This document shows positions 1 to 39,945 of a stretch of DNA of 39,945 nucleotides, piece by piece. Position 1 is the first letter of the stretch; each line of letters opens with the position of its first letter. Source of the DNA: a virus; the IMG/VR virus record IMGVR_UViG_3300046003_005931, positions 1 through 39,945 of that record, one strand, 5' to 3'. The notes under the pieces are model-generated. The model did no database searches and had not been told where the DNA came from. It saw nothing but the letters and a program-made list of their open reading frames with translations. The position numbers and the translations under genes were made by a program.

Positions 1-112
1 ATTTGAAAAATTCAATGATGTTTTATCTAAAACTGGAGGAGGAAGAGTTAAAGTTACAAGAGTAGAGTGTTGGGAGAATGATAATAATAGCTCAGTTTAC
101 TTAGAAGTATAA
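1..112 (+). CDS. queD: C-terminal end of a QueD-like 6-carboxytetrahydropterin synthase (partial)
   Basis: The gene starts before the window; its last 36 codons are read from base 2 to the TAA at 110-112, which overlaps the ATG of queE by one base (TAATG). The tail has the pattern of a QueD/PTPS-family C-terminus, where a final beta strand (here VKVTRVECWEN) carries a conserved Glu before the end. QueD makes 6-carboxy-tetrahydropterin, the substrate of QueE, so the coupling to queE supports the call. The catalytic Cys and zinc-binding His residues lie upstream and cannot be seen. The identification rests on a short tail plus context. Confidence 0.5.
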   Translation, partial: FEKFNDVLSKTGGGRVKVTRVECWENDNNSSVYLEV

Positions 113-885
113 TGAAAAGAATAGAAGATTATAATAAAGTATTACCAATTGTAGAGCTTTATACAGCAGTACAATCAGAAGGAAGTAGAGCAGGTTATCC
201 AACAGTGGTAATCAGAACAACAGGCTGTACTCACAGATGTTGGTTTGGTGATGGTGGATGGTGCGATTCTTGGTACACTAGTATACATCCTGAGAAAGGA
301 CATATCAGTTTTCAAGATATTATAAACATGTATGATGCAAATCCTCACATCACAGAAATGATGTTAACAGGAGGATCACCTACAATGCATCCGGCATTAG
401 TAAATGAATTAACACATTTTGCACATGAAAGAAATATTTTCATTACGATTGAAACCGAAGGAAGTCATTTTCTTGAAACAGATTACCCAATTAATCTACT
501 ATCAATCTCCCCTAAGTTCTCTAATTCTATTCCTAAAGTTGGTATTCTCACACCTCAAGGAGATGTGGTTGACGAAAGAATGATCAAGCAGCATAACAAG
601 TTAAGATTAAATTATGATGCAATATCTAAATCAATTCGATACCATTCTGATTATCATTTGAAGCCAGTATGGGATGGAGAGGATCAACAAGCTCTAAAAG
701 AGATAATGGGATTAATAAAAATATTAGATATTCCTCAGGACAAAGTATGGTTCATGCCAGCTGGAGATTCAAGAGAAGCTTTATTCAAATCATATCCAAA
801 AATGTTTGATTGGGTTAGAGATAATGGATATAGATTGACTTGGAGGCCTCACATCATTGCATTCGAGAGTGAAAGATGTGTGTGA
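112..885 (+). CDS. queE: 7-carboxy-7-deazaguanine synthase (radical SAM), QueE
   Basis: The 257-aa protein fits QueE: an N-terminal VELYTAVQSEG segment, a radical-SAM cluster at Cys39, Cys43 and Cys51, a glycine-rich TGGSPTMHP stretch in place of the usual GGEP, and the SPKF signature near residue 153. QueE converts 6-carboxytetrahydropterin to 7-carboxy-7-deazaguanine, the first deazaguanine base on the way to preQ0, queuosine and phage 7-deaza-dG DNA modifications. The cysteine spacing is C-x3-C-x7-C instead of C-x3-C-x2-C; extended cluster loops occur in some QueE groups. The start overlaps the previous stop, so the genes are probably translationally coupled. folE lies nearby, beyond an inserted endonuclease gene. 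Confidence 0.9.
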   Translation: MKRIEDYNKVLPIVELYTAVQSEGSRAGYPTVVIRTTGCTHRCWFGDGGWCDSWYTSIHPEKGHISFQDIINMYDANPHITEMMLTGGSPTMHPALVNELTHFAHERNIFITIETEGSHFLETDYPINLLSISPKFSNSIPKVGILTPQGDVVDERMIKQHNKLRLNYDAISKSIRYHSDYHLKPVWDGEDQQALKEIMGLIKILDIPQDKVWFMPAGDSREALFKSYPKMFDWVRDNGYRLTWRPHIIAFESERCV

Positions 886-953
886 TAACGTTTAAAGATT
901 AAAAATAGGTATAGTTTTTTGGGGGTTGTTAATATTTATATTAAACATAAAGT

Positions 954-1583
954 ATGAAACAACTCCCATATAAACACACCTGCCAAAAGTGTAATACTGA
1001 GTTTAGATCTAAAGGCCCTAATAACAAATATTGTTCTAAAGAATGTAAACATCAAGTATATTTTGAAAATTCTAAATTATATGATTGTAAAGTCTGTAAT
1101 AAAAAATTTCAAGGTTCTACAAACAATCAAAATATCTTCTGTTCTAAAGAATGTTATGGGTCTAGAATGAGTACCCACCCTCAAGAATTCAATATGGCTC
1201 AACGAGCTGAAAAAATGAGAGAAGGTTGGGATGAAAGTTCTTGGAAAAAGTCAATTCAAACACGAAAAGATAATGGTAATATTATTGATTGGAATGTAGC
1301 TGAATGGAAACAATATTGGCGTAGATGTAACGATTTAACACGTAAAATTCGCGCTGAAATGTTAGAATCATGGGATGGTATTGATTACATAGACGGTGAA
1401 GATATACGCGCTAATCTTGCATTACCTTATTCTCATGGTGATTATCCAACATTAGATCATCTTATACCACGAAGTGAAGGATTTAAAAAAGGATTAACAC
1501 CTTATGAAATTACCACCTCAAAAAATTTGAAATGGACTAAAAGAAGAAACAATAGTAAAAAATACAATAAAAGAGAAGTATAA
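954..1583 (+). CDS. HNH-type homing endonuclease with two zinc fingers
   Basis: The 209-aa protein begins with two Cys4 zinc-finger-like units (Cys10/13/27/31 and Cys45/48/63/67). It ends with an HNH-like core: Asp168-His169 in TLDHLIPRSEG, Asn191 in the NLKW strand and Asn200 in RRNNSKK. This is typical of free-standing phage homing endonucleases, with N-terminal fingers for DNA binding and a C-terminal nuclease. It sits between queE and folE, genes of the same pathway, which suits a mobile insertion into an ancestral queDE-folE cluster. A TAATATTTATATT motif at 930-942, like that before the GIY-YIG gene, precedes it. No intron is evident around it. Cleavage activity is inferred. Confidence 0.8.
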   Translation: MKQLPYKHTCQKCNTEFRSKGPNNKYCSKECKHQVYFENSKLYDCKVCNKKFQGSTNNQNIFCSKECYGSRMSTHPQEFNMAQRAEKMREGWDESSWKKSIQTRKDNGNIIDWNVAEWKQYWRRCNDLTRKIRAEMLESWDGIDYIDGEDIRANLALPYSHGDYPTLDHLIPRSEGFKKGLTPYEITTSKNLKWTKRRNNSKKYNKREV

Positions 1584-1584
1584 T

Positions 1585-1770
1585 ATGAGATCAGCAACTA
1601 CCGTAGAGATGCTCTACACACTTCATACCCTATGGAAAGAGGGTCAATTAGAAACCGCAAAAGTAAGACACATACTCCTTACTAGCTGCTTCCTTTACCT
1701 AACAAGCATAACAAATGGGGGTATTACAGCACAATCAGTAGACGGAAAACAAAAATATTCAATTAAATAA
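1585..1770 (+). CDS. small hypothetical protein (61 aa)
   Basis: The ORF starts two bases after the stop of the HNH endonuclease and ends two bases before the -33 box of the folE promoter. The product is mixed in character, with a hydrophobic middle (LLTSCFLYLTSI) too short and polar for a confident membrane segment. I recognise no family. Tight placement between a stop and a promoter argues for a real gene, though a fragment carried in with the endonuclease is possible. Confidence 0.5.
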   Translation: MRSATTVEMLYTLHTLWKEGQLETAKVRHILLTSCFLYLTSITNGGITAQSVDGKQKYSIK

Positions 1771-1771
1771 A

Positions 1772-1803
1772 TTTGGATATTAGAATAGAATTTATTACAT
1801 TTA
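1772..1803 (+). promoter_or_regulatory. promoter for folE (TTTG-N20-TACATTTA)
   Basis: TTTG at 1772-1775, a 20-nt spacer and TACATTTA at 1796-1803, matching the Bacteroidota -33/-7 pattern and 21 other sites here. The -7 box ends 19 nt before the folE ATG. Confidence 0.7.
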
Positions 1804-1822
1804 CCTATTAAAAAAATTATAA

Positions 1823-2518
1823 ATGGCAGAAAATAGAAAAAAAATCCACAACGATTTAGAAGTGGTACAAGTAGGATTTGCTAATGGTGTTGCACCTGGA
1901 TTCCCATTAAGTGATCTTGAAAAAGAAGGAATGATTATTAATGCTGCTAAAGCCTATGGTGAATTCTTAGATGCTTTAGGATGCGATTGGAGAAATGATC
2001 CTAATAGTGATAACACTCCAATGAGAGTAGCTAAAGCTTATGTTAATGACTTATGGAAAGGTAGATATACAGCAATGTCTGAAATTACTTCATTCCCTTC
2101 TGATGGTTACGATGGTATTGTAATCGAAAGAAATATTCCATTAACTTCAATGTGTTCACATCACCATCAAACAATTGGAGGAGTAGTTCATATTGGCTAT
2201 GTAGTAGGTGAAAATGGTAGAGTAATTGGTTTATCTAAATTAAATAGAATAGTTGAACTATTTGGTAGAAGAGGAGCAATACAAGAACAATTAACTTCTG
2301 CTATTCATAATGCAGTAGACAAAATTTGTGAAAACAATAGAGGTGTAATTATAACAGTAGTAGGTACTCACAACTGTGTTTCATGTAGGGGAGTTAGACA
2401 TCAAGGTGCTTCTATGATTACAACTAAAGCAAATGGTGTATTTATGGAAAATGGAAATTTAGCTCGAGAAGAATTTTTTGATTCTATTAAAATTAATAAC
2501 GGTAATCACCCAGTATAA
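1823..2518 (+). CDS. folE: GTP cyclohydrolase I
   Basis: FolE converts GTP to 7,8-dihydroneopterin triphosphate, the entry step shared by folate and 7-deazaguanine synthesis. The 231-aa protein has the zinc site: Cys111 and His114 in MCSHHHQTIGG, and Cys185 in THNCVSCRGVRHQG, with the conserved His183 and the RGV turn. Length and motif spacing match bacterial FolE-I. It has its own promoter and its TAA overlaps the ATG of the next gene by one base. With queE and the queD-like tail nearby, and no folate gene visible, a deazaguanine role is more likely than a folate role. Confidence 0.95.
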   Translation: MAENRKKIHNDLEVVQVGFANGVAPGFPLSDLEKEGMIINAAKAYGEFLDALGCDWRNDPNSDNTPMRVAKAYVNDLWKGRYTAMSEITSFPSDGYDGIVIERNIPLTSMCSHHHQTIGGVVHIGYVVGENGRVIGLSKLNRIVELFGRRGAIQEQLTSAIHNAVDKICENNRGVIITVVGTHNCVSCRGVRHQGASMITTKANGVFMENGNLAREEFFDSIKINNGNHPV

Positions 2519-2916
2519 TGTTAAAAATAAATAATAAGATTTATCTAAGTTGGGACGACGTAAATAATTTAGTTGATAAGTTATGTGAAAAAATCATTAC
2601 AGAACAACCCAATATAGACTCAGTATTTGGACTAAAACGCGGCGGACTTATACCTGCTGTAATGGTGTCACACAAATTAGGTTTACCGTGGTCTGACGTG
2701 ATGTATCCTAATACTTTAGTAATAGATGATATTTGTGATAGTGGAATAACATTAAGAGATACAGTTGGATGTAATACAGCAGTATTGCATTATAAACCCC
2801 ATACTTCATGTTTTAGACCTAATGTTTTCGCTGAACTTCATAATGGAGATGAATGGATTATCTACCCTTGGGAGAAAAAAGATTCAGAACATATGCAAGA
2901 CTATTTAAGAAAATGA
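2518..2916 (+). CDS. small phosphoribosyltransferase (XGPRT-like)
   Basis: The 132-aa protein has the PRPP-binding loop VIDDICDSGIT at residues 68-78 with its acidic pair Asp70-Asp71, and an upstream loop GLKRGGLIPA at 38-47 that should bind pyrophosphate. The C-terminal WIIYPWE resembles the end of xanthine-guanine phosphoribosyltransferases. The protein is shorter than cellular XGPRT (about 150 aa), with little hood domain. It would join a purine-like base to PRPP; a salvage role, or use of a 7-deazapurine base, are both possible from the neighbours, but the substrate cannot be read from sequence. ATG overlaps the folE stop; its own stop overlaps the next ATG (ATGA). Confidence 0.8.
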   Translation: MLKINNKIYLSWDDVNNLVDKLCEKIITEQPNIDSVFGLKRGGLIPAVMVSHKLGLPWSDVMYPNTLVIDDICDSGITLRDTVGCNTAVLHYKPHTSCFRPNVFAELHNGDEWIIYPWEKKDSEHMQDYLRK

Positions 2917-3299
2917 TAGAAGATTTTGACTCAAATGCTCCTTCAAGAGGTTTAGGAGACACAATTGCTAAATTTACTAAGGCTACAGGTATAGCTAAAG
3001 TTGTAGAAGTTGTAACTGAAACTCTAGGTATAGAGGATTGTGGTTGTGGGGAAAGACAAGAATGGGCTAATAATTTAGTTCCCTATAATCAACCCAATCA
3101 TAATGTCCATTATGATCCCAATAATACTACAGAAGTAGAAGACGGAATATATGAAGTGATATATGAAATTCATGCTACTAAAGAAGATATTAAATTTGAT
3201 TACAAAGTAGGTGAAAAAGTTTTGATAAATGAAAATCATTTATTATATTCAGACTGGCAGTTTTATTTATTAATAGGGGCCGTTAAAAAAACAATTTAA
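2913..3299 (+). CDS. hypothetical protein with CGCGxRQ motif
   Basis: I place the start at the ATG at 2913, which overlaps the previous stop as ATGA; an in-frame start 60 bases upstream would lie wholly inside the phosphoribosyltransferase gene. The 128-aa product has an amphipathic N-terminal region followed by DCGCGERQEWANNLVPY near residues 42-58. Short Cys-Gly-Cys..Arg....Asn stretches of this kind occur in small phage proteins of unknown function. The C-terminal half is rich in beta-type segments (GIYEVIYEIHA and the strand at LYSDWQFYLL). No function is assigned. Confidence 0.75.
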   Translation: MIEDFDSNAPSRGLGDTIAKFTKATGIAKVVEVVTETLGIEDCGCGERQEWANNLVPYNQPNHNVHYDPNNTTEVEDGIYEVIYEIHATKEDIKFDYKVGEKVLINENHLLYSDWQFYLLIGAVKKTI

Positions 3300-3308
3300 A
3301 AACAAGTT

Positions 3309-3935
3309 ATGGAAAATGGGAAATCTACTCTAGAGAGAGTACAACAATTAAAATCAAAATTAATTAAAGAACAACAGTATGAAAATGCTGCTTTATTAAG
3401 AGATATTGAAAAACATCTTATATATTCAGTACCTTTCGTAGATGAGGTAGAAGAATTTAATGCCGTAATGGGTAAACCAAATAACTATGAACCAACCATC
3501 CCCGAAAGAAAAGAATGGGAATTTGTATACAATTTCATCCTTGAGGAATTGGAAGAATATAGAGAAGCTTGCGAAGCAGGAAACATCATTGAGGTTCTGG
3601 ATGCTTTGTGTGATATTACTTATGTTTCCCTTGGGAACGGTGCTATGTTACATGGCCTTAAGGATAAGATATGGCCGGCATATCAAGAAGTACAAGCTTC
3701 AAATATGTCAAAAGCTTGCCAAACTGAAGAAGACGCAAAAACAACTGTCATTCAAAGATCGAGTGAGCAAGGTGAGGAGTGTCATTACGAAAAAGTTGGA
3801 GACTATTTTATCGTATACAGATCAAGAGACAGAAAAGTAATGAAGAATATAAAATACTTCCGTCCAAACTTAAAACAATTCTTTACAGATAAAGAAATTC
3901 AGAAATCATATTTAAAACAAATAACAGGAAATTAA
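3309..3935 (+). CDS. MazG-like nucleotide pyrophosphohydrolase with N-terminal UVR-like motif
   Basis: The 208-aa protein has two recognisable parts. Residues 7-38 (LERVQQLKSKLIKEQQYENA onward) read like a UVR motif, the helical hairpin of UvrB, UvrC and ClpC. Residues about 60-120 hold an all-alpha NTP pyrophosphohydrolase core, with the metal-binding EELEEYREACE helix and a later ExxD pair in EVLDALCDITY. Such enzymes hydrolyse (d)NTPs to monophosphates and are common in phages, where they adjust nucleotide pools or counter host alarmone signalling. The C-terminal about 60 residues match nothing I know. The UVR-pyrophosphatase pairing is unusual; two further proteins here carry a similar motif. 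Confidence 0.75.
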   Translation: MENGKSTLERVQQLKSKLIKEQQYENAALLRDIEKHLIYSVPFVDEVEEFNAVMGKPNNYEPTIPERKEWEFVYNFILEELEEYREACEAGNIIEVLDALCDITYVSLGNGAMLHGLKDKIWPAYQEVQASNMSKACQTEEDAKTTVIQRSSEQGEECHYEKVGDYFIVYRSRDRKVMKNIKYFRPNLKQFFTDKEIQKSYLKQITGN

Positions 3936-3951
3936 TTTAAAATTAAAAAAC

Positions 3952-4356
3952 ATGACAACATTACAAATTATAGGATTAATAGCATTTATTGTAGTATTAT
4001 CGGGTGTATTAGGATACCTATTTCAAAATAAAAAAGATGAAGAAGAAGTTACATTCACTCCTCCTGAATACACCAAAGAAGAATTAGAAAACATCAAACT
4101 AGCAGAGGAATTATACAACAAAGACCTAAGACCTATAATAGACAAGAAAGCTAAACCAAAGGTAGCCAAAGAAATTGAAGTAGTAGAACCAGAGTTTATA
4201 GCCAAAGTAGTACAGACTTCAAAAGTGCTCCCACCACAGGCAACTATTGATGCAGACGTATTAAAAGAGGTAAAGCAAAGCAAACCAGAGTTTCCAATTG
4301 ATAAGCCAAAGAAAAAAAGAAAATACTATCCTAAAAAACCAAAAACTAGTATTTAA
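3952..4356 (+). CDS. membrane-anchored protein with lysine/proline-rich tail
   Basis: The 134-aa protein begins with one hydrophobic segment (residues about 4-24, IIGLIAFIVVLSGVLGYLF) followed by a charged region, so it is probably anchored in the inner membrane by its N-terminus with the rest in the cytoplasm. The middle is acidic, and the end is very basic (KPKKKRKYYPKKPK), suggesting contact with nucleic acid or phospholipid. It lies directly upstream of the DNA polymerase gene, so attachment of replication to the membrane is a possible but untested role. No family recognised. Confidence 0.75.
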   Translation: MTTLQIIGLIAFIVVLSGVLGYLFQNKKDEEEVTFTPPEYTKEELENIKLAEELYNKDLRPIIDKKAKPKVAKEIEVVEPEFIAKVVQTSKVLPPQATIDADVLKEVKQSKPEFPIDKPKKKRKYYPKKPKTSI

Positions 4357-4375
4357 TAAATAAAAAAAGGTTATA

Positions 4376-6124
4376 ATGAGTTATAAAAACATAGTCACTA
4401 CATCTTTAGGTAAAAACCGCCATAATATTACTTTATGGACAGATGATGGAGTAGAACAGTATGAATTTCAGAATTACGCCTATGAAAAATGCTATGAAAA
4501 AGACTCAACTCATGTTAGTTTAAAAGGTGATCCTTTAAAAAAAGTTACATATTGGGAACGTGATAATCCTTTTATCTATTACCATGATATGCCTATTCAT
4601 CAAAAATTCTTAATTGATAAATATGGTATTAATGATGAACCTTCAACTACACATAAAGAAATATTTTTCGATATTGAGATCGAGATGGGAGGTGCTCTTA
4701 CACCTGATTATATCAAAAGAGCACCTAAACCTGTCACTTCAATTGCTTGGTGGTACAAACAAGAAGATAAATGGTATATTTTAATTTTAGATAAAGAAAA
4801 TAAAATTGAATCCACAATTATAGGTAATAAACAAATTATCTCTGTTCCTAATGAAAGAGAATTATTAACTAAATGGTTAAATTATTTAAATAAAGTACAA
4901 CCTGATATTTTAATAGGATATAATAGTGATTATTTTGATATACCTTATCTATACTGGAGAATATATCACCAATTAGGTGAACGTAAAGCAAATTCATTCT
5001 CTCCAATAGGTTCTGTTAAGGAACCTTCATTTCAAGGTACAGATGGTAATACAATTTATAACCCTGATCAGCCAATTAGGATTGAAGGTTTATACTCTTT
5101 GGATTATATTCGTTTACATAAAAAATATTCAATGTCTGATGAACCTTCTTATAAATTAGATGCGTTAGGTGAAAAATATTGTAAATTAGGTAAAATTGAA
5201 TATGAAGGTAGTTTAGATAGGTTATTTGCAACTGATAAAGAAAAATTTATTGAGTATAACTTTCGAGATGTTGAAATCTTAAAAGCGTTAGACGCTAAAT
5301 TTAATTATATTGGTTTAACTAAGAACTTAGCACATAAAGGTAAAATTCATTATGATGATGTTTACCAATCATCTAAAATCCATGATGGTGCTATTTCAGC
5401 TTACCTTTTATCTGAAGGTATAGTTCCACCATCTAGAGATAGAAATCTTGTAAGTAAAAAAAATTATGCTGGTGGTTATTTATTTTGCCCTAAAGCAGGT
5501 TTATACCGCTATATGTTTGATGAAGATTTAACTTCATTATACCCTTCAATTATTATGTCTTTAAACATTGGTAAGGAAACATTAGTAGGTAGAATATTAG
5601 ACTTTAATGATAGAAATAATAGATTAGGTTTAAATGATTTACAAGCAGACACAGAAGATCAACATAGAAATATGGAATGGTTTACTAACCAAAACAAATT
5701 CAATAAAATTGATTGGACAAGCTCAAAATTAGTTAAACTTCTCTTACAATATAATTTGGCTATATCAGCAAATGGTGTTATATTTCGAACTGATAGCCCA
5801 TCTGTATTATCTACTATATTAGCAAAATGGTTTGATGAAAGAGTTTTATATAAAAACTTAATGAAAAAAGCTTATAAAGCTGGTGATACTGTAGGTGGTG
5901 AAAAATATCATTTAATGCAATACACTATGAAGATTTTATTAAATAGTTTATATGGTGCAACTGCTTTACCTAAATTTAGATATGGTAATGTAATTTTATC
6001 AGAAGCTATTACATTAAGTGGTCAACGTATTATCCAAGAATCAGCATTATGTGCTAATCGTCACATGAATAAAATTTTAAAAAATGATAAATTTAAAGAA
6101 GAATTTATAAAGTCTTTAACATAA
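4376..6124 (+). CDS. family-B DNA polymerase, N-terminal part (exonuclease and motifs A, B)
   Basis: This is the first 582 aa of a T4 gp43-like replicative polymerase. The 3'-5' exonuclease is complete: Exo I FFDIEIE with Asp99 and Glu101, Exo II GYNSDYFDIP with Asp188, Exo III YNFRDVEIL with Tyr294 and Asp298. The polymerase domain follows with motif A DEDLTSLYPS (Asp384), a basic helix with Arg489, and motif B KILLNSLYG (Lys519, Asn523, Tyr526). The frame then stops at TAA, before motif C, which is in the gene at 6452-7387. Together the parts total 893 aa, close to T4 gp43 (898). The last residues (KFKEEFIKSLT) appear native, so this looks like an established split rather than a fresh frameshift. 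Confidence 0.93.
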   Translation: MSYKNIVTTSLGKNRHNITLWTDDGVEQYEFQNYAYEKCYEKDSTHVSLKGDPLKKVTYWERDNPFIYYHDMPIHQKFLIDKYGINDEPSTTHKEIFFDIEIEMGGALTPDYIKRAPKPVTSIAWWYKQEDKWYILILDKENKIESTIIGNKQIISVPNERELLTKWLNYLNKVQPDILIGYNSDYFDIPYLYWRIYHQLGERKANSFSPIGSVKEPSFQGTDGNTIYNPDQPIRIEGLYSLDYIRLHKKYSMSDEPSYKLDALGEKYCKLGKIEYEGSLDRLFATDKEKFIEYNFRDVEILKALDAKFNYIGLTKNLAHKGKIHYDDVYQSSKIHDGAISAYLLSEGIVPPSRDRNLVSKKNYAGGYLFCPKAGLYRYMFDEDLTSLYPSIIMSLNIGKETLVGRILDFNDRNNRLGLNDLQADTEDQHRNMEWFTNQNKFNKIDWTSSKLVKLLLQYNLAISANGVIFRTDSPSVLSTILAKWFDERVLYKNLMKKAYKAGDTVGGEKYHLMQYTMKILLNSLYGATALPKFRYGNVILSEAITLSGQRIIQESALCANRHMNKILKNDKFKEEFIKSLT

Positions 6125-6128
6125 TAAA

Positions 6129-6160
6129 TTAGGTTTATTAAAATGAAATTCGTATATTTA
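6129..6160 (+). promoter_or_regulatory. promoter inside the split polymerase locus (TTAG-N20-TATATTTA)
   Basis: TTAG at 6129-6132, a 20-nt spacer and TATATTTA at 6153-6160 within the extended TTCGTATATTTAAGTATAA. It lies after the N-part stop and drives the inserted ORF and the C-part. Confidence 0.75.
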
Positions 6161-6186
6161 AGTATAAATTTAAAATAAAAAATGTT

Positions 6187-6450
6187 ATGGCACTAAAAGG
6201 ACAATCAATTAGAAACGGGGTTAGTATCACTCTAAATGGGGAGAAAGTTGAAAAAGCTGAGGTTATTACTTTATCTCAAGACTGGAATGAATCCCAAGAA
6301 AAATTCTTTAAAAAGATGTTACAACAAGGGGGTAAATGTAAAGTTAATGGAAATTCTTTTGAAATAATACTCAAAGAAAGAACAGATATAGACTCAAGAG
6401 GGAATAAACCAGTTAATTTACCACCAGTACCAGGAGAAAGAACATTTTAA
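6187..6450 (+). CDS. unknown 87-aa protein inserted between the two polymerase parts
   Basis: The ORF starts at a TGTTATG context typical of this genome and ends one base before the ATG of the polymerase C-part. The product (QSIRNGVSITLNGEKVEKAE, then WNESQEKFFKKML and a second short beta region) looks like a small alpha/beta protein ending in PGERTF. It shows no zinc finger, GIY-YIG, HNH or LAGLIDADG motif, so it is not an obvious homing endonuclease, the usual cause of split phage polymerases. It could be a polymerase accessory protein or cargo that arrived with the promoter. I recognise no family. Confidence 0.8.
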   Translation: MALKGQSIRNGVSITLNGEKVEKAEVITLSQDWNESQEKFFKKMLQQGGKCKVNGNSFEIILKERTDIDSRGNKPVNLPPVPGERTF

Positions 6451-6451
6451 T

Positions 6452-7387
6452 ATGAAGCATTTAGAAGATACTCCATGGTGGATTTGTGATGAAGATGATT
6501 TTAACTTCTGTGCTTATGTAGATACTGACTCTAATTATTTTAATGCTGAACCTTTATTAAAACATCTATATCCTGATTTTGAAACTAAAACAGATCAAGA
6601 AAAAGATGATATATTAGAGAAAGTAGCTCTCAAATATCAAGATATTATAACTGAGTATTATGACATTTTAGCTAAAGAAGCATTTAATGTTTCTACTCAT
6701 AGATTAGAAATGAAAACTGAAGCTGTTATTCGTTCTGCTTACTTTAGAGCAACTCGAAGATATGCTCAATGGATTACTAAGAAAGAAGGTAGAGCTGTAG
6801 AGGAACTCGATATAAAAGGATTAGAATTTAAAAAAGCTAATTTCCCTAAATATTTTGGAGTATTTTACCAAAATCTATTAGAGTTAATTATCAAAGGTAC
6901 ACCTCAATCAATTATTGATAAACAAATATCCGATTTTAGAGCAGAAGCAACTTCACCTAATGTAGATTTTTGCTTAATTGGTAATCCAACATCAGTTAAA
7001 GTATTAAACGATTATGTTGAATCAATTCCTAAACCTGGTAAAATACTATCTATCCTTAAAAAAGGAGCAGGTGCTAATATTAAAGCAGCTACTTGTTATA
7101 ATGACTTGTTAAGGTTTTGGAGTTTAGATAAAGATTATAGTCAAATAGTACAAGGTGATAAAATAAAATGGGTATATTTGAAAGATAACCCATATAAAAT
7201 GGAAGCAATTGCTTTTATGGAATTTGATATGCCTGATAAAATTAAAGACTTTATTAATGAGTATATTGATAGAGATAAGAGTTTTCAAACAATATTACAA
7301 AATAAATTACAAGGATTTTATACAGATCTGGAATGGATACTTCCACCAAGTAATCCTAATATTTTTAAATTTTTCACATTCTCATAA
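6452..7387 (+). CDS. family-B DNA polymerase, C-terminal part (motif C and thumb)
   Basis: The 311-aa protein holds the missing half of the polymerase: motif C YVDTDSNYF at residues 22-30, with catalytic Asp24 and Asp26, then palm and thumb regions (LEMKTEAVIRSAYFRATRRY and ELDIKGLEFKKANFPKYF, like the KxY-type motif of T4-like polymerases). The C-terminus IFKFFTF resembles the hydrophobic tail that T4 gp43 uses to bind its sliding clamp. The clamp gene starts 3 bases after this stop. It must join the N-part, which lacks motif C, to form an active site. It has no metal-binding exonuclease residues of its own. Confidence 0.93.
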   Translation: MKHLEDTPWWICDEDDFNFCAYVDTDSNYFNAEPLLKHLYPDFETKTDQEKDDILEKVALKYQDIITEYYDILAKEAFNVSTHRLEMKTEAVIRSAYFRATRRYAQWITKKEGRAVEELDIKGLEFKKANFPKYFGVFYQNLLELIIKGTPQSIIDKQISDFRAEATSPNVDFCLIGNPTSVKVLNDYVESIPKPGKILSILKKGAGANIKAATCYNDLLRFWSLDKDYSQIVQGDKIKWVYLKDNPYKMEAIAFMEFDMPDKIKDFINEYIDRDKSFQTILQNKLQGFYTDLEWILPPSNPNIFKFFTFS

Positions 7388-7389
7388 AC

Positions 7390-8112
7390 ATGGACAAAAA
7401 ATTATTTGTACAAACAATAGATAGTTTCTATCTAAACGGATTAACATCACAAGTAAAACTTAAAGTACAAAATAATAAAGTACATATCAAATTTTCCACT
7501 GATAATAAAGACTGTATTGGTGAGATAACGGCTCCGATTGAATTAGAAGATTGTGAGATTGGTATTTACAATACTGGACAGTTACTTAAATTACTTGGTA
7601 TTACTAATGAACATATAGAACTTAATCTTGCTAAACAAAATGGTCATTTCTTAAGACTAAATATTAGTGACAATCAGTTTGATTTAGTCTATAACTTAAG
7701 TGATTTAGGACTAATTCAAGATCCTAGTATTATATCAAACTTACCACCTCATGATTTAGAATTTAGTATTAATTTTGATTTATGTCAAAAGCTTATTAAA
7801 GCTCATAATGCTCTTGATAAGCCCCCAAGATTAGAAATTGGTATTACTAAAGATTTTCAAGACCAAGATGTTATTAATTTTATTATAGGAGAAAAATCCT
7901 CTTATTCTAATAAAGTGAACTTTTCTGAACCTGGTATCATAACCCACCCAATTAAATCTATCCCCTTTAGTGCTATTAACTTTAGAGAGATACTATCAGT
8001 TAATAAAAATGCTAAAGGTAAAGCCTATATTTACAAAGATGGTTTAATGAAGATCCAACTAGAAGAAGACGGTATCAAATCAGAATATTATCTTGTTGCT
8101 TTCTCTGAATAA
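7390..8112 (+). CDS. sliding clamp, T4 gp45-like
   Basis: The 240-aa protein fits the phage gp45 processivity clamp, a trimeric ring that tethers the polymerase to DNA. Visible features are a two-domain beta-rich pattern, a first-domain segment CEIGIYNTGQLLKLLGI (gp45 has an equivalent about residue 55), an inter-domain linker near residue 115, and a C-terminal strand EYYLVAFSE like the gp45 YVVALE end. Length matches gp45 (228 aa). The order polymerase, clamp, clamp loader keeps the T4 replisome logic, interrupted here by groES-groEL. Confidence 0.85.
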   Translation: MDKKLFVQTIDSFYLNGLTSQVKLKVQNNKVHIKFSTDNKDCIGEITAPIELEDCEIGIYNTGQLLKLLGITNEHIELNLAKQNGHFLRLNISDNQFDLVYNLSDLGLIQDPSIISNLPPHDLEFSINFDLCQKLIKAHNALDKPPRLEIGITKDFQDQDVINFIIGEKSSYSNKVNFSEPGIITHPIKSIPFSAINFREILSVNKNAKGKAYIYKDGLMKIQLEEDGIKSEYYLVAFSE

Positions 8113-8115
8113 AAA

Positions 8116-8147
8116 TTTGGATATCTAAATTTTATTTCATATATTAA
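8116..8147 (+). promoter_or_regulatory. promoter for the 8166-groES-groEL unit (TTTG-N20-TATATTAA)
   Basis: TTTG at 8116-8119, a 20-nt spacer and TATATTAA at 8140-8147, 18 nt before the next ATG. It precedes the only unit containing chaperonin genes. Confidence 0.7.
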
Positions 8148-8165
8148 TACAAATATAAAAAACAT

Positions 8166-8468
8166 ATGGCAAATCCACAATTTAAAGGTCGTCAAAAAGG
8201 CTCAATTAAAAAAATCTCAACAATTATAGACCCAGCTTTAGGGGATTATAAAATAATTATTAATGAGGAAACCTATAATTTAATTTTTATAGATCCTATA
8301 ACTCAAAAAGAAAAAATAGTAGGTTATTTTACTACTTTAAACAATGCGTTAAAAAAAGTAGTTAAAAGTCAAACTATAGAAAAAAAACCTGTATATACTA
8401 TTAAAGAGTATATTGTGGAATTAGAAACAACTTTAATCAATCTAAAAAATTTAATTACTTATGAGTAA
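8166..8468 (+). CDS. hypothetical protein (100 aa) ahead of groES
   Basis: The product has a basic N-terminus (FKGRQKGSIKKIS), a central beta region (YKIIINEETYNLIFID, then a GYF turn) and a C-terminal helix with a leucine/isoleucine stripe. It somewhat resembles small phage proteins of DUF5405 type, but I am not sure. Its end overlaps the groES start by 8 bases, so it is co-translated with the chaperonin genes and shares their promoter. Confidence 0.7.
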   Translation: MANPQFKGRQKGSIKKISTIIDPALGDYKIIINEETYNLIFIDPITQKEKIVGYFTTLNNALKKVVKSQTIEKKPVYTIKEYIVELETTLINLKNLITYE

Positions 8469-8754
8469 ATTAAACCCCCGAATGGGCCAAATTATCCTAA
8501 AACCTCTAGAAGAATCAGAAATGATGGTAGGAAATATTATTATTCCTGATGTAGGTAATGAAAAAACACTTACCGCTACTATTATAGCAGTATCTGATGT
8601 TTACAATTACCATAGAGGAGAATTCATTCCTACAGATTTAAAAGCAGGCATGAAAGTTGTATTACCACCAATGGGGGTACAAAAACATAAACTAGACAAT
8701 GAAGATTACTTTATTACTTCACAAGAAAACATTTTATCAATTATTGAAGATTAA
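8461..8754 (+). CDS. groES: GroES-like co-chaperonin
   Basis: The 97-aa length and layout match GroES: N-terminal strand MGQIILKPLEE, a mobile loop containing MMVGNIIIPD (the GGIVL-type GroEL-contact tripeptide is NIII here), and a C-terminal strand YFITSQENILSIIED. GroES caps the GroEL cage. It directly precedes groEL with 2 bases between stop and ATG, as in bacteria. T4-like phages usually carry only a GroES substitute (gp31) and use host GroEL; this phage has both partners. Confidence 0.9.
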   Translation: MSKLNPRMGQIILKPLEESEMMVGNIIIPDVGNEKTLTATIIAVSDVYNYHRGEFIPTDLKAGMKVVLPPMGVQKHKLDNEDYFITSQENILSIIED

Positions 8755-8756
8755 TC

Positions 8757-10394
8757 ATGACAGAAACATCATTCGGAACCGAATTAAAAACTAAATTACT
8801 ATCAGGAGTAAAAAAACTTAATGATAGTGTATCTTCTACACTAGGACCAGCAGGTAGAACGGTATTAATTAAAGGAGAGTATGGTCAACTAACAGTAACC
8901 AAAGATGGAGTATCTGTAGCTAAAGCTTTTAGAGAACTAGAAGATCCAATTGAATCCACAGGAGCTGAACTAGTACAAAAAGTATCAGTTAAATCAGCTA
9001 ATGAAGTTGGAGATGGTACTACAACTGGAACTTTATTAGCATATGCTATCTTAGAAGAAGGTCTTAAACATGTTAACGCAGGACAAAATGCAGTTGAAAT
9101 TAAAAAAGGTATTGACGCTGCAGTTAATGAATTAAAAATAGCTCTAAACAACCTAACAGAAGACATTTCAGACAACCAACAAATCAAAGAAGTTGCTACT
9201 ATCTCAGGTAATAATGATGAAGAAATTGGTAATTTAATTGCTACGGCTTTAGAAAAAGTAGGTAGAGATGGAGTTGTAGCTATCGAAGAATCTAAATCAG
9301 GTGAAACATCTTTAGAGATTGTTGAAGGTATGCAATTTGATAGAGGTTATAAATCACCTTATTTCGTTACAGATAACAATACAATGACTGCTACACTAGA
9401 TAATCCTTATATTTTAATTTATAATGGTAGAATTGGTAGTGTGAATGAATTAGTAAATGCTTTAACAATAGCTAATTCAGAAACTAAATCATTATTAATT
9501 GTTGCTGAAGACATTGATGGAGAAGCATTAGCAGTAACAATTGTTAATAAAATGAGAGGTGTTGTAAATGTAGTTGCAGTCAAAGCACCAGATTTTGGAG
9601 ATCGTAGAACAATGGCTTTAGAAGATTTAGCTATTATTACAGGTGGTCAAGTTCTTTCTAAAGACAAAGGTCATAAATTAGATAAAATTGATATTGCTAC
9701 TTTAAAACAATGTATGGGTACTGCCCGTACTGCTACAATTGGTAAAGATAAAACCACTATTGTAGATGGTAAAGGTGAAGAAGCAATTATTACAGCTAGA
9801 GCAGCAGAAATTAAAACTCAAATTGATAATGCGGGTTCACCATTTGAAAAAGAAAAATTACAAGAACGTTTAGGTAAACTAATCGGAGGAGTAGCTATTA
9901 TTAATGTAGGTGGTAACAGTGAATTAGAAATTAGAGAGAAAAAAGATAGAGTAGAAGATGCTTTATTTGCTACAAAAGCAGCTTTAGAAGAAGGTATTGT
10001 AGTAGGTGGTGGAACAGCTTTATTATATGCTAGAAAATCAATTACATTTGAAGGTTCAAATGATTTTATCTTAGGTAAGAAAATTGTTTATAGAGCAGTA
10101 GCTGCTCCATTCCAAAAAATTCTAACCAATGCCGGTCATGATATTGTAGAAGTGCAGTATTTAGGTTCTAAATTAACTGACTCAGAAGAAGGAAATAATT
10201 GGGCAGGTCTTAATTATAAAGATTTATCAACTATTGACTTTAAAAAAGCTGGTATTATTGATCCTAAAAAAGTAACTCGTATTGCTTTAGAAAACGCAGC
10301 GTCAGTTGCAGGTACTATTTTAACAACAGAATCTGTAATTTACGAACGTAAAGAAGATAAAGAAGAACAAAATTCTCAACAAGGAATGATGTAA
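8757..10394 (+). CDS. groEL: GroEL chaperonin
   Basis: Full-length 545-aa group I chaperonin. The equatorial ATP site is intact: TLGPAGRTV at 28-36, TKDGVSVAK with Asp50, GDGTTTGTLLA with Asp86, and VEDALFATKAALEEGIVVGG near the end with the Asp that corresponds to E. coli Asp398. The apical domain has the DRGYKSPYFVT segment. The C-terminus ends SQQGMM instead of long GGM repeats. All expected ATPase residues are present, so it should be active, working with the adjacent GroES on phage proteins such as capsid or tail. Base composition matches its neighbours, so any transfer from a host is not recent. Confidence 0.97.
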   Translation: MTETSFGTELKTKLLSGVKKLNDSVSSTLGPAGRTVLIKGEYGQLTVTKDGVSVAKAFRELEDPIESTGAELVQKVSVKSANEVGDGTTTGTLLAYAILEEGLKHVNAGQNAVEIKKGIDAAVNELKIALNNLTEDISDNQQIKEVATISGNNDEEIGNLIATALEKVGRDGVVAIEESKSGETSLEIVEGMQFDRGYKSPYFVTDNNTMTATLDNPYILIYNGRIGSVNELVNALTIANSETKSLLIVAEDIDGEALAVTIVNKMRGVVNVVAVKAPDFGDRRTMALEDLAIITGGQVLSKDKGHKLDKIDIATLKQCMGTARTATIGKDKTTIVDGKGEEAIITARAAEIKTQIDNAGSPFEKEKLQERLGKLIGGVAIINVGGNSELEIREKKDRVEDALFATKAALEEGIVVGGGTALLYARKSITFEGSNDFILGKKIVYRAVAAPFQKILTNAGHDIVEVQYLGSKLTDSEEGNNWAGLNYKDLSTIDFKKAGIIDPKKVTRIALENAASVAGTILTTESVIYERKEDKEEQNSQQGMM

Positions 10395-10398
10395 TAAA

Positions 10399-10430
10399 TT
10401 AGGAGCCCTGAAAAGGGCTCCATATATTTA
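10399..10430 (+). promoter_or_regulatory. promoter overlapping the groEL terminator (TTAG-N20-TATATTTA)
   Basis: TTAG at 10399-10402, then exactly 20 nt, then TATATTTA at 10423-10430. The spacer is filled by the hairpin at 10402-10421. The ATG of the clamp-loader gene comes only 4 nt after the box, implying an extremely short leader or leaderless mRNA. Confidence 0.6.
10402..10421 (+). terminator. hairpin terminator after groEL
   Basis: GGAGCCCT / AGGGCTCC perfect 8-bp stem around a GAAA loop, 8 nt after the groEL stop. No T tract follows; the sequence runs straight into the next -7 box. Confidence 0.75.
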
Positions 10431-10434
10431 ACCT

Positions 10435-11346
10435 ATGTTCAATAAAAAACACACCTTATTTACCGAAAAATATAGACCTGATACTCTAGAAGGATACATT
10501 GGTAATGATGATTTTAAATCATCTTTACAACAATGGATTGACTCTAATGATATACCTCACCTACTACTTTGTGGTGGTGCAGGAACAGGTAAAACAACAG
10601 CAGCTAAATTAATAGTGAATAACATTACTTGTGACTCATTATACATCAACTGCTCAGACGAAAATGGTATTGATACTATTAGAGATAAGGTAAAATCCTT
10701 TGCTTCCGCTGCTAGTTTCAAACCACAAAAAGTAGTTGTAATGGATGAAGCTGATTTCTTAACTATCAACGCTCAAGCTGCTCTTCGTAATGTAATTGAA
10801 ACATTTAGTTTAAATACACGTTTTATTTTTACTTGTAATTACATTGAACGTATAATTGACCCTATCCAGTCTAGAACTGTGATATTTGAATTAACTCCGC
10901 CTTCAATGCAAGACGTAGCACATAAATGTGTTGAAATTTTAGATTTAGAAAATATTACTTATACTAAAAAAGATATAGTAAGGATTGTCAAACAAACTTA
11001 TCCTGATATTAGAAAAAGTTTAAATTTACTACAATCTTCAATTAAAGATGGAGAGTTAATAGAGAGTAGAGTTGTTACTAATCTTAATCAAACATCTGAT
11101 AAAATTATAGAATTACTTTCACTTCATAAAATTGGAGATTTTAATACTATAAGACAGATAGTTGCTGATTCAAATATTAGAGATTACAATGAACTCTATA
11201 GAGTACTATTTGAAAGATCAGATGAATATAATAACTCAGCAGTGGCTACACTTATAATAGCAGATTATCAATACAAATCCTTAATGGCGCCAGATAAAGA
11301 AATAACTTTTATGGCCGCAATATCAAAATTATTAACAACCAAATAA
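10435..11346 (+). CDS. clamp-loader ATPase, T4 gp44-like
   Basis: The 303-aa AAA+ protein has Walker A GGAGTGKTT at 47-55 (Lys53), Walker B VVVMDEAD at 100-107, sensor 1 in FIFTCNYIERI, and QSRTV in place of the SRC arginine-finger motif. The N-terminal FTEKYRPDTLEGYIG is the hallmark of RFC/gp44 small subunits. It would form the ATPase ring that opens the gp45-like clamp and loads it at primer ends, working with the gp62-like protein two genes on. T4 gp44 is 319 aa, so length fits. Confidence 0.93.
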   Translation: MFNKKHTLFTEKYRPDTLEGYIGNDDFKSSLQQWIDSNDIPHLLLCGGAGTGKTTAAKLIVNNITCDSLYINCSDENGIDTIRDKVKSFASAASFKPQKVVVMDEADFLTINAQAALRNVIETFSLNTRFIFTCNYIERIIDPIQSRTVIFELTPPSMQDVAHKCVEILDLENITYTKKDIVRIVKQTYPDIRKSLNLLQSSIKDGELIESRVVTNLNQTSDKIIELLSLHKIGDFNTIRQIVADSNIRDYNELYRVLFERSDEYNNSAVATLIIADYQYKSLMAPDKEITFMAAISKLLTTK

Positions 11347-11352
11347 ATAAAA

Positions 11353-11592
11353 ATGGCAGATCAACCACAATTAAGCTTAGATTTAAGCAAAACAACTCCA
11401 ATTCTAACAGCAGCTGGAGGTAAAGTTTGGCACCAAGGGTACTTACTAAGAAAAGTATCTAAATTCGTAACAGGTACAGCTGACGATAATGTTTTACCAA
11501 TCCAAGTATTCTACGACCCAGAAACAGGAGATATCTTAAAAGAAGGATTACCTGAAGAATTGAAATTCATGATTGAGGATGACCAAGATTAA
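11353..11592 (+). CDS. hypothetical protein (79 aa) between clamp-loader genes
   Basis: A small acidic protein with a compact beta-type pattern (GGKVWHQGYLLRKVSKFVTG, then LPIQVFYDPETGDIL). It is placed 6 bases after the gp44-like gene and its end overlaps the gp62-like gene by 14 bases, so it is made together with the clamp loader. No motif or family recognised; a replication accessory role is suggested only by position. Confidence 0.8.
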   Translation: MADQPQLSLDLSKTTPILTAAGGKVWHQGYLLRKVSKFVTGTADDNVLPIQVFYDPETGDILKEGLPEELKFMIEDDQD

Positions 11593-11998
11593 AAGTATTT
11601 TTGATTGGGTGAAACAAATGCAATATGATAAAGAATCATGGTCCTCATTTTCAAATGAGGAGCATGATATTTTCAGTAACTTTATGGTTAATAAGATTAT
11701 ATCAATGAATCCTAACCATATTGAAATAGTTGCTGAAATACAAGAATTCCCTATACCAAAGGAAAAGTTATATCAATTTTATTGTCAAGTTTTACCCAAA
11801 CAAAAATTGTTTTCAAAATACATTAGACCTACTAAAGCTATTTATAATAATGAAGTATTAGATTTATTAGCTTCTTATTTTAAAATTAGTACTAGAGAGA
11901 TTATAGATTATTGTAGTATTATTACTAAACAAGATGTTATAGAGATATTATTACAAATAGGAACTCCTGACAAGGATATTAAAAGATTATTAAAATGA
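11579..11998 (+). CDS. clamp-loader small subunit, T4 gp62-like
   Basis: The 139-aa protein resembles the short gp62 of cyanophage-type T4 relatives: an N-terminal IFDWVKQMQYDKESW, then NFMVNKIISMNPNHIEIVAE, then a conserved-looking LFSKYIRPTKA and a C-terminal helix that ends the protein. gp62 bridges the open gap in the gp44 ring and stimulates its ATPase. T4 gp62 is longer (187 aa). I choose ATG 11579; a TTG codon 6 bases upstream is also possible. The start overlaps the previous gene by 14 bases and the stop overlaps the next ATG (ATGA). Confidence 0.75.
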   Translation: MTKIKSIFDWVKQMQYDKESWSSFSNEEHDIFSNFMVNKIISMNPNHIEIVAEIQEFPIPKEKLYQFYCQVLPKQKLFSKYIRPTKAIYNNEVLDLLASYFKISTREIIDYCSIITKQDVIEILLQIGTPDKDIKRLLK

Positions 11999-12291
11999 GC
12001 GATACAATCACCAAATTTGAAGACATGACAAGAAATAGTGATACACATTTTGTAACTATAGATGATGAGGAAGATATTAAAACTGAATCTGTAAATCATC
12101 CTAAACATTATGGTGGTGAAAGTAATCCCTATGAAGCTATTAAAGTTATTGAAGCATGGGATTTAGGATTTAATTTAGGTAACACGTTAAAATATATATC
12201 TAGAGCTGGTAAAAAAGATGCTCTTATTCAGGAATTAGAAAAAGCCTTATGGTATTTAAATCGTGAGATATATAATTTGAAAAACAAATAA
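11995..12291 (+). CDS. DUF3310 family protein
   Basis: The 98-aa protein contains the DUF3310 signature: VNHPKHYGG at residues 33-41, then YEAIKVIEAWDLGFNLGN, then LKYISRAGKK and a closing helix LEKALWYLNREI. Phage DUF3310 proteins are linked to T7 gp1.7-type nucleotide metabolism, though activity is documented for few. It overlaps the gp62-like gene by 4 bases and the next gene by one (TAATG), so it is part of the replication operon. A role in nucleotide supply is plausible but inferred. Confidence 0.85.
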   Translation: MSDTITKFEDMTRNSDTHFVTIDDEEDIKTESVNHPKHYGGESNPYEAIKVIEAWDLGFNLGNTLKYISRAGKKDALIQELEKALWYLNREIYNLKNK

Positions 12292-13268
12292 TGAAAAAGA
12301 AAGTAATTCCTACAGTATTAAAAGAACTTAAATCGGTTATAGTTCCTGAGGTTCAATATGAAACTCAAAAATCTGTATCTTACTCACAACTTAGTATATT
12401 CTCTAATTGCCCTCATCAGTGGGGTTTAAGATATAGAGACGGTCATAAAGTATATACACCTAGTATACATGCAGTATTTGGTACGGCCTTACATACAACT
12501 ATTCAGCATTATCTAACGTTATTTTACGATGAAAGTGTAGCCGCGGCTGATAGATTAGATTTAAGTTCTCTACTTAAAACTTCATTAAAAACTGAATATT
12601 TAGCTTCTAAAGAGAAGAATAATAATATAGATTTTAGTAACCCTGCAGAATTAAATGAGTTTTATAATGATGGAGTTAATATCATCAAATATATTAAGAC
12701 TAAAAAAGCTAAATATTTTTCTAAACGAGGATGGTATTTAGTTGGAGTAGAATTACCATTAAGTCTTCAACCTAATAAATCTTTAAATAATATTATGTTT
12801 ATTGGGTTTTTAGATTTAGTTTTATATCATGAAGATACAAACACTATTAAGATTGTAGATATTAAAACCTCTACAAGAGGTTGGGGTGATAAAGAAAAAA
12901 AAGATGAGGTAAAACAAACTCAATTAATTCTATATAAAAAACTATTTGCTGAACAGTATAACTTCCCTGTTGATAATATTGAAATTGAATTCTTTATTAC
13001 ACGTAGAAAAGTATTTGAAGAAGGTGACTATCCTCAAAAACGTATTCAAGAATTTACACCGGCATCAGGTAAAGTTAAATTAAACAAAGCTGGGCAGTTA
13101 TTAGATGGATTTTTAAATGAAGTATTTAATACTGATGGTACTAATAAACAAGTTGATTTAGAAAAACGTCCTAGTAAGCATAATTGTAGGTTTTGCCCTT
13201 ATAAAGATAATTCTGATTTATGTGATCAAAATGAGAAACCTGTAAAAACAATTTCATTTTTTCAATAG
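12291..13268 (+). CDS. PD-(D/E)XK exonuclease with Fe-S cluster, Cas4/AddB-like
   Basis: The 325-aa protein has the RecB/Cas4-type nuclease motifs in order: GTALH with His68, GFLDLVL with Asp175, VDIKTS with Asp190 and Lys192, and QTQLILYK with Gln211 and Tyr215. Four cysteines, Cys40 in SNCPHQW and Cys299/302/311 at the C-terminus, are spaced as in the 4Fe-4S clasp of AddB and Cas4. It would degrade or process DNA ends in recombination-dependent replication or host DNA breakdown. No cas1 or cas2 gene is nearby, so a CRISPR adaptation role is not supported. It closes the replication operon. Confidence 0.88.
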   Translation: MKKKVIPTVLKELKSVIVPEVQYETQKSVSYSQLSIFSNCPHQWGLRYRDGHKVYTPSIHAVFGTALHTTIQHYLTLFYDESVAAADRLDLSSLLKTSLKTEYLASKEKNNNIDFSNPAELNEFYNDGVNIIKYIKTKKAKYFSKRGWYLVGVELPLSLQPNKSLNNIMFIGFLDLVLYHEDTNTIKIVDIKTSTRGWGDKEKKDEVKQTQLILYKKLFAEQYNFPVDNIEIEFFITRRKVFEEGDYPQKRIQEFTPASGKVKLNKAGQLLDGFLNEVFNTDGTNKQVDLEKRPSKHNCRFCPYKDNSDLCDQNEKPVKTISFFQ

Positions 13269-13312
13269 TTTAATATATTTATATATAATAATATAAATTA
13301 ATAAAACAAATT

Positions 13313-13501
13313 ATGTCAACAAATCAACAATTAACAAGTGTAAAAGTAGATAAAGATATCTTCGAAGCATTTAAAATTCAAACAATTAAAACAAAGTTCT
13401 CATTACAAAAATTAGCAGATAGATGCATGCATTTATACTTAACAGATCCTGAATTCCAAAAATTAGTTCATAATCATATGAATTTAGAATTAGAAAAATA
13501 A
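13313..13501 (+). CDS. small ribbon-helix-helix-like protein
   Basis: The 62-aa protein has an N-terminal beta-strand TSVKVDKDIFEAFKI followed by two helices (LQKLADRCMHLYL and FQKLVHNHMNLEL), the order of a MetJ/Arc ribbon-helix-helix DNA-binding fold. Such proteins act as dimeric repressors or DNA-coating factors. It lies between the replication operon and the glycan genes, so it could regulate either. A TATATTTA box occurs upstream at 13274-13281 but lacks a -33 match. Confidence 0.65.
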   Translation: MSTNQQLTSVKVDKDIFEAFKIQTIKTKFSLQKLADRCMHLYLTDPEFQKLVHNHMNLELEK

Positions 13502-13516
13502 AATTAAAAATAGTTT

Positions 13517-14941
13517 ATGAAAGAAGGTTACATACCAAAAGAACAAAGAAAGAAAATATTATTCATCTGTGATGATATTAGAATGCATTCAGGAGTAGCT
13601 ACAATGGCTCGAGAAATAGTTTTAGGAACATCCCATCATTATAATTGGGCAGTTATAGGAGCAGCAATTAATCATCCTGAAGCCGGTCAAAGATTAGATC
13701 TATCTGAAGCTACTAATAAAGAAATTGATAATACTGATTCATCAATTATATTATATCCTAATAATGGGTATGGTAATGCAGACTTAATTAGAGCATTAAT
13801 AAAAACAGAAAAACCTGATGGTTTAATGTTTTTTACAGATCCTAGATATTATGATTGGTTATTTGCTATTGAAAACGAAATTAGGAAACAAATCCCAATG
13901 ATTTATCTTAATATATGGGATGATTTACCAGCTCCACTTTATAATAGAGCCTTTTATGAATCATGTGATACATTATTAGCTATATCTAAACAAACCAAGA
14001 ATATTAATGAAATGGTTTTAGGTAAAAAAGCTAAAGATAAAATTATCACTTATGTACCTCATGGTATTAATGAAAAACAATTCTTCCCAATTGAAAATCA
14101 AGACGAGTTAAAAGAAACTAAGAAAAGATTATTTGGAGATAAGGAATTTGATTTTATATTATTCTTTAACTCACGTAATATTAGAAGAAAATGTATTAGT
14201 GATTTATTAGCTGCTCATAAATTATTTTTAGATTCATTACCTAAAGAGAAAGCAGATAAAATTGCATTAATATTACATACTCAACCAATAGATCAAAATG
14301 GTACAGATTTATATGCTGTAAGAGAACTACTATTTGGTAAAAACTCAAATATTATATTCTCAGATGGTAGAATTGATACTCCTGAATTAAATAAACTATA
14401 CAACATTGCTGATGTAACTGTATTACCTACTTCAAATGAAGGATGGGGATTAGCACTCACCGAAGCTATGATGGCAGGTAAAATGATTATTGCTAATGTA
14501 ACAGGTGGTATGCAAGATCAAATGCGTTTTGAAGACGAAAATGGTAAATGGGTAGAATTAACTCAAGAATTTCCATCTAATCATTTTGGTAAGTATAAAA
14601 AATGTGGTAAATGGGCGGTACCTGTATTTCCAAATAATATGTCATTAGTTGGTTCACCTACTACTCCTTATATTTGGGATGATAAGCTAGACTTTAGAGA
14701 ATTGGCTTTAGCCATTCAACAAGTTTATGAAATGTCTCCCGAGACTAGAAAAGAGAATGGATTAGCAGCTAGAGAATGGGTAACATCAGATGAATCAGGA
14801 ATGTCATCTAGAATGATGTGTAATAATGTTATTAAAGACATTGATACAACTTTATTATCATTCAAACCAAGAAAAACTTTTGAATTTCTTAAGACAGGAG
14901 ATTTGGATACCTTAGAATTAGTTCATCCTCTTATATATTAA
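13517..14941 (+). CDS. GT4-like (GT-B fold) glycosyltransferase
   Basis: The 474-aa protein has a Rossmann-like N-terminal half (ILFICDDIRMHSGVATMARE) and a C-terminal nucleotide-sugar domain. Its GT4 signature is ADVTVLPTSNEGWGLALTEA followed by MAGKMIIANVTGG, where the Glu of EGWG and the second Glu of LTEA correspond to the EX7E pair. It would transfer a sugar from an NDP-sugar to an acceptor in the cytoplasm. It opens the glycan cassette, separated from the second GT4 gene by the GIY-YIG endonuclease, so both probably belonged to one operon. Donor and acceptor cannot be deduced. Confidence 0.88.
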   Translation: MKEGYIPKEQRKKILFICDDIRMHSGVATMAREIVLGTSHHYNWAVIGAAINHPEAGQRLDLSEATNKEIDNTDSSIILYPNNGYGNADLIRALIKTEKPDGLMFFTDPRYYDWLFAIENEIRKQIPMIYLNIWDDLPAPLYNRAFYESCDTLLAISKQTKNINEMVLGKKAKDKIITYVPHGINEKQFFPIENQDELKETKKRLFGDKEFDFILFFNSRNIRRKCISDLLAAHKLFLDSLPKEKADKIALILHTQPIDQNGTDLYAVRELLFGKNSNIIFSDGRIDTPELNKLYNIADVTVLPTSNEGWGLALTEAMMAGKMIIANVTGGMQDQMRFEDENGKWVELTQEFPSNHFGKYKKCGKWAVPVFPNNMSLVGSPTTPYIWDDKLDFRELALAIQQVYEMSPETRKENGLAAREWVTSDESGMSSRMMCNNVIKDIDTTLLSFKPRKTFEFLKTGDLDTLELVHPLIY

Positions 14942-14945
14942 TTAC

Positions 14946-14967
14946 TTTGGATCTTTTTTGGATCTTT
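14946..14967 (+). repeat. 11-bp tandem duplication of the promoter -33 region
   Basis: TTTGGATCTTT occurs twice without a gap, 14946-14956 and 14957-14967. Each copy starts with a TTTG -33 box. Confidence 0.8.
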
Positions 14968-14988
14968 ATTTTTCCTTTAATATTTATT
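14957..14988 (+). promoter_or_regulatory. candidate promoter with TAATATTTATTACCATA motif
   Basis: TTTG at 14957-14960, a 20-nt spacer and TATTTATT at 14981-14988, inside a 17-nt motif (14978-14994) repeated exactly at 29866-29882. It ends at the ATG at 14994, so transcripts would have almost no leader. Confidence 0.5.
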
Positions 14989-14993
14989 ACCAT

Positions 14994-15140
14994 ATGGGAC
15001 GTTTAAAAAAATACACTGACGAAGAAAAACAGGCTATTAAAAAACAGCGTGCTTATGATTATTATTGGAAAAATAAAGAACAAGAAGATGAAAAATCAAG
15101 ACAACGTTATTATAGGAATTTACAAAATAACAAGCCCTAG
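14994..15140 (+). CDS. 48-aa basic ORF overlapping the GIY-YIG endonuclease
   Basis: The ATG at 14994 follows directly on the candidate promoter; an in-frame ATG at 14958 would lie inside the promoter and is rejected. The product is basic and helical (GRLKKYTDEEKQAIKKQRAY, then repeats of YYWKNKEQ and RQRYYRN) like the linker found at the N-terminus of some GIY-YIG and HNH homing endonucleases. It runs 53 bases into the endonuclease frame before its TAG. It may be the original N-terminus of that endonuclease, now separated by a frameshift or joined by programmed frameshifting. Confidence 0.5.
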   Translation: MGRLKKYTDEEKQAIKKQRAYDYYWKNKEQEDEKSRQRYYRNLQNNKP

Positions 15141-15768
15141 TGGGAGAGTTTATATAGGGCAAAGTTTAAATATAGAAGTTCGACATAATTTTTATAAACT
15201 TCTTCATTGTAAATCCCAACCTTATTTATATAATTCACTTAAAAAGTATGGTTGGGGTAATCATACCTCTGAGATTTTAGAGATATGCTCTATTGGAGAA
15301 TTAGATAAAAAAGAAGTATTTTATAAACAACAATTTATAAATGAATATGGTTGGGATAAAGCTTTATTTTGTGAAATGTATGATAGAGGAGGTGGACCTA
15401 AAACACAAGAAACTCGAAATAAAATGTCTAATGCTAAAAAAGGTACAAAGTTACCTCAAGAAGTTAAAAATAAAATAAGTAAATCAAATCAAGGTAAAAG
15501 GTTAACCCAAGAAACTAAACATAAAATGAGTAAATCCCGGACTGGAGGAATACGAACCCCAGAAACTCGCTCTAAAATGAGTGAAATTCGAACTAAAAAT
15601 CCATATCATATAAAACCTGTAATTCAGATTAAAGGAGGAAGAGAAATAGAATTTTCTAGTCAAACTGAAGCTAGTTTAATAACAGGAATAAGTATAGGGT
15701 CTATAAGTTCTTGTTGTACGGGTAGAACTAAAAGTGCTGGTGGTTTTATTTGGAGATACAAAAATTAG
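15088..15768 (+). CDS. GIY-YIG homing endonuclease with NUMOD repeats
   Basis: The 226-aa protein (start ATG 15088; the longer frame from 15049 has no better context) begins with GIYKITSPSGRVYIGQS, holding the GIY and YIG motifs at residues 10-12 and 22-24, followed by the catalytic-region Arg and a Glu in KEVFYKQQF. Next come about four NUMOD3-type repeats of the form TxETxxKMSxxxxG (residues about 112-180), then a C-terminal NUMOD1-like domain ending GGFIWRYKN. This is the I-TevI/SegA-like modular layout: nuclease, DNA-binding repeats, recognition end. It is inserted between two GT4 genes. Its last codons contain the promoter of the following gene. Confidence 0.9.
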   Translation: MKNQDNVIIGIYKITSPSGRVYIGQSLNIEVRHNFYKLLHCKSQPYLYNSLKKYGWGNHTSEILEICSIGELDKKEVFYKQQFINEYGWDKALFCEMYDRGGGPKTQETRNKMSNAKKGTKLPQEVKNKISKSNQGKRLTQETKHKMSKSRTGGIRTPETRSKMSEIRTKNPYHIKPVIQIKGGREIEFSSQTEASLITGISIGSISSCCTGRTKSAGGFIWRYKN

Positions 15769-15780
15769 TTATTATATTAA
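15749..15780 (+). promoter_or_regulatory. promoter for the main glycan operon (TTTG-N20-TATATTAA)
   Basis: TTTG at 15749-15752 inside the end of the GIY-YIG gene, a 20-nt spacer and TATATTAA at 15773-15780. The ATG at 15790 follows after 9 nt. No terminator or further consensus promoter of this class is seen until after 25.2 kb. Confidence 0.6.
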
Positions 15781-15789
15781 AATAAAAAA

Positions 15790-17097
15790 ATGAAAAATAC
15801 ATTTGTTATAAGTTGTCCAATCGACACTATGTCAGGATATGGTGCTCGTTCAAGAGATTTAGTTAAAGCATTAATTAATTTAGATAAATATGACGTTAAA
15901 ATATTACCTCAACGTTGGGGTAATACACCTCATGGTTTTATAGAGGATAATATAGAAGAATGGGGATTTTTAGTTCCTCATATATTACAAGGTCAAATGA
16001 CTCAACAACCCGATATTTGGGCTCAAATCACAGTACCGAATGAATTCCAAGCAGTAGGTAAATATAATATTGGTATTACAGCTGGTATTGAAACTACAAT
16101 TTGTGCCCCACAATGGATTGAAGGAATGAATAAAATGAATCTAAATTTAGTATCATCAGAACATTCTAAAAAAGTATTCCAAGATTCTAAATTCCAAAAA
16201 CAAGATGAAAAAACAAAACAAGTTATTGGTAATGTAGAATTAACTTCACCTATAGAAGTATTATTTGAAGGGGTAGATATTACTAAATATTTCCAATCAT
16301 CTTTAACACCTGCCTCTGAAATAGGTCAGGCTTTAGATACAATAGAAGAAGATTTTACATTTCTATTTGTTGGCCACTGGCTTCAAGGGGATTTTGGCCA
16401 AGATAGAAAAGATGTAAGTGGATTGGTTAGAGTGTTTTTAGAAACATTTAAAAATAAAAAGATTAAACCTGCTCTTATCCTAAAAACAATGTCAGGTCCT
16501 GCTAGTATTATAGATAGAGATCAAATATTAAAGAAAATAGATATTATTAAGAATTCTATCAATTCTAAAAACTTACCTAACATTTATTTATTCCATGGTG
16601 AAATATCAGATAGTGAAGTAAATGAGTTGTATAATCATTCTAAAATAAAAGCAATGATTAGTTTAACTAAAGGTGAAGGATTTGGTAGACCTTTATTAGA
16701 ATTTACTCAAACTAAAAAACCTATAATTGCCTCTAACTGGAGTGGTCAAGTAGATTTCCTAAATCATGAATTCACATCATTAGTACCTGGTACTCTTAAT
16801 AATATCCATCCATCAGCACAAGTTAAAGATATGTTAATTGATGGTTCACAATGGTTTACCGCTGATTATGGATTTGTAAATGGTTTATTAAAAGACTATG
16901 TTGAAAATTATAAAAAATATCAAGAAAAAGGTAAACGATTAAGTTTTTATTGTAAAACTAATTTCTCATTTGATAAAATGCAAGAAAAATTAGGTTCAAT
17001 ATTAACTGAAAAAGTACCTGAATTTCCAAAACAAGTTTCTTTAGTACTTCCTAAACTTAAACGTGTAGAACTTCCCAAATTAAAAAAAATAGAATAA
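15790..17097 (+). CDS. GT4-like glycosyltransferase
   Basis: The 435-aa protein has the C-terminal GT4 signature KGEGFGRPLLEFTQTKKPII (about residues 297-316), a Glu pair in EGFG and LLEF, followed by SNWSGQVDF. The N-terminal half (CPIDTMSGYGARSRDLVKAL) resembles GT-B acceptor domains of polysaccharide glycosyltransferases. It is the first gene of the long unit driven from 15749. The lysine/leucine-rich end (LPKLKRVELPKLKKIE) contains a short repeat and might touch the membrane. Donor sugar unknown. Confidence 0.87.
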   Translation: MKNTFVISCPIDTMSGYGARSRDLVKALINLDKYDVKILPQRWGNTPHGFIEDNIEEWGFLVPHILQGQMTQQPDIWAQITVPNEFQAVGKYNIGITAGIETTICAPQWIEGMNKMNLNLVSSEHSKKVFQDSKFQKQDEKTKQVIGNVELTSPIEVLFEGVDITKYFQSSLTPASEIGQALDTIEEDFTFLFVGHWLQGDFGQDRKDVSGLVRVFLETFKNKKIKPALILKTMSGPASIIDRDQILKKIDIIKNSINSKNLPNIYLFHGEISDSEVNELYNHSKIKAMISLTKGEGFGRPLLEFTQTKKPIIASNWSGQVDFLNHEFTSLVPGTLNNIHPSAQVKDMLIDGSQWFTADYGFVNGLLKDYVENYKKYQEKGKRLSFYCKTNFSFDKMQEKLGSILTEKVPEFPKQVSLVLPKLKRVELPKLKKIE

Positions 17098-17098
17098 A

Positions 17099-17557
17099 AT
17101 GAAAGATCAATTAAGTATATGCCCACGATGTGGAAGTGACGCTTGTTACATAACACCTGTAAATGAGGCTAAAAACAATTACTATTGTTTTGGTTGTGGG
17201 TTTCAAACAAATGATTTAATGGTTGAAGGAGAATTTGACTTTGAATCATATGAAGAGACATTACCTGAACTTTATAAAGACATCAAATCCGTAGATGATA
17301 AAAAACGTGTTTGGTATCCAATAACTATTAATATTCAGGAAAAAGGAACGGTATTTGCCAACGGTACTCATAAAGATAACTGGCAGTGGAGTGGAATATT
17401 AGCTGTTGAAGTAAACGATGAAGAAAAAGGTAAATTTAAAATACCTGGTACTGAAGAATTTTATACTCATAAAACTGATATAAAAACTTTAAAAAGTTAC
17501 CCACAAAATGATTTTATTGAGGCCTTAGATTACATAGGATTCTTTAACAAACAATAA
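17099..17557 (+). CDS. zinc-ribbon protein in the glycan operon
   Basis: The 152-aa protein starts with a Cys4 zinc ribbon: C-x2-C in ICPRCGSDA and C-x2-C in YYCFGCGFQ, about 19 residues apart. The rest is acidic and beta-rich with a WQWSGILAVEVNDEEKGKF segment and shows no enzyme motif. It starts one base after the preceding stop and is followed two bases on by a GT2 gene, so it is embedded in the operon. Zinc ribbons of this type usually bind nucleic acid or proteins, which is odd among glycosyltransferases. Function unknown. Confidence 0.8.
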   Translation: MKDQLSICPRCGSDACYITPVNEAKNNYYCFGCGFQTNDLMVEGEFDFESYEETLPELYKDIKSVDDKKRVWYPITINIQEKGTVFANGTHKDNWQWSGILAVEVNDEEKGKFKIPGTEEFYTHKTDIKTLKSYPQNDFIEALDYIGFFNKQ

Positions 17558-17558
17558 T

Positions 17559-18176
17559 ATGAAAATAAGTTATGCTATTCCTGTTTGTAATGAACATGAA
17601 GAATTAATGAGATTACTAAGCATCCTTGTCACTAATAAAAGAGATGAGGATGAAATAGTAGTTCAATGTGATCAGGGTAATACTACACCTGAGGTATATC
17701 AAGTATTAGATCAATTCTATAATAGAGTAAATGTTATAGAATTTCCACTTAAAGGTAATTTCTCTAATTTCAAAAATAATTTAAAACAAAATTGTGTTGG
17801 AGAATGGATTTTTCAAATTGATGCTGATGAATATTTAACTGAAAATTTTATACAAAATCTTCATTTAATACTTCAAGACAACCCAACCACAGATGTATTT
17901 TTACTACCTAGAATTAATACAGTAGAAGGATTAACTCAAGAACATATTCAAAGATGGGGATGGAATGTAAATGAAAAAGGATGGGTTAACTTCCCAGATT
18001 TACAACCTAGAATACTTCAAAATTCACCTAAAATAAATTGGGGTAATAAAGTACATGAAGTGTTAATGGGTCATAGTACTTGGGCTACTCTACCTTTAGA
18101 AGAAGATTATTGTTTATATCACCCTAAACAGATAGATAGACAAGAACGTCAAAATAATTTATATAATTTATTATGA
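17559..18176 (+). CDS. GT2-family glycosyltransferase (short)
   Basis: The 205-aa protein begins ISYAIPVCNEHEELMRLL, the typical GT2 start, has an acidic DEDEIVVQCDQGN strand and the metal-binding DxD-type motif in QIDADEYL near residue 90. A later segment (IHLW-like GWNVNEKGWVNFPDLQPRIL) and NKVHEVL match GT2 enzymes of the lipopolysaccharide biosynthesis type. It would use a nucleotide-activated sugar with Mg or Mn. It is shorter than most GT2 proteins but has the complete catalytic core. Its stop overlaps the next ATG by 4 bases. Confidence 0.85.
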   Translation: MKISYAIPVCNEHEELMRLLSILVTNKRDEDEIVVQCDQGNTTPEVYQVLDQFYNRVNVIEFPLKGNFSNFKNNLKQNCVGEWIFQIDADEYLTENFIQNLHLILQDNPTTDVFLLPRINTVEGLTQEHIQRWGWNVNEKGWVNFPDLQPRILQNSPKINWGNKVHEVLMGHSTWATLPLEEDYCLYHPKQIDRQERQNNLYNLL

Positions 18177-19057
18177 AAATAACTTTTATATACGCTTATG
18201 ATGGAGAACAATGGTCTACCCCTATAGCCTTAATAAATGAGTTTAAAAGGTTAAATTGGGAAACTGAAATTATTTCAATAGGTTCTAACCGAACTGGTTA
18301 TTATCATGATAATGATCTTAAAAAGTGGATTGACTCTAAACCTAAAACTGATATAGTTTTATTTATGGATTGGGGTAGATTTGACTCACCTTACTTAAAT
18401 AAAGATTTAGTACCTGCATTTTGGATTCAAGAAAGTGGGGATGATCCTCAAAATTTTGAAAGAAATTATCCTAAATCCAATCGTTTTCATTTAACAATAA
18501 CACCTGATCATGATTCATATTTAGAATATAAAAATAGAGGTATAAATGTTGAATGGGTTAATCATTTTGCTGATACTAATATTCAATACCCAATGGAGAT
18601 TAATCCCGAGTACATAGCAGTTACTACTAGAGGTAAAGGTGGATCTCAATTTTTAGATCAATTAACAGACTGGTCTGAAGGTTCTATAGGTAATCAAAAT
18701 GGTTTAGAAGGTGAAAAACACACTGAATTCTTAAATAAAGGGTTAATGATCATCCAAAATAGTAGATGGGGAGAAATTACTCGTCGTATTTTTGAAGGAA
18801 TGGCTTGTGGTAAATTAATAATCACTGATAGATTAGCTGATAGTAAGAAGTTACATGAACTATTCATTGATGGGCAAGATATAATCTATTATGATGATAT
18901 GATAGATTGTATTAACAAAATCAATCACTACGCCGAGCATCAAGACGAGAGAGAAACTATAGCTCAATCAGGTATGAAAAAAATACTAGAAAATTATACT
19001 CAAGTTCAAGTTGTAAATAAATTAATAGAAAAATGGAAAAATTACCACTTAGTATAG
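18173..19057 (+). CDS. glycosyltransferase, GT-B fold (YkvP-like)
   Basis: The 294-aa protein has a Rossmann-type N-terminus (KITFIYAYDGEQWSTPIALI), a central strand DIVLFMDWGRF, and a C-terminal donor-binding signature SRWGEITRRIFEGMACGKLI followed by ITDRL. This pattern, with the Glu of FEGMACG, is shared by YkvP/CgeB-type glycosyltransferases, often linked to surface or spore glycans. It overlaps its neighbours by 4 and 25 bases. Substrates cannot be deduced. Confidence 0.8.
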   Translation: MKITFIYAYDGEQWSTPIALINEFKRLNWETEIISIGSNRTGYYHDNDLKKWIDSKPKTDIVLFMDWGRFDSPYLNKDLVPAFWIQESGDDPQNFERNYPKSNRFHLTITPDHDSYLEYKNRGINVEWVNHFADTNIQYPMEINPEYIAVTTRGKGGSQFLDQLTDWSEGSIGNQNGLEGEKHTEFLNKGLMIIQNSRWGEITRRIFEGMACGKLIITDRLADSKKLHELFIDGQDIIYYDDMIDCINKINHYAEHQDERETIAQSGMKKILENYTQVQVVNKLIEKWKNYHLV

Positions 19058-19773
19058 GAATATTATCTTGGAACTCAGGCCAAACCTTAGTAAATACACT
19101 TGCTACATACTATGAAAATGGGCTATTTGATATAGTAAATGATTATAAAATATTATTTCAAGAAATATCAGAACAGGATAAACAAATAGCAGATTATTTT
19201 TCAGTTCCTTATATAGGTTTAAATAATAATATAGGAATAGGTAAAGCTTTTATCCAATTAACTGAACAAGCTCAAACAGATAATATTCTAATTTTAGAAC
19301 ATGATTGGCAGTTAATAGAAAATTTAGAGACTGCTCACTCTAGATTAAGTAGTGGAATACAACTATTAGAAAATGGATTTAAATGTATTAGATATAGACA
19401 TCGTAACCAACCAGGTAATCCTCATTTTTCATTTAGAAATATAGGTAAAGAATTAGATTATTATGATCCTGAAATAGAATGTACTTCACCTCACTTACTT
19501 GATTCCCTACATTGGTTAAACCCAGCAGAAAGTTTTCCTGATAAGATACAACAAGATGGAGAGTATTTTATTTCAACTAGTAGATGGGGCAATTGGACTA
19601 ACAATCCATGTTTATATAAAAAAAATTTTTATTTAGATATAGTAAAACCATTTGCAGGGGATGGGATAGCTTTAGAAGGGAATATTAGTAGATGGTGGGC
19701 ACAACAAAATTATAAAGTAGCTCATGGTGAGGGATTATTCAAACATGTAGATTTAGTAAAATATGGACAATAA
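19033..19773 (+). CDS. GT2-like glycosyltransferase
   Basis: The 246-aa protein starts LSIGILSWNSGQTLVNTLAT, typical of a GT-A fold, and has a metal-site-like acidic motif in ILILEHDWQLIEN near residue 95, where EHDW takes the place of DxD. The middle holds an aromatic, His-rich stretch (RYRHRNQPGNPHFSFRN). The end (GDGIALEGNISRWWAQQNYK) resembles the GT2 acceptor loop. The start lies 25 bases inside the previous gene in another frame. The departure from DxD makes activity less certain. Confidence 0.7.
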   Translation: MEKLPLSIGILSWNSGQTLVNTLATYYENGLFDIVNDYKILFQEISEQDKQIADYFSVPYIGLNNNIGIGKAFIQLTEQAQTDNILILEHDWQLIENLETAHSRLSSGIQLLENGFKCIRYRHRNQPGNPHFSFRNIGKELDYYDPEIECTSPHLLDSLHWLNPAESFPDKIQQDGEYFISTSRWGNWTNNPCLYKKNFYLDIVKPFAGDGIALEGNISRWWAQQNYKVAHGEGLFKHVDLVKYGQ

Positions 19774-20443
19774 AAAAATAGCATTATGTATATCAGGAAA
19801 GTCAAGAAGTTCTATGTTTTGTTTTCCTTATATCTATGATGCGTTTATAAATAATAATTATAATGTTGATGTTTTCATCCATACTTGGGATGAGTGTAGG
19901 GTTATAGATTTATATAATCCTAAAAAATTAGAAATTGAAAATGAACAAGAAGTTTTAAATTCTATAATTCCTCAATTAAATTTAGAAAATATTAAAATAG
20001 AAGGAAATATTGGTAATAATATATTAATGTATTATTCTATTAAAAAGTGTTTTAATTTGATAGATGATACTTATGATATTGTAATTAGAAGTAGATTTGA
20101 TTTATTATTACAACCCAAATTTGATATAATTCCAATAATAACTGATTTAAATTTAAAAAAATATGACATTTATATTCCAAATGAATCCTTCAATATGGGT
20201 GGATATAATGATCAAGTAGCAATAGGGACCTATAATTCTATGAAAAGTTATTCAGATACTATTTTAAATTTAAATGAATTTGCAAATAAGTTAAGAAGAT
20301 GGCATCCTGAAACTTTTCTAAAGAAACAATTAGATGATAATAATATAAAAGTAAATCAAACTGATTTAGATTATAGATTAGTTAGAAATGTCTCTGCCAC
20401 CACACATTGGCCAGAAAATCCTTATAAATTCTTAAACTTATGA
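19763..20443 (+). CDS. glycosyltransferase-like protein (paralogue of 22242-22949)
   Basis: The 226-aa protein begins KIALCISGKSRSSMFCFPYI and has DVFIHTWDE near residue 38 and YDIVIRSRFDLLLQP near residue 100. The same three blocks occur, in order, in the protein at 22242-22949 (IALCFYGQPR, DVFIHTWWS, YDLVIRARFDLLI), so the two are paralogues within the cassette. The RxRFDLL block supplies an acidic residue where GT-A enzymes keep DxD. Similar proteins appear in capsule and LPS clusters and in giant-virus glycan loci. I call it a probable glycosyltransferase. Confidence 0.7.
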   Translation: MDNKKIALCISGKSRSSMFCFPYIYDAFINNNYNVDVFIHTWDECRVIDLYNPKKLEIENEQEVLNSIIPQLNLENIKIEGNIGNNILMYYSIKKCFNLIDDTYDIVIRSRFDLLLQPKFDIIPIITDLNLKKYDIYIPNESFNMGGYNDQVAIGTYNSMKSYSDTILNLNEFANKLRRWHPETFLKKQLDDNNIKVNQTDLDYRLVRNVSATTHWPENPYKFLNL

Positions 20444-21792
20444 TAAAATTAATAATATTTGATTTAGATGGAGTTTTAGTAGAGGCTAAAAATATTCATT
20501 TTGAAGCTTTAAATGAAGCATTAGGTTTTAAATACCAAATATCTTGGAACGAACATTTAAGTAAATATGATGGATTAAAAACTAACCAGAAACTTGAAAT
20601 GTTAACTCAAGATAAAGGATTACCTACAAACTTATATACGCAAGTTTGGGATGAAAAACAACGATTAACTTTATATAAATTAAAAAATTTAAAACCTGAT
20701 ACTCAATTGATGGTTTGTATGGATTTATTAGTACAACAAGGCTATAAATTAGCAGTATGTTCAAATAGTATACGTAAAACTGTATTAACAGTATTATCTA
20801 AATTAAATATAATTGAAAATTTTGATTTAATACTATCTAATGAGGATGTAAAGAATAGTAAACCTCACCCTGAAATCTATTGGAAAGCTATATCACAAAT
20901 GGGTTTTTTACCTGAGGAAACTCTTATTGTTGAGGATTCACCTTATGGTTTACTAGCCGCAAGTCGAAGTAAAGCTTCTGTAATGAGAGTTGGATCCCCA
21001 AAAGATATTTCATATAATAATATCTATAAATACTTAAACCAAGAAAAAATGAATTTAACACCTAAATGGAAAGATGATAAATTAAATGTTTTAATTCCTA
21101 TGGCGGGAGCTGGTTCACGATTTGAACAAGCAGGTTACACTTTTCCTAAACCACTTATTGAAGTGAAAGGTAAACCTATGATTCAGGTTGTAGTTGAAAA
21201 CTTAAACCTAGAAGCTAATTACATTTACGTTGTACAGAAAGCTCATAGAGAAAAATATAATTTAGATGCTTTACTTAACCTAATAACCCCAGGTTGTAAG
21301 ATAGTAGAAACCAATGGGTTAACAGAAGGAGCTGCATGTACTGCTTTACTAGCTAAAGAGTATATTGATAACAATGCTCCACTATTCTTTGCTAATTCAG
21401 ATCAATTTGTAGAATGGGACTCAAATGAGTTTATGTACAAGATGAACGAAACAAATGCTGATGGAGGTATAGTTACATTTACTGCAACACATCCTAAATG
21501 GTCTTTTGCTAAAGTAGATGATAATGGATTAGTAACTGAAGTTGCTGAAAAGAATCCAATATCGGATATTGCAACAGTTGGATACTACTACTGGAAGAAT
21601 GGTTCGGATTTTGTAAAATATGCTGAACAGATGATCGAAAAAGATATCAGAATTAATAATGAATTCTATGTATGCCCTGTATTTAATCAAGCAATTGAAG
21701 ATTGTAAACAAATTAGAACCTTTAACACAGCTGGTATGTGGGGACTAGGAACACCAGAGGATTTGAAGTACTATTTAGAAAATTACAAATGA
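20440..21792 (+). CDS. fusion of HAD phosphatase and sugar-phosphate nucleotidyltransferase
   Basis: The 450-aa protein joins two enzymes. Residues 1-195 are a HAD hydrolase of the beta-phosphoglucomutase/phosphatase type: FDLDGVLVE with Asp8 and Asp10, CSNS at 107-110, Lys141 in NSKPHPEIYWKA and the acidic VEDSPYG. Residues about 215-450 are a nucleotidyltransferase: VLIPMAGAGSRF and TFPKPLIEVKGKPM at 217-247, and the metal site FANSDQFVEW with Asp321. The pair could make a nucleotide-activated sugar or polyol from a phosphorylated precursor, for the neighbouring transferases. Which phosphate is removed or moved is unknown. ATG overlaps the previous stop by 4 bases. Confidence 0.9.
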   Translation: MIKLIIFDLDGVLVEAKNIHFEALNEALGFKYQISWNEHLSKYDGLKTNQKLEMLTQDKGLPTNLYTQVWDEKQRLTLYKLKNLKPDTQLMVCMDLLVQQGYKLAVCSNSIRKTVLTVLSKLNIIENFDLILSNEDVKNSKPHPEIYWKAISQMGFLPEETLIVEDSPYGLLAASRSKASVMRVGSPKDISYNNIYKYLNQEKMNLTPKWKDDKLNVLIPMAGAGSRFEQAGYTFPKPLIEVKGKPMIQVVVENLNLEANYIYVVQKAHREKYNLDALLNLITPGCKIVETNGLTEGAACTALLAKEYIDNNAPLFFANSDQFVEWDSNEFMYKMNETNADGGIVTFTATHPKWSFAKVDDNGLVTEVAEKNPISDIATVGYYYWKNGSDFVKYAEQMIEKDIRINNEFYVCPVFNQAIEDCKQIRTFNTAGMWGLGTPEDLKYYLENYK

Positions 21793-22226
21793 TATTAATT
21801 TCACATAGAGGAAATATAAATGGTAAAAATACCGAAAGAGAAAACCATCCAGAGTATATCGATGAAGCAATAGCACTGGGTTATGATGTAGAGATTGATT
21901 TATGGGTTACAGATGATCTTTATTTAGGCCATGATAAACCCCAATATAAAGTTTCAACTAAATGGTTGGAACAAAGGTTATATAAATTATGGATTCATTG
22001 TAAAAATATTCCTGCATTAGAATATACTCACTGGTTCACTGATAGAGAAGATTTAAATTATTTTTGGCATGAAGAAGATACATTAACATTAACTAGCCAA
22101 AATTATATTTGGGTCTATCCTGGAAAACAACCTATAAAAAATTCAATAGCAGTTATGCCTGAAATTAATAACGATAATATTACACAATGTATAGGGATTT
22201 GTAGTGATTATATAGGAAATTATTAA
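21789..22226 (+). CDS. glycerophosphodiester phosphodiesterase-like protein (short)
   Basis: I start the gene at ATG 21789 (ATGA overlap with the fusion gene). The 145-aa product shows the first half of a GDPD domain: ISHRGN at residues 4-9, then DVEIDLWVTDD and LGHDKPQY, which carry the HR, ExD and later His of the GDPD active site. GDPD enzymes cleave glycerophosphodiesters to glycerol-3-phosphate. The usual domain is about 240 aa, so this is a reduced version. Beside an NDP-sugar-type transferase it may supply or process a glycerol-phosphate-like glycan part. Confidence 0.75.
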   Translation: MILISHRGNINGKNTERENHPEYIDEAIALGYDVEIDLWVTDDLYLGHDKPQYKVSTKWLEQRLYKLWIHCKNIPALEYTHWFTDREDLNYFWHEEDTLTLTSQNYIWVYPGKQPIKNSIAVMPEINNDNITQCIGICSDYIGNY

Positions 22227-22241
22227 TTTATTAAAAATTAT

Positions 22242-22949
22242 ATGAATATAGCTTTATGTTTTTACGGTCAACCAAGATTTTATGGTATAACATTTAATAA
22301 TTATTTTAATCATATATTAGAAAAATACAACCCCGATGTTTTTATACACACTTGGTGGTCAAAGAATATGGTGGGTAGTTTATACCCATGTGCACCTTGG
22401 GCAATTGCAGCTTTATCTGAAGAAGATAGGATAGTTAAAAATAATGTTATAGATGATTTAATTAAATTTTATAATCCTAAAAAAATTAAATATGATGATT
22501 ATAATTTAGTAAATATAAAACATCATAAACCAAACTATTATCAATATTATACACAATATGCTGTAAAAGAATTACTAACTCAATATGAATTAGAAAAGGA
22601 AATTGAATATGATTTAGTAATTAGGGCTAGATTTGATTTATTAATAAGACAAAATATCCCTTATCAAATTGATAACAATTTATGGATATCTAATTCATGC
22701 CCCCATCATGATAAATATAATGATTTATTTACATTTAGTAATTCTAAAAATTATAAAAAAATATCAGATGCTTATTTAAATTTAGAAGAATTTGAATCAG
22801 AATATGATGCTAAATATACCAATAAAGGTAATGCTGAATGGCCATTTACAAAACAAATACTAAAAGAAAATATTCCTATTAGATTATTTGAAGCAGAGTA
22901 TAACACATTTGACATTTGTAGAACAGAGACAGCAAATTTATATAGATAA
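22242..22949 (+). CDS. glycosyltransferase-like protein (paralogue of 19763-20443)
   Basis: The 235-aa protein has the block order of its paralogue: NIALCFYGQPRFY at the start, YNPDVFIHTWWS near residue 35 and YDLVIRARFDLLIRQ near residue 122. Outside these the two differ strongly, so the duplication is old. The C-terminal part (TFDICRTETANLYR) has no counterpart I recognise. It lies 15 bases after the GDPD-like gene. Probable GT-A-type glycosyltransferase; donor unknown. Confidence 0.7.
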   Translation: MNIALCFYGQPRFYGITFNNYFNHILEKYNPDVFIHTWWSKNMVGSLYPCAPWAIAALSEEDRIVKNNVIDDLIKFYNPKKIKYDDYNLVNIKHHKPNYYQYYTQYAVKELLTQYELEKEIEYDLVIRARFDLLIRQNIPYQIDNNLWISNSCPHHDKYNDLFTFSNSKNYKKISDAYLNLEEFESEYDAKYTNKGNAEWPFTKQILKENIPIRLFEAEYNTFDICRTETANLYR

Positions 22950-22958
22950 AAGATTAAT

Positions 22959-23810
22959 ATGAAAGATATAGTATTAGGTTGTATAACAAATTATACTTTT
23001 GATAAAATAGAAGTATTTGTTAATTCATTAGAAAAATCTGGTTTTGATGGGTATAAAATAATGATTGTTTATAATGTACCATTTTCTACTGTTGAAGAGT
23101 TATCTAAAAGAGATTGGATAATAGTAGGGTTTAATCATGATGAAGTTAATCAAAAATATACTTATAAAGATGATTTTAGAATAATGTGTGACAGACAGTT
23201 ACATTATTATCAAGCTTTACAATCATTAAATGATGAATATGGTGATTTAAGATATGTAATTGCTGCTGACCCAAAAGATGTAATTTTTCAACAGAATCCA
23301 TCTAAATGGATTGAAGATAATATAGGGGATAAAAAAATAATCGTTGGAAGTGAGAGTTTAAAATATAAAGACGAACAATGGGGTAAAACTAACCTAATTG
23401 AAAGTTTTGGAGATTTTACTTATGATCGTTGTAAAGATAATTTAATTTATAATTGTGGTACAGTCAGTGGTGAATGGAAGACTATGAGTGAGTTATTTTT
23501 AAACATATATTTGATGTGTGTTGGAAGTCCAAATAGTACACCTGACCAAGCAGCATTAAATACTTTATTATCTTTAGATGTTTATAAAAATGTTACAAGA
23601 TTTACTCAATCTGAAGAGGCTTGGGCATGCCAAGCTGGTACAACTGTTGATGATAAAGTAGTATCAATTAATAAAGATAATCTAACTGAACCTCAACCTT
23701 ACTTAGATGGGGATGTAGTTAAAACAAGTACAGGTATTCCATTTACATTAATTCACCAATATGATAGAATTCCTAAGTGGAAATCTATTTTAGAAACTAA
23801 ATATAGATAA
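22959..23810 (+). CDS. putative glycosyltransferase (GT-A-like)
   Basis: The 283-aa protein begins with a Rossmann-like strand-helix (DIVLGCITNYTFDKIEVFVN, IMIVYNVP) and has RYVIAADPKDVIFQ near residue 103, where ADPKD stands in for the DxD metal motif. A second conserved-looking block is NCGTVSGEWKTMSELF, then GSPNSTPDQAALNTLLS, resembling the acceptor region of sugar transferases found in marine-phage and giant-virus glycan clusters. The match is by pattern only. It lies 9 bases after the previous gene and 2 bases before the next. Confidence 0.65.
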   Translation: MKDIVLGCITNYTFDKIEVFVNSLEKSGFDGYKIMIVYNVPFSTVEELSKRDWIIVGFNHDEVNQKYTYKDDFRIMCDRQLHYYQALQSLNDEYGDLRYVIAADPKDVIFQQNPSKWIEDNIGDKKIIVGSESLKYKDEQWGKTNLIESFGDFTYDRCKDNLIYNCGTVSGEWKTMSELFLNIYLMCVGSPNSTPDQAALNTLLSLDVYKNVTRFTQSEEAWACQAGTTVDDKVVSINKDNLTEPQPYLDGDVVKTSTGIPFTLIHQYDRIPKWKSILETKYR

Positions 23811-23812
23811 TT

Positions 23813-24304
23813 ATGATTGTAGGTCGTGGTGACATAGCGTCAATTTTAAATGATAGAGAAGGAGCTATATTCTTTGTTTCAGGGGTATCAAATAGTTTAG
23901 AAAAACGTGAATCTGAATATGAACGAGAATATAAATTATTAAGTGAACAAGATAAGACTAAATGTATATTTTATATTAGTTCAATAACTATTGACAATAA
24001 AGAGAAATTTGAAATAAGTAGATATCTACAACATAAAAAACAAATGGAAGATTATATTAAAAATAGTTTTAAAAATTATAATATTATCAGAATTGGTAAT
24101 ATTGCGTGGGGTAATAATCCTAATACATTTTTAAATTATATTAAAAGTAAAGTAAAAAATAATGAGTCATTCTTTATATCAGATGAATATAAATTTATGA
24201 TTAGTGAAAAACAATTACTATCCTTAACTAATAATCTTCCAATCGATTCTCAAAACCAAATAAGTGTATTTGGGCAAATGGTAAAAGTAAAAGATCTGAT
24301 ATGA
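23813..24304 (+). CDS. short SDR-like (NAD-sugar epimerase/dehydratase-type) protein
   Basis: The 163-aa protein keeps hallmarks of an extended short-chain dehydrogenase: an N-terminal IVGRGDIAS nucleotide-binding turn (less glycine-rich than GxxGxxG), IFYISSI near residue 50 holding the catalytic-Ser position, a YLQHKKQMEDYI helix with the YxxxK pair, and IIRIGNIAWG. It is about half the length of UDP-sugar epimerases (about 310 aa) and lacks most of the substrate domain. It may be a reduced sugar-modifying enzyme or a degenerate one. It overlaps the next gene by 4 bases. Confidence 0.65.
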   Translation: MIVGRGDIASILNDREGAIFFVSGVSNSLEKRESEYEREYKLLSEQDKTKCIFYISSITIDNKEKFEISRYLQHKKQMEDYIKNSFKNYNIIRIGNIAWGNNPNTFLNYIKSKVKNNESFFISDEYKFMISEKQLLSLTNNLPIDSQNQISVFGQMVKVKDLI

Positions 24305-25194
24305 TTGAGATAGTAATTTGGATATCACCTTGTGATTTAGATGACTTAGAAAAAACTTTAAATAGATTAAATATTAGCCAAGAATTCTTATCTCAACATC
24401 AAAAATCCTGTATAAAATTTAGTATAGCTTTAGGAGTATCTGATGAGATAATTAATTGGGGTAAAAGTCAAGTTACAAAACATGAATGTGCTGATAGGTT
24501 TTTAAATCTTAAAACATTAACTCAATGGGCTGGAGAAAGTAATTTTATAGTAACAGACACTATTAATGGGTGTACCTCAATGCGAAATAAAACTAGTAAT
24601 TCTGACTCAAAATGGTTTTTATGGTTAGACACTGATATTATATTTGACCCTAAAACTCTACCTCATATGTTAAATGCTATTAAGGCTTTAGAGACTAATA
24701 ATATAACAGAGTTTGTTATTACACCTGAAATAGTTAGACAATGGGATGACACCTGGGACTGTTTAGTTAATGATAATTTTATTAATAAACCTTTAGGTTA
24801 CCAAGCCCAAAACAACCCACATATTGATTCTCAAATAACTCAGGAGGATTTTGAATTAATAGAGGTAAGAAATACTTCATTTGGTCAACCTTATATGAAA
24901 TTTGCTGGAGGTTGGTTTACAGTTTTATCTAAAAAGTTATTAGAACTTACCCCATTCCCAGCCAACTATGGACATTATGGATTGGATGATACTTATATTA
25001 TGTGGGCGGCTCAAATATTAAATAAGCCTAATATCAAACAATTCAAATTAAAAAATTTAATAGTTTGTGAAAATTACTTTGATAGAATTACTACTTATAA
25101 AGACAAAATTGAATTTATAGACAGACGTGAGGAGTATAAAAAGTATAATGAAAATCTATTTAATATAAGTTTGCAAAACTTATCAAACAATTAA
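24301..25194 (+). CDS. glycosyltransferase, GT-A-like
   Basis: The 297-aa protein has a clear DxD-type motif in SKWFLWLDTDIIFDPKTLPH near residues 100-119, followed by a helix and VITPEIVRQWDD, and a later GGWFTVLSKKLLEL with a downstream LDDTYIMWAA, where Asp-Asp takes the place of the ED catalytic-base pair. This resembles GT2 and Anp1-like transferases. It ends the long glycan operon; 21 bases later the next unit begins with a different promoter-like motif. Confidence 0.8.
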   Translation: MIEIVIWISPCDLDDLEKTLNRLNISQEFLSQHQKSCIKFSIALGVSDEIINWGKSQVTKHECADRFLNLKTLTQWAGESNFIVTDTINGCTSMRNKTSNSDSKWFLWLDTDIIFDPKTLPHMLNAIKALETNNITEFVITPEIVRQWDDTWDCLVNDNFINKPLGYQAQNNPHIDSQITQEDFELIEVRNTSFGQPYMKFAGGWFTVLSKKLLELTPFPANYGHYGLDDTYIMWAAQILNKPNIKQFKLKNLIVCENYFDRITTYKDKIEFIDRREEYKKYNENLFNISLQNLSNN

Positions 25195-25202
25195 TATTTA
25201 TA
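25170..25202 (+). promoter_or_regulatory. candidate promoter with TAATATTTATACC motif
   Basis: TATTTATA at 25195-25202 within TAATATTTATACC (25192-25204), one T shorter than the motif at 14978 and 29866. A TTTG at 25170-25173 lies 21 nt upstream. Confidence 0.4.
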
Positions 25203-25215
25203 CCAAAACAAAATT

Positions 25216-25656
25216 ATGGGATTTAAACTACGTGATTTCTTTTTAAATGAAGAATTTCTTAGCGAAGAAGGTGAATTAAATTATAACGCTACATATGGGG
25301 GTGAAAACTTTAAAGTTGTGGTTGATGTAAATAAAAACCCAACTAAAAAGGGTATTAAAGTTAAATTCTTCCCTGTTAACGAAGCAGGACAAGTATTAAC
25401 TAATTTATCACCTGAAGAAGTACAAACTCTACAAAATAGTATAGCCACTACTATATCTAAAAAATTTAATGAATATGGTTTAGAATTTGATAGAGATACA
25501 GACGCACCCGACAAAAGTGCTGCTAACTTCCAAATACCATTAGACTCAGTATTTACATTTATTAGAGATAAAATACTAGGTGGAGGTGAAGAACAAGCAA
25601 CAATAGGTTCTGAGGAACCAACAACAGGTTCTGAAGATGAAACAGCAGTCGCCTAA
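25216..25656 (+). CDS. hypothetical protein (146 aa)
   Basis: The protein starts KLRDFFLNEEFLSEEGELNY, similar in style to the N-terminus of the protein at 26425 (NLKQFLAEGTLLKEDF), a short leader motif that recurs in small phage proteins. The middle is beta-rich (FKVVVDVNKNPTKKGIKVKF), and the end is acidic and low in complexity (GSEEPTTGSEDETAVA). No enzyme motif. It begins a cluster of three overlapping genes and is preceded by a possible second-class promoter. A structural or virion-associated role is possible but not shown. Confidence 0.75.
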   Translation: MGFKLRDFFLNEEFLSEEGELNYNATYGGENFKVVVDVNKNPTKKGIKVKFFPVNEAGQVLTNLSPEEVQTLQNSIATTISKKFNEYGLEFDRDTDAPDKSAANFQIPLDSVFTFIRDKILGGGEEQATIGSEEPTTGSEDETAVA

Positions 25657-25966
25657 TATAGTATTTCTAGAATATAGTTTAAGGGGTATATTAGATACTC
25701 TTTTTACTCCTAAAATTCAACATCTATTGTTTGAAATGGTTGTAGAAGGGATAAAAATGGCTATTAAGGGTAATAAAAAGGAATTTACTATTTGTAGTGT
25801 AAACCAACTTGAAGTAAATATAACTATACCAAAATCTGGTTTTATTACTGTTTTAAAATCATCACTAGACTATTTTATTAAAACTGAAGATTATTTAAAA
25901 TGTTCTCAAATTAATGAATTAATCCAAGAAGTAGAAAATGGACAAAGAACTGAAAAACAATCTTGA
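25637..25966 (+). CDS. hypothetical protein with C-terminal UVR-like motif
   Basis: The 109-aa protein ends with SSLDYFIKTEDYLKCSQINE, a helix-turn-helix pattern like a UVR motif, where a central Tyr-x-x-Cys/Ala and following small residues mark the turn. The protein at 28834-29148 ends the same way (LGLEYFEIVENYEMCSKVHT). The N-terminal part is hydrophobic and helical. Start and stop overlap both neighbours by about 20-30 bases, so the three genes are tightly co-translated. Function unknown; UVR motifs usually mediate protein-protein contact. Confidence 0.7.
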   Translation: MKQQSPNIVFLEYSLRGILDTLFTPKIQHLLFEMVVEGIKMAIKGNKKEFTICSVNQLEVNITIPKSGFITVLKSSLDYFIKTEDYLKCSQINELIQEVENGQRTEKQS

Positions 25967-26366
25967 AGAAGGCTTTGAAAAATTATTTAACACACCTGTT
26001 ATATTAAAAAAACAAAGACAAAATAAGGCATTAAAGAAAAGAGCACTATTTCTATCTTTAATAGAACAATATGAGACTTCAATAATCAAATCATCTAGAT
26101 TACAAGCCGAATTTGGTATTGATTTATTTGAATATGAAGAAACTTACTATAGTATTATAGACAAATTAATGTTATTAATGTGGGGCGAAAGTGGATATGA
26201 TTTAATTACTTTCTATTTGCATGAGCGAATTGCTTTAGATGGTTCAATCAATTGTTTATTTCAAATGAATGAAGACGGAACTGAATCTGAAGTAGTGTTA
26301 AACACACCTGAGGATCTTTATAGTTACTTAATAAAAATAAATCCAAATTTTTTAAACGAAAAATAA
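25938..26366 (+). CDS. hypothetical protein (142 aa)
   Basis: An acidic, mostly helical protein (KELKNNLEEGFEKLFN, then a KKQRQNKALKKRAL basic stretch, then YEETYYSIIDKLMLLMWGES). No domain recognised. It overlaps the UVR-like gene by 29 bases in another frame and is followed by a clear promoter at 26368. The mid-protein FLSLIEQYETSIIKSSRL could form an amphipathic helix. Confidence 0.7.
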   Translation: MDKELKNNLEEGFEKLFNTPVILKKQRQNKALKKRALFLSLIEQYETSIIKSSRLQAEFGIDLFEYEETYYSIIDKLMLLMWGESGYDLITFYLHERIALDGSINCLFQMNEDGTESEVVLNTPEDLYSYLIKINPNFLNEK

Positions 26367-26367
26367 G

Positions 26368-26399
26368 TTTGGCAATCTAATTTTTCTTTCGTATATTTA
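26368..26399 (+). promoter_or_regulatory. promoter (TTTG-N20-TATATTTA)
   Basis: TTTG at 26368-26371, a 20-nt spacer ending TTTCG and TATATTTA at 26392-26399, 25 nt before the ATG at 26425. Confidence 0.75.
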
Positions 26400-26424
26400 T
26401 TTATATAACTTAAAATAATAAAAA

Positions 26425-26781
26425 ATGAACAATAATTTTAATTTAAAACAATTCCTCGCTGAAGGAACATTATTGAAAGAAGATTTTCAAAATAAAAACA
26501 TCTTAATAATTAACCATGGCTCTGATGAATTAGGAAATATGCATGGTATAACAGCTTCATCTGAAGAAGATTTTGTAAATCAATTTCAACCTATGTATAA
26601 TGGAGGCCCTGAAGAGTTTATTAATGATGTAGTTTATTTAGAAATTCCTACTCAAGACCAATTAGATAAAATAGTGACTATATCTGATAAATGGACAGAT
26701 GATGATGAGAAAGAAACATCCTATTTAGAATCATTATATAAAAAAGCAGTTTCTTGGGATAAAATCAAAAATATGTTTTAA
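26425..26781 (+). CDS. hypothetical protein (118 aa)
   Basis: The protein begins with the leader-like NLKQFLAEGTLLKEDF, followed by an alpha/beta body (ILIINHGSDELGNMHGITAS) rich in acidic residues. It has its own promoter upstream and a hairpin terminator downstream, so it forms a single-gene transcription unit. No family recognised. Similar N-terminal leaders in the protein at 25216 suggest a shared processing or targeting signal, which is an inference. Confidence 0.75.
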   Translation: MNNNFNLKQFLAEGTLLKEDFQNKNILIINHGSDELGNMHGITASSEEDFVNQFQPMYNGGPEEFINDVVYLEIPTQDQLDKIVTISDKWTDDDEKETSYLESLYKKAVSWDKIKNMF

Positions 26782-26806
26782 TTAAATTATCTTACATATA
26801 AACTAA

Positions 26807-26838
26807 TTTGGCTCCCGTAGGGAGCCTTATTACATTAC
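26807..26838 (+). promoter_or_regulatory. promoter with terminator hairpin as spacer (TTTG-N20-TACATTAC)
   Basis: TTTG at 26807-26810, then 20 nt that are almost wholly the hairpin at 26810-26826, then TACATTAC at 26831-26838, 10 nt before the ATG at 26849. Confidence 0.6.
26810..26826 (+). terminator. hairpin terminator GGCTCCC/GGGAGCC
   Basis: 7-bp G+C-rich stem with a GTA loop, followed by TTATTACATT. It ends the unit at 26425-26781, and the first G is also the last base of the -33 TTTG. Confidence 0.75.
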
Positions 26839-26848
26839 AATAAAAATT

Positions 26849-27202
26849 ATGTTATTTATAGGAAAATATAAAATAGGTAAAAATGAAACTATCAAATCCA
26901 CTCTTATAAGTGAGGGTGGATTAGATTATTTAACTAAACGTACTCGCAATAATATTACTTTACTACAATCTACAACAGGTTTTATTCCTAAAATAGTTCA
27001 TATAGGAGTTAGAAATGGAGGAGACGGTACTAGAAATTCTTATTATATTGAAGGAAAAATAGATAATACTTCTATAATATTTGCAAGAAAAGAAACAGAC
27101 AGCCCAATGGCTGGTACTACTAAATTATATTCACCTGAAGCCACTATTCAATTCAGTAAATGGGTTAATGATCCTGAGATTAGAAAAGCACTAAAATTAT
27201 AA
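26849..27202 (+). CDS. hypothetical protein (117 aa)
   Basis: A basic protein with a beta-rich middle (GFIPKIVHIGVRNGGDGTRN, then YYIEGKIDNTSIIFARK). I recognise no domain. It is driven by the hairpin-containing promoter just upstream and is followed three bases later by the HTH/HNH-like gene, with which it is probably co-transcribed. Confidence 0.75.
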   Translation: MLFIGKYKIGKNETIKSTLISEGGLDYLTKRTRNNITLLQSTTGFIPKIVHIGVRNGGDGTRNSYYIEGKIDNTSIIFARKETDSPMAGTTKLYSPEATIQFSKWVNDPEIRKALKL

Positions 27203-27205
27203 GTT

Positions 27206-27853
27206 ATGGCTAGAGCCTCAAAAGTATATAGCAAAGAAGATTTACTCCGTGCTATGAAAGTTACAAAATCAATTAGGGCCGCAGCACGTTACCTCAATTG
27301 TTCATATCAACATGTTAAACCATACTTCAAATCATATCGTATAGATGATAATGATATAAACTCACCTACCCTATTTGACACTCATAAAAACCAATTAGGA
27401 AAAGGCATCCCTAAATTTTTAAAACATCATGGTAAGGAACCTGACCTACAAAAAATACTAACAGGGGAATTATACACTGAGTCATTTAGTATAGATAAAT
27501 TCAAACGCCGTTTAATTCAAGAAGCAATATTAGCTGAGGAATGTACCTGCTGTGGATTCAAAGAACAACGGGTATCAGATTACAGAGTACCATTACTAAT
27601 TAATTTTAAAGATTATAATAAACGTAACTGGAAACAAGATAATCTAGAATTCCTTTGCTATAACTGTTACTTCTTAACAATTGGAGATGTATTTACTAAA
27701 AAACAAGAACAAGGTATAGAAGACTATATGGACGTTCCTAAAACACAACAGGTGACATGGGAATTAGATAGTTACGCTGAGGAACATTTCAGGTCATTGG
27801 GGCTAATAGATGAAGATGATAGGGATGATGATTTTATTTCTTATAATAAGTAA
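27206..27853 (+). CDS. HTH protein with degenerate HNH zinc domain
   Basis: The 215-aa protein has an N-terminal helix-turn-helix (YSKEDLLRAMKVTKSIRAAA, then RYLNCSYQHVKPYF), which suits sequence-specific DNA binding. Residues about 110-150 form an HNH-like zinc domain: CTCC at about 112-115, and LEFLCYNCYF with the second C-x2-C. The expected catalytic HH/DH pair is replaced (PLLINFKDYN), and the final His of NCH is Tyr in NCYF. The asparagine strand (WKQDNLEFL) is kept. It may be a homing endonuclease descendant that binds but does not cut DNA. The C-terminus is very acidic (DEDDRDDDF). Confidence 0.75.
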   Translation: MARASKVYSKEDLLRAMKVTKSIRAAARYLNCSYQHVKPYFKSYRIDDNDINSPTLFDTHKNQLGKGIPKFLKHHGKEPDLQKILTGELYTESFSIDKFKRRLIQEAILAEECTCCGFKEQRVSDYRVPLLINFKDYNKRNWKQDNLEFLCYNCYFLTIGDVFTKKQEQGIEDYMDVPKTQQVTWELDSYAEEHFRSLGLIDEDDRDDDFISYNK

Positions 27854-27854
27854 A

Positions 27855-27886
27855 TTTGGCAATTTAATTTAATTTTCATATATTTA
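27855..27886 (+). promoter_or_regulatory. promoter (TTTG-N20-TATATTTA)
   Basis: TTTG at 27855-27858, a 20-nt spacer and TATATTTA at 27879-27886, 18 nt before the ATG at 27905. Confidence 0.75.
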
Positions 27887-27904
27887 TTTATATAATTTAA
27901 AAAC

Positions 27905-28405
27905 ATGAAAATAAAACTATCAGACTTAATTGAAATCCAGGTAAGAAAGCCCGGCTCACATAGTAACCCTGAATTAGAAAAAAAAGTAAAACAAGCATTA
28001 GAACAAAGTGGTTTTGATGAGTATGCTGGTGATCCTTATTGGGAAGGTGTTGATAAAATAGTTCGTAGCCCAAAAGTTCTTAAATCTATTACTGACAGAT
28101 ATGAAGAAGCGTTAAGTGAATTTGATGAGGAGGATAGGGAAAGTGAAATGGAAGATGAGTTTGCTTTAGGAGATATTATAGATTTAGAAGTAATGAGTTT
28201 TTTCTGGCCTACATTTTTCTATAACCTAGACCAAAATGGGATAACTTATGATTTTGATAATGGGATGTTTATAGATGAAGAAGATAATGAATTAGATCCA
28301 TCAGAAGTTTTTGACTTTTTAGATTATAGTAGTGATATTGGTGAGAATATTATGTTAAACTGGGAGGATTGGCTTGAAGGGGATATGGATGATAGTGATA
28401 TTTAA
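27905..28405 (+). CDS. acidic hypothetical protein (166 aa)
   Basis: A strongly acidic protein (for example EFDEEDRESEMEDEFALGD, then GMFIDEEDNELD and a WEDWLEGDMDD end). A hydrophobic patch MSFFWPTFFYNL sits in the middle. The acidity resembles DNA-mimic phage proteins that inhibit host DNA-binding enzymes, but no specific family is seen. It is a single-gene unit between a promoter and a terminator. Confidence 0.75.
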   Translation: MKIKLSDLIEIQVRKPGSHSNPELEKKVKQALEQSGFDEYAGDPYWEGVDKIVRSPKVLKSITDRYEEALSEFDEEDRESEMEDEFALGDIIDLEVMSFFWPTFFYNLDQNGITYDFDNGMFIDEEDNELDPSEVFDFLDYSSDIGENIMLNWEDWLEGDMDDSDI

Positions 28406-28428
28406 ACTAAAACTTTTTAGATAAAACG

Positions 28429-28460
28429 TTTGGCTCCCATAGGGAGCCTTCGTATATTAA
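28429..28460 (+). promoter_or_regulatory. promoter with terminator hairpin as spacer (TTTG-N20-TATATTAA)
   Basis: TTTG at 28429-28432, a 20-nt spacer containing the hairpin at 28432-28448 and then TTCG, and TATATTAA at 28453-28460; the ATG at 28478 follows after 17 nt. Confidence 0.7.
28432..28448 (+). terminator. hairpin terminator GGCTCCC/GGGAGCC
   Basis: Perfect 7-bp stem with an ATA loop, followed by TTCG, a short T run. Differs from the hairpin at 26810 only in the loop. Confidence 0.75.
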
Positions 28461-28477
28461 GGTATAAAATAAGAGTT

Positions 28478-28834
28478 ATGGCAAAAGGTAGACCAATTGA
28501 AAATGATACTGTTATTAAAGTTTATACTCAAGAGTTTAAAGACCATACAGGTGAAACGTTTACTTGGGAATGGGATAAAAATATTAATCCAAATGGTCCA
28601 TTAAGTGTTACTATTAAGGATCCACAATGGAGTACTTTTGATAAAAAAGAAAAACAACTACAAACTCTATTAAATAAGTATGAATCGAATGGTAAAGAAC
28701 GTAAACAACGTATTACTAAAGCAGATAAGTTAGAAATTGAACAATTGGAAAGCGAAATAAATGAAATATGGTATGGTTACTTTCCTGAAGACAGACCTAA
28801 AATAAGAAAACAACGAACCCTTAAAATCAAATAA
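28478..28834 (+). CDS. hypothetical protein (118 aa)
   Basis: The true start is ATG 28478, after the promoter; an in-frame TTG at 28430 lies within the -33 box. The product is basic with a charged helical middle (KKEKQLQTLLNKYES, and a second helix LEIEQLESEINEIW) and a beta N-terminal part (VIKVYTQEFKDHTGETFTWE). Its TAA overlaps the next ATG by one base. No family recognised. Confidence 0.75.
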   Translation: MAKGRPIENDTVIKVYTQEFKDHTGETFTWEWDKNINPNGPLSVTIKDPQWSTFDKKEKQLQTLLNKYESNGKERKQRITKADKLEIEQLESEINEIWYGYFPEDRPKIRKQRTLKIK

Positions 28835-29148
28835 TGAAAGCTAAAACAATGTCCTTAAAAGATTTAGATGATTTAATTAGGTTTACAGAACATAACCCCG
28901 AAGTTATACACATCCAGACTTACAAAATGTTAAACCAAGAATGGAAAAAGAGTAAAACGTTCTCATTAATAGATTTATTTATTATTGAATTGACAGATGA
29001 TGAAGAATTAAATGAAGTAATATTAACTGTTCAACCTGATGAATGGGATAAAGCCTTACAATTAGGATTAGAATATTTTGAAATAGTGGAGAACTATGAA
29101 ATGTGCTCTAAAGTACATACATTATTAGAAACAATTAAAACCAAATAA
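28834..29148 (+). CDS. hypothetical protein with C-terminal UVR-like motif
   Basis: The 104-aa protein ends LGLEYFEIVENYEMCSKVHT and then a helix, like a UVR motif and like the end of the protein at 25637-25966, so the two are probably distant paralogues. The N-terminal portion (MSLKDLDDLIRFTEHNPEVI) is helical; the middle is an acidic strand region. It is coupled to the preceding gene (TAATG). Confidence 0.7.
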   Translation: MKAKTMSLKDLDDLIRFTEHNPEVIHIQTYKMLNQEWKKSKTFSLIDLFIIELTDDEELNEVILTVQPDEWDKALQLGLEYFEIVENYEMCSKVHTLLETIKTK

Positions 29149-29152
29149 AATT

Positions 29153-29359
29153 ATGGCTTATTTTTTAGCAAGTGTAGAAATCGTTGATATGAACGATAAA
29201 GGTAAACAAACCAAAACAAGAGAACAATATCTAGTGGACGCAGTAAGTGTTACAGATGCAGAAGTAAAAGTTACAAAAATGTTTGAAGACGAAGGTATGT
29301 CAACAGACTTTCAAGTAAAAAGTGTTAAGGAGACAAAAATATTACAAGTAATAGAATAA
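29153..29359 (+). CDS. DUF4494-like small protein
   Basis: The 68-aa protein matches the DUF4494 pattern known from Bacteroidota and their phages: an N-terminal strand (YFLASVEIVDMNDKGKQTK), YLVDAVSVTDAEVKVTKMF with the DA..S.TDAE core, and a closing beta-strand (QVKSVKETKILQVIE). Function of the family is unknown. Its presence supports a Bacteroidota host. Confidence 0.75.
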   Translation: MAYFLASVEIVDMNDKGKQTKTREQYLVDAVSVTDAEVKVTKMFEDEGMSTDFQVKSVKETKILQVIE

Positions 29360-29395
29360 ATTATACCCTGCCCCTTAATACTTCTATCCGTATAT

Positions 29396-29602
29396 ATGAA
29401 ACAGCTATTCAAACATGGTGATCTATTATATTTAATTAATAGAGTAATGCCATTACATCAATTTCACGATAAAACAGGTGTATTTAACAACGAAAAGATG
29501 AAGACATGGAAGCAGTGGTTAGGATGTGATCATGTATTAAAACATAATGAAATGTATTTGTTTGTAGAGACAATACCGGAACATGAGTTTGAAGAAATAT
29601 AA
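29396..29602 (+). CDS. hypothetical protein (68 aa)
   Basis: A small basic protein (KHGDLLYLINRVMPLHQFHD, then WKQWLGCDHVLKHNEM) with many His residues but no clear zinc motif. The preceding 36 bases contain CCGTATATATG, reminiscent of the -7 box but overlapping the start codon. Unknown function. Confidence 0.7.
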   Translation: MKQLFKHGDLLYLINRVMPLHQFHDKTGVFNNEKMKTWKQWLGCDHVLKHNEMYLFVETIPEHEFEEI

Positions 29603-29616
29603 ATTTAATAAATAAA

Positions 29617-29868
29617 ATGAAAACAGTAATAAAGTATTATACCAACAATTGTATGCCATGTAAAACCTATACACCGGCATTCCAACAAGTAGCATCACAA
29701 ACCTCAGGAGTTCAATTTCAATCAATAGATGCTACTAGTGGTGATCCAAGAATATTGGAACATGGAATTAGAAACGTTCCAACTACAGTGGTGATTGATG
29801 AGAATGGAGGTATCCGTAAACAATCCGGTGTTATGAGTGCAGACCAATTAAAAGCATTCATAGGGTAA
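29617..29868 (+). CDS. thioredoxin/glutaredoxin-like protein
   Basis: The 83-aa protein has the thioredoxin fold signature: first strand TVIKYYTNNC, active site Cys12-Met-Pro-Cys15, and the cis-proline loop NVPTTVVID with Pro55. The final helix starts at SADQLKAFIG. Short thioredoxins of this kind act in the cytoplasm, giving electrons to ribonucleotide reductase or other disulphides; T4 uses its own NrdC in this way. No reductase is in this window. Confidence 0.9.
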   Translation: MKTVIKYYTNNCMPCKTYTPAFQQVASQTSGVQFQSIDATSGDPRILEHGIRNVPTTVVIDENGGIRKQSGVMSADQLKAFIG

Positions 29869-29882
29869 TATTTATTACCATA
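29866..29882 (+). promoter_or_regulatory. TAATATTTATTACCATA motif upstream of the OmpA-like gene
   Basis: A 17-nt sequence identical to 14978-14994, 10 nt before the ATG at 29893. The thioredoxin stop codon is inside it (TAA at 29866-29868). No TTTG lies 20 nt upstream. Possible second-class, perhaps late, promoter. Confidence 0.4.
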
Positions 29883-29892
29883 CATTTAACTT

Positions 29893-31113
29893 ATGGCTCA
29901 ATTAAAAGACTTACTACCACAAATACCTAAAGATGAATTAGCAATTCTAAGGGATCTAAATTCAAAATTAGATGAATCCAAATTAACAGAGGCAACTGCT
30001 AAAGAAGTGGCCCAAGCTGTTAAAACAATCACCCAAAATTGGAAGAATTGGAGTAAAGTAACAGTAGCAGCTATGCTTTTAATACCTAATATTGCTAATG
30101 CTTTAGAGACTTACTCACCTGAGACTTTAAATGCAATCAAAACTGAAATTTCAGGAGAAAAGGCAGCTAAGGGTGATCCAACCGCTGTTAAAACAGCAGA
30201 TTTTTCTCGAACATTCGCTTCAGGGCAATCAGAAATTGTTAATAAGCAAGTTATACTAGATAAAATTGGCGATTTGAAAAAATGGATAAGTGAAAATAAA
30301 ACTAAACCATTTAAAATTGTAATCACAGCTAGTGAGTCAAAGGTGCCTAATCCTGAAGGATTTAAACAAGGAGAATTAGCTCAAGCAAGAGGTGAAGCAC
30401 TTAAAGCTGTAGTTGATAATTTAGGAGCAACTAGTGTTGAAATTAAACCCTTAGTAGGTGGACCTGCTTGGGACGGGAAAAATAAAGATGATATCAAATA
30501 TACTAAACATCAATTTATTAAAGTAAGTATAGTAATTGATACTGAGAGTATTTGTAATATAGGTAAAATTAGTAAAGATGGGGAGCAAGGTAATTCATCT
30601 AACAATTTTAGAACATATAATGAGTATTTAAGTGGAGATGGTAACATCTTTTTACATACAGGAACTATACCTGATAGAATGATTGTATTGGATGAAAATG
30701 GTAAAATTACTCATGACACTGGGTATATAGCAACTGATAAAACTGATTCTAAAAGTGGGTATGAAGAATGGAATTATGTTCCAATTTATGTTTTAAAGTT
30801 AACTAAATTAAAATCTAACCAAACTGTGATGGGATCTAAAGTAGAGACTATTAAAATAACTTCTTATGAAGATTTAGTTAGTAAAATGCTAAAACCTGGA
30901 GCTAAACAAGAAAAAAGTGATACTGTAGATAAAGCCTTAGAGGAATTAAAATCTATGATTGATAAGGGTGTTAAGGAATTTGTCATTTATAAAGTAGGAA
31001 CAGGTGATTTGAAAGTTGAGTTCATGAATAGTAAAGGTGATTCTAAAGTTCAAGTGTTCTCACCCGTGGGTAAAACAGGTTTTGATTTAACAGGACAATG
31101 TACTAGACAATAA
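29893..31113 (+). CDS. membrane-anchored protein with OmpA-like domain
   Basis: The 406-aa protein has a helical N-terminal region, a hydrophobic segment VTVAAMLLIPNIANAL (residues 56-71) that may be an internal signal or membrane anchor, and a domain from about 103 to 217 resembling OmpA-C: FASGQSEIVNKQVILDKIGD, KPFKIVITASESK and then QGELAQARGEALKAVVDNLG. OmpA-C domains bind peptidoglycan; in a phage this could anchor a virion, lysis or membrane protein to the wall. The C-terminal 190 residues are unknown. The start follows a candidate late-type promoter, and a terminator follows the gene. Confidence 0.75.
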   Translation: MAQLKDLLPQIPKDELAILRDLNSKLDESKLTEATAKEVAQAVKTITQNWKNWSKVTVAAMLLIPNIANALETYSPETLNAIKTEISGEKAAKGDPTAVKTADFSRTFASGQSEIVNKQVILDKIGDLKKWISENKTKPFKIVITASESKVPNPEGFKQGELAQARGEALKAVVDNLGATSVEIKPLVGGPAWDGKNKDDIKYTKHQFIKVSIVIDTESICNIGKISKDGEQGNSSNNFRTYNEYLSGDGNIFLHTGTIPDRMIVLDENGKITHDTGYIATDKTDSKSGYEEWNYVPIYVLKLTKLKSNQTVMGSKVETIKITSYEDLVSKMLKPGAKQEKSDTVDKALEELKSMIDKGVKEFVIYKVGTGDLKVEFMNSKGDSKVQVFSPVGKTGFDLTGQCTRQ

Positions 31114-31117
31114 AGAG

Positions 31118-31138
31118 AAGCTTGGTTTTGCCAAGCTT
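31118..31138 (+). terminator. intrinsic terminator AAGCTTGG/CCAAGCTT with T tract
   Basis: Perfect 8-bp stem with a TTTTG loop, followed by TTTTTT counting the last stem Ts (31137-31142). The clearest intrinsic terminator in the window. Confidence 0.85.
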
Positions 31139-31152
31139 TTTTCGTATATTTA
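31121..31152 (+). promoter_or_regulatory. promoter overlapping the terminator (CTTG-N20-TATATTTA)
   Basis: CTTG at 31121-31124 (in the stem), a 20-nt spacer of the hairpin and T tract, and TATATTTA at 31145-31152. Confidence 0.65.
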
Positions 31153-31181
31153 AGTATTATTAATTTAAAACAACAAAGGTT

Positions 31182-31325
31182 ATGATAAGATTAAAAATAT
31201 CAATTAGCAGAAGTAAATACTTTGATAATCAAAAACAATTAGCAGAGTTCTTGAATATAAAAAATAGTAGTAAGAAAGCTATAGAAACTAGAGCAAGAGT
31301 ATTATCAATGGAAGTTGAATTTTAA
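31182..31325 (+). CDS. small basic protein (47 aa)
   Basis: I find this ORF from the promoter at 31121 and the GGTTATG start context. The product (MIRLKISISRSKYFDNQKQL, then AEFLNIKNSSKKAIETRARV) is basic and probably beta then helical. No family recognised. It lies 10 bases before the next start. Confidence 0.65.
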   Translation: MIRLKISISRSKYFDNQKQLAEFLNIKNSSKKAIETRARVLSMEVEF

Positions 31326-31335
31326 ATTAAAAGTT

Positions 31336-31716
31336 ATGAATAAGTCTATATTGACCTTAATAGTATTACTAAGTTTAACTTGTAATGCCCAAATCAGAAA
31401 CAAAGCATTTGATCTTAGATATTTCTATCACTGGGAATCCATTAATCCACAACAATTTGATATGGAAATTATCATCTATAAAGAGAATAATAAAGTACAT
31501 GTGACTGAATTTAAAGCTGATCCTGATGGTAAATTAGGAGGTGGGGTATTATACTCTACAGTTTATGTTTGTAGGAATAAAAAAGGTAGAATGGCTGTTG
31601 AAATTATTAACCCTTCTACATTACAAATTATAGATAGTGAATATATTTTAACACCTGACAAAAAATTATTACGTGTAACACAAAATGATACAATAATATT
31701 TAAAAGAAGGTATTAG
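31336..31716 (+). CDS. secreted protein with signal peptide (126 aa)
   Basis: The start at ATG 31336 follows the usual AAGTTATG context; an upstream in-frame ATG at 31315 lies inside the previous gene. The N-terminus is a signal peptide (MNKSILTLIVLLSLTCNAQI) of Bacteroidota style, ending CNAQ; the Cys could also make it a lipoprotein although Thr at -1 is not ideal. The mature part is beta-rich, with a GKLGGGVLYSTVYVCRNKKG segment. It acts outside the inner membrane, for example in lysis control or superinfection exclusion, which is inferred. Confidence 0.75.
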   Translation: MNKSILTLIVLLSLTCNAQIRNKAFDLRYFYHWESINPQQFDMEIIIYKENNKVHVTEFKADPDGKLGGGVLYSTVYVCRNKKGRMAVEIINPSTLQIIDSEYILTPDKKLLRVTQNDTIIFKRRY

Positions 31717-31718
31717 TA

Positions 31719-31988
31719 GTGGAAAAAACAGGCAATACTGAGAAGATTAAATATGATTTTAATACTGCTGCTAACTTGGAAATTTATATGCCTAATTTAA
31801 AAGATTGGTATAGAGTAACATCAAGAGAATTTCGCTCATTTAATGGAAAACGTCGTATTAATAACATTGAGTATTTAGGGACGGTATATTTGTACAACAC
31901 TAATAAACGTGCTGATTTACTTAAATTTGAATTGGATAAAATGGCCGGTTATAGTTGGGTTAGTAAAAAAAGGCCTAATGATTATTAG
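31719..31988 (+). CDS. hypothetical protein with GTG start (89 aa)
   Basis: The only plausible start is GTG at 31719, since the next in-frame ATG comes 23 codons later and would remove a natural-looking N-terminus. The product is basic with beta segments (LEIYMPNLKDWYRVTSREFR, then NNIEYLGTVYLY). No domain recognised. Its TAG at 31986-31988 supplies the TAG of the next promoter's TTAG box. Confidence 0.65.
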   Translation: MEKTGNTEKIKYDFNTAANLEIYMPNLKDWYRVTSREFRSFNGKRRINNIEYLGTVYLYNTNKRADLLKFELDKMAGYSWVSKKRPNDY

Positions 31989-32016
31989 GATTATTAAAAT
32001 AAGATTCGTATATTTA
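31985..32016 (+). promoter_or_regulatory. promoter (TTAG-N20-TATATTTA)
   Basis: TTAG at 31985-31988 overlapping the stop of the previous gene, a 20-nt spacer and TATATTTA at 32009-32016. The leader to ATG 32059 is longer than usual (42 nt). Confidence 0.75.
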
Positions 32017-32058
32017 AGTATAAAAGAAAAATAAGTATTAAATAAATAAATAAAAGTT

Positions 32059-32673
32059 ATGGAAGTAAAAATTTATCGAGAACCCGAAAATGAAGCTCTA
32101 ATTTTAGATGAAGTTCAATTAGCCGAGTATAATGACTTAGCACTTGAACTAGGATTCGCAACAACTCAAAACGTTGAAGAGCAAAATGTACCAAACGTTT
32201 ATGTTAGTTTAAACAATGCTATGGAGAAACAACTTAAAGCGGTTTGTCCTATGAAAGTAGATGCTGAACAATATACTAAATCAACTATACCGTTAGAGGT
32301 ATTGAAAGTATATAAATTCGCTAAAGACAATAAAATGTTTGATGGTTTTCATATTTGGTATAATGATGTTGATCCTGATCCTATATTGATAGGTTGGAAT
32401 TGGAGATCAGAAAGTGATAAAGAAAAGAATTATACTTGGTGTATTAATAGATTTCTAATTGCTAGATGGGGTGATTGCGCTTTAGAATTACCTGAGTTAC
32501 TTGAATTAGGCTTTAATAAAATGAAGCAAGAGTTAACGGATAAAGCTCAATCAGCGATTGATAAATGTAATTCGGTTATAACCAACCCTGATTTGCATGT
32601 TAGAAAAATATTATCCAATACCATGGATAGTGATATCAGCTTAAATATAAATTCATCAGGAACAATTTATTAA
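32059..32673 (+). CDS. hypothetical protein (204 aa)
   Basis: A mostly helical, acidic protein with an N-terminal beta region (VKIYREPENEALILDEVQLA), a central WYNDVDPDPILIGWNWRSES and CINRFLIARWGDCALELPEL, where the WGDC could be catalytic or structural. I see no known motif. It is well formed and one of the larger proteins in this region of small genes. Followed after 10 bases by a membrane-protein gene. Confidence 0.75.
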   Translation: MEVKIYREPENEALILDEVQLAEYNDLALELGFATTQNVEEQNVPNVYVSLNNAMEKQLKAVCPMKVDAEQYTKSTIPLEVLKVYKFAKDNKMFDGFHIWYNDVDPDPILIGWNWRSESDKEKNYTWCINRFLIARWGDCALELPELLELGFNKMKQELTDKAQSAIDKCNSVITNPDLHVRKILSNTMDSDISLNINSSGTIY

Positions 32674-32683
32674 TAATTATAAA

Positions 32684-32881
32684 ATGGAAAAATTAGGAAT
32701 AGTATTATCAGCATTAGCATTAGTTGCAGTTGTAGCAATTATCTTGGCTTGGCCAACACAATGGCTTTGGAATAATTCTCTAGTAGGAGCAGTAGATGGA
32801 GTACATCTAATAGGATTTTGGCAAGCATTGGGAATTAACCTCTTGTTTGGAATATTATTTAAAAATTCAAACAGTAAATAA
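32684..32881 (+). CDS. small two-helix membrane protein (65 aa)
   Basis: Two hydrophobic segments (residues about 5-24, LGIVLSALALVAVVAIILAW, and 44-58, FWQALGINLLFGILF) with a WLWNNSLVGAVDG loop between them. The W-N-x2-L ... FWQALG-LL-ILF layout is common in small Bacteroidota and phage membrane proteins. Such short proteins can be holin-like, but no lysis enzyme is adjacent. It sits just upstream of another small gene. Confidence 0.75.
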   Translation: MEKLGIVLSALALVAVVAIILAWPTQWLWNNSLVGAVDGVHLIGFWQALGINLLFGILFKNSNSK

Positions 32882-32885
32882 AAAT

Positions 32886-33068
32886 ATGACAGGAAATTAT
32901 TATCAAGTAGTATTAAAGACAGGGAAAACTCATCCATCACTTTATGTTAGCATTCAAACTGCCATTAAAAAGGTAGGAGCAGAAAATATAAAACAAATTA
33001 AGGAGATTAGAAAGGAGTTAGTGGATACTAAATATACTGAGATTTTAGGAGTAGTAAATACAGATTAG
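32886..33068 (+). CDS. hypothetical protein (60 aa)
   Basis: The start at ATG 32886 comes 4 bases after the previous stop; a start 39 bases upstream would lie in the membrane-protein gene. The product is alpha/beta (NYYQVVLKTGKTHPSLYVSI, then a lysine-rich helix and IKEIRKELVDTKYTEI). Unknown function. The following TTTG promoter starts right after its stop. Confidence 0.7.
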   Translation: MTGNYYQVVLKTGKTHPSLYVSIQTAIKKVGAENIKQIKEIRKELVDTKYTEILGVVNTD

Positions 33069-33100
33069 TTTGGTTTATAAATTTTAAATTCGTATATTTA
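33069..33100 (+). promoter_or_regulatory. promoter (TTTG-N20-TATATTTA)
   Basis: TTTG at 33069-33072, a 20-nt spacer and TATATTTA at 33093-33100. Part of a 53-bp block repeated exactly at 36790-36842. Confidence 0.8.
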
Positions 33101-33121
33101 AGTATTAATAATTAAAAATAA
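33069..33121 (+). repeat. 53-bp direct repeat, copy 1 (promoter and leader)
   Basis: Identical over 53 bases to 36790-36842; it covers the -33 box, spacer, -7 box and A-rich leader. Confidence 0.85.
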
Positions 33122-33126
33122 AGGTT

Positions 33127-33267
33127 ATGAAAGAAAATGAAAAATCATTAGCATCTAAAGAATATCAAATTTGGTGGGAAGCGAACGCTGAGAGAATATT
33201 AGCTCAAGATAGACTTAACCATGATATGAATTACAAATCAGCATTAGCTAAACATTTAAAACAATAA
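33127..33267 (+). CDS. small hypothetical protein (46 aa)
   Basis: Found from the promoter at 33069 and the GGTTATG context. The product (MKENEKSLASKEYQIWWEAN, then AERILAQDRLNHDMNYKSAL) is a charged, probably helical protein. It is translated ahead of the DNA ligase gene, 5 bases away, and shares its transcript. Confidence 0.7.
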   Translation: MKENEKSLASKEYQIWWEANAERILAQDRLNHDMNYKSALAKHLKQ

Positions 33268-33272
33268 AGGTT

Positions 33273-34394
33273 ATGATAAAAGTGTTTCCAACGTTATATA
33301 AACGTTCCAATAGTAAAGAACATATTAATCAATGGCAAATTGAAGTTGAGGGTGACAGTTTTAGAACCACAACAGGATTTGTTAATATGAAACAATTTAC
33401 TGGTGACTGGACAAGATGTGAGCCTAAAAATGTAGGTAAAAAGAATGCTACTACAACTGATGAGCAAGCATTGTTTGAAGCTAATGCTATGTTTACAAAA
33501 CGTAAAGATTTAGGTTATTGGGAAGATATTAATGATTGTGATAAGAAGGTGTTTTTCGCACCAATGTTAGCACAAGATTATGATAAACGTAAAGATAAGG
33601 TTAAATTTCCAATCCTATCACAACCTAAATTAGATGGTATTAGATGTGTAGTCAAATCTGATGGGATGTGGACTAGAAATGGTAAAGAGATTATATCTGC
33701 CCCACATGTATATGAAAATTTAAAACATATATTTGATAATCAACCCGACCTAGTATTAGACGGTGAATTATATACTTCAAATAGGGACGTTGATTTTAAC
33801 ACTATTATTTCATGTGTTAGAAAAACTAAACCAACACAAGCTGATTTAGATTTGTCTGCTCAATATATTGAGTATTGGATGTACGACATAGTGAATGATA
33901 ATGATCAAGGGTATGAAGGGAGATATGAAGATTTACTTGAATTAAAACGAGAATTTAATTTAGATCCATTTATTTATAAAGTAATTTCAACTTACGAATT
34001 ACCTGATGCAAAACATGTAGATGAACAATTAAGTTATTACATTGAACAGGGATTTGAAGGTCAAATATTAAGAGATTCAAATTCGTTATATGAAAATAAA
34101 CGTTCCAATGGTTTATTAAAACATAAAATGTTCCATGATGATGAGTTCAAAATACTATCAGTTAATGAAGGAGTAGGTAAGTTTGCTAACAAAGCTGCTA
34201 CTATGTCATTTCAAACACCAGAGGGAGTTAAATTTGACTCAACTATTAATGGTACAATGGAGTATTTAGAAGAGATATGGGCTATTAAAGATCAGTTATT
34301 AGGTAAGTTAGCGACTGTTAAATATTTTGAGAAAACAACTGACGGTTCATTACGATTTCCTAAAGTTATTCAAATAGATCGTTTGGATATGTAA
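33273..34394 (+). CDS. ATP-dependent DNA ligase
   Basis: The 373-aa protein has motif I PKLDGIR with adenylated Lys119, motif III around DGELYT, motif IV in FEGQILRD and motif V LLKHKMF. An N-terminal domain (residues about 18-85: WQIEVEGDSFRTTTGF to DLGYWED) resembles a WGR-like module found ahead of the catalytic core in some phage ligases. The C-terminal OB-type region is short. It seals nicks during replication and repair, using ATP. A promoter's -33 box is embedded in its last codons. Confidence 0.93.
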   Translation: MIKVFPTLYKRSNSKEHINQWQIEVEGDSFRTTTGFVNMKQFTGDWTRCEPKNVGKKNATTTDEQALFEANAMFTKRKDLGYWEDINDCDKKVFFAPMLAQDYDKRKDKVKFPILSQPKLDGIRCVVKSDGMWTRNGKEIISAPHVYENLKHIFDNQPDLVLDGELYTSNRDVDFNTIISCVRKTKPTQADLDLSAQYIEYWMYDIVNDNDQGYEGRYEDLLELKREFNLDPFIYKVISTYELPDAKHVDEQLSYYIEQGFEGQILRDSNSLYENKRSNGLLKHKMFHDDEFKILSVNEGVGKFANKAATMSFQTPEGVKFDSTINGTMEYLEEIWAIKDQLLGKLATVKYFEKTTDGSLRFPKVIQIDRLDM

Positions 34395-34413
34395 AATAGG
34401 ATTCGTATATTTA
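34382..34413 (+). promoter_or_regulatory. promoter inside the ligase 3' end (TTTG-N20-TATATTTA)
   Basis: TTTG at 34382-34385 in the last ligase codons, a 20-nt spacer and TATATTTA at 34406-34413; ATG at 34441. Confidence 0.8.
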
Positions 34414-34440
34414 AGTATTATTAATTTAAAAATAGATAGT

Positions 34441-34662
34441 ATGTCAAATTTTCCATCAAGGGTTAGTATTATAGAAAAGTTTATTCAAACTGAAATTGAT
34501 AAAAATAATTCATCTCCTGAGTATATTGATGCCTTAAATGAATGTGAAACGTTAGAGGATTTAGTTTATGAAGTTGGTAGTTGGAAGAGTGAAAGAGTAA
34601 TGGAGGGTTATTTAAGTACTGCTCATTACATTTTAATGAGTTTAGATAAAGAGTATAATTAA
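34441..34662 (+). CDS. hypothetical protein (73 aa)
   Basis: Acidic helical protein (SIIEKFIQTEIDKNNSSPEY, then EALNECETL-like acidic helix and TAHYILMSLDKEYN). No family recognised. First of three small genes that share the promoter at 34382. Confidence 0.7.
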   Translation: MSNFPSRVSIIEKFIQTEIDKNNSSPEYIDALNECETLEDLVYEVGSWKSERVMEGYLSTAHYILMSLDKEYN

Positions 34663-34675
34663 TAAACAAATAAAG

Positions 34676-34816
34676 ATGAGTAAAAACAGTGCAAAACAGA
34701 ATTACCAATCATTAATTGAGTGGTTGCCAACTTTAAATCAACCTAAAGTAAAGAAAGAATTATCAACAACTAAATTTTCCAAAGCGGATCATTATAAACA
34801 AAACGGAGTAAAGTAA
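34676..34816 (+). CDS. small hypothetical protein (46 aa)
   Basis: Starts at AAAGATG, 13 bases after the previous stop. The product (MSKNSAKQNYQSLIEWLPTL, then NQPKVKKELSTTKFSKADHY) is basic. It is directly followed by another small ORF with two bases between. Confidence 0.6.
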   Translation: MSKNSAKQNYQSLIEWLPTLNQPKVKKELSTTKFSKADHYKQNGVK

Positions 34817-34818
34817 TT

Positions 34819-34977
34819 ATGAATAGAAGACAACAACTTATTAAAGAGGTAAAGGGACTAAACATTAAAACAATTAGACCTGCACATATGTGTACAACAG
34901 AGTATTTAGAATCAGTAGTGAGCATACCTGTAGAGGTAAAAGCTAGTTTCTTTAAAAGACTTTTTAATAGAAAATAG
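34819..34977 (+). CDS. small hypothetical protein (52 aa)
   Basis: Starts with the AATTATG context two bases after the previous stop. The product is basic (MNRRQQLIKEVKGLNIKTIR, then PAHMCTTEYL and a KASFFKRLFNRK end). Its TAG is shared with the -33 box of the next promoter (ATAG). Confidence 0.6.
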   Translation: MNRRQQLIKEVKGLNIKTIRPAHMCTTEYLESVVSIPVEVKASFFKRLFNRK

Positions 34978-35005
34978 GCTTTAGGGTTTTTAATTCGTAT
35001 ATTTA
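34974..35005 (+). promoter_or_regulatory. promoter (ATAG-N20-TATATTTA)
   Basis: ATAG at 34974-34977 overlapping a stop codon, a 20-nt spacer ending ATTCG and TATATTTA at 34998-35005; ATG at 35035. Confidence 0.7.
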
Positions 35006-35034
35006 AGTATTATTAATTAAAAAAAGAAAATGTT

Positions 35035-35832
35035 ATGAGTTTAAAAGCGTTATCGAGAGAGGAATTAACTAAGTTAGCACCTCAAGTATTTAATCATGTT
35101 GTTAGTTCAAATTTAACTAGCAAGTATGTACATATTCCAACTGATACTATAGTTGATGATATGGAAGCATTAGGATGGTTACCATATGATGTTAAAACAG
35201 TTAAAACTAGGAAGAAAACGTCCGCAACTGCAAAACATTTAATTCAGTTTTTTAATCCTGAAATTGTAATTAACAATGAGGAAGGTAAAGCTGATATGTA
35301 TCCAAGTTTATTATTAATCAACTCACATGATGGTTCAACAGCGGTTAGGTTTGAAATGGGAGTATTTAGAATTGTTTGTGAAAATGGGTTAGTTATTAAA
35401 TCTGAAGACTTTGGAGGGTTTAAAATGAGACATATGGGTTACTCATTTGAGGATTTACGCAATTATATTGGCGAGTTAGTGAACACACTACCAACAATGG
35501 TGGAAAATCTTAACAAATTCTCACAAGTTGAAATGACACCTGAACAGCAATATGAATTTGCTATTAAAGCTGTTGAAGCTAGATTTGGGGAAGAAAAACA
35601 AATACCTGATGAGGAAATTAAAAACTTATTAATAGCTGAACGAAGAGAAGACATCGGTAACTCAGTTTGGGTTGTGTTAAATAGAGTTCAGGAAAAATTA
35701 ACAAGTGGTGGGTTTGGTTACTTAAATGCTAAAGGTAAACCAAGAAAAGCAAGAGCTGTTAAAAACTTCACACAGGATGTGAGCATGAATCAAAAGTTAT
35801 GGGCAATTGCTGAAGAGTATGTTGCAGTATAA
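35035..35832 (+). CDS. DUF932 family protein
   Basis: The 265-aa protein shows the DUF932 pattern of phage and plasmid proteins: a central LLLINSHDGSTAVRFEMGVF, RIVCENGLVIKSEDFGGFKM, with the conserved CxNGL core, and a downstream helical region where the family keeps VWVVLNRVQEKLTSGG. The function is unknown; relatives lie near replication and recombination genes. It is a one-gene unit between a promoter and a composite terminator-promoter. Confidence 0.85.
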   Translation: MSLKALSREELTKLAPQVFNHVVSSNLTSKYVHIPTDTIVDDMEALGWLPYDVKTVKTRKKTSATAKHLIQFFNPEIVINNEEGKADMYPSLLLINSHDGSTAVRFEMGVFRIVCENGLVIKSEDFGGFKMRHMGYSFEDLRNYIGELVNTLPTMVENLNKFSQVEMTPEQQYEFAIKAVEARFGEEKQIPDEEIKNLLIAERREDIGNSVWVVLNRVQEKLTSGGFGYLNAKGKPRKARAVKNFTQDVSMNQKLWAIAEEYVAV

Positions 35833-35850
35833 TAGGTTTTAATTAAGGTA

Positions 35851-35882
35851 CTAGGCTCCCATAAGGAGCCTTCGTATATTTA
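35851..35882 (+). promoter_or_regulatory. promoter with terminator hairpin as spacer (CTAG-N20-TATATTTA)
   Basis: CTAG at 35851-35854, a 20-nt spacer that is the hairpin plus TTCG, and TATATTTA at 35875-35882; ATG at 35901. Confidence 0.65.
35854..35870 (+). terminator. hairpin terminator GGCTCC/GGAGCC
   Basis: 6-bp stem with a CATAA loop after the DUF932 gene; near copy of those at 26810 and 28432, with one base changed in the stem. Confidence 0.75.
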
Positions 35883-35900
35883 TTTTAAAATAATTAATAT

Positions 35901-36044
35901 ATGAAAATGAAAGTAGTGCAATTCACAATGCAAGAAATTTGGGCCGCGTCACGACATACTGTTCAAAAGAATAAAAAGAAGTATGATCGTAAAGAAAAAC
36001 ACAATAAAAAGGACTCTAATAAGGGTCCTTATTTAGTTTGTTAG
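35901..36044 (+). CDS. small basic protein (47 aa)
   Basis: The ORF starts at ATG 35901 after the composite promoter. The product (MKMKVVQFTMQEIWAASRHT, then a VQKNKKKYDRKEKHNKK tail) is very basic with a helical start, like small nucleic-acid-binding proteins. The hairpin at 36009-36030 falls within its last codons and its TAG is the -33 box of the next promoter, so the real gene may be shorter. Moderate confidence. Confidence 0.55.
   Translation: MKMKVVQFTMQEIWAASRHTVQKNKKKYDRKEKHNKKDSNKGPYLVC
36009..36030 (+). terminator. hairpin terminator within the end of the 35901 gene
   Basis: AAGGACTC/GGGTCCTT, 8 bp with one T-G pair and a TAATAA loop, followed by ATTTAGTTTG. Confidence 0.65.
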
Positions 36045-36072
36045 GCTTATAAAAATAAATTTCGTATATTTA
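36041..36072 (+). promoter_or_regulatory. promoter (TTAG-N20-TATATTTA)
   Basis: TTAG at 36041-36044 overlapping the stop codon, a 20-nt spacer ending TTTCG and TATATTTA at 36065-36072; ATG at 36097. Confidence 0.8.
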
Positions 36073-36096
36073 AGTATAATTAATAAATAGAATGTT

Positions 36097-36384
36097 ATGA
36101 AAACAGCTCAAATGAATGAGTCACAATATGTTGAGGAAAGAATCAATCAAGCTATAGGTATTTTAAAAAATCTAACTTGGAATGATAATTGTGTTGATGG
36201 AGAAACAATGCAATATATACTTGAACAAGTAGGAATGCAAGACCAAATGTTAAGACAATTAATGATGTCTCAACCGATAGATGAGGTTAGGTACATATTT
36301 GATGAGAGAGAAGAATTAGAAGACGATAAGGTTAATTATTGTGGGGCATGTGGTAGTGATGCTTCCAATTGTGATAGTTGTTAA
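36097..36384 (+). CDS. hypothetical protein with Cys-rich tail (95 aa)
   Basis: Acidic helical protein (QYVEERINQAIGILKNL, then MQYILEQVGMQDQMLRQLMM) ending in a possible zinc site: YCGACGSDASNCDSC with four Cys in C-x2-C and C-x2-C form. The tail could bind a metal or act as a redox site. No family recognised. Followed 18 bases later by another gene on the same transcript. Confidence 0.7.
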   Translation: MKTAQMNESQYVEERINQAIGILKNLTWNDNCVDGETMQYILEQVGMQDQMLRQLMMSQPIDEVRYIFDEREELEDDKVNYCGACGSDASNCDSC

Positions 36385-36402
36385 TTTAAAAGTAGATAAG
36401 TT

Positions 36403-36801
36403 ATGAGTAGAGTAGCAGTTAAATATAAGGACAGATCTGATATTACCATTTATAAAATTGTTTGTTTCAAGAATGGTAAGAATGAAATCTTAATAGATAA
36501 TGTAAAGGAATTTCTTAAAAATCCTAACATTGAATCATATGAGATGATTGAGATTAAATCTCGAACTGGTAATAGTGAAGGTGGAGGTAAAAATTATGAA
36601 TCCAAATACGAAAAGGAAAGTAATAAATTGCCTAAAGCAATCGCTAAAGAGGTAATTCAAGTAGCTACCTCATTAAAGGGTTGTACTAAAGATACTATTG
36701 ATCGATGGAATACTCATTTAGACTTTGATTTGAATGAGAAACTTAATGGTAAATACGGGTTTACAGGCGCTAAAAGGTTATATAATATATTTGGTTTATA
36801 A
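36403..36801 (+). CDS. hypothetical protein (132 aa)
   Basis: Basic alpha/beta protein (VAVKYKDRSDITIYKIVCFK at the start; VKEFLKNPNIESYEMIEIKS; a C-terminal helix-rich part with WNTHLDFDLNEKLNGKYGF). No known motif. The -33 box of the next promoter overlaps its final codons. Confidence 0.7.
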   Translation: MSRVAVKYKDRSDITIYKIVCFKNGKNEILIDNVKEFLKNPNIESYEMIEIKSRTGNSEGGGKNYESKYEKESNKLPKAIAKEVIQVATSLKGCTKDTIDRWNTHLDFDLNEKLNGKYGFTGAKRLYNIFGL

Positions 36802-36821
36802 ATTTTAAATTCGTATATTTA
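36790..36821 (+). promoter_or_regulatory. promoter (TTTG-N20-TATATTTA)
   Basis: TTTG at 36790-36793 inside the last codons of the 36403 gene, a 20-nt spacer and TATATTTA at 36814-36821; ATG at 36851. Confidence 0.8.
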
Positions 36822-36842
36822 AGTATTAATAATTAAAAATAA
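36790..36842 (+). repeat. 53-bp direct repeat, copy 2 (promoter and leader)
   Basis: Identical over 53 bases to 33069-33121, 3.7 kb away in the same orientation. Confidence 0.85.
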
Positions 36843-36850
36843 TAAAAGTT

Positions 36851-37003
36851 ATGAAAAAATTCTTTAGTAATACTAAATTCTTTTTAATCTGGGTAGTGAA
36901 TAGTTTATATGCGCTAAGATTAGATACTCCTATCTCTTTACCAGTTGTGGTAACTATTTTATGTACTTGGTTTGTATTTTTAACTTATATCTTAATTTTG
37001 TAA
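36851..37003 (+). CDS. two-helix membrane protein (50 aa)
   Basis: A 50-aa hydrophobic protein: segment 1 about residues 10-24 (FFLIWVVNSLYALRL) and segment 2 about 29-49 (LPVVVTILCTWFVFLTYILI), with a basic N-terminus (MKKFFSNTK). The size and two-helix layout are like small holins or pinholins, but also like other phage membrane proteins. Its TAA overlaps the ATG of a lipoprotein gene by one base, coupling them. Confidence 0.7.
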   Translation: MKKFFSNTKFFLIWVVNSLYALRLDTPISLPVVVTILCTWFVFLTYILIL

Positions 37004-37164
37004 TGAAAACACTACTAGCCATACTAACAATCTCTTTATGTATAGGATGCTCCTCAGCAAAACCTACCACAAATAAGGTGCAACAGAAAGCTACTAAGAT
37101 GACCACTAATAAACCTCAGTATACTATTGTCAATAATCAAATAATAATATTTGAAAATAATTAA
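37003..37164 (+). CDS. small lipoprotein (53 aa)
   Basis: The start at ATG 37003 overlaps the previous stop (TAATG); an upstream ATG in frame lies inside the membrane-protein gene. The N-terminus is a lipoprotein signal (MKTLLAILTISLCIGCSSAK) with the lipobox-like CIGC at residues about 13-16, followed by a polar tail of Ser, Thr, Lys and Gln. It should be attached by lipid in the periplasm or outer membrane. Beside a two-helix membrane protein it recalls spanin or lysis-control pairs. Confidence 0.75.
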   Translation: MKTLLAILTISLCIGCSSAKPTTNKVQQKATKMTTNKPQYTIVNNQIIIFENN

Positions 37165-37168
37165 TGTA

Positions 37169-37200
37169 TTTGGCTTATAAATTTTAAATTCGTATATTTA
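37169..37200 (+). promoter_or_regulatory. promoter (TTTG-N20-TATATTTA)
   Basis: TTTG at 37169-37172, a 20-nt spacer and TATATTTA at 37193-37200; ATG at 37226. Confidence 0.8.
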
Positions 37201-37225
37201 AGTATAATTTAAAAAAATAAAGGTT

Positions 37226-37972
37226 ATGATGAGAATTCAAGTATTAGAAGAACAAAAACAAGTCTTCGTAGATCAAAAAAATGAATTAGAAGAAGCTAGA
37301 TCTGATATCTATGTAAGAAAGGAACAAGCAATGAGTGATGCTTTACTTCCTCTTTTTGAAGGGTTCCACCCAGACGCTTACATTGAGGTAACAAGAGGGT
37401 CTATTTATTTTAAAATGGACCATCCCGAATTGAGTTACAGGAAAGAATTATTTACTCTTTATTTAAGAGAAAGATATTTTGAGGAAGGACAACGTTATAA
37501 TGGGGTTGATTTATCTTATTATACAACTTCAACAAAAGGAGATGATGAATGGGAATTAAAGAGATTGAGAATATTAGGTGATGCAGCTGAGGTTGTATTG
37601 AAAGATCAACATCACATAATTGACACTGCTAATTACACTTCAAATCTTTTTAAAGATGAATTCAAAAGGAGTTATGATCAAATGAACCTAATAAATAAAG
37701 GTATTGGAGAATTAACTGACCGAATAAATGTACTCAAATCAGAAGCAACATTAACACAATTATTATCTGAAGATGGAGTATTATTTGACATACCACAACA
37801 TATAGAATTAAAACGTACTTACTGCCCAAAACTAAATAAAATCAGAATAATTGAAGTTAAAGGTAAAACATGTACAGTTGAGATTGAAATGGGTAGTGGT
37901 TATAAAACAACTGAGACAAGAGTGAATATTGAAAGTTTAGTTAGTCAAGTTAAACGTTATAATATATTGTAA
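37226..37972 (+). CDS. hypothetical coiled-coil protein (248 aa)
   Basis: A charged protein with a long N-terminal coiled coil (about residues 3-40: IQVLEEQKQVFVDQKNELEE and onward), a middle domain (FHPDAYIEVTRGSIYFKMDH), a second helical stretch (about 150-180) and a beta-rich C-terminus (KIRIIEVKGKTCTVEIEMGS). It is the largest unknown product in the last 5 kb. No motif tells its function. It forms a single unit between a promoter and a strong hairpin. Confidence 0.8.
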   Translation: MMRIQVLEEQKQVFVDQKNELEEARSDIYVRKEQAMSDALLPLFEGFHPDAYIEVTRGSIYFKMDHPELSYRKELFTLYLRERYFEEGQRYNGVDLSYYTTSTKGDDEWELKRLRILGDAAEVVLKDQHHIIDTANYTSNLFKDEFKRSYDQMNLINKGIGELTDRINVLKSEATLTQLLSEDGVLFDIPQHIELKRTYCPKLNKIRIIEVKGKTCTVEIEMGSGYKTTETRVNIESLVSQVKRYNIL

Positions 37973-37979
37973 TTGAATT

Positions 37980-38000
37980 GGGGTCTATTTAATAGACCCC
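37980..38000 (+). terminator. hairpin terminator GGGGTCTA/TAGACCCC
   Basis: Perfect 8-bp stem with a TTTAA loop, followed by TTATTTGG, 7 nt after the stop of the 37226 gene. Confidence 0.8.
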
Positions 38001-38003
38001 TTA

Positions 38004-38035
38004 TTTGGTTTATTGAATAATAATTCGTATATTTA
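38004..38035 (+). promoter_or_regulatory. promoter (TTTG-N20-TATATTTA)
   Basis: TTTG at 38004-38007, a 20-nt spacer and TATATTTA at 38028-38035, placed just after rather than inside the terminator; ATG at 38060. Confidence 0.8.
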
Positions 38036-38059
38036 AGTATAATTTAAAAATATAATGTT

Positions 38060-38245
38060 ATGATGAATGTAGCTTATTTTATTGACCAAGCCGAAGCTAG
38101 TACACAACAGAAATTTAATAATGATTGGAATGACATCATTATTTATCGTGATGATAGTTCAACAAACCTAATAACTGAGAATATGAAGCATCTCACCTTA
38201 AATTGGAAAGATGGAAAATATATTAATTATAGTATTGGCTTATAA
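38060..38245 (+). CDS. hypothetical protein (61 aa)
   Basis: A small, mixed protein (MMNVAYFIDQAEASTQQKFN, then DWNDIIIYRDDSSTNLITEN). No family recognised. The -33 box of the next promoter overlaps its last codons. Confidence 0.65.
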   Translation: MMNVAYFIDQAEASTQQKFNNDWNDIIIYRDDSSTNLITENMKHLTLNWKDGKYINYSIGL

Positions 38246-38265
38246 AATTAAATTTCGTATATTTA
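38234..38265 (+). promoter_or_regulatory. promoter (ATTG-N20-TATATTTA)
   Basis: ATTG at 38234-38237 in the last codons of the 38060 gene, a 20-nt spacer and TATATTTA at 38258-38265; ATG at 38291. From TTCG onward it repeats the 37189 leader. Confidence 0.75.
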
Positions 38266-38290
38266 AGTATAATTTAAAAAAATAAAGGTT

Positions 38291-38599
38291 ATGAAAAAAA
38301 CAAATCAAAATACAAATGGAACTTCATTCCAAGATGTAACATTTAAAGCAAGTATTCAACAGTTAATTAATGTATTTGGAGAACCTGATTATGAAGATAA
38401 TACAGGTAATGATAAAACTAATTTTGAATGGGTTATGGAGACTGATGATGAAAAAGTATTCATGATATATGATTGGAAAGAGTATAGAGAATTAGACCCA
38501 AATGAACAAATAGAATGGCATATTGGTTCACATTCAAGAGGAATTTCAGGTGAGGCTCAATATGAAGTGATTAGAGAACTTGGTAATTATGTTGACTAA
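38291..38599 (+). CDS. hypothetical phage protein (102 aa)
   Basis: The protein has a recognisable layout seen in other phages: an N-terminal FKASIQQLINVFGEPDYED, a strand FEWVMETDDEKVFMIYDWKE, and EQIEWHIGSHSRG with a Trp-His-Ile-Gly core. The family is widespread among phages and of unknown function. It overlaps the next gene by 11 bases. Confidence 0.8.
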   Translation: MKKTNQNTNGTSFQDVTFKASIQQLINVFGEPDYEDNTGNDKTNFEWVMETDDEKVFMIYDWKEYRELDPNEQIEWHIGSHSRGISGEAQYEVIRELGNYVD

Positions 38600-38909
38600 A
38601 GCAGAAATAGCTAGACTAATCAGTTTAAAAGTAAATGCATCTAAGGGTGAATTAGTACAATTCTTTCACTCAACTTTTTATAAAGAGAGGTTGAGTGAAA
38701 AGGAGTATGTAGATGATTTCTTATCATTCCAAACTGAACTCAATACCTATTTAGAACATAATAAAGATTGGAGTATAAATGATACATTCCTAAAAGATAA
38801 ACCATTTACTACCTCTAAAATACCTGTTAAGGTATTAAAACAAATGCAACAGAATTATGAAGAAGCACAGGCCTATATAGACCAAATAATAAGAGAAATA
38901 AATGATTAG
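38589..38909 (+). CDS. hypothetical helical protein (106 aa)
   Basis: The start at ATG 38589 lies in the AATTATG context, inside the end of the previous gene; an ATG 9 bases upstream is in frame but less well placed. The product is helical and charged (TKAEIARLISLKVNASKGEL; VLKQMQQNYEEAQAYIDQII). No known motif. Its TAG belongs to the TTAG box of the next promoter. Confidence 0.7.
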   Translation: MLTKAEIARLISLKVNASKGELVQFFHSTFYKERLSEKEYVDDFLSFQTELNTYLEHNKDWSINDTFLKDKPFTTSKIPVKVLKQMQQNYEEAQAYIDQIIREIND

Positions 38910-38937
38910 GCTTATTAAATAAGATTTCGTATATTTA
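38906..38937 (+). promoter_or_regulatory. promoter (TTAG-N20-TATATTTA)
   Basis: TTAG at 38906-38909 overlapping a stop codon, a 20-nt spacer ending TTTCG and TATATTTA at 38930-38937; ATG at 38965. Confidence 0.8.
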
Positions 38938-38964
38938 AATATTATTAATTTAAAAATAGAAAAA

Positions 38965-39180
38965 ATGGCAACAAAAAGCACAATTAATTACAAGGGATTT
39001 GAGTTTGATTATGAATACAATTTTTCAGCAGGTGCGAAAGCAACTTGGGAAGATCCAGAAGAATATGATGAATGGGAAATTTATAATATTACTCTAAACG
39101 GTATAGACGCAGAAGACCTTATTGAAGATATGCGAGAAGATTTTGAGCAAGAAGTTATTGATCATCTAACCAACAATTAA
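38965..39180 (+). CDS. acidic hypothetical protein (71 aa)
   Basis: A very acidic protein (TWEDPEEYDEWEIYNITLNG, then a helix DAEDLIEDMREDFEQEVIDH), with the charge pattern of DNA-mimic or anti-restriction phage proteins, though no specific family is evident. Followed one base later by another acidic ORF. Confidence 0.75.
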   Translation: MATKSTINYKGFEFDYEYNFSAGAKATWEDPEEYDEWEIYNITLNGIDAEDLIEDMREDFEQEVIDHLTNN

Positions 39181-39181
39181 A

Positions 39182-39340
39182 ATGGAGACAACTAAACCCA
39201 TTTGGAGTAAAATAGGCACAGAAAAGGAACCTGATGTTTATAAAAATATTAAAGATGAAGACATAGATATTTTAATTAAGGATTTTGACTTAATTGGGGA
39301 TGAGTTTGATTATGAATTAGGTTACGATGATGAATATTAA
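39182..39340 (+). CDS. small acidic protein (52 aa)
   Basis: Starts one base after the previous stop. The product is acidic (METTKPIWSKIGTEKEPDVY, then a D/E-rich middle and a GDEFDYELGYDDEY end). No family recognised. Cotranscribed with the 71-aa acidic protein. Confidence 0.65.
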   Translation: METTKPIWSKIGTEKEPDVYKNIKDEDIDILIKDFDLIGDEFDYELGYDDEY

Positions 39341-39372
39341 TTTGGCTTATTAAAATAAGATTCGTATATTTA
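39341..39372 (+). promoter_or_regulatory. promoter (TTTG-N20-TATATTTA)
   Basis: TTTG at 39341-39344 directly after a stop codon, a 20-nt spacer and TATATTTA at 39365-39372; ATG at 39395. Confidence 0.8.
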
Positions 39373-39394
39373 AGTATAATTTAAAAAAATAATT

Positions 39395-39580
39395 ATGGAA
39401 ATAGAAGATTTAATAGGTAAAGACATTCACCATAAAGACAACCCAGATTTAATTTACACTATCGCTGATTGTATTGAAGGAAGATGTAGAATAGTATGGA
39501 ACTCAACTGATGATGTTTATTACAGAGATTCAGAGATTGTTAACTACATTGAAAGAGGAATTTGGATATTAATTAATTAA
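39395..39580 (+). CDS. hypothetical protein (61 aa)
   Basis: A small acidic beta-rich protein (MEIEDLIGKDIHHKDNPDLI, then ADCIEGRCRIVWNSTDDVYY). Pattern suggests a compact five-strand fold; no family recognised. Confidence 0.7.
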   Translation: MEIEDLIGKDIHHKDNPDLIYTIADCIEGRCRIVWNSTDDVYYRDSEIVNYIERGIWILIN

Positions 39581-39585
39581 TTGTT

Positions 39586-39774
39586 ATGAAAAATTTAGAT
39601 TATGATTTAATTGATAATGTAGTATTTGGTGGAGTTGATCCGGATGATTATCCTGATTTTTGTGACGCGTATATTGAAAGTGCTGATTATAATGGAGTGG
39701 AAATGACTGAAGCTCAATTAGAACTATTAGATATAGGTTATTGGCATGATGATATTATACAATCTTGTTTTTAA
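39586..39774 (+). CDS. acidic hypothetical protein (62 aa)
   Basis: Acidic protein (DYDLIDNVVFGGVDPDDYPD, then FCDAYIESADYNGVEMTEAQ) with a TEAQLELLD helix. It is the last protein gene in the window, 40 bases before the tRNA-like element. Unknown function. Confidence 0.7.
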   Translation: MKNLDYDLIDNVVFGGVDPDDYPDFCDAYIESADYNGVEMTEAQLELLDIGYWHDDIIQSCF

Positions 39775-39796
39775 AATAATTGTTACATATTCTCTT

Positions 39797-39811
39797 GCAT
39801 TTTTGAAATGC
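39797..39811 (+). other. short hairpin GCATTT/AAATGC before the tRNA-like element
   Basis: 6-bp stem with a TTG loop, followed by GTTT. It could be a weak terminator for the 39586 gene or a processing signal for the RNA that starts 4 nt later. Confidence 0.4.
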
Positions 39812-39814
39812 GTT

Positions 39815-39893
39815 TACTGTGAAGCTTAAGTTGGCTAAAGCGCACGGTGCCGAAAGGGGCCGAGAGGACGTTGGTTCGAGTCCAACCACAGTA
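39815..39893 (+). tRNA. tRNA-like element with GNRA-capped anticodon arm
   Basis: Acceptor stem TACTGTG (39815-39821) pairs with CACAGTA (39887-39893), 7 of 7. D-arm GCTT/AAGC with a 10-nt GG-containing loop. T-arm GTTGG-TTCGAGT-CCAAC (39870-39886) is canonical. The anticodon-arm position (39843-39864) has no 7-nt loop: CACGGTGCC and GGGGCCGAG form a nearly continuous helix with mismatches A39844-A39863 and G39849-G39858, closed by GAAA. The variable loop is AGGAC. Base 8 is A instead of T; no CCA is encoded. It looks like a tRNA body without a readable anticodon, so aminoacylation or decoding is doubtful. An unusual tRNA, pseudo-tRNA or mimic are all possible. Confidence 0.55.
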
Positions 39894-39945
39894 TCAAATC
39901 ACCGGTCACTGTAAATGGCTCCACAGTGCGATGCATAGCATGGAA

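Follow-up and report, generated by a model that had tools for sequence, protein, structure and literature searches.

For 50 years it has been known that phages encode tRNAs, which, to our knowledge, have no agreed purpose. tRNA-like RNAs in which other RNA replaces the anticodon arm are already known from tmRNA and from engineered scaffolds; a natural, multi-copy, hypervariable phage family of this sort would be new as a class. Like tmRNA (clan CL00001), the phage units described here have a tRNA-like end and other RNA in the place of the anticodon arm; however, they match no tmRNA model, lack G3-U70, are far shorter, occur in many copies per genome and keep a full D arm, and no tag frame was recognised in them. 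Engineered tRNA scaffolds (Ponchon and Dardel) reportedly leave the tRNA body intact except for the anticodon arm, into which a cargo RNA is inserted, an arrangement shared by the phage units, whereas the latter are natural, multi-copy and hypervariable. mascRNA and bacterial YrlA are likewise tRNA-like RNAs without decoding; nevertheless, mascRNA is one short, conserved RNA and YrlA has differently placed ends. The only Rfam family that the phage units matched was RF00005. Canonical phage tRNAs (RF00005) share with the units the acceptor, D and T arms, the T-loop, the U-1 and C74 marks and the location in tRNA arrays, but the units lack the 7-nt anticodon loop, have from 5 to more than 100 nt of additional or substituted RNA and score low or not at all against tRNA models. 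Moreover, it has been proposed that phage tRNAs use changes in the anticodon loop to resist defences that deplete tRNAs (PMC10264068); such loop-mutated tRNAs, which evade anticodon nucleases, resemble the units in their altered anticodon region and in a possible conflict with defence, although loops are changed there, whereas the whole arm is gone here. No description of a family of this kind was found in Rfam 15 or among the open-access full texts consulted.

The window, that is, the whole stretch of DNA analysed, is a complete 39,945-base IMG/VR contig of class 'linear', and the tRNA-like unit sits 52 bases from its right end (Table 1). The initial annotation had described 39815-39893 as a tRNA-shaped RNA without an anticodon, unable to decode normally, and its limits, each element of its anatomy and the reading itself are borne out. 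The unit has the acceptor, D and T arms and the canonical T-loop of a tRNA body, together with U-1 and C74 (position 48 is C and position 73 is U). A strict body scan, which called for a 7/7 acceptor, a 4/4 D arm with a GG loop and a 5/5 T arm with a TTCRANY loop, matched the window only at this unit; 300 dinucleotide shuffles of the full-length window contained no match. The anticodon position reads CACGGTGCC-GAAA-GGGGCCGAG, with A.A and G.G mismatches and one U-G pair; no register yields a 7-nt anticodon loop with U33 on the 5-bp stem of a canonical tRNA, so that the better-scoring normal loop considered as a counter-argument in the initial annotation does not exist. ARAGORN found neither tRNA nor tmRNA anywhere in the window, Rfam gave nothing at gathering score, tRNA and tmRNA models included, and a permissive Rfam scan (E<=10) of the last 246 bases yielded no tRNA or tmRNA match. 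An RNAfold-type check, also proposed earlier, had a divided outcome: the unit folded alone reaches its minimum free energy (-26.8 kcal/mol) with the D and T arms rearranged, as opposed to -24.3 for the cloverleaf, and thus the case for the cloverleaf rests on the comparative evidence that backs it, not on energy.

Table 1. Coordinates of the tRNA-like unit and of neighbouring features in the window
Feature	Position	Strand	Remarks
Acceptor stem, 5' strand, UACUGUG	39815-39821	+	7/7 pairs with 39887-39893; two compensatory pairs relative to L045
D arm, GCUU-AAGUUGGCUA-AAGC	39824-39841	+	4/4 pairs; A14, G18G19 and A21 in the loop; unchanged in L045
Replaced anticodon arm, 9-step helix CACGGUGCC/GGGGCCGAG	39843-39864	+	A.A and G.G mismatches; GAAA tetraloop at 39852-39855; unchanged in L045
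Variable loop, AGGAC	39865-39869	+	5 nt, normal; single substitution in L045
T arm, GUUGG-UUCGAGU-CCAAC	39870-39886	+	5/5 pairs, canonical T-loop; L011 has GTGGG/CCCAC, compensatory
Acceptor stem, 3' strand, CACAGUA	39887-39893	+	Pairs with 39815-39821
N73-N76, UCAA	39894-39897	+	N73-C-A-A tail, as on normal tRNAs of these phages
Downstream hairpin, CACUGU/ACAGUG	39907-39928	+	In the linker interrupted by the contig end
62-aa ORF immediately upstream of the unit	39586-39774	+	Marks the syntenic position in L009
TTCGTATATTTAA motif sites	31137-31187, 34401-34450, 34987-35038, 36041-36106, 37167-37229, 38002-38063, 39340-39392

The proteins of the window include PolB, a clamp loader, GroEL, QueE, an ATP-dependent ligase and DUF932, and both the proteins and their order resemble those of Flavobacterium phage vB_FspM_immuto_2-6A (GroEL 54% and DUF932 40% identity), which has T4-like head genes; this likeness suggests that the host of the window phage is probably Flavobacterium or a relative. 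The cultured phage (NC_055915.1, L297) itself carries an anticodon-replaced unit at 20247-20329; its acceptor, T arm and CCAA tail recur in a unit of the window relative G007, but the inserts of the two differ. This unit is annotated as tRNA-Cys, a probable mis-annotation, and ARAGORN and Rfam find nothing there. The Family B DNA polymerase of the window is split (4376-6124 and 6452-7387, successive parts of phrog_262, 30-570 and 565-844), with an 87-aa ORF (6187-6450) between the two ORFs. A motif around TTCGTATATTTAA, probably the early promoter of the phage, precedes many small ORFs and is present in numerous copies in relatives.

Related contigs were reached through the neighbouring proteins of the window. 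Window positions 39593-39801 align with 12716-12930 of L009, a 168-kb relative, at 87%; the alignment ends 14 bases before the window unit, and a tRNA-like unit starts at the syntenic point of L009 (12945). It has other D and T arms, the acceptor UGUUGUG and a CAAA-capped stacked helix replacing the GAAA hairpin, and it scores 40.4 bits against RF00005, with the 17-position anticodon arm of the model skipped over 30 nt. The independent contig L045, to which the second unit of L009 led, contains a near-identical window unit but with the acceptor of L009: there are five differences in 79 nt, four of which constitute two perfect double compensations in the acceptor (from window to L045, A-U to G-C at 2:71 and C-G to U-A at 3:70). 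The L011 unit was picked up through RF00005 and its neighbourhood, not through an acceptor search. It has the arm AUCGGUCC-GAGA-GGGCCGA, a 6-7-bp helix with a GNRA cap; its acceptor is another one, paired throughout, and its T stem is compensated. It scores 38.4 bits against RF00005, and the anticodon arm is skipped or stretched in the matches of both L009 and L011. Covarying homologues, which the initial annotation had named as evidence to look for, are thus present in related phages, in the acceptor of L045 and the T stem of L011, and its argument against random decay is sustained by the compensatory acceptor pairs of L045 and the GNRA-capped hairpin kept in L011. Comparison of the four contigs indicates that the GNRA-capped arm is conserved in three of them (window, L045 and L011) and that modules (acceptor, arm, T arm) are exchanged between relatives.

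A first strict pattern for the window unit gave no matches. A GNRA-type unit pattern matched 23 contigs, tRNA-like in the L045 and L011 contigs only and lacking tRNA-like surroundings in the rest, and the window D arm used as a probe found L045 only, apart from a coincidental L296 match that reads as coding sequence. Two or three tandem units with structured linkers are present in L009, L010, L012 and L045, a stretch that is lost at the contig end in the window; downstream of the position of the window unit, L009 and L010 carry such linkers plus a second tRNA-like unit. Very short tRNA-like units (about 59 nt), in which acceptor and T arm are separated by about 20-28 nt, were observed in L045 (about 650-700, with an encoded CCA), L009 (13076-13134) and L010 (19324-19382), in the last two after the conserved hairpin GGATCTGCAGGTCC. 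L007, a phage with a 71-aa protein in common with the window, has a degenerate tRNA-like sequence at 460-528 (loop GGTGAAA, no U33, 17.4 bits to RF00005).

The window unit has its own acceptor, not the AGTCAGG scaffold, and is linked through L009 and L045 to a large family. Units of L012 and L055 have the common acceptor AGUCAGG/CCUGACU and entirely different middles, and several of them combine a tRNA-Leu-like D arm with the T arm ACAGG-UUCGAAU-CCUGU. The family was gathered with a pattern for the 3' part (T arm/acceptor), which gave at least 120 loci, and a scan of all loci collected found at least 185 distinct units on one acceptor/T-arm scaffold in at least 118 loci; since this pattern was used for the collection, selection accounts for some of the constancy of that part, and the pattern-independent evidence for a shared scaffold comes from L055 (four units), L012 (two), L047 and L048. 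Acceptors other than AGUCAGG also occur. Among the matches listed, units nearly always measure 53-190 nt (one 258-nt reading is a double unit), the inserts, 20-170 nt long, form about 140 clusters, ARAGORN is silent on 137 of the 185 units, and a loose anticodon-loop test is passed by only 16 of the 164 with a recognisable D arm. Rfam reads family units as damaged tRNA at most: RF00005 was the only Rfam 15 family matched at gathering score in five rich loci, and permissive scans of two loci added sub-threshold matches only. An identity with GOLLD, ROOL or Y RNA (YrlA) was rejected, given no Rfam 15 match in the window or the loci scanned. Up to seven units occur per fetched locus, and one 9.5-kb stretch (L261) contains 11 units alternating with 25 normal tRNAs. 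Many units per genome within tRNA arrays, and no integrase among the 20 window proteins examined, leave the role as an RNA end or attachment site, suggested in the initial annotation, without support.

The family belongs to phages of (mostly) Bacteroidota, in which tRNA bodies of this kind appear to be numerous and each to have an insert of its own. In GTDB genomes the pattern matched no more than ten stretches, of which five bear the names of Bacteroidota MAG contigs; at least one of the others, L257, carries a unit also present in a 173-kb relative of the window, which makes it likely that the GTDB matches are binned viral contigs. The sole long phage match to the joined scaffold ends, MT835602.1, is an ordinary tRNA-Leu and was set aside, and Bacteroides phage DAC16 gave three tRNA matches of ordinary length, with no unusual unit seen.

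U-1 and C74 are marks of RNase P and 3'-end processing. Among the matches listed, U-1 is found in 82% of units vs 72% of normal tRNAs from the same contigs, and C74 in 184 of 185 family units (99%) vs 251 of 255 normal tRNAs (98%), CAA being the commonest 74-76 triplet in the normal tRNAs of related contigs. Since the marks are like those of normal tRNAs, the units would seem to carry the same processing code as functional tRNA genes. Moreover, the final insert base is U in about 85% of the units among the matches listed, as expected for the 15:48 tertiary pair, and thus the tRNA elbow is probably kept. A protein of the CCA-adding/poly(A)-polymerase family is encoded in two unit-carrying contigs (G010:C1:152731-153138 and G049:C1:238094-238513). 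Inserts form slightly more stable folds than controls taken upstream (mean z -0.57 vs -0.06, p=1.5e-6), a modest signal, and many of them may be largely unpaired; within related inserts, compensatory changes affect 3 of 6 pairs in group A and 4 of 12 in group C.

These features bear on whether the units could be tRNA pseudogenes, decayed after recombination in tRNA arrays. They do lie in and near such arrays, and a few (e.g., L177 tRNA-Lys and L213 tRNA-Leu) present the same scaffold with a normal-looking anticodon arm. Nevertheless, instead of the loss of pairing constraint expected of a pseudogene, two compensatory pairs are found among the five differences between the window and L045, and paired changes within inserts; the processing marks are retained as in functional tRNAs, units are many per genome, and inserts are conserved among related phages. 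This origin is very unlikely. A small intron of a new kind, spliced out of the anticodon arm to give a normal anticodon, is likewise very unlikely. Exon ends that rebuild an anticodon stem are not seen in the family: a common stem closing the insert, sought at any spacing, gave 302 closures vs 306 expected, no exon-like insert ends were found apart from U48, and the normal tRNA set is nearly complete already in such phages. However, the anticodon arm is a frequent site of tRNA introns, and the window unit alone would fit a loop insertion, as its change, shared with L045, amounts to 5 extra nt in the anticodon loop closed by 4/5 pairs.

A search for a common insert motif by k-mer enrichment gave weak signals only (GAGTGG, GGAGTGG). 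A role as antisense guide was rejected: for 116 inserts, the longest complementary stretch, whether to two Bacteroidota 16S loci or to the locus of the insert itself, was no better than that of shuffles, and no target or partner emerged. As an anecdotal observation, ACCTCC, like the anti-Shine-Dalgarno end of 16S rRNA, occurs in one recurring insert (L133, 787; L141, - strand, 3530; L175, - strand, 6134).

LeuRS, SerRS and AlaRS do not need the anticodon, and the units could be aminoacylated tRNA-like RNAs that either work in the manner of tmRNA or tie up EF-Tu or a synthetase. The insert is located where tmRNA has its extra domains, and the dominant scaffold has a tRNA-Leu-like D arm, with A73 in 170 of the 185 units and U48 in most (among the matches listed). 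In contrast, neither ARAGORN nor Rfam gives a tmRNA model match, 3:70 is C-G in the window unit and U-A in the AGTCAGG scaffold rather than the alanine-marking G-U, and the window unit has U73. A role of this kind, aminoacylated and tmRNA-like, is distinctly unlikely as an explanation overall; the Leu-like scaffold is a possible candidate for it, the window unit less so.

Of 13 related contigs, 3 carry a T4 Rnl1-type RNA ligase, an enzyme classically associated with repair of the damage done by anticodon nucleases. Together with the hypervariability of the inserts, which suits an arms race, and with the proposal on phage tRNAs against tRNA-depleting defences (PMC10264068), this is consistent with a decoy or antidote against tRNA-cutting or tRNA-sensing host defences such as anticodon nucleases or VapC-like toxins, in which the body would be bound with no loop to cut and the enzyme titrated. 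The initial annotation had proposed bait for such nucleases or for tRNA-modifying enzymes, or protein binding, as possible functions. Known anticodon nucleases, however, read the anticodon loop, which is absent here, and a decoy would be expected to copy that loop, whereas the inserts have no common stem or loop; a decoy function is considered unlikely.

The preferred reading, which is held to be rather probable, is that the window unit is a phage-encoded, tRNA-processed non-coding RNA whose tRNA body is a scaffold for maturation and stability and whose insert is the working part. At the level of DNA, the comparisons establish a tRNA body with a replaced anticodon arm, acceptor pairing kept by compensation, and a large family with constant bodies and diverse inserts. 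Because the unit belongs to a very large family with a hypervariable replaced arm, it is better described as a 'tRNA scaffold carrying a cargo domain' than as a 'tRNA with tetraloop'. The unit would be transcribed together with the upstream gene block, RNase P would trim it at the U-1/+1 junction, and its 3' end would be finished (CCA) like those of the real tRNAs of the phage; the tRNA body could serve as processing signal, stabiliser and disguise. Since the body is unable to decode, the insert must act in some other way, and it would be the acting part that binds a host protein or RNA. Host takeover or counter-defence through such binding is the likeliest role, because the inserts have diversified like arms-race parts. 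Scaffolding for stability alone leaves unexplained the choice of a tRNA body over any stable hairpin. A wider proposition, about evenly poised between right and wrong, is that large Bacteroidota phages have a hitherto undescribed class of natural tRNA-scaffolded RNAs, a multi-gene family with host-matured bodies in which the anticodon arm gives way to interchangeable, fast-diversifying domains, each of which acts on some factor of the host, be it in defence, translation or takeover.

If this is true, hundreds of phage 'tRNAs' would not decode, and part of the phage tRNA complement would not be about translation. Annotation tools miss or mislabel such units, as with the 'tRNA-Cys' of the immuto phage, and the presence of one unit in a cultured Flavobacterium phage makes the family experimentally accessible. 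The family would give laboratory tRNA-scaffold RNA expression a natural precedent and counterpart, and would represent a ready-made collection of natural tRNA-scaffolded RNAs; through their targets, new mechanisms of defence or takeover could come to light.
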